Source: Bacillota bacterium (lineage in GTDB: Bacteria; Bacillota; Negativicutes; DSM-13327). From it: a stretch of DNA of 64,000 nucleotides. Where the stretch lies: the NCBI GenBank assembly GCA_017889585.1, contig JAGFZX010000006.1, forward strand, positions 1 through 64,000. Reading direction: 5' to 3'. Under the pieces are notes generated by a model. It was not told the origin of the DNA and did no database searches. It saw nothing but the letters and a program-made list of their open reading frames with translations. Position numbers and translations under genes: made by a program. Positions 1-64,000 of the stretch are shown here, in pieces; the stretch's first letter is position 1, and the number at the start of each line of letters is the position of its first letter.

Positions 1-140
1 TGTTATGTGAGTGCTTTTTTCTTATGCCTAAAAGTAGCCATAGGAGCTAGTCAAGTAGAGTTCGAATGATGTTAGCATTTCGATGCTAAGGTCGCGACTT
101 ACGAAAAACTTTGGAAAAATATCAAAGTTTTGGTTCGCTG

Positions 141-213
141 CTTCAGTTAAGCCCATACGCTGAAAGTACTTGGCTGGAAACAGCCTGGGAGGATAAGTAG
201 TTGCCAATTAAGC
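141..213 (+). pseudogene. 5S rRNA 3'-half-like fragment (degenerate)
   Basis: gttaagcccatacgctgaaagtacttggctggaaacagcctgggaggataagtagttgcca resembles the 3' half of Firmicutes 5S rRNA; followed directly by a terminator; no recognisable intact 5' half. Confidence 0.5.
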
Positions 214-216
214 AAA

Positions 217-260
217 GGGGGTGTCTCAAAATAAAATGAAAATTTGAGACACCCCCTTTT
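217..260 (+). terminator. Rho-independent terminator
   Basis: 14-bp perfect stem GGGGGTGTCTCAAA / TTTGAGACACCCCC followed by TTTT. Confidence 0.85.
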
Positions 261-375
261 ATTTCGTGGTATCTGAGATATGTCGAATGTTACCAAGGTT
301 CAGATTCAGAGAAATAAAAGACTTGGCCTAAGCCAAGTCTTAAGACATATATTCTAAAAGAAAAATAGTCTGCTA

Positions 376-1461
376 TTAATATTCCCAAAACATTCGTTGG
401 ATCTCTTTAACATCAGTCGTTTTAGTTAGAGCCAGCATTAGCAAAATGCGAGCTTTTTGTGGGTTAAGATTGTCGCTAGCGATGAAACCATACTTGTCAT
501 CATCAGCTTCTCCGTTACGAGCAATAATACCACTACCAACACGGGCACTTCTGACAACAACTACGCCTTTTTTGAGGGCATTTTCAATAGCAGGGTATTC
601 AGCTTTGCCAATACTTCCATCGCCAGTACCAGCATGAACGATGCCTTTTGCATCAGCATTTACAGCAGCATCAATCATGGTTCCACCATTACCAGCATAG
701 TGATACACAATATCAACACGAGGTAATGTAGTCAGGTTAGTCACATCAAACTCGGTAGCTGTTGTATTTTTACGTAAAGATTTACGATAGAAGACAGGTT
801 GATCACCAGTGAAAACGCCTAGAGCACCAATGATAGGAGCTTGGAATGTGTCCACACGGTCGGTGATTGTTTTTGTTACTTCGCGACCAGCATTAATGGT
901 GTCATTTAGCATTACCATTACGCCTTTACCAGCAGCTTCTTTTGTACCAGCAAGAATAACAGCACGATATAAATTGAGAGGACCGTCAGCACTCATAGCA
1001 GTACCAGGACGCATTGAACCAACAAGAACAACGGGTTTGTCGCTTTTTACTACGAGGTCAAGAAAATAAGCAGTTTCTTCTAAGGTATCAGTACCATGAG
1101 TAATAACAATACCATCAACGTCATCTTGAGCAAGAAGCTGGTTCACACGTTTGGCCAATTGCAGCCAAATATCCATTGTCATACTTTCGCTGGCAATTTG
1201 AGAAACTTGTTCTCCACTTACATTGGCAACTTTGGCTAGTTCGGGAACATTGGAAATTAGCTTACCTACTGGTGTAACGGCCGCGGTATAACCTACTGTT
1301 GTAGTACTTGTTACGCCAGCACCAGCAATTGTCCCACCAGTAGCAAGAATTTTAATATTAGGAAGTTTGTTAGGGCTTTCTGCAGCAAATGCTATTTGCA
1401 AGCTAAAGACAAGAAGACACATGACTGCGAGGCTTAGGATCATTTTTCTGTTCATTTTCAT
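376..1461 (-). CDS. ansB: Type II L-asparaginase, exported
   Basis: Signal peptide; ATGGTIAGAG, THGTDTLEETAYFL and SMRPGTAMSADGPLNLY motifs. Confidence 0.96.
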   Translation of the reverse strand: MKMNRKMILSLAVMCLLVFSLQIAFAAESPNKLPNIKILATGGTIAGAGVTSTTTVGYTAAVTPVGKLISNVPELAKVANVSGEQVSQIASESMTMDIWLQLAKRVNQLLAQDDVDGIVITHGTDTLEETAYFLDLVVKSDKPVVLVGSMRPGTAMSADGPLNLYRAVILAGTKEAAGKGVMVMLNDTINAGREVTKTITDRVDTFQAPIIGALGVFTGDQPVFYRKSLRKNTTATEFDVTNLTTLPRVDIVYHYAGNGGTMIDAAVNADAKGIVHAGTGDGSIGKAEYPAIENALKKGVVVVRSARVGSGIIARNGEADDDKYGFIASDNLNPQKARILLMLALTKTTDVKEIQRMFWEY

Positions 1462-2054
1462 TGTTCCATCTCCTTTTCATTTATATGTAATAACCAATTT
1501 CAGGATACCATAATTGGCCAGTTATGAAAATACAACATACAAAAAGATACGGAAACATACCAAATATTCTAACAATTAAAAATCTCAGTTTGCTACAGCT
1601 GTTAGAGGGGAGGATATTTTATTTTTTGCTAAATTAAGGAACAATCTAGTACCGTCTCCTGATACTCCATCTAAGATTAGGGTGGAATTGGCAGGAGTTC
1701 TTTTGTTCATATAACTATGTTTTCATATTGGTAAATCAAGTTATTAATGCTGCGTTGAGATAAAGCGATCTTCCTAAGTAATGCAGTGATTAGGATGGAA
1801 GTGGTCTAGATGGTTGTTTTTTCTGCTCTTCACCATTACTAGCAGTACTAAAATACGGATCAGGGAGTTTCGGGGCAATATCTGATTGATATGCAGAGGA
1901 ATAATTCATTGTCTCCATATCAAAAATACAAAAATTTTCCTCCATAACGTTTTAAACTCCGCGGCTTATATTTTTAAAGATAATGGATGTTCATTGTACC
2001 TTAGCGTAAATTTTATTTTCACAAGGCTAGATCTTATGAATGCCAAGGGCAGAA

Positions 2055-2256
2055 ACAGTAATCTTTAATAACAGTAACTACATTCCTGAAAATAGGTTCA
2101 TCAGCTGAAACTATTATCGAGTTTTCCAAAAGGAATAGCAGCGCTTTCATCGTCATTGGCTGTAGGGGATTAGATTTAATCAAGGGGCTGTAATGGGCAG
2201 TATAAGTTCTTATGTTCTGCAAATGCTACCTGCTCGATTACGATAGTAAAAATGTG
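2055..2256 (+). pseudogene. UspA-family universal stress protein C-terminal relic
   Basis: Translation GSSAETIIEFSKRNSSAFIVIGCRGLDLIKGL* then, after frameshifts, GSISSYVLQ and NATCSITIVK. Confidence 0.7.
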
Positions 2257-2481
2257 TGAAATTCTTGCAGGAATTCTAGTGAGGATTTTTGTAAGGAATT
2301 TGTGTTTAATGATAAATATAGCATTGTTGATTCGAATATTTCTAAATGATGTATAATTTTTTGGTCTCTTCTCCATTTTCTCCTCTGGTTTACATTAAAT
2401 ACATTTTGACATAGGTATCATAAACTATTAAAATTAATAATGTTAAAGTTAATAAGTTATGTTAACTAGGAGGTATATTAA

Positions 2482-2844
2482 ATGTCCTTTATCAAAAATA
2501 AAGATTCTAAGACATGGATTAAAATTCTTACTGCTTTATTGATTTTAAAAGTATTAAATAAGCAATCGGCATATGGAAATCAAATAGCAGAAGAAATAAA
2601 AAGGAACACCCACGAAACGATTGAACCCAACCCTAATTTTCTATATCCTCTGCTAAGGGAGATGGAGGAGGCTGGGTACCTTGATGGATATTGGGAGAAA
2701 CCCAATGTTCGTGGAAAAAAATTTTATACAATAACTCAGAGTGGTTATAGCTATTTGCAAACTCTCAAAGAAGTGGTGCACATTAAGTTTTTAGAAATAG
2801 AACGCAGACAACAAGCCATTAGCAAATTTTTATTTGAAGAATAA
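2482..2844 (+). CDS. PadR-family transcriptional regulator
   Basis: 120 aa winged-helix with SAYGNQIAEEI and NPNFLYPLLREMEEAGYL motifs; RBS aggaggt. Confidence 0.9.
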   Translation: MSFIKNKDSKTWIKILTALLILKVLNKQSAYGNQIAEEIKRNTHETIEPNPNFLYPLLREMEEAGYLDGYWEKPNVRGKKFYTITQSGYSYLQTLKEVVHIKFLEIERRQQAISKFLFEE

Positions 2845-2861
2845 TTATAGGAGTGAAGAAT

Positions 2862-3884
2862 ATGAATCAAGAACAGGCGCCAAATAAAAAGAAAAAGTGG
2901 ATGATAGTCGCAGGTGCTTTCCTCGGTATATTTGCCATTGTTGGTGGATGGTGGTGGATGAAATCTAGCGGCATTGTCTCCACTGATGATGCAAGTGTAA
3001 AAAATAATATTGTTAGGATTAGCGCAAAGGTCGCCGGTCAAGTTGAGGAGAGTGTCGTAAAAGAAGGAGATATTGTACAGGTTGGTCAAGTACTCGCGAA
3101 AGTTGATAGTAAGGCATTTCGGATTCAAGTTGAGCAAGCACAGGCAAACTTGGCATCTGCTCAGGCTAAGTTAGATTCTTTGAAAGCTGGAAACCGTCCT
3201 CAGCAGTTAGCTCAATCAGAGGCTTCTGTCGAACAGTCTTCAGCGAGCCTAGAGAATGCTCGTAAAAACTATGAACGGATTGAGGCTTTATTTAATACAG
3301 GCGCAATTTCTGCGCAACAAAAAGATGCTGCCTTTACTGCTTTAAAGGTTGCCGAATCTCAAGAGAAGGCAGCATATCAAGGGTATAGTCTTATCTCCGA
3401 AGGAGCAACAGAACAAGATATTAGATATGCCGAAGCCCAAGTTGCGCAGGCGGTTGCCTCTTTAAAAAGTGCTCAGCTTCAACTCGATAATTCGGTCATT
3501 GTTACACCGATTGCTGGTATTGTTGCGAAAGCACTTGTTGATCAAGGAGAGATCATCTCTGCTGGTCAGCCAATCTTTAGTATTACGAATCCGGATGATT
3601 CCTGGATTGAGGCCAATATTGAAGAAACTGCTATCGGAAAGGTTCAAGTCGGACAAGCAGTAAGTTTCAAGATTGATGCGTATCCAGGAAAAGAGTTCAG
3701 AGGTGAGGTCATAGATGTAGGGACTGCTACTGGTTCTCAGTTTGCGCTACTTCCAGCAGATAATACCTCAGGGAATTTTACCAAAGTGACTCAGAGATTA
3801 TCTGTCAAAATTAAAGTGACCGATGCTGGGAATGCTGTTTTGAAACCTGGCATGTCTGCAGTGGTTGATATTCATGTAAAGTAG
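2862..3884 (+). CDS. HlyD/EmrA-family efflux adaptor (start adjusted from ORF start 2853)
   Basis: N-terminal TM, STDDASVKNNIVRISAKVAGQVEE biotinyl-lipoyl domain, coiled coil. Confidence 0.93.
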   Translation: MNQEQAPNKKKKWMIVAGAFLGIFAIVGGWWWMKSSGIVSTDDASVKNNIVRISAKVAGQVEESVVKEGDIVQVGQVLAKVDSKAFRIQVEQAQANLASAQAKLDSLKAGNRPQQLAQSEASVEQSSASLENARKNYERIEALFNTGAISAQQKDAAFTALKVAESQEKAAYQGYSLISEGATEQDIRYAEAQVAQAVASLKSAQLQLDNSVIVTPIAGIVAKALVDQGEIISAGQPIFSITNPDDSWIEANIEETAIGKVQVGQAVSFKIDAYPGKEFRGEVIDVGTATGSQFALLPADNTSGNFTKVTQRLSVKIKVTDAGNAVLKPGMSAVVDIHVK

Positions 3885-3893
3885 GGGTGTGCT

Positions 3894-5471
3894 ATGAAAT
3901 ATAGTGGTGATAATAAACCCAATAAGTATCTGGTGCTGTTCATTGTATCATTAGGTACTGTCTTGAGCGGTTATGTCAGCAGCTCACTTGACATAGCTTT
4001 GTCTAACATTATGAATACTTTTGGATTCACGATGGATAATGTAACTTGGGTGCTGCTTGCCTATATGATCCCTTATGGAGCAACATTGCCAATTATGGGT
4101 AAGTTGGGAGATCAATTTGGACGTAAGAAAATGTATATTCTCGGTTGTTCGGTATTTACGGTAGCTACTATGATGGTAGGACTGGCCTGGAGCAGTGCGA
4201 CAGTAATATTGTTTCGGATAATACAAGGACTGGGTGCGGGGATGTTTTTTCCTAATGCAATGGCGTTGGTTTCTGACGCTTTTCCACCGAATGAGCGGGG
4301 ACAAGCGTTGGGTATGTGGGGAGCCTTTGCTGCCAGCGGTGCTGTACTAGGCCCGATTATCGGAGGCTATATTGTAGAATACGTAGGTTGGAGGATGCTT
4401 TTCAGTAGTATAGTTCCCATTGCCGCTATTAGCATCTTTCTTGCGTTTTTTGTATTGCAGGAGTCGGAGATAAATGGCTCCGGGGAGCGGATTGATTATC
4501 TTGGTGGATTACTTTTGGTAGCCAGTCTTAGCAGCTTAATTATTGCTCTTAACCAAGGATCAAAAGAAGGGTGGACATCACTATATATCGTAGGGTTGTT
4601 TGCTTGTATGATATTTAGTATACTGGCATTCATTTATGTCGAGAGTCATACTAAATATCCATTAATCAGCCTGGAGCTATTTCAGAATAGTACATTTACG
4701 ATTGCTAATCTTGTTGGCTTTTTAACATTTATGACATTAAACGGCGGCTTGTTTCTGATACCGTTTTTCTTGCGGAACATTCTTGGTTATACTCCGATTC
4801 AGGCAGGACTTTCCTTGTTCCCGCTAATCGGATCACTGATATTATTAGCACCGTTAGGCGGTAAATTGGCAGATAAAGTAGATGCTAGAACGCCGGCTGT
4901 GCTAGGGATGATGATTCTTTCGATTGCGATGTATTCTTTTCATACGATGACCGATCTTACGGCCTATCCGTTTATAGCCCTGCGGCTTATTTTGATGGGT
5001 ACGGGGCTTGCTCTTACGATGTCTCCTTTGTCTAATGCTGCCATGGCAACGCTCCCCAAGGATAAAACCGGAGTTGGCTCTGGGGTGTTCAATTTATTTA
5101 AAAATGTCGGTGGCAGTGTTGGTATTGCCACGATGGGAACGATGTTAGATCAAAGACAGTTATTTCACAAGCAAATTATATCGACACATGTGAATACTTC
5201 ATCTGAGGTTGCCAAACAAACAGTAGCGCAAATTCAGGGGATGTTGGTCCATAACGGAATGACCTCTGAACAAGCCTATGCAGTTGCTATGGCTACTATT
5301 AAAGGTCTTGTGACCAAGCAGGCTGCTATTATGGCTTATAACGACGTTTTTCAAATTACGGCGGGGCTTGCGGTGCTAGGTGTTATCATGGCGATGATGT
5401 TGAAGGACAATAAAAAGATAACTAAGCAGGTCTTTAATTTAGAATCTGAAGATCCGGTTCAGGTAAATTAA
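3894..5471 (+). CDS. DHA2-family MFS drug transporter (EmrB/QacA type)
   Basis: 14-TM MFS with GKLGDQFGRKKMY motif; directly downstream of the EmrA-like gene. Confidence 0.93.
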   Translation: MKYSGDNKPNKYLVLFIVSLGTVLSGYVSSSLDIALSNIMNTFGFTMDNVTWVLLAYMIPYGATLPIMGKLGDQFGRKKMYILGCSVFTVATMMVGLAWSSATVILFRIIQGLGAGMFFPNAMALVSDAFPPNERGQALGMWGAFAASGAVLGPIIGGYIVEYVGWRMLFSSIVPIAAISIFLAFFVLQESEINGSGERIDYLGGLLLVASLSSLIIALNQGSKEGWTSLYIVGLFACMIFSILAFIYVESHTKYPLISLELFQNSTFTIANLVGFLTFMTLNGGLFLIPFFLRNILGYTPIQAGLSLFPLIGSLILLAPLGGKLADKVDARTPAVLGMMILSIAMYSFHTMTDLTAYPFIALRLILMGTGLALTMSPLSNAAMATLPKDKTGVGSGVFNLFKNVGGSVGIATMGTMLDQRQLFHKQIISTHVNTSSEVAKQTVAQIQGMLVHNGMTSEQAYAVAMATIKGLVTKQAAIMAYNDVFQITAGLAVLGVIMAMMLKDNKKITKQVFNLESEDPVQVN

Positions 5472-5567
5472 TATTAATAAAAAAGATATCCATCAGCCGA
5501 TTAATGGTAAAATTTATGGAGATTATAGATATTTATCTAAATGTATGATATGATTATAACCAATAGC

Positions 5568-5607
5568 AAAGACGCTGTTTTCTTATTAGAGGAAACTGGC
5601 GTCTTTT
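5568..5607 (+). terminator. Rho-independent terminator-like hairpin
   Basis: AAAGACGC...GCGTCTTT followed by T-rich sequence. Confidence 0.55.
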
Positions 5608-5651
5608 GTACTTTAATTTAAGAAGAAAGGAGGGTGAAAAGGATTATTTAG

Positions 5652-6968
5652 GTGGCAAATAAGACAATACATAAACATCCTTATGAATTTTTTTTAGAGA
5701 GAGAGGATTTTTTTATGATGACTGCTGTTGGCGTTATTATGGTATTTATTACAATTTACTTTTTGATTAAGCGTTATGATGCGCGATTGGTATTATTATC
5801 TTCCGGTATTATTATGGCTTGCGCGGCGGGTACGCCGATGGCTCCCTTGAATGCTTTTGCAAAAGAAATGACCAATGGTGGGCTGATTCAGGCGGTTTGT
5901 TCCGTTATGGGTTTTGCAATGGTAATGAAGTATACAGAATGTGATAAGCATTTAATTAATTTTATGGCAAACGGTCTTTCAAAAGTTCGTCCGCTATTGA
6001 TTCCGGGCGTTGTTTTTGCTACTTATGCGGTCAATGTGGCACTACCAAGTGCTGCAGGAACGGCAGCGGCAGCAGGTGCGATTTTTGTGCCGTTGATGAT
6101 GTCGGCAGGCGTACATCCTGCGATGGCGGGAGCAGCAGTAAAATGCGGTACATATGGCAGTATGCTGAATCCGGGATTGGCGCACAACCCATTTGTTGCG
6201 AAGATTGCCGGTGTGGATGTTATGGACGTTATCGCATTTCACTTTAAAGCGAATATTGCGTCTTTAATTGTAGCAACAATTTTGATTACGCTGATTGCTT
6301 ATTACAAAAAAGAGCATAAGGGGTATAAAGCCGAAGGCTTAGAAGTAGAGGAATCTTTCAAGGTAAATATACTGTATGCGTTGATGCCGATTTTTCCTAT
6401 TCTAATTTTAATTTTAGGTGCAACGTTAATTATTCCGGCATTTAAGATGGATGTTCCGCAAGCCATGATTATCGGTTCATTGATTTCACTGTTGGTAACG
6501 AGAAAAAATCCTGTTAACTTGAGTAATGCATTCTTCGATGGTATGGGGAAAGCTTATGGTGAGATTATTGGTATCATTATTGCCGCAGGTGTATTTGTTT
6601 CTGGCTTGACAGCAATGGGACTCGTAAAAGCTTTTACAGCTGCAATGTTGAGCAATCCGGCAATTGTTAAGGTTTGTGCGGCGGTTGGCCCGTTTATTCT
6701 GGGATTGGTTGTTGGTTCAGGCGACGCGGCAACCTTTGCATTTAATCAAGCGGTTACACCACATGCAGCAGATTTTGGGATGTCAGTGGTGCAAATGGGC
6801 AGTATGGCAACACTAGGCGGTACACTGGGGCGTACGATGTCACCGATTGCCGGTGCTACAATTATCATAGCTGGTATTGCCGGTGTAAATCCGATGGAAA
6901 TTGCGAAACGCAACTGTTTGCCGATGGTGGGAGCTATGATTGTCGGTATGGCATTTTTGCTAGTATAA
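5652..6968 (+). CDS. DcuC-like anaerobic C4-dicarboxylate transporter family protein
   Basis: Polytopic membrane protein with DcuC-like N-terminus and GSGDAATFAFNQAVTPHA region; true start may be 5715. Confidence 0.8.
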   Translation: MANKTIHKHPYEFFLEREDFFMMTAVGVIMVFITIYFLIKRYDARLVLLSSGIIMACAAGTPMAPLNAFAKEMTNGGLIQAVCSVMGFAMVMKYTECDKHLINFMANGLSKVRPLLIPGVVFATYAVNVALPSAAGTAAAAGAIFVPLMMSAGVHPAMAGAAVKCGTYGSMLNPGLAHNPFVAKIAGVDVMDVIAFHFKANIASLIVATILITLIAYYKKEHKGYKAEGLEVEESFKVNILYALMPIFPILILILGATLIIPAFKMDVPQAMIIGSLISLLVTRKNPVNLSNAFFDGMGKAYGEIIGIIIAAGVFVSGLTAMGLVKAFTAAMLSNPAIVKVCAAVGPFILGLVVGSGDAATFAFNQAVTPHAADFGMSVVQMGSMATLGGTLGRTMSPIAGATIIIAGIAGVNPMEIAKRNCLPMVGAMIVGMAFLLV

Positions 6969-7026
6969 AAGTTTAAACCGTTCATTTTCGAGCAGCTATT
7001 TTAAGAAGAGGAGCTGAGTTGCTATA

Positions 7027-7165
7027 GCGAAGATTTCTATTGTAGCAACAGGTGATTCTTTTATTATGCAACGATTACCGTAAGATGTTCATGTCACTAA
7101 ATTGAAAAACTATATAGAAGCCCATAGTATTGCATTTACCAGCTTTGAGATCCTAGTGTTTGGCT
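7027..7165 (+). pseudogene. CapA-family N-terminal relic
   Basis: Translation IAKISIVATGDSFIMQRLP*DVHVTKLKNYIEAHSIAFTSFEIL: CapA-like start with an in-frame stop, then truncated. Confidence 0.6.
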
Positions 7166-7200
7166 GGAAAGGGCTTGGGAGGATAAGTAGTTGCTGGCTA
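7160..7200 (+). pseudogene. 5S rRNA 3'-end-like fragment, second copy
   Basis: tttggctggaaagggcttgggaggataagtagttgct nearly identical to 169-206, also followed by a terminator. Confidence 0.5.
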
Positions 7201-7208
7201 AGGAAAAG

Positions 7209-7231
7209 GGGGTGTCTGAGACACCCCTTTT
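7209..7231 (+). terminator. Rho-independent terminator
   Basis: GGGGTGTC TGA GACACCCC TTTT. Confidence 0.8.
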
Positions 7232-7265
7232 GTTTTGCTCAAAAACAGATTGCTTAGTCGAGTTT

Positions 7266-7478
7266 TTATTGATCTGTATTTTCTAGCTCTTGCGTATCAA
7301 TGCCCGCCTTCTCATTTTTAAAATTAGTCGCAAAGGCGGTCGACCTAGCTTGTTGAATTCTCAATTGTCTTAACTTTTCATAATTTATTGGCTGTATGCT
7401 GTTGCCATATTGACTTTGTAACAAATTCTCAATTTCCTCTAGACCAAGGCGATAAGACTTCAATCCTGATTGACTCAT
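7266..7478 (-). CDS. Small hypothetical protein (70 aa)
   Basis: ATG with upstream agaagaggtgtaac RBS-like sequence. Confidence 0.5.
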   Translation of the reverse strand: MSQSGLKSYRLGLEEIENLLQSQYGNSIQPINYEKLRQLRIQQARSTAFATNFKNEKAGIDTQELENTDQ

Positions 7479-7834
7479 GTTACACCTCTTCTCACATTGC
7501 TTTTCACGTCAGTTATTATATCCAAAAATATGGTCATGTGATACCTATAGCAAAGCAGGAAGTGAATTTCTTTGTGAATTTTTTTTATATTCGTGTTAAA
7601 TTAAGGGTAAACCTTTCGATTGCAGCTGATGATGGTATATCCTATACTAAGGGTCACAATTTTGCACTGGTTACAGCGTTTATATTTTTGATCACCTGCC
7701 ATATGATGAGTATACTGCTGAATCTCACAAGAAGATTAAATAGGAGTGAATAGTGTAATAAAATGTATTATATTGACATTGTGAAATATATGGTTTACAC
7801 TTAATTATAAGATTATCAAAATCGATGGCAGTGA

Positions 7835-7868
7835 CGCCTAGGTCTATAGACCTGGGTGTTTATTTTTT
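7835..7868 (+). terminator. Terminator-like hairpin
   Basis: CGCCTAGGTC/GACCTGGGTG stem followed by TTTATTTTTTTA. Confidence 0.6.
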
Positions 7869-8019
7869 TACTTATGGGTGAAAAAGTATTTATTTCGGAA
7901 TCAGAATTTATATCACATTTTCGATTCTAAGCAGGTCCAACTAAGGTTTCAGTCTGTGCTGGGGCTTGGCGGAAGCAGGTTTTCTTTATGAATTTTGTGA
8001 AAGAGAGATGATTGCATGG

Positions 8020-8384
8020 TTAGCTATAAGCGATTAGCGGGAAATTTTTAGCGATTATCAACAATAGGCAAACAGGAGGACGGCGGAATTACAACGACTT
8101 GCCTTTAGCGACACGGATTGGGAAGCACGTGAATTAATAATAAAAATTATGAAGCAGGCGGGTCTATAGGTTCGAGTTGATGAGTTTGGCAATCTCATTG
8201 GTCGAAGAGATGGTTTAAGACCTAATGAACCTTTAGTAATGCTTGCTTTCCATATTGATAGCGTTCCTAATGGCGGGAATTATGATGGGGTTGTTGGTGT
8301 ATTAGGGGCGATAGAAGCATTGCAATGTTTAGAGGATAAAAAGGAAAAATATGATCATTCAATTGAAGTAGTTGTATTATGATT
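8020..8384 (+). pseudogene. M20-family N-carbamoyl-L-amino-acid hydrolase (AmaB/HyuC-like) N-terminal relic
   Basis: LAFSDTDWEARELIIKIMKQAGL*VRVDEFGNLIGRRDGLRPNEPLVMLAFHIDSVPNGGNYDGVVGVLGAIEAL, with in-frame stops and an upstream frameshift. Confidence 0.85.
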
Positions 8385-8409
8385 TTGGCATAAAGGATGG
8401 AGATTAGAG

Positions 8410-9714
8410 ATGAATTCAAAAATTTTGAAATTAGCTGAGGCACAGAAAGAAAAAATTATCACTCGTCGAAGAGACTTTCATAACTATGCGGAAGTGGCAT
8501 GGACTGAATTTCGGACGGCTTCTATTGTAGCTGATACCTTGGTTAGTCTTGGCTACCAAGTATTAACTGGAAAAGAAGTGATCAATCAGGAAACAATGAT
8601 GGGCGTACCCTCTTCTGAAGAATTGGAAGAACAAGAGAAAAGGGCCTTACAACAAGGAGCCAATCCAGAATGGATCGCGAAGATGCAGGGAGGTAAGACA
8701 GGGGTTGTAGGTGTAATGAATTTTTCCCAGCCAGGCCCTACCGTTGCTTTTCGTTTTGATATGGATGCCAATGATGTGGTAGAGGCTGAAATAGAAGGAC
8801 ATCGACCTTATAGAGAAGGTTTTGCCTCTGTGAATAAAGGAGCAATGCATGCTTGCGGTCATGATGGCCACACTGCTGTAGGATTGTCTCTTGCTGAAGT
8901 ATTAGTTGGGTTAAAAGATGTATTAAAAGGTACAGTAAAGATCATATTCCAGCCAGCGGAGGAAGGGGTTCGGGGCGCTAAGGCGATGGTAACCCGTGGC
9001 GTGGTAGATGATGTAGACTATCTTGTTGGTATGCATCTTGGTTTTGCCTTGAAGAAAAGTAAGACTGTGACTTGCCAAACGGAAGGATTTTTAGCAACTA
9101 CGAAGATAGACGCAGTATTTACTGGTGTTCCTGCTCATGCAGGTGCTGCACCAGAAGTGGGGCGTAACGCATTACTTGCAGTGGCAACAGCAGCTCTGAA
9201 TCTTCATGCCATTTCTCGTCATAGTAAAGGAACATCACGGATTAATGTAGGATTTATACAGGCTGGAACAGGACGAAACGTAGTACCCGCCAATGCCGTT
9301 TTGAAATTAGAAACTCGAGGTACTAGCAGTGAAATTAATGAATACATGTACAACGAAGCTGTGCGAATTTTAAAAGCCGCAGCTGCTATGTATGATGTTA
9401 CTGTAGAACTTACACAAATGGGTGGCGCTGTTGGATGTGACAGTAATTCAGAGTTGGTAGCAAAGCTTCAACAAGTAGCTGTAGGCAGTGGTTTGTTCGA
9501 TGAAGTTCTACCTTCTGTTAACCTAGGAGGTAGCGAGGATTGTACTTATTTTATGGAGCGTGTCCAGCAAAATGGTGGGCAGGCAACGTATTTGATAGTA
9601 GGAACGGAGTTAATGGCAGGGCATCATGATTCTCATTTTGATTTTAATGAAGATGTCCTTGTTTCTTCTACGGCTTTGCTAGGAGAGATTGCGGCAGAGT
9701 TATTGAAAAAATAA
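8410..9714 (+). CDS. M20-family amidohydrolase (AbgB/aminoacylase-like)
   Basis: HACGHDGHTAVGLSLAEVL, IFQPAEEGVRGAKAMV, GGSEDCTYFM. Confidence 0.92.
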   Translation: MNSKILKLAEAQKEKIITRRRDFHNYAEVAWTEFRTASIVADTLVSLGYQVLTGKEVINQETMMGVPSSEELEEQEKRALQQGANPEWIAKMQGGKTGVVGVMNFSQPGPTVAFRFDMDANDVVEAEIEGHRPYREGFASVNKGAMHACGHDGHTAVGLSLAEVLVGLKDVLKGTVKIIFQPAEEGVRGAKAMVTRGVVDDVDYLVGMHLGFALKKSKTVTCQTEGFLATTKIDAVFTGVPAHAGAAPEVGRNALLAVATAALNLHAISRHSKGTSRINVGFIQAGTGRNVVPANAVLKLETRGTSSEINEYMYNEAVRILKAAAAMYDVTVELTQMGGAVGCDSNSELVAKLQQVAVGSGLFDEVLPSVNLGGSEDCTYFMERVQQNGGQATYLIVGTELMAGHHDSHFDFNEDVLVSSTALLGEIAAELLKK

Positions 9715-9721
9715 AATTATA

Positions 9722-9926
9722 GAATTATAATCCGATAATTGAAGTAACGCCGAGTAGGATAATAATAATGCCTGCAAGTTTGTTGATGCGGACTATGATG
9801 GGCGGTGTCACTCTGTTGCGAAAAAAATATATGATACTGGTGAGGGTAATCCACCAAAGCGTTGAGCCAATAAAGAGCCCTAAAGCGGCTAATACTGTAG
9901 GTACAGTTTCCGGCGCTACCGGCCCC
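9722..9926 (-). pseudogene. LysE/RhtB-type exporter C-terminal relic
   Basis: Minus-strand translation GPVAPETVPTVLAALGLFIGSTLWWITLTSIIYFFRNRVTPPIIVRINKLAGIIIILLGVTSIIGL*; N-terminal part missing. Confidence 0.75.
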
Positions 9927-10141
9927 GGGTACTATTGGCGGCAGTCAAAGAAGGCCTTGACGAGAAATTGATGATTAAAGTAGAAGGTAAACCGGACATA
10001 TATTTAGTGCAAAATGCGTTACTGGTGGCATATCCAGAGTTATCGATTAATACAAAAAATAGTAATTTGGATTTGGTTATTGAAACAACAATTGATCTTA
10101 GTTCTCAGATAAAAGATGTAAAAATAATTGACTTACGTTAA
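9927..10141 (+). pseudogene. Orphan C-terminal fragment of unidentified protein
   Basis: Open frame VLLAAVKEGLDEKLMIKVEGKPDIYLVQNALLVAYPEL...IIDLR* abutting the LysE relic, no convincing RBS. Confidence 0.4.
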
Positions 10142-10250
10142 TTTGATTTAATCTAAATACATTCTTGTTAGGATGGGACTAAGTGCAGAAAGTAGATTTT
10201 CCAGAAGTTAGCATTTAGTGGAGCAATCCTGCTGTATCAGATATGAGAAT

Positions 10251-10292
10251 AAACTCCTGCAAGGTATTCAACTTTGCAGGAGTTTTGTATTT
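10251..10292 (+). terminator. Rho-independent terminator
   Basis: AAACTCCTGCAA/TTGCAGGAGTTTT followed by T-rich tract. Confidence 0.75.
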
Positions 10293-10409
10293 TAATGGTA
10301 AATAAAGTAGAAATAGCAAGTAAGTTAAGAATTTATAGATATAATCTCGCGATACGATCGATGAAATCTGCATTAATTATACTTGCCCATTAGTTTAGGA
10401 GGAAAAATA

Positions 10410-11420
10410 ATGAGAACTAACACTATAAAAATAGTCGCCATTGGCGACTCCATAACCTACGGTTATCCTTACGAGCCAGCATTATCCTGGCTCAATCTTA
10501 CTGCCGAGAGGCTTAACATTGATTATATGAACCAGGGTTTAAACGGTGATATGACTGATGGCATGTTAAATCGTTTTGACTGTGATGTGCTTAGGTATAA
10601 GCCGTCCCACGTTGTCATTATGGGAGGCACTAATGATGCGTATGCTGGAATGACAGTCAATCAAGTCATGAAGAATATTCACCATATGGTGGAGTTAGCA
10701 ATGCAGAAGGGGATCATTCCTATCCTTGGTCTGCCGATACCTTGCAATGACTTAGCAGAAGAGAAGTTGTTAGGGGAGTATCGCACGGAAATGCGCCAAT
10801 ATGCCGAGGAACATAATATTGAGATCATTGATTTTCATAAAAACATAGTCGATGATGATGGAATACACGTAAAAGCAGGGCTGTATTGTGATGACGTTCA
10901 CCCGAGTATAGCTGGATATGAAGTCATGGCTGGCGTTGCAGCTAAATTTTTTGTTAAGGTATTAATTGATGCTAGAGCCCATGATTACTACTGGAAAGAA
11001 GATTTTAGTTGTGCAATTACTACTTTGAAAATACTATCCGAAATATTTAATACTAAGTTTGATCAACAAGTGATGGATGCTGCATTTGGACTTAACGCAG
11101 GCAGATTGGGATCCCAGTGTGGACTGGTGGAAGGAGCATTGATGTTCATTGGAATTTATGGACAGAAAAAAGGGCTTGTTTACCAAGGCATTACTGAATT
11201 ATGTCATACGTTTTCAAGTAGCTTTCAGGTTGAATTTGGCAGCGTTTTATGCAAAAAACTAAGACCCCAGGGATTTAGCCCTGATGATCCCCCTCATCTT
11301 TGTGAAAATATAACTAAGCGTGCTATCTGGTTTTCGACAGAATTTATATCTAAGAACATCGGGCTGGATTTTTCTAATATGTTTATGCTGTCTATCAAAA
11401 GGGATGTACTTTTAGATTAG
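10410..11420 (+). CDS. SGNH/GDSL hydrolase fused to C_GCAxxG_C_C-type redox domain
   Basis: N-terminus IVAIGDSITYGYP, GGTNDAY, DDVHPSIAGYEVMA; C-terminus FSCAITTLKILSEIF...GLNAGRLGSQCGLVEGALMFIGI...FGSVLCKKL; RBS aggagg before 10410. Confidence 0.8.
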   Translation: MRTNTIKIVAIGDSITYGYPYEPALSWLNLTAERLNIDYMNQGLNGDMTDGMLNRFDCDVLRYKPSHVVIMGGTNDAYAGMTVNQVMKNIHHMVELAMQKGIIPILGLPIPCNDLAEEKLLGEYRTEMRQYAEEHNIEIIDFHKNIVDDDGIHVKAGLYCDDVHPSIAGYEVMAGVAAKFFVKVLIDARAHDYYWKEDFSCAITTLKILSEIFNTKFDQQVMDAAFGLNAGRLGSQCGLVEGALMFIGIYGQKKGLVYQGITELCHTFSSSFQVEFGSVLCKKLRPQGFSPDDPPHLCENITKRAIWFSTEFISKNIGLDFSNMFMLSIKRDVLLD

Positions 11421-11538
11421 CATGTATTTAAAAAAATATAATAGCATCTGATTTATTTATAAACTATAAGCTGAAAGTTATTGCTTATTGAAAAAATTTC
11501 CAGTAGTATATAACTATAAAATCAGAGGAGGGGATTGG

Positions 11539-12348
11539 TTGAAACGTGTATTATTAGTATTACTATTCATTGCCATTATTAATGTTGGTTTAATGACTAG
11601 CACGAGTGCGGCTGCCTTTATTGAAAATGAAAACTTCGAAAAGTACTTTAAAGGATTTACCTCCAGTACATTTATTATGTACGATGAAGCTGATGACCGA
11701 TATATAGTTTTTAACGCGACTCAAAGTATAAAACGTTTGTCACCGTGTTCCACCTTCAAAATTTATAATTCACTTGCTGGATTGGAAACTGGTGTCTTGG
11801 ATCAAGAGGATGTATATACTTTGTTTAAATGGAATGGGATGCAATATACATTTCCTGCTTGGAACCATGACCAAACACTGGCGTCCGCGACAAGGGATTC
11901 GGTCGTCTGGTATTTTCAAGAATTTGCATCCCAGATTGGAACTGAAAGAATGCAGGCATATCTTGATAAGATAGAATACGGAAACCGTGATATTTCTGGC
12001 GGATTGACCACATTCTGGCTACGGTCGTCATTGCAGATTTCGGCACGTGAACAAGTGGACTTATTGCACAGACTATACTCGGGGAATTTGCCGGTTTCTC
12101 CCCAAAATGTGGAGATAGTGAAAAAGAATATTACATTGTCGGGAAATGACAATGTACGATTAATGGGTAAAACTGGTTCGGGACTAGAAGATAATAAATG
12201 GCTATTAGGATGGTTTGTCGGCTGTGTCGAAAAACAGGGAAATCGCTATTTCTTCGCTACAAATATTGAAGCATCAGATGGAGCAACCGGTGGAAAAGCA
12301 AGAGAAATTACAAAATTAATATTGAAAGACCTTCAAATCTTAGAATAA
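11539..12348 (+). CDS. Class D (OXA-type) beta-lactamase, exported
   Basis: CSTFKIYNSLAGLE (STFK), IEYGNRDISGG (YGN), KTGSGLEDNKWLLGWFVG (KTG); signal peptide; RBS gaggagg before TTG 11539. Confidence 0.93.
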   Translation: MKRVLLVLLFIAIINVGLMTSTSAAAFIENENFEKYFKGFTSSTFIMYDEADDRYIVFNATQSIKRLSPCSTFKIYNSLAGLETGVLDQEDVYTLFKWNGMQYTFPAWNHDQTLASATRDSVVWYFQEFASQIGTERMQAYLDKIEYGNRDISGGLTTFWLRSSLQISAREQVDLLHRLYSGNLPVSPQNVEIVKKNITLSGNDNVRLMGKTGSGLEDNKWLLGWFVGCVEKQGNRYFFATNIEASDGATGGKAREITKLILKDLQILE

Positions 12349-12474
12349 AAAATTTAGGGTTATTGCTACGTTAACTTGAATCTGGCGAAAACCGAGGCGT
12401 GAAAGTAATTATCCTGCAGGGTGATTCTGTTGGTAAAGAGGTTATTGTGGTTATTTGAATGTTAGGAGGATGTT

Positions 12475-12801
12475 ATGATGCTTGTGAAAAATAAAAGTAA
12501 ACAGTATGTAACGGCTATTGCGGGAGTACGCAGAAAAACTTTGGCAGTTGGTGAAAAAAGTTTACTAGGGGAGTTCGTGCTAGAAGCTGGGGCAATTCTG
12601 CCACCCCATGCTCATCCCCATGAACAAATTGGATACTTAGTTAGCGGTGCACTGGATTTTATTATTGATGGGCAAGAATATTCGGCGAAGCCAGGGGATA
12701 GTTGGGTCATTCCCGGTAATGTAGCGCATACCGCTAAGGCTCTAGAAACATCGGTGGCAATCGAAGTATTTGTGCCAGTTCGCGAGGATTATCGGGATTA
12801 A
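12475..12801 (+). CDS. Cupin-domain protein
   Basis: LPPHAHPHEQIGYLVSGALDFIIDGQEYSAKPGDSWVIPGNVAHTAKA. Confidence 0.9.
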   Translation: MMLVKNKSKQYVTAIAGVRRKTLAVGEKSLLGEFVLEAGAILPPHAHPHEQIGYLVSGALDFIIDGQEYSAKPGDSWVIPGNVAHTAKALETSVAIEVFVPVREDYRD

Positions 12802-12974
12802 TATCTATTAAATACGGGAGTTTATCGTTATTCGCTTGGTAAAAGAAATGAGCAGAGAGTGACGTCTGCGCCGTAAAAACATTAATTTATTTGTATGCGA
12901 TGATGATTTTAATGAGCGATCATCATTTAAAACAAAAATTTCAATGGGGATAGAGAGTAGGCGAAAGCCTACTC

Positions 12975-13016
12975 TTTTCAGGCTGTTGAGAAATAACTTT
13001 CTCAACAGCCTGAAAA
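12975..13016. terminator. Strong hairpin, part of a double hairpin
   Basis: TTTTCAGGCTGTTGAGAAA TAAC TTTCTCAACAGCCTGAAAA, 19-bp perfect stem; preceded by AGTAGGCGAAAGCCTACTCTTTT. Confidence 0.75.
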
Positions 13017-13079
13017 GAACTAATTTTTTTTATTTATCTTAAAATGGGTAAAATATAAAAAAAGAAAGGTGGGGTAATA

Positions 13080-13466
13080 ATGCAGGATTATTGTGGGAAA
13101 AATGGTTGCTATATGTTGGAGTCGAGTGAGGATTTTGATGGTGAGTTCCTTGAAATTTATCTCAATAGTCCGGTTGTTTGTGTTCTTGATGATAATGGTA
13201 GTAGTGTGCGTGTGATAGGTAGTGAGCGCCCCGAACCTGATATAATTTTCGAGATGTTCAAGAATGATGAGGATTGTGTTTTATTAACAGATAAAATGGA
13301 AGTGCCGTCTTTATTTTTACATGGTGTTAAGGAGTTTGTAACAGCATTGTTACAGTATGACAGAGAGGACCTCAGTATAAAAGAGGGGCTTTTACATGCT
13401 GTAAAGGATTTACTAGATAAGGAAGGCGCAGAATGGGGTATTATTCATGAATCAGCAACTGAATGA
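13080..13466 (+). CDS. Hypothetical protein (128 aa)
   Basis: RBS gaaaggtggggtaata before ATG; uninterrupted acidic ORF. Confidence 0.7.
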   Translation: MQDYCGKNGCYMLESSEDFDGEFLEIYLNSPVVCVLDDNGSSVRVIGSERPEPDIIFEMFKNDEDCVLLTDKMEVPSLFLHGVKEFVTALLQYDREDLSIKEGLLHAVKDLLDKEGAEWGIIHESATE

Positions 13467-13801
13467 ATCTATAAATCTTTGAATAGATAAGAGGAGTACA
13501 AATAAGAATGACTAAGACTTGTGCTGGTGTTAGAACTTAGCAAAAGTCGTAGTCATTTTTTATCGTATTAGCAAGATAGGTATTTTTGAAAGTGAGGGTA
13601 ATAGTATACGAAATTCGATTACATTTGATTTGGATTTTTAACTGGAAACCGCTAGACTTGGAAGAAGCTTTGTATATAACGATTCATGGTAAAAATTTAA
13701 ATCTTGCATAGTTTTTTATTTGGAGTGATGTTACAATTTTAGTATTAGGAACAATATTCGATAAATAAATACAAGTGCTCTGTATTAAAGGTGGAAGTGA
13801 T

Positions 13802-14212
13802 ATGAAAACTTATGAGGTTGTTGCTGGAATTATTATTTATCAAGAAGAAATTTTGTGCATGCAACGAAATAAAGGAGATTTTGATTATATTTCCTATAAA
13901 TATGAGTTCCCAGGTGGAAAGATTGAGCCTGGAGAAAGCGCTCTAGCAGCATTAAAGCGTGAATTACGAGAAGAAATGGATATAGATGTTGAAGTAGAAA
14001 ATAATGATTATTTTATGACAGTAGATCATGAATATCCAGATTTCGGGATTAAAATGTATAGTTATATATGCAAAGTTAAAAGTGAAAAATTCAAATTAAA
14101 AGTGCATATTGATTTTAAATGGTTAAAAAAATATGAATTAAAACAACTTGATTGGGCTAAAGCCGATATTCCTATAGTTGATAGACTAATCGAATTTGAT
14201 ATCAATGAATAG
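13802..14212 (+). CDS. NUDIX hydrolase (MutT-like)
   Basis: GGKIEPGESALAALKRELREEMDI Nudix box. Confidence 0.94.
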   Translation: MKTYEVVAGIIIYQEEILCMQRNKGDFDYISYKYEFPGGKIEPGESALAALKRELREEMDIDVEVENNDYFMTVDHEYPDFGIKMYSYICKVKSEKFKLKVHIDFKWLKKYELKQLDWAKADIPIVDRLIEFDINE

Positions 14213-14293
14213 ATTAGGTGATAGCTTGATTAGTGGATTTGATGATGAATATGGATTTAATCAATTATATGATCATTAAGGAGGGTATCGACG

Positions 14294-15421
14294 ATGGCGG
14301 AGCCTTTGAAGGCCGTGTACAATGAGGATTTTTTGCGTCAATTTAGCGAGAGGGTACATGCCGTGTACAATGCTTTTGACAGGTCAGGGTTCATCGGAAA
14401 TGTGATAGACAACACCTGGGATGGACTTGCCTTAAAAGCCCGAATGCGCCGGATCGCCGTAATGCTTGGGAGGTATGTACCGGCCCGGTACGAGGAGGCT
14501 CTGGAGATATTATTCTCTATTGATGAGGATTGCATCGGGTTTCCCTATCTGTTTTTTCCAGAATTCGTGGCAGTGTATGGTCAGGCGGAGGAGCACTGGG
14601 TGCTTTCCATGAAAGCACTCGAACGATTCACGGCGAAGTCGTCGGCAGAATTTGCCGTAAGGTCGTTCCTGCTGCGCGATCCAGCGCGAATGATGTGCCA
14701 GATGGAGAAGTGGTCGAAGCATCCCAATGAGCATGTACGGCGGCTTGCAAGCGAGGGCTGCCGACCTCGTCTGCCGTGGGGAGAGGCACTTTTAATGTTC
14801 AAGCGTGACCCCGCTCCAGTGCTTCGTGTACTCGAACTGCTGAAGGCAGACCCATCCCTTTATGTACGCAAAAGCGTTGCCAATAACTTGAATGATATTG
14901 CAAAGGATCATCCTGCTATCGTGATTGAAACAGCTCGTCGTTGGAAAGGCGTGCATTCATATACGGATTGGATTCTTCGGCAAGGCTGCCGAACTTTAAT
15001 CCGCAAAGCTGATCCGGAGGCCATGGCGCTGTTTGGCTATGGGGAAGCGGTACTTATAACCTACGCTTCATTGTCGGTGGAGCCACCTGTGTTGCCGATG
15101 GGCGGAAGCTGTGAGTTACGATATGAGCTATGTATCCAAGAGGGCGATTCATTACGCATTCGTATTGAATACGGGATTGACTTTGTGAAGTCTAGAGGAC
15201 GCACATCTCGTAAAATGTTTCTGTTGTCGGATAAAACAGTGCCCGGCGGAGCACAACTTAGTTCCAGGCGGACTCATCGCTGGTTGGATCTGACGACTCG
15301 CCGACATTATCCGGGCGAGCACAGGATCTCTTTGTTGGTTAACGGACGTGAAGTTGCTTATACAGTGATGAAACTTGAGGCGGATAATAAGGAGAATGGC
15401 ATTCAAAGGCGATTGCGATAA
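14294..15421 (+). CDS. AlkC/AlkD-like DNA alkylation repair protein (HEAT-like)
   Basis: HPNEHVRRLASEGCRPRLPWG, DPSLYVRKSVANNLNDIAKDHP, WILRQGCRTLIRKADPEAM; C-terminal beta domain. Confidence 0.88.
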   Translation: MAEPLKAVYNEDFLRQFSERVHAVYNAFDRSGFIGNVIDNTWDGLALKARMRRIAVMLGRYVPARYEEALEILFSIDEDCIGFPYLFFPEFVAVYGQAEEHWVLSMKALERFTAKSSAEFAVRSFLLRDPARMMCQMEKWSKHPNEHVRRLASEGCRPRLPWGEALLMFKRDPAPVLRVLELLKADPSLYVRKSVANNLNDIAKDHPAIVIETARRWKGVHSYTDWILRQGCRTLIRKADPEAMALFGYGEAVLITYASLSVEPPVLPMGGSCELRYELCIQEGDSLRIRIEYGIDFVKSRGRTSRKMFLLSDKTVPGGAQLSSRRTHRWLDLTTRRHYPGEHRISLLVNGREVAYTVMKLEADNKENGIQRRLR

Positions 15422-15743
15422 AATTCTCCCAAATAGATTAAATAGTCTTTAGTCAACAAGGGAGGAACTTTGGTAAGTTCAGTAGTGCCTCAGTCGTTCA
15501 TTAGTTATCGATCGAGTGACGTTTCTATTTTAACGGCATAAATAGTAATATAATGATATTTGTCAATATGAAGAATAAAAATGATTTGAAAGTAAAAAAT
15601 TAATGGTGTTAGTATGGAAGAATTGGATTGTAAAATAGTAGTTGATTAATTATCATCTAATATTCTATATATAACCCTTTCTCCAGGCTAAAAATTTTTT
15701 CCTAGTTGGATTAGATAAAGTGAGATTGCTTACAAGGGAGGAT

Positions 15744-15866
15744 ATGGAAATGAAAAAGGTCAATCTAGATACAGCCATAATTATGGGTAATACTGAAGCG
15801 TGGGTGATTCATGATCCTATTGGAAAAGTGCTGAATGAGATTTTGGCAAAGGTTTCACCGTTATGA
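15744..15866 (+). CDS. Small ORF (40 aa) overlapping the HD gene start
   Basis: RBS aagggaggat before ATG; MEMKKVNLDTAIIMGNTEAWVIHDPIGKVLNEILAKVSPL*; ATGA overlap with downstream gene. Confidence 0.5.
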   Translation: MEMKKVNLDTAIIMGNTEAWVIHDPIGKVLNEILAKVSPL

Positions 15867-16489
15867 AGAGAGCAGATGAAAAAAAAGAAAAAATGCAGAT
15901 TTTGCAGTTTGACACCATTTGTCCGATTCTTCAAGACGTAAAGATGCTGGCAAGATACCACAAATATAACGCACTTATTGTACCGACGTTGTACCACGAC
16001 CCTGAGGGAATTCATGGAGTTAGTCATGTTCGACGGACATTACTACTCGCATTATTGATGTCCTATTTAGATAAATTATCTGATCAGCAAGCAGGAATTC
16101 TCGCCTATGCTAGTGTTTACCACGATATTGGGCGGGGGCATGATAGCAAAGATGATGATCATGGTTATCACAGCTATCAAAAAGCAACTGAGCAAGGGCT
16201 ATTAAGCAGGCTCTCAGATAAAGAAGTTCGTATTGTTAAGGAACTTATCGAACGTCATGCCATTGATGATTCTCTAGCTTTCTCTCTTGAGACGGTTGCT
16301 GAAGACATCCGAGATGAAGTTCGATTGTTGCTTAGATACTTTAAGGACTCTGATAACCTTGATCGAGTGAGAATACACGACCTTAATGTAGATTATCTTC
16401 GTACGGAAATTGCAAGGCAAATGCCATTGGTGGCCCAGCAACTTTTGGAGGAATTTTCAGGTATTATACAAAAAATGGGATCTGCTTGA
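15863..16489 (+). CDS. HD-domain phosphohydrolase-like protein
   Basis: HGVSHVRRTLLLALLM, YHDIGRGHDSKDDDHGYHS. Confidence 0.88.
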   Translation: MKRADEKKEKMQILQFDTICPILQDVKMLARYHKYNALIVPTLYHDPEGIHGVSHVRRTLLLALLMSYLDKLSDQQAGILAYASVYHDIGRGHDSKDDDHGYHSYQKATEQGLLSRLSDKEVRIVKELIERHAIDDSLAFSLETVAEDIRDEVRLLLRYFKDSDNLDRVRIHDLNVDYLRTEIARQMPLVAQQLLEEFSGIIQKMGSA

Positions 16490-16621
16490 AAAAATAGCAG
16501 TGCTACTAGAAATGATATATATATGGTTGGATATTTCATATTGATAGACGCTGGTTCAATTAATGTGTAGATGATATACTTTAAGAAAATACATTTATAT
16601 CGGCAAAAGGAGTATGTTTAT

Positions 16622-17221
16622 ATGTTTGCGGACGAAAATGAGCAGTCTTTTACTGCGATTCAATGGTTTAATAAAGGGTATGATTATGATGTTAAAGAAG
16701 ATTATGATAACGCCATTTTAGCGTATACGAAAGCGATTGAATTAAATCCACAAGATGCGGATGCTTACATCAATCGTGGAGTTATTTATGATATCAAAGG
16801 CGAATACAATGTAGCTATTAGGGATTATACTAAAGCGATTGAATTAGAGCCACTAGATGCGGATACTTATACTAATCGTGGAGTAATTTATGATACTAAA
16901 GGTGAATATGACTTAGCGATTATGGATTACACTAAAGCGATTGAATTAAATCCACAAGATGCAGTTGCTTATGTCATGCGTGGTGTTGTTTATGATATCA
17001 AAGGTAAATTCGACTTAGCAATTATTGATTATAATAAAGCAATTGAAATAAATCAACAAGATGCAGATGCTTATCTTAACAAGGCAACTACTTGTAAAAA
17101 AGCAGGATATAACCCTGAAGCGATAGAGTCCTATAACCTATTTATACGCTATGCACCTTCTAATGATCCGAATATAGAAACAGCTAAACAACAAATAAAC
17201 GAACTTGGTGGTACTATCTAA
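16622..17221 (+). CDS. TPR-repeat protein
   Basis: Repeats AYINRGVIYDIKGEYNVAIRDYTKAIELEPLDADTYTNRGVIYDTKGEYDLAI. Confidence 0.9.
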   Translation: MFADENEQSFTAIQWFNKGYDYDVKEDYDNAILAYTKAIELNPQDADAYINRGVIYDIKGEYNVAIRDYTKAIELEPLDADTYTNRGVIYDTKGEYDLAIMDYTKAIELNPQDAVAYVMRGVVYDIKGKFDLAIIDYNKAIEINQQDADAYLNKATTCKKAGYNPEAIESYNLFIRYAPSNDPNIETAKQQINELGGTI

Positions 17222-17348
17222 ATACCTCAGTTATGTTACATATACTTAGAAAAGGGACATCAAGGAGAGCTTGTAGGAAGGTTTGTCAATATGAGCAAAT
17301 TATGATAGTATATTAGAATTAACAATAACGAATGGAGAAAATGAAATT

Positions 17349-17690
17349 ATGCTTGATTTGCCCAATTGTCCCAAATGTAATTCTGAATACACTTACGAAG
17401 ATGGAAGTCTTCTTGTTTGTCCAGAATGTGGCCATGAGTGGACTTTAGGATTAGAGACCGAAAATAGTGAAGATAAAAAGGTTATCAAAGATGCAAATGG
17501 AAATGTCCTAAACGATGGTGACTCTGTAACAATAATCAAAGATCTTAAAGTAAAAGGAAGTTCATCAGCCTTAAAAGTAGGTACAAAAGTAAAAAATATA
17601 CGTTTGGTTGATGGAGATCATAATATTGATTGCCACATTGATGGCTTTGGAGCTATGAAATTAAAATCTGAATTTGTTAAAAAGATTTAA
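17349..17690 (+). CDS. PhnA/YjdM-family zinc-ribbon protein
   Basis: [28 protein letters not shown] and [23 protein letters not shown]...LKSEFVKKI. Confidence 0.94.
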
Positions 17691-17745
17691 ATGCGGTTTT
17701 AATGCATTAGAAGCAAACTCTTGGACTACCTCAAAAATCCGTTGA

Positions 17746-17793
17746 ACAAAGTGCCAACTTTCAGTATAAAACTGAAGTTGGCACTTTGTTTTT
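17746..17793 (+). terminator. Rho-independent terminator
   Basis: ACAAAGTGCCAACTT.../...AAGTTGGCACTTTGTTTTT. Confidence 0.85.
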
Positions 17794-17843
17794 ACGTTAT
17801 AAATTTTATCAGTATGTTGACGTTTAAGAAGATTTGATTTAAC

Positions 17844-17869
17844 ATATACTATACAGGGGTATAGTATAT
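17844..17869. promoter_or_regulatory. CsoR-type operator palindrome
   Basis: ATATACTATAC AGGG GTATAGTATAT, 11-bp perfect arms immediately upstream of csoR. Confidence 0.8.
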
Positions 17870-17877
17870 GGAGGTGG

Positions 17878-18150
17878 ATGATGTTAAACGAGAGCGAAAA
17901 AATTGATATAAAGAAAAGACTGAGAAAGACAGGTGGGCAAATAAGCGGAATTGAAAAAATGGTAGATGAAGGGCGTTATTGTGTTGATGTATTGCAGCAG
18001 ATTTCGGCGGCAAGGGCAGCCTTAAACAAGGTAGCATTAATGATCCTCGAGAGTCATACAAAGAGTTGCGTGGTGACAGCTATTCAGGAGAATCGTACTG
18101 AGGATACTGTCGAGGAATTAATTGAGATTATATCGAAATTTACCAAATAG
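17878..18150 (+). CDS. csoR: CsoR-family copper-sensing repressor
   Basis: RYCVDVLQQISAARAALNKVALMILESHTKSCV retains the Cys-His-Cys ligand pattern. Confidence 0.9.
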   Translation: MMLNESEKIDIKKRLRKTGGQISGIEKMVDEGRYCVDVLQQISAARAALNKVALMILESHTKSCVVTAIQENRTEDTVEELIEIISKFTK

Positions 18151-18192
18151 CTACTGTAACAACAATTTTTCATAAGATCTAGAAAGGAAAGG

Positions 18193-20628
18193 GTGAAAAA
18201 TATGACTGATGGAAACAGTGAGGCTAAGTTAAGCAACCTCACTATAAAAATAGGCGGGATGTCTTGTGCGGCCTGTGCTAATAGAATAGAGAAAGGGCTA
18301 TCATCTTTGAATGGGGTGGAAAAAGCGGGAGTTAATTTCGCAACAGAGAAAGCTTCTGTAACCTATAATAAAGCGCACATGAGTTTGAATGAGATAAGCC
18401 AAAAAATTGAAAAATTAGGATTTCAAGTCATCAAGGAAAAAATAGATTTAAAAATCACTGGTATGAGTTGTGCTGCCTGCTCAGGCCGTATTGAAAAGGC
18501 TTTAAATAAGCTTCCTGGTGTATACAATGCTGTAGTGAACCTGGCAATCGAAAAATCAACAGTTGAGTTTAACCCCGGTCAAATCAATATTGTTGATATA
18601 AAATCAAGAATCGAAAAGTTGGGATTTGGGGCACATGATGTAGCCAACAGTGCTGAAGGAGATATAGAAAAGGAAACCAGAAAAAATGAAGTCACTCAGC
18701 AACGATTTCGTTTGATCCTTTCTGCAGTATTCTCCTTTCCCCTTTTATTTGCCATGGTGCTACACATGATGGGGGTTAGGGGTACTATAACAGATCTATT
18801 AATGAATCCCTATTTCCAGTTCATCGCTGCAACCCCAGTTCAGTTTATTGCAGGATGGCAATTCTATCGGGGGGCATATCTTGCCCTTAGAAATGGGGGC
18901 GCTAATATGGATGTGTTAGTTGCCCTAGGAACGTCAGCCGCTTATTTTTATAGTGTCGTTAATATAATACGGAGAAATCATGACTTATATTTCGAAACAT
19001 CTGCTATTCTAATTACCCTTATTATATTAGGCAAACTATTAGAAGCGACTGCAAAAGGGCGTACGTCAGAAGCTATTAAAGCACTGATGGGGTTACAGGC
19101 TAAAATGGCAAGAGTCATTCGTAATGGACAGGAAATAGATATTCCTATTGAGACCGTATTAGTAGCAGATATTGTTGTGGTTAGGCCAGGGGAAAAGGTA
19201 CCGGTAGACGGTGTTATCACAGATGGTACATCAGCAGTAGATGAATCTATGCTTACAGGGGAAAGCCTACCGGTGGATAAAAAAATTGGCGATGAAGTGG
19301 TTGGTGCCACCATCAATAAGTTTGGCACGTTCAAATTTAGGGCAACCAAGGTGGGGAAAGATACTGCTTTGGCCCAAATTGTACGTATTGTAGAAGAAGC
19401 CCAAGGATCGAAGGCGCCCATTCAGCGCTTTGCCGATGTGGTTTCAGGATATTTCGTTCCTGCCGTTGTTACCCTTTCGGTATTGACCTTTCTTGCTTGG
19501 TACTTTATATTTGACCTTGGAAACTTTTCACGAGCATTAGTCAACTTTACAGCAGTGTTAGTAATTGCGTGTCCTTGCGCGTTAGGGTTAGCTACACCGA
19601 CCTCTATCATGGTTGGAACAGGAAAAGGCGCGGAAAATGGCATCTTGATTAAAGGTGCAGAACATCTTGAAAATGCCCATCGATTAACAACCATTGTCCT
19701 TGATAAAACTGGAACCATCACCAAGGGGCAGCCTGAAGTAACAGATATAATCACAACGGCAGATTTTTCTGATGATGAGATATTGGGTCTCATTGTGAGA
19801 GCCGAGAAAAACTCAGAGCATCCCTTGGCTCAGGCCATTGTTAAATATGGCCAAGGAAAAGGATTATCAATGGAGGACCCGGAAAGTTTTACTTCGATTC
19901 CTGGTCATGGTGTAGAAGTTAGGATTCATGGTCAACGAATTTTAGTAGGAACTCGTAAGCTAATGAGTGAAAACAACATTGAATTTGAAGCATTGATTCC
20001 TAAAATTGAAGGACTCGAGCAGCAGGGTAAGACTGTCATGCTGATGTCGGTCGACAAGCAAATGGCTGGATTGTTCGCGGTGGCTGATACTGTAAAGGAG
20101 AGTTCTGCTGAGGCGGTGGCCCAGCTTCAAAAGTTAGGTATTGAGGTATGGATGATAACTGGGGACAACGAACGTACGGCCCGAGCGATTGCGGCGAAAG
20201 TTGGTATTGATAAGGTTATGGCTGAGGTTTTACCTGAGTATAAGGCTGAAAAGGTTAAGACGCTAAAAAGAGAAGGAAAAGTGGTGGCAATGGTGGGTGA
20301 CGGCATTAACGATGCTCCCGCATTGGTAACTGCTGATGTCGGTTTTGCTATCGGAACAGGTACTGATGTTGCCATTGAAGCTGCCGATATTACGTTGATG
20401 AGCGGTGATCTGAAAGGTATTGTGGCAGCCATCAAGCTGAGTAAAGCGACCATGAGAAATATTAAGCAAAACTTATTTTGGGCACTTATCTATAATTCAC
20501 TAGGTATTCCCATTGCTGCGTCGGGATATTTATCCCCCGTAGTGGCTGGGGCAGCAATGGCTTTTAGTTCAGTATCTGTTGTAACAAATGCCCTGCGACT
20601 AAAAGGATTCAAACCCTATACTGAATAA
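18193..20628 (+). CDS. copA: Copper-translocating P1B-type ATPase, two HMA domains
   Basis: Two GMSCAAC motifs, [45 protein letters not shown]. Confidence 0.97.
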
Positions 20629-20670
20629 ATTTGATATCACTCGACAGGTGTAAAAGAAGGTGTAAAAAAT

Positions 20671-21351
20671 ATGCAGGCACGTAGTAAACGGATTTTTGTC
20701 ATAGGTTTCTTATTTATGGTGGTTATGGCAAGTTTCATTTTCTATAGCAACCAACGTATTTTGGACGTTGGGTCAAGCTATATTCTGAGTGCTGATGAGG
20801 TGCCGCAGAGTGAAGCGATATTGGTTCTAGGGGCATATGTTTCACCGGATGGAAAAACATCTCAGATGCTTGATAAACGATTACAGGTTGGGTATGATCT
20901 TTATAAGAAAGGTAAGGCCAGTAAAATTATTGTAAGTGGTGACCACGGTCGTAAGGATTATGACGAGGTTAATGTAATGAAAAAGTTTTTTATGGATAAA
21001 GATGTTCCTCCTGAAGCAGTTTTTATGGATCACGCTGGTTTTACGACCTATGATAGTATGTATAGGGCTAGGACTATATTTAAGGTAAATAAAATGATTG
21101 TAGTTACTCAAGAATTTCACTTACCACGGACTATTTTCATTGCTAGAGAATTGGGAGTTGAGGCGTGGGGAGTTGTAGCTGGCAATGGGAACTACAGTGA
21201 TTTGGTAATGTTAAAAAATTACCTGCGCGAAACAATCGCTAGAAGCAAGGCTTTTATTGCAACACTTATAAAACCCTATCCTACATTTTTAGGTGAAACG
21301 ATACCAGTAACTGGTGATGGCAGAATCACTGATGATAAGCCCCCTAAATAA
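20671..21351 (+). CDS. YdcF/SanA family (DUF218) protein
   Basis: EAILVLGAYVSPDGKTSQMLDKRLQVGYDLYKKGKASKIIVSGDHG. Confidence 0.88.
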   Translation: MQARSKRIFVIGFLFMVVMASFIFYSNQRILDVGSSYILSADEVPQSEAILVLGAYVSPDGKTSQMLDKRLQVGYDLYKKGKASKIIVSGDHGRKDYDEVNVMKKFFMDKDVPPEAVFMDHAGFTTYDSMYRARTIFKVNKMIVVTQEFHLPRTIFIARELGVEAWGVVAGNGNYSDLVMLKNYLRETIARSKAFIATLIKPYPTFLGETIPVTGDGRITDDKPPK

Positions 21352-21395
21352 GAAAATGCTATGAACCTACATTTAGGTTCATAGCATTTTCTTAC
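21349..21395 (+). terminator. Rho-independent terminator
   Basis: TAAGAAAATGCTATGAACCTA CATT TAGGTTCATAGCATTTTCTTA, 21-bp perfect stem. Confidence 0.8.
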
Positions 21396-21508
21396 GTAAA
21401 CGGACACAAGGCGTGGTTGTGTCCTGTGCTAAGAGGGTAATATACAGGAGATCTAATTAGGGGAAAAAATTGTAAAATGTATTGACAGAATAGCAGAGAT
21501 TGTATTAT

Positions 21509-21536
21509 AGTTTGGTTAACGATTGTTAACCAAACT
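21509..21536. promoter_or_regulatory. Palindromic operator, probably for the TetR regulator at 22445
   Basis: AGTTTGGTTAAC GATT GTTAACCAAACT (12-bp arms) just downstream of TTGACA-N17-TTATAG. Confidence 0.75.
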
Positions 21537-21548
21537 GGAGGGCTTGAA

Positions 21549-22337
21549 ATGTTAAAATTTGTTGCCGAAGTTATAAGTTGTAAAGCCTACCATTTACGAA
21601 TTGCTTGTCTTGCCGGGGTAATTCTGGCTGCGGTTTGTATCGTGGCAAATTTAACCGCTATTCCTCAAGATCTTAGTTATCATAGTTTTTCTGATGCCAA
21701 GATGCGATGGGGGATTGAGAATGGGAGTAATGTAATTTCCAATGTTAGTTTTATTATTGCTGGCCTTGTAGGTTTAATACGTACTAAGTACTGCCCTTTG
21801 TCACAGATGACTTTTATGTGGAGGTTTTTCTTTTGTTCAATTGCATTTGTTGGACTTGGATCAGCATATTATCACTGGCAACCATCTAACAATACTTTAT
21901 TTTGGGATCGGCTGCCAATGACCGTAGGATTTGCTTCATTAACAGCATGTGTGTGTGCACAGCGTTTTAGCGTTCGAGTAGGAGGTTTGGTATTTGGTCC
22001 ATTAGTGTTAAGCGGTGTATATAGTGTATTGTATTGGTTGATTACAGAACAAGCAGGAGCAGGGGATCTGCGCCCTTATGTATTAGTGCAGTATCTTCCA
22101 ATTCTTCTAGTGCCCCTGATCATTATTCTTTTTCCGAAAAAATTCGAAGGGGATCAATATTATTGGATCTTGCTAAGTAGTTACATAATTGCCAAAGGAT
22201 TTGAAATGCAGGATAACCAAATCTTTGAAATGACTCATCACGTTATTAGCGGACATACTTTAAAGCACTTAATAGCTGGGGTTGGTATCTTGATGTTCCG
22301 TGCAGATCGAATTGAGAATGAAATGTTATGGAAATAG
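21549..22337 (+). CDS. Ceramidase-like (CREST superfamily) membrane protein
   Basis: Multi-TM with NVISNVSFIIAG and GSAYYHWQPSNNTLFWDRLPMT. Confidence 0.75.
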   Translation: MLKFVAEVISCKAYHLRIACLAGVILAAVCIVANLTAIPQDLSYHSFSDAKMRWGIENGSNVISNVSFIIAGLVGLIRTKYCPLSQMTFMWRFFFCSIAFVGLGSAYYHWQPSNNTLFWDRLPMTVGFASLTACVCAQRFSVRVGGLVFGPLVLSGVYSVLYWLITEQAGAGDLRPYVLVQYLPILLVPLIIILFPKKFEGDQYYWILLSSYIIAKGFEMQDNQIFEMTHHVISGHTLKHLIAGVGILMFRADRIENEMLWK

Positions 22338-22412
22338 AAGTGATTGCTGCTGGTTTTAAAACTGAGTGGGGAAATATCCTTGACAAGATGATTTCTAATA
22401 ACATACCATTGA

Positions 22413-22428
22413 GTTAACTTTTGTTAAC
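22413..22428. promoter_or_regulatory. Second GTTAAC-N4-GTTAAC operator
   Basis: GTTAAC TTTT GTTAAC downstream of a TTGACA box; same half-site and spacing as 21515-21530. Confidence 0.7.
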
Positions 22429-22444
22429 TTATGGAGGAGAAATA

Positions 22445-23017
22445 ATGGAACAACTATTTGTACATGACGGGAAAAAAGGCGCTATTTTGAAAACTAGTTT
22501 GGAATTGTTTGCTTCTAAGGGCTATAATGCTGTATCTGTGCGGGATATTGCCAAGGCTGCCGGGGTATCGGAAGCGGCGTTGTATAAGCATTTCAAAGGC
22601 AAAGAGGATATGGCTCTTTATATATTTAGTGCCATTATTAGTGAGTATACTAGGCAGCTAGAGCAGGTTGATTCCATGGATGATGAGGCCGTGAACAAGC
22701 TTTGTCATATTGTTGCAGTCACTTATGATTTATATCGCCAGTATCCCAATGAAATTCGATTTGCACTGCTGTCCCAGTATTTTTTGTGGGATATGGTGGC
22801 AGAGGAAATAAAGCCTCATTTCCTTATTCGAAAAATCATTAATGAGGGTATGGATCATGGGAATATACCACGTCAAGAGGTATATCTTTGGATTAGTATA
22901 TATACAGGAATCATGTTGCAACCCTTAGCCCAGTATCCGTATTTTTATGATGTATTGCCTGAATTCGACATATTGAAGACCAAAGTTATTTTCTTAGTAC
23001 GTAAGCTTTTTGGCTAA
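22445..23017 (+). CDS. TetR/AcrR-family regulator
   Basis: LELFASKGYNAVSVRDIAKAAGVSEAALYKHFKGKEDM. Confidence 0.95.
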   Translation: MEQLFVHDGKKGAILKTSLELFASKGYNAVSVRDIAKAAGVSEAALYKHFKGKEDMALYIFSAIISEYTRQLEQVDSMDDEAVNKLCHIVAVTYDLYRQYPNEIRFALLSQYFLWDMVAEEIKPHFLIRKIINEGMDHGNIPRQEVYLWISIYTGIMLQPLAQYPYFYDVLPEFDILKTKVIFLVRKLFG

Positions 23018-23032
23018 AAAAGGAGGATCGGT

Positions 23033-25144
23033 ATGAGAACTTTACTAAGATGGTTATTGAAATTATTATTTAAACCCCAGGTAGTTGGCAGGGAAAAACT
23101 TTCTTTCGAGGGGCCATCCATTGTATTGCCGAATCATGTTTCATTCCTTGATGCTATTTTTTTATATGCTTATTTACCAAGTGGTACTTGTTTTGTTGTA
23201 AATACAGCCATTGCGCGAAAAATCCGTTTTATCTTGAGGTGGGTCAATCATATTACAGTTGATCCCCTTAATCCTTATTCATTGAAAAAAATCATTGGTG
23301 TTGTGAAGAGCGGTACACCAGTGGTGTTATTCCCCGAAGGTCGTATTACTTATACTGGTAATTTGATGAAAATTTATAGTGGGGTAGGCTTAATTGCCCT
23401 TAAAACAGCAGCGAATCTATATCCGGTGATTTTCCTTGGTCCAGAACGCTCGAAAGTGTCTAGAATTCAAGATAAGGTAAAGCCCCGGTGGTTCCCCACG
23501 GTACATATCTATATTGATCAGAAAAGGAAACTTGCAGTATCTAACACCCAGAATGTCCGGCAACAAAAACAAGAAAGCAGTGACAAAATTCTTGATATGC
23601 TGCAACAAGGGATGTTTAAGGCTCGGCAGGAACAAGAACGGCGCGTTAATTTATTTGACAAATTGTTAGATGCCAAGCAGGTACATGGCAGTAGTAAGAT
23701 TATGGCGGAGGATATTAATGGCACCATCACCTACTGTCGAGGCATTATTGGGAGTTATATTTTGGCAAGGAAGTTGCGCCCCTTACTCATCCAGCAGGAC
23801 AACATCGGTGTGTTGCTTCCGAATTCAATTGGTCATCTGATTACCTTATTTGCCTTATTTTATCTTGGCAAGACACCAGCGATTCTCAACTTTAGTGCTG
23901 GCGGCGAAAATAATCTTGATTGTAGTGAGACGGCAGGTGTTAAAGTCATTCTGACCTCCCGCGTATTCATTGAAAAGGGGCATTTTGAAGAACTTGTAGC
24001 TAGACTTAGGGTTAAGTTCCAGATTATCTATTTGGAAGACTTAAAAGCACAGATGAACTGGGGTGACAAAATCAGCGGCTTGATAAAATATCTGAGGGGG
24101 GCTGAATCGGCAGGTGAGGCTGGTGTTATTCTATTTACGAGTGGTAGTGAGAGCAAGCCCAAAGGTGTGCTCTTGCGGCAAGTGAACATTATTTCTAATA
24201 TTAATCAAATTTCTAGTATTATAGACTATACCCACCGCGATAAGATGCTTAATGCATTACCCATGTTTCATTCCTTTGGTCTTACAGCTGGCACTTTGCT
24301 TCCAGTGTTGAGCGGTGTTGAAGTTTTTTTGTATCCATCGCCGCTGCATTATAAAATTGTTCCAGAGATTGCTTATGACCGAAATGCCACTTTGTTATTA
24401 GGTACGCCTACCTTCCTTCACGGCTATGCTAAATGTGCTCATCATTATGACTTTTATAGTCTGCGTTATGTATTGGCTGGTGGAGAAAAATTGAAGGACG
24501 AAGTAAGGCAAATTTGGCAAGAAAAATTCGGTATTCGTATTTTTGAGGGCTATGGTACGACGGAAACGGCACCAGTTTTGAGTTTAAATACGCCTTTATT
24601 TAATCGGGTTGGCACAGTGGGGAGATTCCTCCCGGGCATTGAGTGGCGTACTGAAAAAGTACCTGGTATTGAGGAGGGGGGCAATCTCTTTGTCAAAGGA
24701 CCCAATGTCATGGCCGGTTATCTGCTATATGGTAAAGGCTTTGTACTAGCGCCTGAGTGGTATGATTGCGGTGATGTAGTGAGTATTGATCAGCAAGGTT
24801 TTATCAGCATTCGCTCCAGATTGAAACGCTTTGCTAAAGTATCAGGGGAAATGGTTAGCTTAGATGCAGTGGAAAGGACTGCTGAGAAATGTTTTGGCAG
24901 TAACCGCAATGCTGCTATTAATCTTCCTGATCAGAGAAAGGGAGAAAAAATTGTGTTATATACTATGGAGAAAAATGCCTCTAAGCAAATGCTGCGGGAA
25001 TTTATGAGCCAAACGAAGCAGAGTATGTTAGCTATGCCTGGTGAAGTTTTCATAGTCGATAAATTACCCCTCTTGGGCAGCGGCAAAACAGACTATGTTA
25101 CACTCAAGGCGATGGCTCTTGACGGGGTGAAAAAAAATGGGTAG
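23033..25144 (+). CDS. aas: Bifunctional acyltransferase / AMP-dependent acyl-ACP synthetase (Aas-like)
   Basis: NHVSFLD and FPEGRITYTG acyltransferase motifs plus FTSGSESKPKGV and YGTTETAPV AMP-binding motifs. Confidence 0.92.
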   Translation: MRTLLRWLLKLLFKPQVVGREKLSFEGPSIVLPNHVSFLDAIFLYAYLPSGTCFVVNTAIARKIRFILRWVNHITVDPLNPYSLKKIIGVVKSGTPVVLFPEGRITYTGNLMKIYSGVGLIALKTAANLYPVIFLGPERSKVSRIQDKVKPRWFPTVHIYIDQKRKLAVSNTQNVRQQKQESSDKILDMLQQGMFKARQEQERRVNLFDKLLDAKQVHGSSKIMAEDINGTITYCRGIIGSYILARKLRPLLIQQDNIGVLLPNSIGHLITLFALFYLGKTPAILNFSAGGENNLDCSETAGVKVILTSRVFIEKGHFEELVARLRVKFQIIYLEDLKAQMNWGDKISGLIKYLRGAESAGEAGVILFTSGSESKPKGVLLRQVNIISNINQISSIIDYTHRDKMLNALPMFHSFGLTAGTLLPVLSGVEVFLYPSPLHYKIVPEIAYDRNATLLLGTPTFLHGYAKCAHHYDFYSLRYVLAGGEKLKDEVRQIWQEKFGIRIFEGYGTTETAPVLSLNTPLFNRVGTVGRFLPGIEWRTEKVPGIEEGGNLFVKGPNVMAGYLLYGKGFVLAPEWYDCGDVVSIDQQGFISIRSRLKRFAKVSGEMVSLDAVERTAEKCFGSNRNAAINLPDQRKGEKIVLYTMEKNASKQMLREFMSQTKQSMLAMPGEVFIVDKLPLLGSGKTDYVTLKAMALDGVKKNG

Positions 25145-26312
25145 GTTGTCACCATTAGGGGCGCTGTTTACTGCTCAGTTTTTATCGGCCTTTGTTGATA
25201 ATATGATTTTATTTATTGCCCTAGGAATTATAAAACGAGATGCTTATCCTGACTATTATTTACCATTTGTGCAGAGTACTTTTCTGGCTTCCTATATTCT
25301 GTTATCACCATGGGTTGGACGAGTTGCTGACAAAAAGCCGAAGGCCAAGGTGCTTATTATAGGTAATTTAGTTAAAACAATCGGCGTATTAATGTTACTC
25401 GTTGGTTTTGATCCAGCTCTAAGTTATGGGATAGTGGGGATTGGCGCAGTCATCTATAGCCCAGCGAAATATGGCATCTTGCCATTTCTCACTCGGGGTG
25501 ATGATGAGCTATTGCGCGCTAACTCTGGTTTGGAAAGTTATACTATCGTTGCCATTCTCCTCGGATCGGTGGTGGGAGGGGTTCTATCTGATTTATCCAT
25601 TACCCTAGCCCTCCTTATCTCACTGCTGTTATATTGTACATCGATTGGTGTCAATACTATGATCCCCCAAGACCCAGGCAATCGATCCATTACTTATAAG
25701 AACTCCATCCGTGAATTTTTTTCTGATATCGCAATTTTGCTTAAAAATCCCCAAAGTCATTACTCCCTGATTGGTACAGGATCATTTTGGCTGGTTTCTG
25801 CCGCTCTACGGATGATTATTTTTGCTTGGGCACCCCTTACTTTAGGTATCACTAGCGGTACTTCGATTAGTATGATTATTGCTGTTACTGGAGTAGGGAT
25901 TGCCATTGGTGCGCTGGTGACGCCATATCTGATTAGCATTAAGACTTACAGGCGTACGATTTGGTTTGGCTATGTTATGGCAGGGTGTATAATGATTTTC
26001 CTTGTGATTAGTAGTCTAGAGGTAGCTATTGCTTTCTTATTACTCATTGGGATGATGGGAGGTATCTATATTGTACCGATGAATACTTGTCTGCAGCAGG
26101 TCGGTCATCGTACTGTTGGCGAGGGGAAAACCATAGCCGTCCAAAATTTTGTAGAAAATGGTTTTATGTTTTTAGGAGTAGTTATATATACCCTTGGGAC
26201 TAAAAATGGAGTGAGCACCCATATCTCTATCGGTGCTACGGGAATAACACTTTTGCTGCTTGTTAGTTATATGTATATATACATTAGAAATAAAGATTAC
26301 AGTATTAGGTAA
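25137..26312 (+). CDS. lplT: MFS lysophospholipid transporter (LplT-like)
   Basis: MFS protein overlapping the 3' end of aas; AQFLSAFVDNMILFIAL; conserved Aas-LplT pairing. Confidence 0.88.
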   Translation: MGRLSPLGALFTAQFLSAFVDNMILFIALGIIKRDAYPDYYLPFVQSTFLASYILLSPWVGRVADKKPKAKVLIIGNLVKTIGVLMLLVGFDPALSYGIVGIGAVIYSPAKYGILPFLTRGDDELLRANSGLESYTIVAILLGSVVGGVLSDLSITLALLISLLLYCTSIGVNTMIPQDPGNRSITYKNSIREFFSDIAILLKNPQSHYSLIGTGSFWLVSAALRMIIFAWAPLTLGITSGTSISMIIAVTGVGIAIGALVTPYLISIKTYRRTIWFGYVMAGCIMIFLVISSLEVAIAFLLLIGMMGGIYIVPMNTCLQQVGHRTVGEGKTIAVQNFVENGFMFLGVVIYTLGTKNGVSTHISIGATGITLLLLVSYMYIYIRNKDYSIR

Positions 26313-26419
26313 TTATAGTAACAGAAATCAACTAAATCTGTCTGAATAGGGCGATTTTCTTTTGCAGGAATTTATTATCTTTTGCCGAAGTCTTTAAAAA
26401 AAATAGAGGAGGCGTTAGT

Positions 26420-26605
26420 ATGGCTGGGGCCCCGATTATTTGGATAAATGGTGACAAGAGTGAACAAATAGTATATTTCAATAATGAATATGTCTTGATA
26501 ACAATAACCGACATGAAAAAAATATCCCTTGGAGAAACCTTGGAGGCGGCGAAAGAAAAGTTAAAAGAGATTGGCAGATATGATATCTATAAACAGCTAA
26601 ACTAA
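26420..26605 (+). CDS. Small conserved protein (61 aa), copy 1
   Basis: RBS gaggaggcg; near-identical paralogue at 40723-40908 with shared flanks. Confidence 0.75.
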   Translation: MAGAPIIWINGDKSEQIVYFNNEYVLITITDMKKISLGETLEAAKEKLKEIGRYDIYKQLN

Positions 26606-26623
26606 GTATCATCTAAAAGTTAT

Positions 26624-26645
26624 GCGTCCTGCGGGGCGCTTTTCT
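26624..26645 (+). terminator. Terminator of small gene copy 1
   Basis: GCGTCCTGCGGGGCGCTTTTCTT. Confidence 0.6.
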
Positions 26646-26929
26646 TATGTATTAAAAAGTAATAGTTAACGACGTTCATAACAAATTGTAGTTTTCCCTA
26701 GTTATTTATTAAATGTAAAGTATGTTATGCTGGTTATCAATTGTTACATGTATTGGTTAAATATGGTAGCTATGCTTCGGAATATTGTTTTGAAAGGGCG
26801 GGAGCATGGCTAAAGAAGATGCAACAAATCATAAACGGAAGACCCCCAAAACTTATAGATAAGTTAGGAAGTCTTCCTTGAATTAGTAATCAATTAGAAG
26901 TTTCAATTAAATTAAGTGGTAATATTTTT

Positions 26930-27370
26930 TTAAAACCAATGTCGGTGGAAGAAAAATGGAGAGAATGGGAATATGGGGAAGAATGGGAAAAACCCGAATC
27001 TATGTCTGCCAAATCCACCAAATCTACGTCTGCCAAATCCGCTGAACCCACCGAATCTACCGAATCCAGGCCTACCAAATACTTCGGCTTGAGGTGGATC
27101 GTCCATTGGATCATTCATTGAGTGTTCCATAAAAGTAGCCTCTGATGGTGCACCGCACATTGTGCATCTGTGATGTTGATGAATATTATATTCGTGTCCA
27201 CAGTAAGAACATACTTTGCAAATCTCGTAAGAACAGTTTTGATAAATTTTGTGTTTCGTGGTATGGGTTCCAATGCATCTTCTCTCACATATAGGCATAG
27301 GCTCACAATTTATCATAGAATTGCATTTAGGCATACAGCCACATTTTGATCTATAGGACTCCATCATCAT
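26930..27370 (-). CDS. Cys-rich protein with Gly/Phe/Arg-rich tail
   Basis: RBS ttggaggc before ATG; several CxxC/CxC motifs then FGRPGFGRFGGFSGFGRRRFGGFGRHRFG. Confidence 0.65.
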   Translation of the reverse strand: MMMESYRSKCGCMPKCNSMINCEPMPICERRCIGTHTTKHKIYQNCSYEICKVCSYCGHEYNIHQHHRCTMCGAPSEATFMEHSMNDPMDDPPQAEVFGRPGFGRFGGFSGFGRRRFGGFGRHRFGFFPFFPIFPFSPFFFHRHWF

Positions 27371-27687
27371 GCCTCCAATAAATTTAATAATATAAGTTTG
27401 ATATATTTTATGTATAGTTTTAGAGATATGTTACGTTAATTGTTTATTTAAATTTCTGAGTAATACATGTGTAAGTGAGATACTTTAATATTCGGTATGG
27501 ATGGTTTCTCTATAATTGTTAAACAGTTAAGTCAAATTTAACAATTATTTAAGCCTGTCCCCCGGATTACATCCTTCGGTGTCAATATAAGGAAAAATAA
27601 TACAGGATTTTAACTATAATTGTCGAAATTTATCTTTATGAATAATCTTATACTGATTAAGAGTCTTTGGCCGAACGGGGGATTAAT

Positions 27688-30600
27688 TTGAACCAGAATC
27701 TAAACCAGCAAAAAAAAATCTTTCAACCATTAGGTTATAGCCAGTTTGTAGCCATTGTCCCAATCTTGTTTTTGGTGATTCTTTCTGGGGGGTTGTTTGC
27801 TAGCCAATATTTGTTGCCGTCAGTGACTGGTTTGAAATATATATCCATATTAAATACGGTATTATATGCTGTTCCTGCACTTATTGTCAGTTATATTGCA
27901 GGCAAGGTCTATGTTCTAAGTGGGGCCACGGCTCTGCTCCTCCTTGGAAATGGATTGCTCGCTGCTGGGATAGGTAGCTTTTTAGCCGGGTGGATGCTTG
28001 ATCTGACCCAGTCTTTGAATATTTCTGTAACTATTTATAATTTGGGCGTATTATTTTCTTCTTTCTTTCTGACGGGAAGTAGTTGGATGATCGCGACCCA
28101 ACACCCAGTCAGGGCCTATTGCTGGAGACGCATTCTAGTATTAGCCATTTATTCTGGAACAGCTTTGCTCATGTTTCTTGTTGCTTTAGCCACCGTTGCG
28201 GGCATGATGCCAACTTTTTTTGTTCAAGGGGAAGGGCCGACGCCTCTTAGGCAGCTTGTTTTAGGGACAGGCACGTTCCTCTATTGCCTATCTGGGGCAA
28301 TGCTAATTACTAGATACTCTCGTGCCAGAAGCAACTTTCTCATGTGGTATTCTTTATCACTCTTCCTTATATCATTTGGGCTCATACTCACTTTGCAGGT
28401 GCACTATGTAGGAAGTATGCTCAACTGGTTGGGGCGGGCCGCACAATATCTTGGCGTTGTCTATATTTTGCTGGCTGCGTCGGCGGCTATAAAAGAAGCG
28501 AAAGAAAATGAAATAACGTCGGAGCAAGGAATTATTGAATTTTTGTTGGACGCTGAAAAAAATTATCAGGCATCATTTTATAAAAATATTGTAGGGCAGG
28601 CACGAGATATTATCTTAGTCGTCCACATAAATGGTAAAATTTTAGATGCAAATCAAGAAGCCATACTTGCTTATGGTTATACTCTGCTAGAACTTCGTAA
28701 CATTGGTATTTATCAATTACGTGCATCTGATAAACGTGCTATGGTTGATGATCAAATGAATGCCGCTCTCGAACATGGCATTTTGTTTCGTACTACTCAC
28801 GTGCGACGCAATGGTGAACAATTTCCTGTAGAAGTTAGTTCGCGAAGTGTTCGTGTTTTAGAAGGAAAAGCCCTTGTGAGTATCATTCGGGATATTACTG
28901 CCACGGTTGCTATGGAAACGGCTCTGCAAAAAAGTGAGGAAAAGTATCGTATATTGCATAAAACTATTGAAAAAGATAATCAGTTTCTTGAGGAGAAGGT
29001 CAGAGTTCGGACTGCTGAATTAGAGAAACTCAACCAATCACTCAAAATGGAAATTGAAGTTCGCAAGCGAGCTGAACAACGCTACCAGTTTTTATTTAAT
29101 AGTATCAATGATGCTATTTTGGTATACCCATTGGATTCTATAGATAACCCTGGAACTTTTATCGAGGTGAATGATGTTGCCTGTGAGAAACTGGGTTATA
29201 CGAGGGCGGAACTGATGGAATTAACTATATTCGATATTAATCCTCAGATCACTACATCATTTCATCAGCAGAAAAAGCAGGGCAAACTATTGCTGGAAAC
29301 GACACATCTCAGTAAAAACGGTAGGGAGATTCCGGTGGAAGTTAATATTAATGTTCTGGCCTCTGAAAATATGATTGTTACGATTGTTCGTGATATTACA
29401 TTGCGTAAAAAAGAACAATGGGCTTTGCAACGTAAGTTAGAAATGGAAGAAATTTTGGCATCAATATCAAGAAAACTTATTTCATGTCCATTTGAAAATA
29501 TAAATCAGGAGATAAATGAATGCCTCGCAATCATTGGTCAATTTACGGGTGTGGATCGGAATTTTATTTTTATAGATAATGTCGAGGGTACTAGGTCAAC
29601 TATGACTCATTTTTGGTGTCGAAACCATGACGTGCGGTATGCAGGTTTTCCTGATTTATATACTGCTGATTATGCGTGGGAAAGAACACAATTCGCCAAG
29701 CAGGATTTTTTTGTAATCTCTACTATAGATGATCTTCCAGCAGAAGCCCAGTCGGGGAAAAAATTCATGGAAGCTTTTAGCTTAAAATCACTACTCATTA
29801 TGCCCATGGTATGCACGGGAAGAATCATCGGCCTAATTGGGCTAGGCACTGTTCACCAGATTGAGTCATGGGACCAAGAAGAAGTGGTTTGGTTAAAACT
29901 CATTACAGAACTTATAATCAATATGATCGAACTCCAACGAGCCCATAACGCATTGATCTTGCGAGATAAGGAGTACAGAGCATTGCTCGATGCTGTGCCT
30001 GATCATTTTTTTGAAGTTGATAAGGAAGGAATGATTCGTTCTGCTCGAGGCAATCAAAACTGGAATTTACGACTTTCTGAGGAAGTCGTTGGGAAAAAAC
30101 TAATTGAGGTCTTGCCCCCTCAATTAGTTCCCAAATTTTTAGAGAATATTCGGAATGTCATCATGACAAAATCCATGAGAACTTTTGAGTTTGATAGTAC
30201 CATTGATAATGGACTGTTCATAGGAGAGACGCGAATTGTCAGTTATAAAGATGACGAGGCCTTAGTTGTCATTCGTGATATAACTGAAGAAAAATGGGCT
30301 GAGGAAAAAATGATTGAGGCTAGTAGGCTAGTGGAACAAGGACAAAGGTTGGCCTCCTTGGGTATCATGGCAACTAGCCTTGCCCATGAGATTAATCAGC
30401 CCCTTAATTCTATCAAAGTTTCTGCAAGTGGCGTAGTATATGCACACAATAATGGAGTGAGGCCTACAAAGGCAGATATGATCATAGAATTAGAATGGAT
30501 ATCAGAACAGGCGGATCGCATTGACGCAATCATCAAAAATATCGGGATGTTTGTAAGGAACGACTACTCGAACTGTCAGCCGATCAGTCTAAACTGTGTT

Positions 30601-31047
30601 ATCGAACAGGCAATCCAAACTCTTGCTAGTCAACCTTTATTTCAAGACATCTTAATTGAGATGGAATTTGACGACAACCTGCCACCTGTATTGGCAAATG
30701 CAGTGCATCTGCAGCAGGTGGTTACCAATTTAATGATTAATGCCGCTCAGTCTCTTTTGACAAGCTCCCGAAACTTTAGGATGATAGAAATAAAGGCTTG
30801 GGCTCATGATGCTGTTATAGTGGAAGTCATTGATAATGGAATGGGATTCCATGATGAGATGAAAACGAAAATATTTGAACCTTTTTTTACTACAAAAACT
30901 GGTAGTCATGCAATGGGGCTTGGTTTGGCTATTGCTCAAACCATTGTCAACGCCTACGGAGGAAAGGTAAACGCTTATAATAATGAATTAGGAGGTGCTA
31001 CGTTTCACCTCGAATTTCCGAAAATAACAGTAAGAAAAACCGATTAG
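27688..31047 (+). CDS. Membrane PAS/GAF sensor histidine kinase
   Basis: N-terminal multi-TM sensor region, PAS domains, GAF-like region, HEINQPLNSIKVSA H-box, MGLGLAIAQTIV ATPase motif. Confidence 0.93.
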   Translation: MNQNLNQQKKIFQPLGYSQFVAIVPILFLVILSGGLFASQYLLPSVTGLKYISILNTVLYAVPALIVSYIAGKVYVLSGATALLLLGNGLLAAGIGSFLAGWMLDLTQSLNISVTIYNLGVLFSSFFLTGSSWMIATQHPVRAYCWRRILVLAIYSGTALLMFLVALATVAGMMPTFFVQGEGPTPLRQLVLGTGTFLYCLSGAMLITRYSRARSNFLMWYSLSLFLISFGLILTLQVHYVGSMLNWLGRAAQYLGVVYILLAASAAIKEAKENEITSEQGIIEFLLDAEKNYQASFYKNIVGQARDIILVVHINGKILDANQEAILAYGYTLLELRNIGIYQLRASDKRAMVDDQMNAALEHGILFRTTHVRRNGEQFPVEVSSRSVRVLEGKALVSIIRDITATVAMETALQKSEEKYRILHKTIEKDNQFLEEKVRVRTAELEKLNQSLKMEIEVRKRAEQRYQFLFNSINDAILVYPLDSIDNPGTFIEVNDVACEKLGYTRAELMELTIFDINPQITTSFHQQKKQGKLLLETTHLSKNGREIPVEVNINVLASENMIVTIVRDITLRKKEQWALQRKLEMEEILASISRKLISCPFENINQEINECLAIIGQFTGVDRNFIFIDNVEGTRSTMTHFWCRNHDVRYAGFPDLYTADYAWERTQFAKQDFFVISTIDDLPAEAQSGKKFMEAFSLKSLLIMPMVCTGRIIGLIGLGTVHQIESWDQEEVVWLKLITELIINMIELQRAHNALILRDKEYRALLDAVPDHFFEVDKEGMIRSARGNQNWNLRLSEEVVGKKLIEVLPPQLVPKFLENIRNVIMTKSMRTFEFDSTIDNGLFIGETRIVSYKDDEALVVIRDITEEKWAEEKMIEASRLVEQGQRLASLGIMATSLAHEINQPLNSIKVSASGVVYAHNNGVRPTKADMIIELEWISEQADRIDAIIKNIGMFVRNDYSNCQPISLNCVIEQAIQTLASQPLFQDILIEMEFDDNLPPVLANAVHLQQVVTNLMINAAQSLLTSSRNFRMIEIKAWAHDAVIVEVIDNGMGFHDEMKTKIFEPFFTTKTGSHAMGLGLAIAQTIVNAYGGKVNAYNNELGGATFHLEFPKITVRKTD

Positions 31048-31195
31048 TCGTTATATGTGCGAATTTGCACAGGTTGTAGGAAAATGCACACCTTTTTCCG
31101 ATATGTCCCTATAGTAAGGGATATAACTTATGTTAAGGTAGAAGCTTTTTTTGAAAATAGTCAATATCTGATAATTAATTAAAGGGGCGATAGAT

Positions 31196-32575
31196 TTGCG
31201 TATTCTTGTAGTCGACGATGATGCTGGCAGTCGAATCAGTGTTGCTCGATTTCTGAAAACAATGGGGCATCAGGTGACCCAGTGTGAAAAGGCTGAAGAA
31301 GCCTTATCGTTCATTAGCCTTACTCATTTCCCCCTCATGCTATCAGACATCAAAATGCCGGACGTATCCGGACTTGATTTATTGCGAGAGGTTTCATTTC
31401 TGCCGCTGGAGAGACAACCTAAGGTTGTACTTTTCACTGGTCATGGCTCTATGGAGTCAGCAATTGAAGCACTACGGATGGGGGCTTATGATTATTTGCT
31501 GAAGCCAGTTAAAGCTGAGGAGTTAGTGGTTATCATAAAAAAAATTCAGATTGATATGGAGAAAGGAAAGATGTCTTCCACGCCTGAGAAAAGGGAAAAG
31601 GATAGTGAAAGTAATGATAACCGGTTAGACCATAAGGAAAATATAATTGCATTTACTCCTAAAATGCAACAGGTTGTGGTTCAGGCCCTTAAATATCATA
31701 CTGATTCGTCGATACCTATTCTCATTCAAGGAGAAACGGGAACGGGTAAAGAACTTATCGCTAGACTTATTCATAACGGTGGTAAAAATACAGATCGGCC
31801 CTTTATCGATATCAATTGTGCGGCGATTCAGGCTAATTTATTTGAAAGTGAGCTATTTGGTTATAAGGGAGGTTCCTTTACAGGCGGTATGGGGAAAGAT
31901 CAAAAAGGGAAATTTGATGCTGCCCAGGGGGGGACGATTTTTCTTGATGAGGTGGCGGAAATTCCGATTGAATTACAGGCCAAACTGCTACGAGTGGTTC
32001 AGGAAAGGGAATATTACCGAGTGGGTGGCCTAGAAAAAATCCAAGTTCAAGCCCGAATTATTTGTGCTACTAATGTCAAACTTCTGCAGGCTGTGGACGA
32101 AGGAAAGTTTCGTCGAGACCTATTTTATCGTCTGCAGGGTGGGCAAATTTTTTTAACACCCCTGCGGGAGAGGAGGGAAGATATATTGCCCCTTGCCACA
32201 AGGTTTTTAGGGGAATGCTCTCGTCAAAGGAAGAAAGCTTTTAAGGGAATCAGCGTGGAAGCGGGAAAAACTTTATTAAATCATAATTGGTTGGGCAATG
32301 TTCGCGAACTTAGAAATGTGATCGAGTGGGCTGTATTTATGTATGATGAAGAAGAGTTAAAACCTTATCACTTGGAAAACTCCCACTTCATAACTGAAAA
32401 AGTGATAGGCACGGTAGAATCCTTGGCCAAGTACTTAGAAAAAGACCAACAACATATTGACAGATTAGTATATGATGCTCTTCAAAAATACAATGGGAAT
32501 AAGACGGCTGCTGCTCGTTACCTAGGAATTTCTCGACGGTCATTATACCGTCTGCTGGAAAAGTCCAATATATAA
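31196..32575 (+). CDS. Sigma54-dependent response regulator (NtrC family)
   Basis: REC VVDDDAGSR/SDIKMPD; AAA+ GETGTGKE, GSFTGG, GGTIFLDEV; HTH NKTAAARYLGISRRSLYRLLEK; TTG start. Confidence 0.94.
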   Translation: MRILVVDDDAGSRISVARFLKTMGHQVTQCEKAEEALSFISLTHFPLMLSDIKMPDVSGLDLLREVSFLPLERQPKVVLFTGHGSMESAIEALRMGAYDYLLKPVKAEELVVIIKKIQIDMEKGKMSSTPEKREKDSESNDNRLDHKENIIAFTPKMQQVVVQALKYHTDSSIPILIQGETGTGKELIARLIHNGGKNTDRPFIDINCAAIQANLFESELFGYKGGSFTGGMGKDQKGKFDAAQGGTIFLDEVAEIPIELQAKLLRVVQEREYYRVGGLEKIQVQARIICATNVKLLQAVDEGKFRRDLFYRLQGGQIFLTPLRERREDILPLATRFLGECSRQRKKAFKGISVEAGKTLLNHNWLGNVRELRNVIEWAVFMYDEEELKPYHLENSHFITEKVIGTVESLAKYLEKDQQHIDRLVYDALQKYNGNKTAAARYLGISRRSLYRLLEKSNI

Positions 32576-32592
32576 ACAACATAAGGCATGAG

Positions 32593-32635
32593 AGTAGATA
32601 CGTGTGCGGTTTTGGCACACTTATCTACTTTTTTT
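32593..32635 (+). terminator. Rho-independent terminator
   Basis: AGTAGATAcGTGTGCggttttgGCACACtTATCTACTTTTTTTT. Confidence 0.85.
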
Positions 32636-32751
32636 TATTTCCATGACATATTTTAGTGTCATGGATGATAGAGGTTCTAACTGTAGAAATCGGCATAGTA
32701 TAAGGGGGGCCACTCTAGACTAGAAGCGGAAGAATGTATTTTTTGTATGAT

Positions 32752-32769
32752 TGGCATGATTATTGCAAT
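32752..32769 (+). promoter_or_regulatory. Sigma54 (-24/-12) promoter
   Basis: TGGCATG-ATTA-TTGCA with GG-N10-GC spacing, about 90 bp before the start at 32856. Confidence 0.85.
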
Positions 32770-32855
32770 AAATTACAGCTATGAAATATAAAACGTCAAA
32801 TTATATTAAATAATTATATTAAGTTATGTATAGTGGTGTTAGGAGGGATAACAGC

Positions 32856-35324
32856 ATGTCAAAAAACGACAATACTCCTACTGAGATCGCGGATTTCATG
32901 AACGTTATTTTTTATAGAAATATAGTGGAGCAAGCAAGGGACAGTATTCTAGTTGTTGATGCAGATGGTAAAATTTTAGATGCCAATCAAGCAGCTTCAA
33001 ATGCTTATGGGTATTCAAAGGATCAACTCCGAAACCTTCGTGTCCACGATTTGCGTGCTCCCGAGACATGTTGTGCAGTTGATGACCAAATTAGAATGGC
33101 TCAAAAAGAGGGTATATTGTTCCGTACAGTTCATGTGCGTTGTAACGGTGAAACCTTTCCAGTAGAAGTAAGCTCTCAACGTTTTGAGCTTCCTGATTTT
33201 GAGGCCATTGTTAGCATTATTCGGGATATCACAGAAACAGCTGGAATGGAAAGAACTCTCAAACAAGGGAAGGAAAAATATCGCTTGCTCCACGCCGAGC
33301 TTTCGGCAGCCTACGAGGAAATTACTGCTTCTGAGGAAGAGTTGAGGCAGCAGCTTGACGAATTGGTTACTAAAGACAAAGAAATTCGTCGTCAAAATAT
33401 CATTTTGAATTCGCTGCATGAAACGGCACTGGGACTTATGAATAGGTTCGACCTTGACGAAGTACTGAAGATTATTGTTTCCAGGGCAACGCAACTGCTA
33501 GGCACTCCGGATGGTTATATAAACCAGGTGGATGAGGAAGAGGGTGTATTTGTAAGAAAAGTCGCTGTAGGACAATTTGCTAAGGACATGGCAAGGCGCA
33601 CAAAAGTTACGGAAGGTCTTCTTGGTCAAGCCTACATTACCGGCGAAATTGCAATCGTAAATGACTATAGTACATGGGAACATCGTTTTCCTGAACCTTT
33701 TTTCGATACAATGCAATGTGTTGTTCTAGTTCCACTAAAGAGTGACGACAAAGTGATTGGTGCCTTTGGACTGGCTTTTCCCGATAAAGGGCGAATTCTT
33801 GCCGATCACGAGATTTTTATGCTTAAGCGATTTGCCGATCTTGCGTCCATTGCTCTGGATAACGCAAGGCTTGTTCAATCTTACAAAGAGGAACTGTTGG
33901 ATCGCATGCGCGTTGAAGACGCATTGCGAATTTCCCAGGCCAGTAATCAGGCCTTGATTAACGCCATTCCAGACTTGATGTTTATCATCAAACAGGATGG
34001 TACATTCATGGATGTTAAGGGCAACAAGGAACAACTCTATATGTCGCCAGAACAGTTTTTGGGGAAGAAAGTATCCAAAGTTTTCCCGACAGAAATTGCC
34101 GTCCAAACCATGCAGAGTATAGAAATGACAATGGCAACAGGAGATATCCAAGTTTTTGAGTATCAGCTTCCCGTTCAAGGTATAGCCCAACAATATGAAG
34201 CCCGAATCATCACAAGTGGGGAAGATGAAGTACTGGTAATCAGTCGCAACATAACCGACAGAAGACGGATGGAAGAGCAATTAAAGCATCTAAGTTTATA
34301 TGATGCCTTAACGGGAGTATATAATCGGACTTTCTTTGAGGAACAGATGAAGTGTTTGCAAAGAACACGTAATGGTTCAGCAGGACTGCTCGTCTGTGAT
34401 ATTGACGGGTTAAAGATTGTCAATGATACCTTGGGTCACAATATGGGCGATCTGATTTTGAAAGAAACGGCAGAAATATTGAAAAGTTCCTTTAGGCCTG
34501 GTGATTGCGTAGCTCGCATAGGCGGAGACGAATTTGCAGTACTTCTTCCTAGTAATTCGGGATTTGAAGCTGATTGCCGCAGAATTCGCGATAAGATACA
34601 GTGCTATAATGCTCAAAATTTAACTGTTCCAATTACTCTATCCATGGGATTTGCGGTAAGTAAGCAAGCTCCTATGGACATGAATGCCTTGTTTAAAGAA
34701 GCAGATAACAATATGTACCGAGAAAAACTCCATCAACAGAAAAGTGCCAGGAATGCTATCGTTCAGGCTCTTATAAAGGCTCTTGAAGCCCGAGACTTTA
34801 TAACTGAGGGTCATGGTGACCGATTGCAGTATTTGGTTGAATCCTTCGCACATATTTTAGGCTTACCAGAAAGCAGTATTGCAGATATTCGTTTGTTGGC
34901 TCATTTTCATGATATCGGCAAAGTGGGAATTCCTGATGACATTCTCTTTAAGGCTGATTCTTTAACACAAGAGGAGTGGGCTGTTATGTATCAACACTGC
35001 CAGATTGGTCATCGCATCGCTATGTCTGCTTTAGATTTAGCACCAATTGCAGATTGGATACTTAAGCATCATGAATGGTGGAACGGACAAGGATATCTTA
35101 GTGGCATAGCTGGGGAAAACATTCCCCTTGAGTGTCGAATATTTGCGCTTGCTGATGCCTATGATGCAATGACCAATGACCGTCCTTATCGGAAGGCTAT
35201 GTCTCATAAAGAAGCAATTGGTGAAATTCTGTACTGTGCTGGGACACAGTTTGATCCATCTTTAGCAAAGATTTTCGTTGAAATGTTGGAAATGGAATCG
35301 GCGATCCATAGAAATGTAAAATAG
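32856..35324 (+). CDS. PAS-GAF-PAS-GGDEF-HD-GYP c-di-GMP turnover protein
   Basis: IGGDEFAVLLP, RPGD I-site, HFHDIGKVGIPDDIL, HHEWWNGQGY. Confidence 0.93.
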   Translation: MSKNDNTPTEIADFMNVIFYRNIVEQARDSILVVDADGKILDANQAASNAYGYSKDQLRNLRVHDLRAPETCCAVDDQIRMAQKEGILFRTVHVRCNGETFPVEVSSQRFELPDFEAIVSIIRDITETAGMERTLKQGKEKYRLLHAELSAAYEEITASEEELRQQLDELVTKDKEIRRQNIILNSLHETALGLMNRFDLDEVLKIIVSRATQLLGTPDGYINQVDEEEGVFVRKVAVGQFAKDMARRTKVTEGLLGQAYITGEIAIVNDYSTWEHRFPEPFFDTMQCVVLVPLKSDDKVIGAFGLAFPDKGRILADHEIFMLKRFADLASIALDNARLVQSYKEELLDRMRVEDALRISQASNQALINAIPDLMFIIKQDGTFMDVKGNKEQLYMSPEQFLGKKVSKVFPTEIAVQTMQSIEMTMATGDIQVFEYQLPVQGIAQQYEARIITSGEDEVLVISRNITDRRRMEEQLKHLSLYDALTGVYNRTFFEEQMKCLQRTRNGSAGLLVCDIDGLKIVNDTLGHNMGDLILKETAEILKSSFRPGDCVARIGGDEFAVLLPSNSGFEADCRRIRDKIQCYNAQNLTVPITLSMGFAVSKQAPMDMNALFKEADNNMYREKLHQQKSARNAIVQALIKALEARDFITEGHGDRLQYLVESFAHILGLPESSIADIRLLAHFHDIGKVGIPDDILFKADSLTQEEWAVMYQHCQIGHRIAMSALDLAPIADWILKHHEWWNGQGYLSGIAGENIPLECRIFALADAYDAMTNDRPYRKAMSHKEAIGEILYCAGTQFDPSLAKIFVEMLEMESAIHRNVK

Positions 35325-35394
35325 ATACTGAAGGAGGAGTCTGATATTGGTCATTTATTAGAGCAGGAATTAATAAATTTTTAGGAGTGGAGAC

Positions 35395-37998
35395 ATGAAG
35401 AATCTGCCATTACAGCGTCAATTTAGATTATGGACGGTTTTGCTTGTTATTGTTCCTAGCCTGCTGATCATGGGAATTTACACTGTCAGCCAGATTTCAG
35501 TAGCTAAACAACAAAACTTGGAATTGATCGGACAACGGGTACACTCTCAGGAACGACTAATCGGCTACTGGATGATGGAGCGAGCCCAAAATATTCGTGA
35601 GATTAGTCAGAGTGAGGTTTTTCGAACATTGGACGAACAGCGGATGAAACGTGCTCTTTATGTAAAGCAACAGGCCGATAGCAATTTCGATTCTTTATCA
35701 TATATCAATAAAGACGGTTTTTTAAAAATAACTACCCTCGGTGTAGGAATACAGTATCCATCGGCAGTCGATAAGCCTTATTTTGAGGCAGCGCTGGCGG
35801 GAAAAGAATATATTTCTGATGTGGTTATTGGTCGCAACAGCGGCCTCGCAATCATTAACTTTTCTTGCCCTATTTACGATTACGCCGGGAATTTTCAAGG
35901 GGCGATACTTGGATCTATAAGCACAGCAACACTAGAGATACTCTTACGTGAGAGTTGGATTGGGCAAACGGGAGAAGTCTTTCTGGTTAATCGGGAAGGT
36001 ACAATGTTGACAGAGCCACGACATGTTAATATATTAATCGACAAGGGACTTGTCAAGGATACTGCCAAAATGAAGTTTAAGATTACTAAGAATGCTTTTC
36101 GTAATATTCAGCTTGGTCAGTCTGGCACGGCGGAATGGATCGATTATCGGGGCAATAAGGTACTGGGAGCTTACCTGGACATGCCTGAGCATAGCTGGAC
36201 TTTTATCGGTAAGATCGACGAAATGGAAGTTCTTTCTCCTATTTATCAGCAGTTGTCGATGATGGCAGTTGGTACATTCATTTTAGTTTTACTGATTCTA
36301 CCCCTGGCCACGCAAATAACCAACAAAATAAAACAGCCTATAGACTGGCTGATTGGACAGTCAAATCTGATTGCAGCAGAAGAATATCAAATGGTTGGTA
36401 GAGATAATAGCTTAGAAAAAATGCCCCACGAATTAAGGGATCTTTGCAAAATTTTCGTTCAAATGAGCGGTAAAATCGGAGACACTGTCAGCCTACTTAA
36501 AGAGAATGAAGCTAAACTCGAGAATGAGGTGAATCGCCAAACCTGGGAATTGCGTCAAAGTGAAGGGAGAATTCGCACAATTCTCAACCAGTGTCCTATT
36601 GGAATCATAGTAATTGATCGTCAGGGAACAATCGAAGCTGTGAATCAAGGGTTTATTTGTCTGTTACCAGGCTATACATGGATAGATGTTATCGGTCATT
36701 CTTATATGGATGTTGTTGACAAGATAGGGCGAAAGGAAGACACTCTAATTTATAAGGCTTTACAGGGGAAAGCAACTGTCAATCAGCACTTGTTCGTAGC
36801 GGATAGGGAATGGAATGTAAGTGTGACTCCTATATATGATGACGAACATATAACTGGTGCTGTGGGCGTATACCTTGACATCACTGATACAAAGCAAAAA
36901 GAGCGGGAGCGTATACAGGCACTTACGCGCTTTGAGGTATTATTCCAAAATAATCTCGCAGCCATGGCGGTAGTGAATCTACCTGACCAAGTGTGTGTTG
37001 ATGTTAACTTGGCATGGGAGCGCCTTACAGGCTTTAGTCGGGATATAGTAATTGGACGCAATGTTACCGAGTTAGGCATAGTAAATCAGAATTCCTCCAA
37101 TAATCAGACATTATGGCAGGAACTACAAATGAAAGGGTTTGCCAGCGGAGAATATGATTTGCGGACAAAAAACGGTGAAGATAAAAAGACAATATGTTCG
37201 ATGATCATCTTAGATGATGAGCAAGAGCAACAGTACCTAGCCACATATATTGACGTAACAGACCAACGCCGCATGGAGGCAGAAATTGCACAATTTGACA
37301 GGTTAAATGTGGTTGGGGAAATGGCTGTCGGTATCGGTCACGAAATTCGTAATCCCATGACCACAGTGGGCGGCTATTTGCAACTGTTTCAGAGAAAAGC
37401 AGAGTTCCTTAAATATCATGAACAGATTAACATTATGATTGAAGAATTAGATCGGGCGAATAATATCATAACAGAGTTCTTGTCTCTTGCCAAAGACAAG
37501 GCAGTTGAAATGAAATGTGGCAATCTAAATCATGTTATCTATGGCCTTTATCCACTCATTCAATCAGATGCACTGCGCCGGGGCCATAATATTCAATTAG
37601 AGATAGGGAATATACCAGACACTATTTTCGACGAGAAGGACATACGTCATCTGATTTTAAACCTTGTGCGAAATGGGTTAGAGGCCATGGAAGAGCAAGG
37701 TGTAGTTATAATACGGACATTTCTAGAGAACCATCAAATCATATTAGCTGTCCAGGATACAGGATCAGGTATCTCGGCAGAAATTCTAGCAAAACTGGGC
37801 ACTCCATTTATGACTACGAAAGATGGGGCAACAGGACTTGGTCTGCCAGTATGCTTCCGGGTTGCCGATAGGAACAGGGGGAAGATTAGCGTTGATACAG
37901 GAAAAATGGGAACAACGTTTGCCGTGAAATTTAGCTCTCCCGAGTATGATACTAAAAAATCATCTAATAATGAACAAATGGTGGCGAATGTAAATTAA
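35395..37998 (+). CDS. dCache-PAS sensor histidine kinase
   Basis: Extracellular dCache-like region between TMs, PAS, GHEIRNPMTTVGGYLQLFQRK, GATGLGL. Confidence 0.92.
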   Translation: MKNLPLQRQFRLWTVLLVIVPSLLIMGIYTVSQISVAKQQNLELIGQRVHSQERLIGYWMMERAQNIREISQSEVFRTLDEQRMKRALYVKQQADSNFDSLSYINKDGFLKITTLGVGIQYPSAVDKPYFEAALAGKEYISDVVIGRNSGLAIINFSCPIYDYAGNFQGAILGSISTATLEILLRESWIGQTGEVFLVNREGTMLTEPRHVNILIDKGLVKDTAKMKFKITKNAFRNIQLGQSGTAEWIDYRGNKVLGAYLDMPEHSWTFIGKIDEMEVLSPIYQQLSMMAVGTFILVLLILPLATQITNKIKQPIDWLIGQSNLIAAEEYQMVGRDNSLEKMPHELRDLCKIFVQMSGKIGDTVSLLKENEAKLENEVNRQTWELRQSEGRIRTILNQCPIGIIVIDRQGTIEAVNQGFICLLPGYTWIDVIGHSYMDVVDKIGRKEDTLIYKALQGKATVNQHLFVADREWNVSVTPIYDDEHITGAVGVYLDITDTKQKERERIQALTRFEVLFQNNLAAMAVVNLPDQVCVDVNLAWERLTGFSRDIVIGRNVTELGIVNQNSSNNQTLWQELQMKGFASGEYDLRTKNGEDKKTICSMIILDDEQEQQYLATYIDVTDQRRMEAEIAQFDRLNVVGEMAVGIGHEIRNPMTTVGGYLQLFQRKAEFLKYHEQINIMIEELDRANNIITEFLSLAKDKAVEMKCGNLNHVIYGLYPLIQSDALRRGHNIQLEIGNIPDTIFDEKDIRHLILNLVRNGLEAMEEQGVVIIRTFLENHQIILAVQDTGSGISAEILAKLGTPFMTTKDGATGLGLPVCFRVADRNRGKISVDTGKMGTTFAVKFSSPEYDTKKSSNNEQMVANVN

Positions 37999-38013
37999 TT
38001 AAGGAGCCGAGAT

Positions 38014-40650
38014 ATGACGAAACAGACATTAGAGCACCAATTCAAATTATGGACGGTTTTGCTTATGGTTGTTCCCAGTTTGCTGATTATGGCGATTTAC
38101 ACCGTTGGTCAAATTACAGTTGCTAAACAGCAAAACCTGGAACTAATGCAGCAAAGGGTACATTCCCAGGAGCGACTGATCAACTACTGGATGGGGGAAC
38201 GGGCTGAAAATATTCGTGAGCTAAGCCATGCAGAGGCTTTTCGAGCGTTGAATGAACAGCAGATGCAACGTGTTCTTCATTTAAAGCAGCAGGCCGATAA
38301 TAACTTCGATTCTTTATCATACATACATAAAGACGGTTTTTTTAAAATGTCTACCCTCAGTCTAGGAATACAGTACCCGTCAGCAATCGATAAGCCTTAT
38401 TTTGAAGCCGCTCTGGCGGGAAAAGAATATATTTCAGATGTGGTTATTGGACGAAATAGCGGCCAGCCTATCATTAACTTTTCTTCTCCCATTTATGACT
38501 TCGCGGGGAATTTTCAAGGGTTGATACTTGGGTCTGTAAGAACAACAACTCTAGAAACACTCTTACGTGATAATGGGATTGGCCAAACGGGAGATATATT
38601 CCTAGTCAATCGCGAAGGAATGTTTATTGCGGAGCCACGATTTGTCAATTTGCTAATCGACAAGGGATTTGTCAAGGACACCGCTATAATGAGACTTAAA
38701 TTATCTGACAATGCTTTGAGCAATATTCAGCTTGGCCAATCTGGCACCGCCACTTGGACTACTTACTTGGGAGATAAGGTTTTAGGGGCTTATCATTATA
38801 TGCCTGAGCGAGGTTGGACGTTAATTGGTAAGATCAATGAAGGAGAGGTTCTGGCTCCTATTTATAAGCAGTTGGTGATGATGGCCAGTGGCGCCATCTT
38901 GTTGATGTTATTGATTCTACCCTTAGCCGAGGTAATCACCAATCGGATTAAGTTACCCATTGATTGGCTGATTGGACAGTCGAATTTGGTGGCGATGGAA
39001 AATTATGAAATGGTTGGACGAGACAAGTGCTCAGAGAATATATCTTATGAGCTAGGAACCCTATGCGAAACTTTTGTCAAGATGAGCCAAAAAATCAAAA
39101 TCACCATCGTCCTGCTTAAAGAGAATGAAGCTACATTGGAGAGGAACATGCAAGAAATCCAGGAGATGAATGCAACTCTGGAAGAAGAGGTAATGGAACG
39201 GCAAGCGGCGCAACTGGCACTGGTGAACTTGAATGATGAACTGGAGAATAAGGTGAGTGAGCGGACGCGCGAACTGCAAGATATGAATGTAGCCTTGGAA
39301 GAAGAGATTATGGAGCGTCAGATGGCACAAGAAGCGTTGAACCAAAAGACAGAAGTAATTCGACAGATAGCCTACTCTGATGTACTTACCGGTTTGCCAA
39401 ATCGTGTACATCTAAATGAAAGACTTGAGGCGGAAATGGAAAAAACTCGTCAAGGCCAGTCGGCAGGTGCCGTGCTATTTATCGATTTAGATGATCTTAA
39501 AATGGTAAATGATACTTTCGGTCATACATATGGTGATGCTCTTATCATCCTGGCAGGGAAGCGCATTGTGAAGGCAGTGGGGGAGGGTGCTTTTATTAGT
39601 CGCATTGGCGGAGATGAGTTTATGGTGATCTTATCTGGTCAATATGATCAGAAAAGTATAACCGACACTGCCGATAGAATCATTGGAGCATTCAATCAGG
39701 ATATGGAGGCACATGGGATTTGCTTCCACATGTCGGCCAGCGCGGGCATTGCTGTATATCCTGCTGACGGCGATACAACGGAGGAAATCTTCAAAAATGC
39801 GGATAACGCTATGTATGCAGCTAAGAAAACTGGCAAAAATTGTTGGCGTTTTTACGAAGCAACTATGCAGGTGAACGCCTATGATAAGATATTGCTGATC
39901 AACAGCCTGCGCCACGCTGTCGAAGGCGGCGAATTATTGCTGCACTATCAGCCACAGGTGGGTATCAATGGCATTACCGTCGGATTTGAGGCGTTACTTC
40001 GTTGGAATAGTCTAGAATATGGTTCAATATCACCAGCACGTTTTATTCCGTTGGCAGAACAAAATGGGCTCATCCAAGAGATTGGAATTTGGGTGCTCAG
40101 AGAAGCCTGTCAATTTGCCCGTCGGTTGGCCGATAAGGGATGGGGGCATCTGCATGTCGCTGTTAATGTATCACCCTGTCAATTATGCGCCGATGATTTC
40201 ATTCAAAGTGTGCAGGAAGTTCTGCATGATGCTGGTATTGAACCACATCAACTCGAACTTGAGATTACTGAAAATGCGTTGATAGAGTCTCTGGAAGAAA
40301 GTACTCACATCCTCGAAAATATAAAATTAATGGGAGTGGGGTTGTCTCTGGATGATTTTGGGACAGGTTATTCATCCTTAACCTATCTTCAGCGCCTGCC
40401 AGTTAGGACTCTAAAAATAGATAAAGCGTTCATCGATATGATCCTGACAGGTGGAGCGCAGAAAGCAATTATTGGAACCATTGTAGATATGGCTCACATT
40501 ATGAAGATGACTGTGGTTGCGGAAGGCGTAGAGACAGAAACTCAAATTGATTATTTGGCACAGTGCGGCTGTGACTGCCTCCAAGGATATATTATTAGCC
40601 GTCCAGTGCCGGAAGATGAAGCTGTGCGTTTTCTATCTAGGTGTAAATAG
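38014..40650 (+). CDS. dCache-GGDEF-EAL c-di-GMP protein
   Basis: dCache paralogous to the upstream gene; IGGDEFMVILSG, FEALLRW, DDFGTGYSSLTYL. Confidence 0.93.
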   Translation: MTKQTLEHQFKLWTVLLMVVPSLLIMAIYTVGQITVAKQQNLELMQQRVHSQERLINYWMGERAENIRELSHAEAFRALNEQQMQRVLHLKQQADNNFDSLSYIHKDGFFKMSTLSLGIQYPSAIDKPYFEAALAGKEYISDVVIGRNSGQPIINFSSPIYDFAGNFQGLILGSVRTTTLETLLRDNGIGQTGDIFLVNREGMFIAEPRFVNLLIDKGFVKDTAIMRLKLSDNALSNIQLGQSGTATWTTYLGDKVLGAYHYMPERGWTLIGKINEGEVLAPIYKQLVMMASGAILLMLLILPLAEVITNRIKLPIDWLIGQSNLVAMENYEMVGRDKCSENISYELGTLCETFVKMSQKIKITIVLLKENEATLERNMQEIQEMNATLEEEVMERQAAQLALVNLNDELENKVSERTRELQDMNVALEEEIMERQMAQEALNQKTEVIRQIAYSDVLTGLPNRVHLNERLEAEMEKTRQGQSAGAVLFIDLDDLKMVNDTFGHTYGDALIILAGKRIVKAVGEGAFISRIGGDEFMVILSGQYDQKSITDTADRIIGAFNQDMEAHGICFHMSASAGIAVYPADGDTTEEIFKNADNAMYAAKKTGKNCWRFYEATMQVNAYDKILLINSLRHAVEGGELLLHYQPQVGINGITVGFEALLRWNSLEYGSISPARFIPLAEQNGLIQEIGIWVLREACQFARRLADKGWGHLHVAVNVSPCQLCADDFIQSVQEVLHDAGIEPHQLELEITENALIESLEESTHILENIKLMGVGLSLDDFGTGYSSLTYLQRLPVRTLKIDKAFIDMILTGGAQKAIIGTIVDMAHIMKMTVVAEGVETETQIDYLAQCGCDCLQGYIISRPVPEDEAVRFLSRCK

Positions 40651-40722
40651 TAATTGTATTCCTTTTAAGGGATTTGTTTACTTTTCGCAAAGTCTTTCAA
40701 GAAATATAGGGGAGGCGATAGT

Positions 40723-40908
40723 ATGGCTGGAGCTCCGATTATTTGGATAAATTGTGACAAGAGTGAACAAATAGCGTATTTCAATAATGAATATGTCTTG
40801 ATAACAATAACCGATATGAAAAAAATATCCCTTGGGGAAACCTTGGAGGATGCGAAAGAAAAGTTAAAAGAGATTGGTAGATATGATATCTATAAACAGT
40901 TAAAATAA
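40723..40908 (+). CDS. Small conserved protein (61 aa), copy 2
   Basis: MAGAPIIWINCDKSEQIAYFNNEYVLITITDMKKISLGETLEDAKEKLKEIGRYDIYKQLK, paralogue of 26420-26605. Confidence 0.75.
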   Translation: MAGAPIIWINCDKSEQIAYFNNEYVLITITDMKKISLGETLEDAKEKLKEIGRYDIYKQLK

Positions 40909-40926
40909 GAATCATCTAAAAGTCAT

Positions 40927-40949
40927 GCGCCCTTCGGGGCGTTTTTTTT
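40927..40949 (+). terminator. Terminator of small gene copy 2
   Basis: GCGCCCTTCGGGGCGTTTTTTTT. Confidence 0.85.
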
Positions 40950-40950
40950 T

Positions 40951-41050
40951 GGTGCGCCCAGCATGGGCGCTTACTTGTTGTTGAAAGTCTAATACGGGAG
41001 TCGATAGTGCTAACCGCTAGCCAATGTCAAGGGTGTCCACAGAGTGGTGG
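40951..41050 (+). mobile_element. Group II intron 5' end (domain I fragment)
   Basis: GTGCGCCCAGCATGGGCGC...AACCGCTAGCCAATGTCAAGGGTGTCCACAGAGTGGTGGATGAA, characteristic of bacterial group II intron 5' ends. Confidence 0.85.
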
Positions 41051-41226
41051 ATGAAATAGGCGAATCCCTAATGGAATTCGCCCCTCCCCGAACCGTATGG
41101 GCATTTTTCGATGGATACGGCTCTCCATTCCTATTAAGCTTTCGTTTAAAGATATTAGATTGATTTACAGCACATCTTACATATGGGAATCTGCCTACGA
41201 TTAATGCGAATCATATACTCGATGAT
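41051..41226 (-). mobile_element. Group II intron 3' end (IEP C-terminus relic, domain V/VI), inverted
   Basis: Minus strand: MIRINRRQIPICKMCCKSI* (IEP HNH-like tail) then GAGCCGTATCCATCGAAAAATGCCCATACGGTTC (domain V) and a GGCGAATTCC/GGGATTCGCC stem (domain VI-like). Confidence 0.8.
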
Positions 41227-41573
41227 AAAAGTAATAGCTGAGGACGTTCATAACAAATGTGTAAGGCAAATGGGCATGAGGGAGGAGACCTTTAGCAAAG
41301 AACAGTTAATTGACTGACCGCTCATGAAACTACTTTACAGTATTATATTCTATGACTGATATATTAGTCTTGGGCGTGTATGGAAATATTAGTACGAAAA
41401 GTATATATTTTGAGATATATACTTTTTAAAGATTATTTACAATACGGCAGGAATTGTATTGTTTTATGGGGAAATGATACCAATAGACGCTTGTGAAGGC
41501 TAATAAAAATGCTACGAACATGCTTTAGCTTTTGGCTTTGTTTGATTTTATAGGGTGAAGGAGAGATATAAAA

Positions 41574-42215
41574 TTGTTTAAAGTAGTGATATATGTATTA
41601 ATAAGCATCCTGTTTGTTTTTCCTGTCATGGCAAAGCCTATCTCAGAAGACACTGAAGCTCTAGCGCAGACAATTTGGAAAGCGCAGACAATAGATGGGT
41701 TAAACAATGGTTTATGGGTTATTCCTGAAGTAGCACTTAATGACTACTTTTCTAATTCTTTAACTAATGACAAGGTTAAGAACCCAAGATTAAAGTTGCT
41801 AGATAATAACAGGATGTATATTACATTTGATAGTAGTATGGGGAGGGTGGCTCTAAATTGTGAGATTAAGCAGTTTGTTCATAATCAGACTGACTCCTAT
41901 GTTGAAGTTTATATCCGTGAAAAAAAGCTTGCCGACAAACCCGTTCTGTCTTGGATGCTCAAATTTGTTAGCCTAGGAGCGATAGCGGATTTGTATGGAA
42001 ATCCACTAAAGGATGTAAAAGAGGTCGATGCAAAATTCTCTGGTAACACACTTAAAGTAAATTTTCGGACACTGGTTGAGAAAACTCTTCTTAATAATGA
42101 AATAGGAAGAAAAATTGATATTAGCAGCATAACGACGCGGGAAGGGATGTTGGAGTTACACACTAACCTGAAAGCTGCTGATATTTTAGGACTATTTATG
42201 GGTCAATCGTTATAG
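41574..42215 (+). CDS. Exported hypothetical protein (213 aa)
   Basis: Signal peptide MFKVVIYVLISILFVFPVMA; RBS gaaggaga. Confidence 0.7.
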   Translation: MFKVVIYVLISILFVFPVMAKPISEDTEALAQTIWKAQTIDGLNNGLWVIPEVALNDYFSNSLTNDKVKNPRLKLLDNNRMYITFDSSMGRVALNCEIKQFVHNQTDSYVEVYIREKKLADKPVLSWMLKFVSLGAIADLYGNPLKDVKEVDAKFSGNTLKVNFRTLVEKTLLNNEIGRKIDISSITTREGMLELHTNLKAADILGLFMGQSL

Positions 42216-42519
42216 AAATCTACTGGGAAAATTGTCGGATTCGTAAAGGGAAACTTATATCTGATGGGGTTTAATACCATTGGATACAAGTTTCTTCTTA
42301 ATTTCTAATCGGTCTCCAGAGGTCACTGGACATTATGAGGCAATCGTCTTACCGTTTCCAGGAATACTGCGAGAGGGTAGCTAGCTTTGTCCACGGGTAT
42401 GCATTGCGACAATCTGTTTTATATCAACTTGCCGACAGAATTCTTCTACCCTTAAATAGCTCAACCCAAGGAGTCAAGGAACAGCTTTAATTTCAATTAT
42501 GCTATTTTAATAAGTTTCT

Positions 42520-43257
42520 TTGATTCTCATGTTTCATAGAAGAACGATTAGAAGCATATATCTAATTTGGGTGATTTATTTGAAAATGTTTGTAAAAATT
42601 ATCATTGTGATCAGTCTTATCTTAGGGGCGACATGTAATGACACTAAAGCAGAAGGGGATCCAGAGGTTGTTGATCGTCCGATTTTGATAACACCGCACC
42701 GGATAGATTTAATCCGTGAGTATAGTAGCATTCATTATGGGGGAGTGATCGAAAACATAATTCCAGGGGCTATTGTAGTGCATTGGACCGCGTCGAATAG
42801 TTGCGAAAGCACCTACGATTATTTTTATCCAGAGGAGACTCGTGATGAAGAGATGAGAAGCTGCGGGAAGTTAAATGTTGCATCCCACTATCTTGTCGAT
42901 CGTGATGGGACGATATATCAACTTACACCTGATAACCTTCTAAACCGACATGCAATCGGACTAAACTGGTGTGCAATCGGCATTGAAAATGTGGGAGGTG
43001 TAAACGATAAGGAAGATCTTACTGATGAACAACTTGCTGCCAATGAAATAATTATTCGTCACCTTATAAAGAAGTATCCAACGATCAAATATGTATTCGG
43101 TCATTATCAGCAGGAGTATGCAAAAACCGTGGGCATATGGCGTGAGAATATTCCTGATTACTTTGCTGAGAAACCAGATCCTGGACCAGTTTTTATGTCC
43201 AAGGTTTATTTTGCAATAAGAGACCTCCCGATTGTGGGATTCCCTGTAAGCTATTGA
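42520..43257 (+). CDS. N-acetylmuramoyl-L-alanine amidase (Amidase_2/PGRP fold)
   Basis: IVVHWTAS, ASHYLVDRDGTIYQL, NRHAIGLNWCAIGIENVGG, VFGHYQQEYAKTVG; start may be internal. Confidence 0.85.
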   Translation: MILMFHRRTIRSIYLIWVIYLKMFVKIIIVISLILGATCNDTKAEGDPEVVDRPILITPHRIDLIREYSSIHYGGVIENIIPGAIVVHWTASNSCESTYDYFYPEETRDEEMRSCGKLNVASHYLVDRDGTIYQLTPDNLLNRHAIGLNWCAIGIENVGGVNDKEDLTDEQLAANEIIIRHLIKKYPTIKYVFGHYQQEYAKTVGIWRENIPDYFAEKPDPGPVFMSKVYFAIRDLPIVGFPVSY

Positions 43258-43324
43258 TGGAAGTTTTGATTATTGCTTATAACGGGTAGTAAAGTAATAA
43301 TCGATTTTTTTTTAGCAGCACACA

Positions 43325-43375
43325 AAAACCTCTTATGGTAGGCAGTTTTCCTATCACAGGAGGTTTCTTTTTATA
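43325..43375 (+). terminator. Terminator-like hairpin
   Basis: AAAACCTC...GAGGTTTCTTTTT. Confidence 0.55.
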
Positions 43376-43566
43376 AGCTTGCCTCTAATTGTATCCATCA
43401 TCCAAGAGGTTTAATGAATATAAGTAAATTATGATACATAGATTGAATAAGCCAAAATAAATGATGGAATTATACCATGTTAATATTGGAGGTGCATCGG
43501 CTCTGTGATCGGCGGGATTTTAATACTCGTGGTGAGATAACATAAGTTGGAAGGAGGGACATCAGT

Positions 43567-44364
43567 ATGCAATACTGTACAAAATGCGGGACTTCCATGT
43601 CTGATGATGCAGGTTTTTGTTCGACTTGTGGTCACAAAATCAACGGGGGAGCAACAACAGCCCAGACACAAAGCGGAACGAATCTGTCAGGCCATGGTAA
43701 GCATCAGCAATATGATTCGATGGTGCCAGGAACTTTAACGACTATAGGCACCAAACATGCAGTATGGTGGGGAGTCGGAATCCTTGGGGTGCTAATAGTG
43801 GCAGGAATAGTCGCGTTTTTTGTGACGCAAGTTACTAAGCCTGCTCCTCAGCCTGCTTCCCAGCCGCAGATTATTCAAAAAAATGAAACGAAAGATCCTA
43901 TACCCGCGCAGCCTTCCCAAGCTGTTACAGGTGTGATACCCAATTCGACAGTGAGTGCCAACGCCCTCGCTGATTTTCGCATCTATGTTCAGGCCAAAGA
44001 AAGGCTTAATACGGAAATCATTGCTTTAGCTACTCAGGTCAATGGTCGTTTGAATCAGACTGGCACGCTGCGATATTCCCAAGATTTAAGAAATAGAGCC
44101 CGATTATTAATAAATGATATTACGCAATACAGCAGTAATTTATCGGGAAGAAACTATCCACCAGAGTTTCAAGGTGCTAAGTCATTGTTACTGCAATTAT
44201 TCGATCTAGAAACAACCCGGGCGAGAAGTCTATATAACGGTTTGATAGAAGGAATAAATGACCAGGATTATCAAAGCTCTTTTTCTGTGGGAACCAGGGC
44301 AGCATATGAGTTTGACGATATGAATGCAAGGTTTGTTCAAGAATACGGCTTATTAGATAAATAG
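43567..44364 (+). CDS. Zinc-ribbon membrane-anchored protein
   Basis: MQYCTKCGTSMSDDAGFCSTCGHK ribbon, one TM, extracytoplasmic helical domain. Confidence 0.8.
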   Translation: MQYCTKCGTSMSDDAGFCSTCGHKINGGATTAQTQSGTNLSGHGKHQQYDSMVPGTLTTIGTKHAVWWGVGILGVLIVAGIVAFFVTQVTKPAPQPASQPQIIQKNETKDPIPAQPSQAVTGVIPNSTVSANALADFRIYVQAKERLNTEIIALATQVNGRLNQTGTLRYSQDLRNRARLLINDITQYSSNLSGRNYPPEFQGAKSLLLQLFDLETTRARSLYNGLIEGINDQDYQSSFSVGTRAAYEFDDMNARFVQEYGLLDK

Positions 44365-44389
44365 TAAGAAGAATAGGGGGTGATAGGTT

Positions 44390-44791
44390 GTGTTTTGTAG
44401 TAAATGTGGAAATGAGACAAATAATCTAGAGGTCATGTTTTGTCCGAAGTGCGGTAATGGACTGACTTCTCAGCCAGAACTGCCGTTAAATTCTATTCAG
44501 CGAAAAATATTATCTGTATCAGCGGGGCAAAAATATCCTATATTACGGTTGATTGCAGTGTTATATAAAATAGGTTCAGTCATAATCGGGATACTTGGTG
44601 TTATTTTTTCCTTGGGAAGTTGTGCCGCTATGCCATCATACGGCTTGCTTCCGGGATATCAGATATTTTTAGGATGGGCAATGTTATTCGGAAGTATTGT
44701 TCTCGCTGTGAGTCAATGGGCTCTAGGCGAAGGTATCATGGTTTTCTTAGATATGGAAGAAAGCATTCGTAAGGTTGCCGAGAAGGAGTGA
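44390..44791 (+). CDS. Zinc-ribbon membrane protein
   Basis: MFCSKCGNETNNLEVMFCPKCGNGL plus two TMs; GTG start. Confidence 0.75.
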   Translation: MFCSKCGNETNNLEVMFCPKCGNGLTSQPELPLNSIQRKILSVSAGQKYPILRLIAVLYKIGSVIIGILGVIFSLGSCAAMPSYGLLPGYQIFLGWAMLFGSIVLAVSQWALGEGIMVFLDMEESIRKVAEKE

Positions 44792-44975
44792 GCGTTTTCC
44801 TACTTCTTTTGATTTATTTTAGCTAAGGCGGCAGAAATACTGTCTTATTTTTTTTAATTATTTGTTATCATAAAAAAGTGATATAATGTAAAGTGATCAA
44901 TTAGATCAATACTATATCACCAACAAATACTATCTATGTATTTTACTTAATAATATAAAAATTTTTAAGGAGTTC

Positions 44976-46019
44976 ATGAAAATGTATAGTTTTAAAAATG
45001 ACTACAGCGAAGGAGCTCATCCCCAAATATTGGAGGCTTTGATTGATACGAACATGGAACAGGTTGAAGGTTATGGTGAGGATTGTTATACACTAAAAGC
45101 TGTTAAACTGCTAAAACAAAGAATCAAAAGAAACGATATTGATATTCACTTGTTATCTGGTGGTACACAAACAAATCTCACTGCTCTTTCGGCTTTTTTA
45201 AGACCTCACGAAGCAGTTATTGCAGCCAATACTGGTCATATTCTAGTGCACGAGACTGGAGCTATTGAGGCCACGGGGCACAAAATCATTTCTGCTGAAG
45301 TAAGGGATGGTAAATTGGACTCTGCCCTTATTAAATCGGCCCTTGATGCCCATACTGACGAACATATGGTAAAGCCTAAGCTGGTTTATATTTCGAACCC
45401 CACAGAAATCGGCTCGATTTATAAGAAGAGGGAGCTGGAAAAGTTAAGCCAGTTCTGCAAGGCAAACAATCTTTTTTTATACGTGGATGGCGCACGGCTA
45501 GGGTCGGCTTTATGCTCAGAAGAAAATGACATGGAACTTTCTGATCTGGGTATGCTGGTTGATGCTTTCTATATCGGGGGAACAAAGAACGGTGCCCTCA
45601 TGGGCGAAGCCCTTGTTATTTGTGCGGATTCACTCAAAGAGGATTTCAGGTTTCATATGAAGCAAAAAGGGGCGTTACTTGCCAAGGGCAGGCTTCTTGG
45701 TATACAGTTTCTAGAACTTTTCAGAGACAACCTGTATTTTGATTTGGCAAAACATACCAATAGGATGGCGGGTTTACTGAGGAAGGAAATCAGCCAAGCA
45801 GGCTATCCGTTCTTAATTCACTCCCCATCTAATCAGATATTCCCTATCTTACCAAATTGGTTGATCGCACAGCTTCAGGTCAAGTATTCCTTCTACGTTT
45901 GGGAAAAAGTCGATACCCATACCTCCGCTATCCGCCTTGTCACCTCTTGGGCTACAACTGAGGATGCTGTTTGGACATTTATTGAGGATTTGAAAAATGC
46001 CATGGTTTCAGATCATTAG
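44976..46019 (+). CDS. ltaE: Low-specificity L-threonine aldolase / beta-eliminating lyase family
   Basis: PLP lysine motif FYIGGTKNGALMGEA; LYVDGARLGSAL. Confidence 0.92.
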   Translation: MKMYSFKNDYSEGAHPQILEALIDTNMEQVEGYGEDCYTLKAVKLLKQRIKRNDIDIHLLSGGTQTNLTALSAFLRPHEAVIAANTGHILVHETGAIEATGHKIISAEVRDGKLDSALIKSALDAHTDEHMVKPKLVYISNPTEIGSIYKKRELEKLSQFCKANNLFLYVDGARLGSALCSEENDMELSDLGMLVDAFYIGGTKNGALMGEALVICADSLKEDFRFHMKQKGALLAKGRLLGIQFLELFRDNLYFDLAKHTNRMAGLLRKEISQAGYPFLIHSPSNQIFPILPNWLIAQLQVKYSFYVWEKVDTHTSAIRLVTSWATTEDAVWTFIEDLKNAMVSDH

Positions 46020-46087
46020 AACTCTGTATCTGATGTTCATGACAAATATTTGATCTAAATAAGAAAAACTTATAAATCCTGATACGA

Positions 46088-46118
46088 AAATAAAGAGCTA
46101 TACGGCTCTTTATTTTTT
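46088..46118 (+). terminator. Rho-independent terminator
   Basis: AAATAAAGAGC...GCTCTTTATTTTTTT. Confidence 0.75.
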
Positions 46119-46304
46119 TAGCTCATCAGAAAGTAGAATACTTTGCTATTGTTAAAATCTGATGTATTGAAATAAACCACATCTTTTGATAGACTAAATA
46201 AGCATTATGTTAACATGGGTCGGCAATGCTTAAAATGGAGCTGTTGTTATTTCCGGATAATCGTTGGTATCTATAGAACCAGCGTCTATGAAAGGGTGTT
46301 CCTT

Positions 46305-48212
46305 GTGATTAAAAAAAGCAGTAACCAACGCCTTGATACACTAGCAGTTATTATTCTTCTTGTTTTTGTAGCTCTTATAAGTAGGCTGGTATGGTTGCAG
46401 GTTTTTCACGGCCAAGAATTCAAACAAAAGGCTGAGAATAACCGAATAAGATTGTTGCCGATTACAGCTCCACGCGGTACGTTTTACGATAGAAATGGAG
46501 TGCCATTGGTAAATAATCGACCTGGTTTTTCTATATCCTTGGTACCGATTAACGGACCAATTGCGGATGATGTTATTGTCAGATTGGCCGGAATATTAGG
46601 CATGAATCCTGATGATATAAGAAAGAAAATTAAACAGCAAGACAGCCCGCTTCAACCCATCAAAATCAAATCAGATATAGGTCCTGAAGTTATGGCCCAA
46701 ATAGAAGAACGGCGACAGGATCTGCCTGGTGTAGTTCTTGAGATTCAAGCAGTGCGAAGTTATATTGACAATGAACTTGGTGCTCACATGTTTGGATACG
46801 TAAGTGAAATTAGTGATACTGAACTGGAAAAAGGCAAAGCAAAAGGTTACAAAACAGGGGATATACTTGGGAAATTTGGATTAGAGCAAGTATGGGATAA
46901 AGATATTCGCGGCACCGATGGCGGGGCTCAAATCGAGGTTAACGTATCAGGGAAGCCCGTACAAATGCTCGGTACAAAGCAGCCAATCGCCGGAAATGAT
47001 CTAATTTTAACAATTGATGCGAAGATCCAAAAAGCTGCTGAAAAGGCTATGGATGAACGTCTCAAATACCTGCAAGACAAGTTGGGAAATCCTGAAGCCA
47101 AAGCCGCTGCTGCTGTCGTGATGAATCCGCAAACAGGGGAGATTCTAGCATTAGTAAGCCGTCCCACATTTAATCCTAATAAATTTAATGGCGGCATTTC
47201 CATGAAGGACTGGAAAGAGATTAATGATAATCCGAATAATCCCATGCAGGATAGAACCATTAGTGCATCATATCCTCCTGGTTCTGCGTTCAAAATCGTT
47301 ACTGGTACTGCAGCTTTAGAGACAGGGAAAGTAACCCCAGAGGAAAAGATCTTCGACGCTGGTAGACACAGACTGGCTCCAGCTAAGAGTAATGCCCACA
47401 ACGCCGCTTTGGGTTGGATTGATTTTAAAGTAGCTCTTGCCAAATCAGATAACGTCTATTTCTACGAATTGGGAAATCGCTTAGGCATTGATACATTGGA
47501 GGAATGGGCTCGTAAATTTGGCCTAGGAGCACTCACCGGTATCAATTTGCCTGATGAAGATGACGGACTGGTTGCAAATCAACGATACAAAAAAAAGGTG
47601 TACGGTGAAGATTGGGTTATATCTGAGACCTTTGATGCTGCCATAGGACAAGGGTTTCAATTGGCAACACCTCTTCAAATGGCTTCTGTAATAAGCCAAG
47701 CTGCTAATGGTGGTCATCGTTTCCGTCCATATCTTGTAAGTAAAATGGTTTCACCTACTACAGGCGAAGTGCTTAAAAGCTTTGGGCCAGAGGAACTGGG
47801 TACTGTACCGATGTCTCCCAAAACCCTAGAAGCCATTCGCACAGGACTTCGTGATGTTGTTACACCAGACGGTACTGCTGGATATATCTTTGAAGGATTT
47901 CCTATTCCTATTGCCGGAAAAACAAGTACAGCAGAAAATCCCCATGGCGATGATCACGGCTGGTTTGTAGCATATGGGCCTTATGATAATCCGACCATAG
48001 CTATTGCCGTAATCGTAGAACAAGGTGGCTACGGATCCGACTCAGCAGCGCCTATTGCGCGAAAGATAATGGAAGCAGCATTTAATTTGCCACCGAGCAG
48101 AGACGCTGCAGATATATATGCAGAAGAATTGGCAGCAAAGCCAGGCACCATTATTGCTCCTGAAAATAAAATACAACCCCAAAGGGTTGTGTCAGAACTT
48201 ATTAAGGATTAG
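46305..48212 (+). CDS. mrdA: Penicillin-binding protein 2 (class B PBP)
   Basis: YPPGSAFK (SxxK), SDN, AGKTSTAENPHG (KTG position), dimerisation domain; GTG start with aaagggtg RBS. Confidence 0.92.
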   Translation: MIKKSSNQRLDTLAVIILLVFVALISRLVWLQVFHGQEFKQKAENNRIRLLPITAPRGTFYDRNGVPLVNNRPGFSISLVPINGPIADDVIVRLAGILGMNPDDIRKKIKQQDSPLQPIKIKSDIGPEVMAQIEERRQDLPGVVLEIQAVRSYIDNELGAHMFGYVSEISDTELEKGKAKGYKTGDILGKFGLEQVWDKDIRGTDGGAQIEVNVSGKPVQMLGTKQPIAGNDLILTIDAKIQKAAEKAMDERLKYLQDKLGNPEAKAAAAVVMNPQTGEILALVSRPTFNPNKFNGGISMKDWKEINDNPNNPMQDRTISASYPPGSAFKIVTGTAALETGKVTPEEKIFDAGRHRLAPAKSNAHNAALGWIDFKVALAKSDNVYFYELGNRLGIDTLEEWARKFGLGALTGINLPDEDDGLVANQRYKKKVYGEDWVISETFDAAIGQGFQLATPLQMASVISQAANGGHRFRPYLVSKMVSPTTGEVLKSFGPEELGTVPMSPKTLEAIRTGLRDVVTPDGTAGYIFEGFPIPIAGKTSTAENPHGDDHGWFVAYGPYDNPTIAIAVIVEQGGYGSDSAAPIARKIMEAAFNLPPSRDAADIYAEELAAKPGTIIAPENKIQPQRVVSELIKD

Positions 48213-48227
48213 AGTTCATGGTAGTTT

Positions 48228-48262
48228 GTAAAGACGCCTATTATCTAGGCGTCTTTACTGTT
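48228..48262 (+). terminator. Rho-independent terminator
   Basis: GTAAAGACGCCTA/TAGGCGTCTTTAC. Confidence 0.75.
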
Positions 48263-48337
48263 CTTTTCAAATGATATTCCTCGTTCAGTATGGTACGAAA
48301 TCAGAAGGGAATACTAATTTTATAAGGAGGTCGTCAG

Positions 48338-48688
48338 ATGGGAAAACAAACTGTAATATTTGATTTTGATGGGGTTATTAATAGCTATGCGAGCCGTTGG
48401 CAAGGTGCAGATGTAATTCCAGATACTCCAGTAGAAGGTATTAAAGAAGCAATAGTTGAAATTCGCAAGCATTATCGTGTGGTCGTTGTTTCTTCAAGGT
48501 GTTATCAACCTGGTGGAATTGAGGCGATAAAGGGCTGGTTAGAAAAATATGATATCAAAGTAGATGACGTAACAGATGAAAAGCCGCCGGCTGTGGTTAT
48601 TATTGATGATCGGGCAATTACCTTTGACGGTAATACAAAAGGATTATTGGAAAAAATAAAAACCTTCAAGCCATGGAATAAGAAGTAA
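48338..48688 (+). CDS. HAD-superfamily small hydrolase
   Basis: VIFDFDGVINSY, VVVVSSRC, VVIIDDRAITFDG. Confidence 0.88.
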   Translation: MGKQTVIFDFDGVINSYASRWQGADVIPDTPVEGIKEAIVEIRKHYRVVVVSSRCYQPGGIEAIKGWLEKYDIKVDDVTDEKPPAVVIIDDRAITFDGNTKGLLEKIKTFKPWNKK

Positions 48689-48728
48689 AAAACACTCTTT
48701 ATAGGGTGTTTTTTACTTCTTATTCCAT
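48673..48728. repeat. 23-bp perfect inverted repeat
   Basis: ATGGAATAAGAAGTAAAAAACAC (48673-48695) / GTGTTTTTTACTTCTTATTCCAT (48706-48728), 10-nt loop. Confidence 0.95.
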
Positions 48729-49195
48729 TGACTCTTTTTGATAGCTGCTTTTTCCATATATCCAGTGCTTTATCAGCCGCTTTTAGGGCACTATCGCATT
48801 TTTCAGCGACAAAACCATTGATCACTTTTTGTGCTTCCATATCGTTACCAGCATCTTTGAGGTTAATATACTGTTGCTCGAATGTTGGCATATCGATTAA
48901 TAATTGTTTTTCATAGGGAGCGAATGCGGCACGAATCCCTTCATGATAAAGTTTATAGTAGCCAAAACTGCGCATAGCAATACTATGGAAGGTATAAGCT
49001 GCCTCTGGCGTGCTATATATCTTGGATCCACATTACTAATTCCAACATAGAACGTAACGAACGTGCTGCTGCAAGGTGTCATAAAACTATGCAACCTTAA
49101 GCCTAATTCATTCGGAACGTCAGGTCTAGATATCATCATTCCGGTAGAACTAGTTGCCCTCCAACCTAAATCATGCCCACAAGCACCACGAATGT
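48718..49195 (-). pseudogene. Peptidase C69 (dipeptidase/secernin-like) C-terminal relic
   Basis: Two frames: CGHDLGWRATSSTGMMISRPDVPNELGLRLHSFMTPCSSTFVTFYVGISNVDPRY and YSTPEAAYTFHSIAMRSFGYYKLYHEGIRAAFAPYEKQLL...WKKQLSKR. Confidence 0.65.
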
Positions 49196-49529
49196 AGATT
49201 TAGGAAAATTATTGAGGTGTGGGATAAAATATAATTTTTTCTAAGTAATAAAGGTGTAAAATCTTGAAAGAGTCATTATCAGATGATGGTTTGACATTTA
49301 CCAGCTGTTAAAGAAACACTATGGGATGTTTAATCAGCATCGAGCCCTGCTATCTGATAAAAGTTGACATATTACCAACACCTCTGGTAATATTAGCATG
49401 TAGTATTGTAGGAAGGTCACAGATCTCGTAGTAGGATGGCGAATTTGCCAAGTATGCACTTCTTGATTAGGAGGGCTTTATTTGTTTGACTTTGCCTTCA
49501 AAAAACGCGTAGAAAGGTAGGATGGGAAA

Positions 49530-51008
49530 ATGAGTATTCAATTGTGGATTATTCTTCTGTACATTTGTGTTTTATTTGGAATTAGTATTTATGTGAAACG
49601 TCGGACGGAAAGCAGTAGCGGTTTTCTATTTGCCGGGCGCAAGCTGAGCACTACGCTGGTGGCGGCAAATATTGCTGGAACAGCTATTGGGGCGGCAGCG
49701 ACTATTGGTGTTGCCGAAAATGCTTTTCAATCTGGTATCGCTGCAGGCTGGTATAACGTGGCCTGGGCAGCAGGGGCCGTATTGATGGCTATGGTGGCCG
49801 CTGAAAAATATCGGGAAATGAATTGTACTACAATACCGGAACTATTTGAACGTTATTATGATAAAAAAGGACGAGCAATCGCCGTATTTGGTATGATTAC
49901 CATTCAATTGGTTATTACGTCGTTGCAGTACCTTGCTGGTGGAGCAATATTGTCTGCGTTATTGCCTGATATATTCTCTTTTCAGGGTGGTATGATAACC
50001 AGCGCCATTGTCTTTATAGGTACTACTATTCTTGGCGGCTTGTGGTCGTCAGGATTGTCAAACATCCTTAGTGTAACTCTTATTTATATTGGTGTTCTGA
50101 TTAGCACTATTACCATCGTATCTGATCAAGGTGGCATTAGTAACATAGCAGCTTCTTTACCACCTGGCATCGACTGGTTTGGACCAGTTGGTGGGCTTGG
50201 ATTGGCGACAATTATCGGTTGGATTGTTGTTATGATGACCCAGGCTATTACGGCGCAAGGGCCAGTGCAGGTTGCTTGTGCAGCGATTGATGGTAGAACG
50301 GCGAAAAAAGGTTTTTTGTGGGGAGCACTCTTAATGTTACCCATTGGTTTTTTATGCGCCATTATGGGCGTGGCGGCTCGGGCGGCACATCCTGGAATGA
50401 AGGCGACTATGGCTCTTCCACAGATGATTATGGGACTTGATCCAGTAGTATCTGGATTGACACTGGCTGCACTCTGGGCGGCTGATGTTTCAACTGCTTG
50501 CCATATTTTACTTGGGGCGGGAACTCTGTTTTCCCAGGATATTTATAAACGTTTTATTAATCCGGAAATCAGCGATAAACGTTACACGCTGGTTAACCGT
50601 TATTCCATTTTGGGGCTAGGGATTGGCACGTTATGGTTAGCTTTTAATGCCGCTGGTATTGTTAAGACTATGTTAATCGGTCTAAGCCTAACGACGGCTT
50701 TTACTTTGGTGTTTCTATTCACAATGTTTGCACCTGGTCTTTGTCGGCGGAACTCGGCGTTTTATACTACACTGGCCGGTATGCTAACACTCCTTGTTTG
50801 GCAGGTCTTTCCGGCGGTTCAGATCTTTGCTCATCCTATCTATATGGAATGGCTTGTTTGTCTTGGTACCTTTTTTATGATTGCCATAGTTGACAAAGAG
50901 AAGATTACAGTTGTCAATAAGCAGGAGGCTGTACAAAGTGGAAATTGCAAGTATTCATGTGGGCAGGGCGGCGTTGGCTATGGCCATCAGTCCGGACCGA
51001 CAGGATGA
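49530..51008 (+). CDS. Sodium:solute symporter family transporter
   Basis: SSS fold: FLFAGRKLSTTLVAANIAGTAIGAAATIG; AALWAADVSTACHILLGAGTLFSQDIYK. Confidence 0.92.
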   Translation: MSIQLWIILLYICVLFGISIYVKRRTESSSGFLFAGRKLSTTLVAANIAGTAIGAAATIGVAENAFQSGIAAGWYNVAWAAGAVLMAMVAAEKYREMNCTTIPELFERYYDKKGRAIAVFGMITIQLVITSLQYLAGGAILSALLPDIFSFQGGMITSAIVFIGTTILGGLWSSGLSNILSVTLIYIGVLISTITIVSDQGGISNIAASLPPGIDWFGPVGGLGLATIIGWIVVMMTQAITAQGPVQVACAAIDGRTAKKGFLWGALLMLPIGFLCAIMGVAARAAHPGMKATMALPQMIMGLDPVVSGLTLAALWAADVSTACHILLGAGTLFSQDIYKRFINPEISDKRYTLVNRYSILGLGIGTLWLAFNAAGIVKTMLIGLSLTTAFTLVFLFTMFAPGLCRRNSAFYTTLAGMLTLLVWQVFPAVQIFAHPIYMEWLVCLGTFFMIAIVDKEKITVVNKQEAVQSGNCKYSCGQGGVGYGHQSGPTG

Positions 51009-51357
51009 ACAGGAACTACGCACACGGTTGAATTCTAGTGGAATCCTTGCGACAGCAGTAGATTTTGGTGGTGAATATATAACCTCGGTAAAGAAGATTA
51101 TTGAGCGGGCAGTAGTTGCTGCCCAGCGTCAGGGGTTAGTCAAAGCCAATCATATAGGCGAAGGGGCGGTGGCTGGCGCCACTCATGCAGCTCTGGAGCA
51201 AATTACGCCAAAAGCAGTCGGACTTAATGTCGGCGGCAAAATAGGAATCGCTCGTTGCGGCGAACACCTTTGCGTAGCAGTCTATTGCGGTGTGGGAGTG
51301 CTCAACCTTAATGAAGTAACGGTAGGTCTAGCCCATCGCTCATTGCCCACAGGGTAA
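50938..51357 (+). CDS. HutP-like protein
   Basis: TSVKKIIERAVVAAQRQGLV...EGAVAGATHAALEQITPKAVGLNVGGKIGIARCGEHLCVAVYCGVGVLNLNEVTVGLAHRSLP; GTG with caggagg RBS inside the symporter ORF. Confidence 0.75.
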   Translation: MEIASIHVGRAALAMAISPDRQDEQELRTRLNSSGILATAVDFGGEYITSVKKIIERAVVAAQRQGLVKANHIGEGAVAGATHAALEQITPKAVGLNVGGKIGIARCGEHLCVAVYCGVGVLNLNEVTVGLAHRSLPTG

Positions 51358-51403
51358 TGATGAATCCTTATTGAATTTAGAGAAATGTTCTAACGGTGTA
51401 AAA

Positions 51404-51449
51404 CAGCTTGAAGCCTTGCATAATAGCAAGGCTTCAAGCTGCTTTTTTG
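51404..51449 (+). terminator. Rho-independent terminator
   Basis: CAGCTTGAAGCCTTGC ATAATA GCAAGGCTTCAAGCTG CTTTTTT. Confidence 0.9.
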
Positions 51450-51631
51450 TTAAGTGTTGTGAAATGATATTGTTGTTATATTTAACACTTTTGGGAAAAG
51501 AAGGAATATATCTTTTTTCGTTGAATTATGTACAATAAAGAAAGAGTTGTATTTTTGATTTTACAAAAAAGATTACTATCTCGCATAGCCAGGACCTTCT
51601 TTAGATGCAGATTTAATGTGGAGAGAATAGG

Positions 51632-53914
51632 GTGAATAAGGGGGGGGATAATATTTTACATCATGAGCCAACAGGAGAACAAGTTTTTTTCGAAGCTTTT
51701 TTTGATGTACTTGAAGATTATCTGCTGATCCTGGATGATACTGGGGCAATCATAAATGCCAATAAAGCAATTGTAAGAAAGCTTGGATATACGTTTGAAG
51801 AATTATACAATATGAAGGTATTTTTACTGTATCCGCCTGAAAGGCGTATCGAGGTACAGGATATTGTTAAAGGCATGTATGAAGGAAAGATATCTGTATA
51901 CTCTATGCCGTTGTATACTAAAACAGGAGAGTATCTTCCAGTAGAAACCAAGGTAGTGAAAGGTGAACTGGAAGATAAAGATGTATTGTTTACAATCAGT
52001 AAAGATATTTCTAGATTCAAGGAACAAGTTATGCCCATTTTAAATCATATACCTTTTTTGACATGGCTTAAAGATGCAGAAGTGCAAAAACAAAAGCGTT
52101 TTTTGAAATCGATGATGGATGCGATTCCCGACTTGATATTTTATAAAGATATGGCAAGTACATATCTTGGTTGCAACAGAGCATTTGCCGAAAAGTTCAT
52201 TGGATTGCAAGAAGAAAACATAATTGGAAAAAATGATTTGAATTTTGTTAAAGACCTGGAACTTGCCAAATTTTTTAGACAAAAAGATTTGGAAGTGTTT
52301 GAGGCCGGCGAAACAAGAATTAATGAAGAAACATTAACAATGGCAAATAGTAATATTATCGATGTCGAGGTAGTGAAAACTCCCTTTTATGATGAAAGGG
52401 GTGAGATAGCTGGAATTATAGGAATTTCCAGGGATATAACAGAAAGGAAAAAGTTTGAAAGTCAGCTTAGAGAAAGCCAATTGTGGTTAAGCTTGGCAAC
52501 CAGTAGCGCGCAGATTGGCTTGTGGGAGTGGTCTGTGGTTAGTGGCAATGTTAAATTTAATGACCAATGGACACCTATTACTGGCTATACTCCTGAAGAA
52601 CTTGTACCGGTAAGTATTGATACATGGATTCGGCTTAGTCATCCTGAGGATTTAAAAAAATCGGAAGAGTTGCTAGCAAAGTGTTTTTCCGGTGAAGTGG
52701 AGTATTTTGAATCTGAAACGCGGCTGAAACATAAAAACGGTGAGTGGGTATGGGTTCTTAGCCGAGGTAAGGTGATTGAATGGGATGAGGACAAAAAGCC
52801 TGTCCGGATGGCTGGAACACATATTAATATTACAAGACAGAAGCAGGAAGAGGAAGCTTTACGAGCAGAACGCAGTCTTTTTATGGGGGGGCCTACGATT
52901 GTATTTCTCTGGGAAAATGCAGATGGTTGGCCTGTTGAGTATGTATCTCCCAATGTATATCAAATTTTGGGGTATAGGGTGGATGATCTTATTTCAGGCG
53001 AAGTTAGTTATGCATCAATTATTCATCCAGACGACCTTGAACGTGTGGTAGCAGAAACTCTTATGTATACAAAATGGCAAGATCCATTCTTTGAACTGGT
53101 ATATCGAATCATTACTGCCAGTGGTGAAACCCGGTGGTTTTTGAATTTTACAGTTGTTAAGCGCAACTTGTCAGGTAAGACCACTCATTATCACGGTTAT
53201 ATGAATGATATTACAGAACGTAAATTGATTGAAAGTAAAATGGCCCATCTGGATCGCTTAAATGCGATTGGGGAAGTAGCTGCTGGCATTGCTCATGAGG
53301 TACGGAATCCCATGACAACGGTTAGGGGTTATTTGCAACTATTCCAGAAGAAAGAAGAGTTTGTTCACTATCAGGAGCAATTTGGCACGATGATCGATGA
53401 ATTGGACCGAGCTAACTCTATTATCACAGAATTCTTGTCTCTTGCAAAAAATAAGTCGGTACATAAAACTCATGGTAATTTAAACAATGTGATACAAGCC
53501 CTATTCCCAATACTACAGGCGGATACATTTCAGCGAGGACACCAACTGCGTATACAGATTGGTGAGATTCCTGACAGCTTATTTGATGAGAAAGAAATTC
53601 GGCAATTAATTTTAAATATGGTGCGTAATGCCCTTGATGCAATGGAGCATAACGGGGTAGTGATCATCAAAACTTATTCTGAGAATGGCAATATTATTAT
53701 TGCGATCCAAGATACTGGTTCGGGCATACCATCGGAAATTTTGGAAAAACTGGGTACCCCTTTTATAACGACAAAGGAGCACGGAACGGGATTAGGCTTG
53801 TCCATATGCTATGGAATTGCAGCTAGACATGGTGGTAGTATAGAAGTGAGCACGAGTTCTGAGGGTACAACTTTTACAATTACATTTATCTTGTCACACA
53901 CAGAATTATTGTAA
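51632..53914 (+). CDS. Multi-PAS soluble sensor histidine kinase (orphan)
   Basis: Several PAS/PAC domains, GIAHEVRNPMTTVRGYLQLFQKK, DTGSGIPSEILEKLGTPFITTKEHGTGLGL. Confidence 0.93.
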   Translation: MNKGGDNILHHEPTGEQVFFEAFFDVLEDYLLILDDTGAIINANKAIVRKLGYTFEELYNMKVFLLYPPERRIEVQDIVKGMYEGKISVYSMPLYTKTGEYLPVETKVVKGELEDKDVLFTISKDISRFKEQVMPILNHIPFLTWLKDAEVQKQKRFLKSMMDAIPDLIFYKDMASTYLGCNRAFAEKFIGLQEENIIGKNDLNFVKDLELAKFFRQKDLEVFEAGETRINEETLTMANSNIIDVEVVKTPFYDERGEIAGIIGISRDITERKKFESQLRESQLWLSLATSSAQIGLWEWSVVSGNVKFNDQWTPITGYTPEELVPVSIDTWIRLSHPEDLKKSEELLAKCFSGEVEYFESETRLKHKNGEWVWVLSRGKVIEWDEDKKPVRMAGTHINITRQKQEEEALRAERSLFMGGPTIVFLWENADGWPVEYVSPNVYQILGYRVDDLISGEVSYASIIHPDDLERVVAETLMYTKWQDPFFELVYRIITASGETRWFLNFTVVKRNLSGKTTHYHGYMNDITERKLIESKMAHLDRLNAIGEVAAGIAHEVRNPMTTVRGYLQLFQKKEEFVHYQEQFGTMIDELDRANSIITEFLSLAKNKSVHKTHGNLNNVIQALFPILQADTFQRGHQLRIQIGEIPDSLFDEKEIRQLILNMVRNALDAMEHNGVVIIKTYSENGNIIIAIQDTGSGIPSEILEKLGTPFITTKEHGTGLGLSICYGIAARHGGSIEVSTSSEGTTFTITFILSHTELL

Positions 53915-53920
53915 CAAATT

Positions 53921-53950
53921 AGGCCAGTGCTTTTTGCACTGGCCTTAATA
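53921..53950. terminator. Bidirectional terminator between convergent genes
   Basis: AGGCCAGTGC TTTTT GCACTGGCCT. Confidence 0.75.
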
Positions 53951-53985
53951 ATATGATCTGTAGCAGATTAAACCCTCTATAACGA

Positions 53986-55428
53986 TTACGCTAAAAACGC
54001 GGTAACGATAACGCCTGCACTAAGTCCCAGTAATGTTGGCCACATGTTGCGCCTCGCCAGGTCAGCCGGGTTTACGCCGGCAAAAGATGCAGTAACCGCC
54101 AGAAAGCCCCAAGGAACCAAAGTGGCACCAGTCCATATAGCAGCCATTTGCGCTTGAGAAGCCAGGATAGCTACATTGGCACCGATCGGTTTACCAAGGG
54201 CCATCGCAATGCTTGTTCCCAGCGGAATGGCCGCATAGCCAGAACCGTCGAAAGCCGCTAGTAGGCCAGCAATAGTCACCATTAATGAAACCATAAAAGT
54301 ATTCAGCGGCACATGGGCGGCAATAAAGTATCCCCAGTCAAACATGAGTCCTTGAGCATTGTTATCTTTAACAATATCTTTCAGTGAATCGCCGCCTAAC
54401 CAGAAGAAGCCGGCAATAATAACAACTGGTCCGAAGACTTTGACAGCAAACATCCAGCCGTGTCGAGCGTGATCCATTACTTTAGAAAAAGCTTGATCTT
54501 TATATTGAAAACTAGAGCTAATCATAGTGATAGCTAGCACGGTACCGCCAATAAGAGCGGTGGCGGCCCCGCCTTTCAGTCCTAATGTAAACATAAAGTA
54601 AACATCTAACAGTAAGGACAGTGGGATAACCCAGGCCATCACTTTGCCAATAGGACTGGCGCTGATGGTGGCCGTTGCAGCAACAGCCCTTTTTGCCATT
54701 TCTTGACCGCTGATTGTGGCAGCAACCTTTTTTTTCATATCTTGGATATCGGTGTTGTTGTCCATTACTTTTACGTTGTTGGCTTTTATAGCCTTATGCG
54801 CAATGTAGAAAGCACTAGTAGCTGCAACAAGAGAAACAGTTGCCCATACGGGAAGGCTGGCAGCTATAATGTCGCCAACTGGTATTCCTGTCATCTTGGC
54901 AGTCACTGATGGTGTGCCTTGAATAATAAAATCACTTGATAACCCAATGCCTTTACCAAAGATCGATAAGGACATGCTGGCAATCATAGGTGGTAAACCG
55001 CCAACAATGGCCAAAGGTAAAACGAGGGCACCCAGCAGGGCAACAGCCGGCGTAGGCCAAATAAACCAGGAAAGAATCAGCATTGAAAAACCGATAACCC
55101 AGTAAGATACGCTAGGATTTTTTAATAAACCTCGTAGGGGGGCAACCATCAACCGGTCTGAACCCATATCTTCCATGGTTTTGGTCATCATCACAACGAG
55201 GGCGATAACAATAATAATATTCAATAAGTCAGTAGTAGAGGCCAAAATAGCATTAAATGTAACCATGAGACCGCCAATAATACTACCCTTTAGAATTGAG
55301 CCAACTATCAACAGACCAACGGAAGTTGGCAGTAAAGCATCCCGGCGGGTTGCTAGACAGATCAAGGTGACAATTACAAAAAACATGAAAGTCCAATCTG
55401 CCAGCGATAGTGTCGTAACTTGTTGCAT
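53986..55428 (-). CDS. Polytopic membrane transporter, family uncertain (ion-transporter-like)
   Basis: 480 aa with more than 10 predicted TMs. Confidence 0.75.
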   Translation of the reverse strand: MQQVTTLSLADWTFMFFVIVTLICLATRRDALLPTSVGLLIVGSILKGSIIGGLMVTFNAILASTTDLLNIIIVIALVVMMTKTMEDMGSDRLMVAPLRGLLKNPSVSYWVIGFSMLILSWFIWPTPAVALLGALVLPLAIVGGLPPMIASMSLSIFGKGIGLSSDFIIQGTPSVTAKMTGIPVGDIIAASLPVWATVSLVAATSAFYIAHKAIKANNVKVMDNNTDIQDMKKKVAATISGQEMAKRAVAATATISASPIGKVMAWVIPLSLLLDVYFMFTLGLKGGAATALIGGTVLAITMISSSFQYKDQAFSKVMDHARHGWMFAVKVFGPVVIIAGFFWLGGDSLKDIVKDNNAQGLMFDWGYFIAAHVPLNTFMVSLMVTIAGLLAAFDGSGYAAIPLGTSIAMALGKPIGANVAILASQAQMAAIWTGATLVPWGFLAVTASFAGVNPADLARRNMWPTLLGLSAGVIVTAFLA

Positions 55429-55504
55429 TATAGAATACTCCTCTACTTAATTTTAGTGGCCTTATTGATGAGGCTCAAAATGGAGGTTCACCAACAAGGC
55501 AGAT

Positions 55505-56845
55505 CTATTGATTGGTTTTCGTTGCTGCAGCTTCCCGACAATAAGTTGTAAGATTATTTGCAAAAAAATCTGTCATATTGGCATTATTAACGTTGTCCTT
55601 GACTTGTTGAACGTTAGTAGTGTACAGGTTCTTGCTCTTCATATGATCGAATAATACGGAGCCAGAGAAGGTGTATTTCTTAGTTAACCCTTCTTTGGTC
55701 TGCATTCTTTCTTTTACATGGGCGATACCTTCGCCGCAGGCCAGGCTCCGGGGAATCTCGATGGCTTCTAGACCGAGTGCGCACCTTGCTGCATTATGGC
55801 CAGCTAGTGTTCCCGTTATGATTGCTTCCGTATGACCCACCAGCAAACCGGCTTTTTCTCCGCCACAGAAGACATTCTTCAGTCCTTCTACTTTAAGTGT
55901 ATTGTCGCGGGGCAGCATTCCGAAATAACGCATGGAGTTGCCAATGCCGCCGGAATAGGGATCTTCAAAGCGAGCATTTTCACAGCCAGGGATCTGGCGG
56001 AGCTTATCAAGGGGATAATAGGCAGACATTAGTTTTGCGTGACCAGTATCCAGTAAAACAATGTTCTCGGCAAACTCTTTCAGTGCATATTGTTGACAAG
56101 CCTTTTGGTCAAGTTCAGACATACTCTTTTGGAGATTTATGGGGACAGGGATGACGCAAACGCCAGTGGTATTCAGCTCTTCTCTGATTTTAGACGATAA
56201 GGAGTCTTTATGCAGTTTGCAAGATCCACTCATGGCACCGAAAGTACCGTCCGCTTTTTCGCCAATCATCTCTTTAACACCAGCTTTAGCGGCAATGCTG
56301 AAGCGAGGTCCAAAGGTAGGGCAACGATAAACGCACATGGCACAGCCGTTACCATACTTCATGCAGTTGTTTTGGGGTCCAGCCGTACCAGAGACGTCGA
56401 CGAATGCATCGCCAGTAGCTTCGATCACTTCGTTACTATGGAACACATCGGCGATAACCTTGACAAGTGTGCAATCTTCTACAACAATATCTTTGACACG
56501 AGCCTTAAGATGAATCTTTACGCCTGCAGCCCAAAGAGCCTTGCGGACAGCGGGTTCAATGGTAGATACATCATAAAGAGAGGCATGTTTATGCCCTGGG
56601 AACCCGATGTTCTTGTGGCGAGCGGTGTCATCAGTGATTTTAAATAGGTCGCCGCCACCCATGGCCAGCATTTCCTCGGTAACGGTGAATCGACCATTAT
56701 TGCGCATAATGCCGCCAACCAGCCCGGTACCAAGCAACATGTCAGAACGCTCAAACAGTTCTACCTCGCAACCAGCCTTACGCGCAGCAAGGGCGGCAGC
56801 TGAACCTGCCCATCCACCACCAACAATTATTACTTTGTTAACCAT
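55505..56845 (-). CDS. FAD-dependent oxidoreductase with Cys-rich motif
   Basis: N-terminal VIIVGGGWAGSAAALAARKAGCEVELFE Rossmann motif; CMKYGNGCAMCVYRCP; RBS gaggaat. Confidence 0.88.
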   Translation of the reverse strand: MVNKVIIVGGGWAGSAAALAARKAGCEVELFERSDMLLGTGLVGGIMRNNGRFTVTEEMLAMGGGDLFKITDDTARHKNIGFPGHKHASLYDVSTIEPAVRKALWAAGVKIHLKARVKDIVVEDCTLVKVIADVFHSNEVIEATGDAFVDVSGTAGPQNNCMKYGNGCAMCVYRCPTFGPRFSIAAKAGVKEMIGEKADGTFGAMSGSCKLHKDSLSSKIREELNTTGVCVIPVPINLQKSMSELDQKACQQYALKEFAENIVLLDTGHAKLMSAYYPLDKLRQIPGCENARFEDPYSGGIGNSMRYFGMLPRDNTLKVEGLKNVFCGGEKAGLLVGHTEAIITGTLAGHNAARCALGLEAIEIPRSLACGEGIAHVKERMQTKEGLTKKYTFSGSVLFDHMKSKNLYTTNVQQVKDNVNNANMTDFFANNLTTYCREAAATKTNQ

Positions 56846-57078
56846 TTGAATTCCTCCTTAAAAATAAGAATAGATATGGAGGAACCCTCCATATCTACTC
56901 ACATTGAGTGAATAAGAATATTAGTAGATGACTCCCACTCATTATTGATAAACGATTATCCTTTTAATGCAACTTATAATATTCTAACCATATCGACATA
57001 ATCCTGCATTTTATTTCAAATTAATACTTTTTATTAGTGTACCTGAATGAAGATTCTATATGTAAGAATCATGTAAAA

Positions 57079-58152
57079 CTAAAATATTTTGATTTCACCA
57101 TTTTGGAGCTGAACTCCGCTACACAACGGCTGAAACCATTCCAAAAAAGTTTGTCGGTCTTCTCCTTCCAGTATAGTCGGCTGATAGTCATTGATCCAGG
57201 TTGCTGACGAAATTCTGGCAGGAACAATTTTGGCATCAGGCATTTGTACGCCTTTTTCATTGGTAGTGAATTTGACTTGCAAAAGCATTGTTCTTTTATC
57301 TTGGGGGTTCATATTTCCACCAAAGGCAAAGTTACCAAGACTGTAAGCGATAAGTCTGTTTTTGTATATTTCAATTCCCTGCAGGACATGGGGATGATGC
57401 CCAATCACTATATCGGCGCCGCTATCAATGGAAAGTCGCGCAAGAATGTTTTGTTCAGAGTTTGGCCAGTAAGATCCTTCTTCTCCCCAATGAAAACTGA
57501 CCACGACGATGTCGGTGATATCTTTTAGTGCTGATATTTCTTTTGCCAACTGTGTCTCATCTATAGTGAACGCATATCCTAAGAGTCCAATCTTAAATCC
57601 TTTGGTTTTATAGACCTTGGCGGTACCTTCCCCCAGCCATAGGATACCTTCCCTGTCAAGAGCCTTAATAGTGTCCTCGAAGCCTGCCTCATAGTAATCA
57701 TAGGTATGATTATTGGCAAGGTTAACAGCTTCAATAGAGCCTAAGGTAAGCATTTTTGCATATTCGGGAGGACCTTTAAAGGCGAATGTCTTAGGGTATC
57801 TTGCGCTCGAAGTCGTAAAAGTACCTTCTAGGTTGGCGATTGTAAGATCATCTACAGAGGTTACTTGATGGATGCCTTTGAAGACATAGGCTAGATCACC
57901 ATTATTAGCATCGATTACTGCGGGTAATGTAGAATCATACCCGAATGTAGCGTCGGTTGCAAGTGTGCAATCGCCAATTGCTGTGATGACAATTTGTTTC
58001 TTACCTTGAGCTGTTGTGGAGGGGCTAATGTTTTCCATGGGAGGTTCTAACGTTTCTGCTTTCACCTTTTGTGAGAAGATTAAGGGCATAAAGGTGAGTA
58101 CTGCCATAATAAGAAGTAAGGCTGATATGCTTTTAAACCACATGTTATTCAC
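57079..58152 (-). CDS. CapA-family (PgsA-like) metallophosphatase-fold protein, exported
   Basis: ITAIGDCTLATDATFGYDS, TIANLEGTFT, VNLANNHTYDY, VVSFHWGEE, GHHPHVLQGIEIYKNRLIAYSLGNF. Confidence 0.93.
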   Translation of the reverse strand: MNNMWFKSISALLLIMAVLTFMPLIFSQKVKAETLEPPMENISPSTTAQGKKQIVITAIGDCTLATDATFGYDSTLPAVIDANNGDLAYVFKGIHQVTSVDDLTIANLEGTFTTSSARYPKTFAFKGPPEYAKMLTLGSIEAVNLANNHTYDYYEAGFEDTIKALDREGILWLGEGTAKVYKTKGFKIGLLGYAFTIDETQLAKEISALKDITDIVVVSFHWGEEGSYWPNSEQNILARLSIDSGADIVIGHHPHVLQGIEIYKNRLIAYSLGNFAFGGNMNPQDKRTMLLQVKFTTNEKGVQMPDAKIVPARISSATWINDYQPTILEGEDRQTFLEWFQPLCSGVQLQNGEIKIF

Positions 58153-58239
58153 TGTCCTTTGTATTTACTATCTATACATAACTATTTCATCTGGTTAATA
58201 ATTATGACAGTGGTCAATTACAGTAAAAATATGTGGCTG

Positions 58240-58289
58240 AATAAACTAAATCTGCCACTCTTTTTTTAGAGTGACAGATTTAGTTTATT
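58240..58289. terminator. Long hairpin terminator
   Basis: AATAAACTAAATCTGCCACTCT / AGAGTGACAGATTTAGTTTATT, one mismatch. Confidence 0.7.
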
Positions 58290-58582
58290 ATTTGATGTTA
58301 TAGTCAGTATAAGGGCAAAAATATAAAGAAAACTTGACTTGCGTCAAGCCTTAGTTGTCCTTACTTGGAATCAGAAGTGCTATACTTTCTGATTACGTAA
58401 GAAAAATAGTGTAAAAAAGGAGAATATTTGTTAATATATTTCTAGAGAGTATTTACAGCACCCTATGTATTTTTTTAACGGCAATGTTGTATCGAAATCA
58501 TGCAAGCTGTAAGGTGGTGAGCATAGTATGGAAGTTAGATATGCCACTACTGCAATACGTATTTAAAAAGGGAGGAAAAATA

Positions 58583-59269
58583 ATGATAGGTGCTGGAAAA
58601 AAATTAGAAAAAGACTATCCTGCGGAATGTGCTAAGCTTATTGAATTATGTGGACTAGATGATACAGGTAGCCTTCCACATTATCTAAATCGTGTATATG
58701 CCGTAACTGAGCAAAAATGGGAAGAAAATGTTCAACGCCTAATGAAATATAATGTTCGTATCAAATATCTAATGTTTGGTGAAGCAGCCCCTCGGACACT
58801 AGAAGGTGAGATAAATTATTTTTATAATAATTGCCACGGTAGCTGGGGCACAGCAATTGTGGAAAGTCTTCTTTTGCCGCAGCAAGTTTTTGATGGTGCA
58901 GAGCAAAAGTTGGATGCATTAGCACAAAAACAGTTCCTTTTAGTGGATACTATGCCGTTCCCAGTTAATTTTAACTATCCTAATAATTATCGGAATAAAA
59001 TCGCCTATAAGGAACTGGTCAAACTTTGTGCTCATAGCTATTTGCGGGATAAATTGTTTGATCCGCGCCTGCAATGGGACAGTGATGTGAAAATAGCATT
59101 TGGAGTAAAAAAGAATGCTGAGGCTATGATGGAGACTTTTCCTAAGGGATTTAGCTTGCCGAATGGCCAGAAAGTGAATTTCAGTCTTGATTTTGTAGTC
59201 ACTAATGCAACTAACTATTCTCATGCTGAGAGGATACGAGATGTATTTGGGATAAATAAATTCAGATAA
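58583..59269 (+). CDS. Hypothetical protein, possible uracil-DNA-glycosylase-like fold
   Basis: RBS gggaggaaa before ATG 58583; IKYLMFGEAAPRTLEGEINYFYNN...FLLVDTMPFPVNF. Confidence 0.6.
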   Translation: MIGAGKKLEKDYPAECAKLIELCGLDDTGSLPHYLNRVYAVTEQKWEENVQRLMKYNVRIKYLMFGEAAPRTLEGEINYFYNNCHGSWGTAIVESLLLPQQVFDGAEQKLDALAQKQFLLVDTMPFPVNFNYPNNYRNKIAYKELVKLCAHSYLRDKLFDPRLQWDSDVKIAFGVKKNAEAMMETFPKGFSLPNGQKVNFSLDFVVTNATNYSHAERIRDVFGINKFR

Positions 59270-59299
59270 TTGTAGTAGACCTAGAGTTCATTTAGCTTC

Positions 59300-59512
59300 T
59301 TATGTATGCGGCTGCAATAATCTTCCATCTATCGTGTAGTAATTTGGATGGTATGTTGCTCTGCCATTTTTAATCAGATGTACATACCTGCCATTAGGGG
59401 TTAAACCTTTTAATGTACTACTAATGTACATATAACTCTTAGGAATATGTCCTGTGCGTTCATCCATATCATTTGGTGTACTCATTAAAGCACCCCAGAC
59501 GGTGCTTGACAT
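59300..59512 (-). CDS. Small hypothetical protein (70 aa)
   Basis: RBS aaagggggaatctaa before ATG. Confidence 0.55.
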   Translation of the reverse strand: MSSTVWGALMSTPNDMDERTGHIPKSYMYISSTLKGLTPNGRYVHLIKNGRATYHPNYYTIDGRLLQPHT

Positions 59513-59630
59513 TTAGATTCCCCCTTTAAAATGTATGATGTTTTTATTCCTATAATGTATTGTACGATAGTGGTGCTAAAAATATCACTATTTTTAAAAA
59601 TTTCAGGATCAAGCATTAGGGCGTTACATG

Positions 59631-59681
59631 GACCAATAATAAAACCACTGATAAAGATTATCAGTGGTTTTATTATTGGTC
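59631..59681. repeat. 24-bp perfect inverted repeat, 3-nt loop
   Basis: GACCAATAATAAAACCACTGATAA AGA TTATCAGTGGTTTTATTATTGGTC. Confidence 0.95.
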
Positions 59682-59836
59682 GGCCCAGGGTTGGGCTTGA
59701 CTTACTAGAGGGGGAATTTGATACCAATAAATAACAGATATAAATATAAATAATCAAGGCAGAAGATGGAAACATAATACAGAAGATAAGATTCTTATGT
59801 GATGTCAAGATTCATTGTAATAGAGGTGGTAATTGG

Positions 59837-60886
59837 GTGGTGAAGGAAGTTCTAATTATTAGACTGAGTTCCATCGGAGATGTTATACACTGTACGCCAG
59901 TGGCTAGGTCCTTAAAAATATCTTGGCCAGATTGTAGGATTACATGGCTGATAGGGGAGGTAGCGGCAGAGCTCTTAAAATATAACCCTTATGTTGATGA
60001 AATTATAGTCTGGTCGCGGGAGAAATTTGAAAAATACTTACGAGGCTTTGAGTTTGAAAAAGCTTTGGCGATGTGGAGAACTTTACGGGAACAATTATCA
60101 GCAAGAAGTTTTCATGCAGTTCTTGATATTCATGGATTATTTATCACAGGAATGATAGCAAAACTAGCAAGAACTAATAGACGCATTGGTATGAGCCAAG
60201 CTAGAGAGTTAAATTCTTTGTTTATGACAGAGACAGCTACGCCTTGCGGCTCACATATTACTGATAAATATCTTGGTGTATTACTGCCTCTGGGCATTGA
60301 CTCTATAGACCATCAGATGTTTCTTGCCATAACTGAGCAGGAGAGAGGTTTTGCTGAAGAATTTTTGGTGAGGGAGGGGATTGTTTCCCATGAAAAGTTT
60401 GTAGTTGTCATACCAGGAACTACTTGGCTTTCAAAAAATTGGCCTACTGAATTATTTGCACAAACGATACAAATATTGTGTAAGGATTTTAAAATAGTGA
60501 TGTGTGGTGGCAAAGGTGAAGGAGAGTTAGGGATAAAAATCCAGCAACAAGTTAGAGTGCCGATTGTCAACGCTGTAGGTAAAACTAGCCTGCTAGAGAT
60601 GGCAGCTCTCATTGAAAGAGGGACAGTAGTAATTGCAGGAGATACGGGGCCTCTTCACATTGCTGCAGCATTGATGGTTCCTACAGTATCAATATTCGGT
60701 CCAACAAACCCAGCGACCTATGCACCCCTAGGGCAAGGCAATGCTATCTTAGTAAATAACCTATCTTGTTCTTTCTGCCATAAATTGAATTGTCCCCAGG
60801 GCAATGCCATTTGTATGAGTAGTATTACGCCAAGAGCTGTTGCTGAGCAGGTATATCGTATATCATCGAGGGGGAGGCTTGACTGA
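59837..60886 (+). CDS. Glycosyltransferase family 9 (heptosyltransferase-like)
   Basis: ILIIRLSSIGDVIHCTPVARSLK, PGTTWLSKNWPTELFAQ, GDTGPLHIAAALMVPTVSIFGPTNP. Confidence 0.94.
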   Translation: MVKEVLIIRLSSIGDVIHCTPVARSLKISWPDCRITWLIGEVAAELLKYNPYVDEIIVWSREKFEKYLRGFEFEKALAMWRTLREQLSARSFHAVLDIHGLFITGMIAKLARTNRRIGMSQARELNSLFMTETATPCGSHITDKYLGVLLPLGIDSIDHQMFLAITEQERGFAEEFLVREGIVSHEKFVVVIPGTTWLSKNWPTELFAQTIQILCKDFKIVMCGGKGEGELGIKIQQQVRVPIVNAVGKTSLLEMAALIERGTVVIAGDTGPLHIAAALMVPTVSIFGPTNPATYAPLGQGNAILVNNLSCSFCHKLNCPQGNAICMSSITPRAVAEQVYRISSRGRLD

Positions 60887-61195
60887 TTATAGAATGGTAA
60901 GCAATTATTGACAAAACAATCTTTAGGTGTTATATTTTGATCATATTATGAATTATGAAAATTCATTTGTGAATGTGCGGCAGTATGATAATTACATATT
61001 TTAAAATCAAGGTATGAAGCCTTAAGAGGATGGGGATCCTTTTTAGCTACATGCTTTTTTCTTTTACATTGAGCGCCCTCTCTTGGTAATTGTGTAAAGC
61101 ATATATAGTATGAAGGATAGATAACTTGTGTTGTGGAAAAATTAGTTATCAACTTCCCGTAAAAATAGTCAATTAATTTGAAGGAGTCGATAAAA

Positions 61196-62239
61196 ATGCA
61201 TATGGCAGATGCTTTGATTTCACCAGTAGTAGGAGGAACAATGTGGTTAGCGACTGCAGGCCTTGCTACTTATTCAGCCAAGAAGATAAAACAAGGGCTT
61301 GATGAAAAAAAAGTACCACTGATGGGAGTGCTCGGGGCGTTTATTTTTTCAGCGCAGATGATAAATTTTACAATTCCCGGAACAGGATCAAGCGGACATC
61401 TTGGCGGTGCTATGATTCTTGCTATATTACTTGGACCACATGCCGCCTTTTTAACAATTGCTTCGGTATTAGCTATTCAGGCATTATTCTTTGCCGATGG
61501 AGGACTACTAGCTCTAGGCTGTAATATCTTTAATTTAGGTTTCTTCCCTTGCTTCATTGCTTATCCTTTCATCTATAAACAGATTGTTGGCGAAAGGTCA
61601 AATCAGAAACGACTCTTTTTAGGTGCAACAATAGCTTCGATTATTGGTCTGCAGTTAGGTGCTTTTGGTGTTGTACTTGAAACGGTTTCTTCGGGTATTT
61701 CCGATTTGCCTTTTTCAACTTTTGTGTTGTTGATGCAACCTATTCATTTAGCAATTGGTATTGTTGAAGGTTTGGTAACCACGGCAATTATTTTGTTTGT
61801 TTGGAGAGAACGTCCAGAAATTATTCAAAAGGCGGCAATGTCTGAGTCTTTAGGTAATTTAACGATAAAACCTGTTTTGGTGGGGCTTTTGGCATTCACC
61901 CTCATTACTGGTGGAGTATTATCCTGGTTTGCGTCATCTAATCCAGATGGATTGGAATGGTCCTTGGCCAAAGCAACTGGTGTGGAAGAATTGCAAGCAC
62001 CTGAAGATGGTATCCACGGCATCTTGGCCGCTATCCAAAAAAAAGTTGCCTTTATGCCTGATTATAATTTTAAAGAAGCAGAAGAAAGTGTAGTTAATGC
62101 ACCTAAAGGAAAAGTTGAGGAGTCGTGGCCAGCTGTTAACAGTGGTACTTCCACAGCTGGTATAGTGGGAGCTATGATGACTTTACTGTTAGCAGGAGTC
62201 ATTGGGAAAAGCCTACAATTAGTCGTTAAGCGTCATTAA
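61196..62239 (+). CDS. cbiM: Cobalt/nickel ECF transporter CbiM with CbiN-like C-terminus
   Basis: MHMADALISPVVGG; NPDGLEWSLAK; C-terminal TM. Confidence 0.93.
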   Translation: MHMADALISPVVGGTMWLATAGLATYSAKKIKQGLDEKKVPLMGVLGAFIFSAQMINFTIPGTGSSGHLGGAMILAILLGPHAAFLTIASVLAIQALFFADGGLLALGCNIFNLGFFPCFIAYPFIYKQIVGERSNQKRLFLGATIASIIGLQLGAFGVVLETVSSGISDLPFSTFVLLMQPIHLAIGIVEGLVTTAIILFVWRERPEIIQKAAMSESLGNLTIKPVLVGLLAFTLITGGVLSWFASSNPDGLEWSLAKATGVEELQAPEDGIHGILAAIQKKVAFMPDYNFKEAEESVVNAPKGKVEESWPAVNSGTSTAGIVGAMMTLLLAGVIGKSLQLVVKRH

Positions 62240-62261
62240 GTTATTTTTGGGAGATATATAC

Positions 62262-63071
62262 ATGAGTAAAATGGAATCCTATTGGCTAGACTTGAAGCAA
62301 TTGGATGAGATGGCAGGTAATAGGACAGTACTTCATCGCATACATCCTTGCGCTAAACTATTAACTACTGTTATTTTTTTAACAGTAGTTGCTTCTTTTT
62401 CAAAATATGAAATAAGCGGTTTATTCCCTATGTTTTTTTATCCTATATTCCTCATCATCCTGGGAGAGTTGCCTTTAGGACCTATTTCAAATAGAGTATT
62501 ACTGGCATTGCCTTTTGTTATTTTCATTGGTATCTTTAATCCCTTATTGGATCAGAACCCTGTAGTGCAATTTGGACCTTTTTTCATCTCCGGCGGCTGG
62601 ATTTCCTTTCTTTCTATTCTTCTGCGGTTTTTGTTAGCAGTTACTGCAGCATTAATTTTGGTTGCGACTTGCGGCATTGATGCTATCGGTATGGCCTTAT
62701 TACAGTTGAAGGTGCCAAAGGTATTTGTCATTCAGCTGCTGTTTATGTATCGATATTTGTATGTGTTATTAGAGGAGTTTATTAGGACCATTCGTGCTCA
62801 TTCCTTACGTTCCTTTCAAGGGGAAGGAATCCGGCCTAGGGTGTGGGGTTCATTACTAGGACAACTGTTATTACGCACGATTGACCGGGCTCAGCGCATT
62901 TATCAGGCTATGCTGTGCCGAGGATTTGATGGAGAAATTAGGCTGATACGACAAAAAAAACTTGTAGGGATGGATATTGTCTATTTCTTAGGGTGGTCGG
63001 CTTTTTTTATTATAATTCGCTTAGTGAATGTGACCCAGTGGTTAGGTACATTGCTGATAGGGGGATACTGA
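62262..63071 (+). CDS. cbiQ: Cobalt/nickel ECF transporter T component CbiQ
   Basis: HRIHPCAKLLTTVIFL; RSFQGEGIRPRVWGSLLGQLLLRTIDRAQRIYQAMLCRGF. Confidence 0.93.
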   Translation: MSKMESYWLDLKQLDEMAGNRTVLHRIHPCAKLLTTVIFLTVVASFSKYEISGLFPMFFYPIFLIILGELPLGPISNRVLLALPFVIFIGIFNPLLDQNPVVQFGPFFISGGWISFLSILLRFLLAVTAALILVATCGIDAIGMALLQLKVPKVFVIQLLFMYRYLYVLLEEFIRTIRAHSLRSFQGEGIRPRVWGSLLGQLLLRTIDRAQRIYQAMLCRGFDGEIRLIRQKKLVGMDIVYFLGWSAFFIIIRLVNVTQWLGTLLIGGY

Positions 63072-63823
63072 TGAGCCATCATATTATTGAAATAAATAAC
63101 CTGGAATATATCTATCCTGATAAAACTAAAGCTCTCAGTGGTCTTTCCTTTAGAATACTTCATGGTGAATCAGTAGCAATTGTTGGGGCCAACGGTGCCG
63201 GCAAATCAACATTATTATCTCACCTGATTGGTATCTTGGTTCCCACTGCAGGTACGGTGCGTATCGGTGACTATCCCTTGACCAAACAAACACTTCCTCA
63301 TATCAGACGCACTGTAGGGATGGTTTTTCAGAATCCGGATGATCAACTGTTTATGCCCACGGTTTTCGAGGATGTTGCCTTTGGGCCTCTTAACTTAGGA
63401 CTTCCACTTCCGGAAGTAGAAAAGCGAGTGATGTCAGCATTAGAAACAGTGGGAGCTGCCCACCTAAGAGAGCGGCCCCCTTATAAATTATCAGGTGGTC
63501 AAAAACGCTCTGTTGCTATTGCTTCAGTTCTCTCCATGTTGCCAGATATTCTTGTCCTGGATGAACCGACTGCGGGCCTTGACGCGAAGGCCAGGCGTCA
63601 GCTGATCATGCTACTGAAGTCTTTTACACATACAAAAATCATCGCTACCCATGATTTGGACTTGGTCCTGGATCTATGTGAGCGCACCATTGTGCTCAGT
63701 GATGGAGCGATTATTGCAGATCGTCCTACGTTACAAATTTTTAGTGATGAGGGGCTGCTTGCTCAGGCTCATTTAGAAAAGCCCATAGGCATGCAAGGCT
63801 GTCCGATTTGTAGTATAAAATGA
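63071..63823 (+). CDS. cbiO: Cobalt/nickel ECF transporter ATPase CbiO
   Basis: GANGAGKSTLL Walker A, LSGGQKRSVAIASVL, ILVLDEPTAGLD. Confidence 0.96.
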   Translation: MSHHIIEINNLEYIYPDKTKALSGLSFRILHGESVAIVGANGAGKSTLLSHLIGILVPTAGTVRIGDYPLTKQTLPHIRRTVGMVFQNPDDQLFMPTVFEDVAFGPLNLGLPLPEVEKRVMSALETVGAAHLRERPPYKLSGGQKRSVAIASVLSMLPDILVLDEPTAGLDAKARRQLIMLLKSFTHTKIIATHDLDLVLDLCERTIVLSDGAIIADRPTLQIFSDEGLLAQAHLEKPIGMQGCPICSIK

Positions 63824-64000
63824 AAAAAATGCCGATTGAATATATTTTAATGACATTGAAGGAACAGCTCAGTTGCAATATGAATGCTGTTCTTGTGGCA
63901 CCGCCGGGGGCGGGGAAAACGACACGTATTCCTTTGGCCCTACTGGAAGAATCCTGGCTTGCAGGGAAGCGGATTTTGATGCTAGAACCTCGTCGCTTGG
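63820..64000 (+). CDS. hrpB: ATP-dependent helicase HrpB, N-terminal part (runs off window)
   Basis: ATGA overlap with cbiO; MKKMPIEYILMTLKEQLSCNMNAVLVAPPGAGKTTRIPLALLEESWLAGKRILMLEPRRL. Confidence 0.88.
   Translation, partial: MKKMPIEYILMTLKEQLSCNMNAVLVAPPGAGKTTRIPLALLEESWLAGKRILMLEPRRL

Follow-up and report, generated by a model that had tools for sequence, protein, structure and literature searches.

We analysed a window of 64,000 nt from a contig of a Bacillota bacterium (Negativicutes), and we are highly confident that it holds the dead remnant of a nested pair of group II introns, in which intron B was inserted antisense into intron A and the pair was later deleted internally. A first-pass annotation, made from the letters alone, had described a group II 5′ end on the plus strand, followed by the tail of an intron-encoded protein (IEP) and domains V and VI on the minus strand. 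It noted that little of the IEP is left and predicted no intact catalytic RNA. All of this was confirmed. The Rfam search of the 64-kb window returned one gathering-level match, the group II domain V/VI model RF00029 at 41125-41051 on the minus strand (46.1 bits, E = 7e-6), with domain V at 41123-41090. Two borders were adjusted: the GTGCG start of intron A is at 40952, not at 40951, and the strand switch, placed near 41051, is at 41050/41051. The right end of the relic is at 41223-41226, and its total length is 276 nt. The features are given below, with a slash at the insertion point of B here and in the following text.

40723 to 40908, plus strand: small ORF of 61 aa upstream of the intron relic (ORF list)
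40927 to 40950, plus strand: terminator-like hairpin GCGCCCTTCGGGGCG and T-run, the 5′ exon of intron A (read directly)
40952 to 41050, plus strand: first 99 nt of intron A, a class C-type group II intron, to the B target site in domain I (identity to A 5′ ends)
41050 to 41051, no strand assigned: insertion junction of B in antisense A, minus strand CTATTTCAT/CCACC (recurrence and complete nest)
41051 to 41089, minus strand: domain VI region and 3′ end CTATTTCAT of intron B (RF00029; intact B ends alike)
41090 to 41123, minus strand: domain V hairpin of intron B (RF00029 match)
41155 to 41226, minus strand: last 23 codons and stop of the B IEP, IIEYMIRINRRQIPICKMCCKSI (tblastn to the 580-aa B IEP of locus L130)
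41216 to 41223, plus strand: putative deletion scar TACTCGAT, common to the antisense B IEP and to the 3′ terminus CTACTCGAT of A introns
26357 to 26690, plus strand: paralogous region without the intron, for empty-site comparison (matches 40659-40949 and 41227-41263)

The plus-strand half (40952-41050) showed 81-89% identity to the opening ~100 nt of introns in the same and related genomes (82-89% for those of many Negativicutes), and its intact relatives run on into RF02001 domains. The nearest uninterrupted A intron is only about 87% like the window copy, in which the ORF of A is gone. On the minus strand, the IEP tail showed 84% identity over 19 residues (551-569) of the 580-aa homologue in L130 (tblastn). 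The B IEP family ends naturally soon after the CxxC motif; thus, what had been called an HNH-like tail is indeed C-terminal and is not itself cut there. The local intron copy is dead. A palindromic domain VI hairpin that mimics an antisense match was considered and rejected, because, in several loci, the minus-strand homology extends beyond it through domain V and into the IEP tail. In addition, a circularly permuted intron was rejected because the parts lie on opposite strands. Natural circularly permuted group II introns (PMC8637638) also have an unusual domain order, but their domains are reordered on one strand, whereas the relic joins parts of two introns on opposite strands.

The two halves belong to different families. 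Intact B matches RF00029 at 64.6 bits, and its IEP contains RVT_1 and Intron_maturas2 domains and is closest to LtrA (E = 5e-81). The A IEP of L130 has RVT_1 and GIIM only, with no match for the En domain, as in class C, and its best structural relative is the GsI-IIC RT (E = 3e-118). Thus, A (GsI-IIC-like) and B (LtrA-like) are introns of different classes. The first-pass annotation had also considered two copies inserted in opposite directions; the opposite insertion stands, and copies of one kind do not. Other A copies likewise follow a hairpin and T-run, and insertion after a terminator is expected of class C introns. The B IEP of L130 (662-2404, minus strand) keeps the C-x2-C ... H ... 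C-x2-C pattern of the HNH-like C-terminus and, by eye, is without the last histidine stretch of LtrA, so its endonuclease may be reduced.

Other group II introns were seen around these families. On contig C69 of the same genome, the stretch 8000-16000 is apparently a cluster of several introns: group II domain V was matched twice (59.6 and 34.4 bits), and part of an A 5′ end and an RF02004 domain are also present. Furthermore, a third group II intron is represented by its 3′ end (domains V and VI, ending in CTACTCTAC), which adjoins the 3′ strand of domain V in two Desulfosporosinus B introns (L136, the same as L052 and L101; L049, the same as L102) and domain V of a sister intron, B′, at L127. 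The position of the joint, directly before GCYCRTRCGG, and the orientation are the same in all three. This suggests that yet another intron homes into domain V of B, although the 5′ side of this third intron was not found.

The fusion at 41050/41051 is a precise and recurrent insertion junction of B in domain I of A, not a breakpoint. About 14 further loci have the same junction. With the fused stretch as query, a DNA search located GGTGG/ATGAAATAGGCGAAT on contig C61 of the same genome and in three other genomes (G008, G313 and G316); G316, another Negativicutes genome, carries the identical junction. When 85,462 genomes were scanned for the pattern, it was located in Desulfosporosinus species, Heliobacterium mobile, Pelosinus (UBA6563) and Sporomusa silvacetica; the pattern is short, and several matches in unrelated phyla, lying inside other sequence, are due to chance. 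The minus-strand 3′ end CTATTTCAT is identical in the window and in intact B relatives, so the joint is the exact 3′ boundary of B in antisense A. Uninterrupted A introns continue past this site as AATCTGAAGGAAG. In a BLAST search of plasmids, only the A 5′ end was matched, and the fused element was not found. In H. mobile (L055, L057 and L058), the contig with the B 3′ end is covered ~121x, and those that begin in A are covered 41-44x (values from the record titles); this roughly threefold coverage suggests about three nested copies.

A complete nest was also found. In Desulfosporosinus sp. HMP52 (L169), A begins at 2480 after a hairpin and T-run and occupies 2480-2579, B follows at 2580-4879 on the minus strand with an open IEP of 580 codons, and the remainder of A, with the A IEP and domain V, runs from 4880 to near 6684. 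When the A flanks were joined, they showed 92% identity over 498 nt to an A of that genome that is uninterrupted, and no gap fell at the site. A second full-length B within A was found in Desulfosporosinus sp. OT (L066). In L130, the insertion is exact: B starts with GTGCG, the A flanks join gap-free against uninterrupted A, and there is no target duplication. As in a twintron, one group II intron lies within another; the inner intron of a twintron has the orientation of the outer one, whereas B runs antisense to A in those loci that were examined. Neither intact B nor the other intact parent was found in the 84%-complete assembly of the genome from which the window comes. Therefore, the local history is read from the relatives.

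The outer borders of the relic were compared with a paralogue in the window. In a self-BLAST, 26357-26690 and 40659-40949 showed 88.7% identity over 291 nt. The upstream part (40659-40949) pairs with 26357-26646, the sequence from 41227 pairs with 26655-26690, and the relic is missing from the paralogue. Because the intron-less flanks resume at both ends, the outer limits of the relic are those of a single insertion. The duplicated segment (26357-26690 and 40659-41263) carries the 61-aa ORF and the terminator, with the relic in one copy and none in the other. At the right border, the homology to B stops at 41226 (blastn). A introns of related genomes (L039, L040, L047 and L048) end in CCTACTCGAT, and the antisense B IEP of L066 reads ATACTCGATGATGGG, i.e. 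ATACTCGATGAT, at the scar region. The window has TACTCGAT at 41216-41223 and then flank, an 8-bp microhomology. The simplest reading of these sequences is an internal deletion at the 8-bp microhomology. Thus, the deletion named in the first-pass annotation is kept and moved: it would lie at 41216-41226, where the B IEP meets the 3′ end of A, and not at 41050/41051. Other relics (C61 and L064) also retain A-derived sequence beyond a shortened B, and the truncation points of B differ among loci. Truncation of the B 5′ side by incomplete reverse transcription was not supported as the sole cause, since the continuation of A is absent after the truncation point in the window and in the other truncated loci examined.

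How B recognises its target can be predicted from the intact copies. The target in domain I of A is the conserved motif GGTGG/AATCTGAAGGAAG, and B would insert antisense at GGTGG/AATCTGAAGG. The 5′ exon of B is antisense A ending in CTTCCT-T-CAGATT directly before the insertion point. A predicted EBS1, AATCTG, lies at position 239 of B in the loop of a predicted stem and would pair with CAGATT (IBS1); a candidate EBS2, AGGAAG, chosen by eye at position 189, could pair with CTTCCT (IBS2). Each of the two motifs occurs once in the first 316 nt of B. In the sister introns B′ at other sites, the equivalent loop differs and pairs with their own 5′ exons in three of the clear cases, exactly in L138 and with one G-U wobble each in L094 and L139; L107 shows no simple fit, and L137 is truncated in the loop region. 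In searches with queries that held no A sequence, the 3′ ends of the B clade had A as the 3′ exon, and one of them (L049/L102) had CCACCT only and then diverged. About 20 B′ 3′ ends were followed by varied exons other than A.

From these data, a history in three steps is proposed. As the anatomy of the relic suggests, a class C-type intron A would have inserted on the plus strand after the terminator at 40927-40950. An LtrA-like B then entered A by retrohoming, antisense and at the domain I motif, guided by the predicted pairing of EBS1 (AATCTG-CAGATT) and probably of EBS2 (AGGAAG-CTTCCT); relatives and one complete example show this step. Finally, judging from the sequence, a deletion between two copies of TACTCGAT, one in the antisense B IEP and one at the A 3′ terminus, would have spared only the first 99 and the last few nt of A and removed the remainder of B as well, and the 276-nt relic would be left.

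Other origins were weighed against this history. The first of the two readings in the first-pass annotation was an inversion-deletion scar of a single group II intron. Such a scar would explain why the two ends face opposite ways and why most of the IEP is lost, but the ends belong to different families, and they meet precisely at the last (3′) nucleotide of B, as they do in about 14 other loci, one of them with both introns complete. We therefore give a single-intron scar hardly any credence. A nested origin could also have left the relic through template jumping of the reverse transcriptase during mobility of A or B rather than through deletion of DNA. The right border coincides exactly with the A 3′ end, the expected starting point for target-primed reverse transcription of A, and the 8-nt overlap would be available for a jump. 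However, an A RNA that carries antisense B should not splice, which makes its reverse-splicing unlikely, and the right borders of other relics are unrelated. Template jumping is thus an improbable route, if a less remote one than the single-intron scar.

The recurrence of the junction might also reflect copies of one ancestral fusion, moved or inherited as a chimeric unit, rather than repeated targeting. Several loci have a 5′-truncated B, as if a short fused unit existed, and some neighbouring genomes share similar A flanks. Against this, we compared 22 uninterrupted and 16 interrupted A flanks: those beside B belong to several A subfamilies, and most are nearer to an uninterrupted A than to any interrupted one. 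For example, the L070 flank is 95% identical to the intact L159 and 74% to any interrupted flank, and the L052 flank is 97% identical to an uninterrupted A and 89% to an interrupted one. This points to several independent insertions. Furthermore, the truncation points vary by locus, and intact B has its own IEP and predicted exon pairing. Thus, we consider a fused unit very unlikely, and insertion of B into A followed by internal deletion is the preferred origin of the relic.

Nested group II introns are already known, including in bacteria, and in the cases found, as far as the sources consulted cover them, they lie in intron ORF regions. In Thermosynechococcus elongatus, TeI3 introns are inserted in TeI4 introns as twintrons (Mohr et al. 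2010, PMC2882425). There, as with B, a group II intron with a dedicated EBS enters a conserved site of another intron repeatedly and independently and so proliferates. However, the inner intron of T. elongatus has no ORF, is placed between the first two ATGs of the ORF region and is spliceable (PMC2882425), whereas B is antisense, has its own IEP, lies in domain I of the outer ribozyme and, by its orientation, would not be spliceable from the A transcript. Nested group II introns were also described in Methanosarcina acetivorans (Dai & Zimmerly 2003, as described in PMC4424553). They resemble B and A in site-specific homing into other group II introns and in the loss of copies by deletion; they are archaeal arrays of related introns that home into intron ORFs, whereas B is a bacterial LtrA-like intron with an antisense target in the RNA domain of a class C intron. 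The insertion of class C introns downstream of intrinsic terminators is also known (Robart et al. 2007, as cited in PMC4424553). Intron A is like them in its GsI-IIC-like IEP, the lack of an endonuclease domain match and its position after a hairpin and T-run; unlike the class C introns described there, it is also the target of another intron. In the open-access literature searched, we found no report of antisense insertion into domain I, and the search for group II introns of Desulfosporosinus found nothing.

As B is antisense, the A RNA cannot splice it out, and B should thus inactivate A. The B lineage, as far as found, occurs only in A-type introns at this domain I site; judging by its relatives in other bacteria, one of them complete, the family specialises in targeting, and presumably disabling, other introns. 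We lean, with some reserve, towards B as an obligate hyperparasite, whose EBS would be fixed on the antisense of a conserved domain I stretch and which would spread by inserting into class C introns of Negativicutes, Desulfosporosinus and Heliobacterium and thereby disable them; both the silencing of A and the obligate dependence of B on A are what we infer. If this is true, antisense targeting of the conserved ribozyme sequence of another class would be a clear case of parasitism of one retroelement on another. A conserved RNA motif as the target would offer many sites that cannot easily mutate away, and the predicted EBS-IBS pairing makes the targeting of A by B directly testable. For annotators, the case is also a caution, since apparent tail-to-tail intron relics can be precise insertion junctions.
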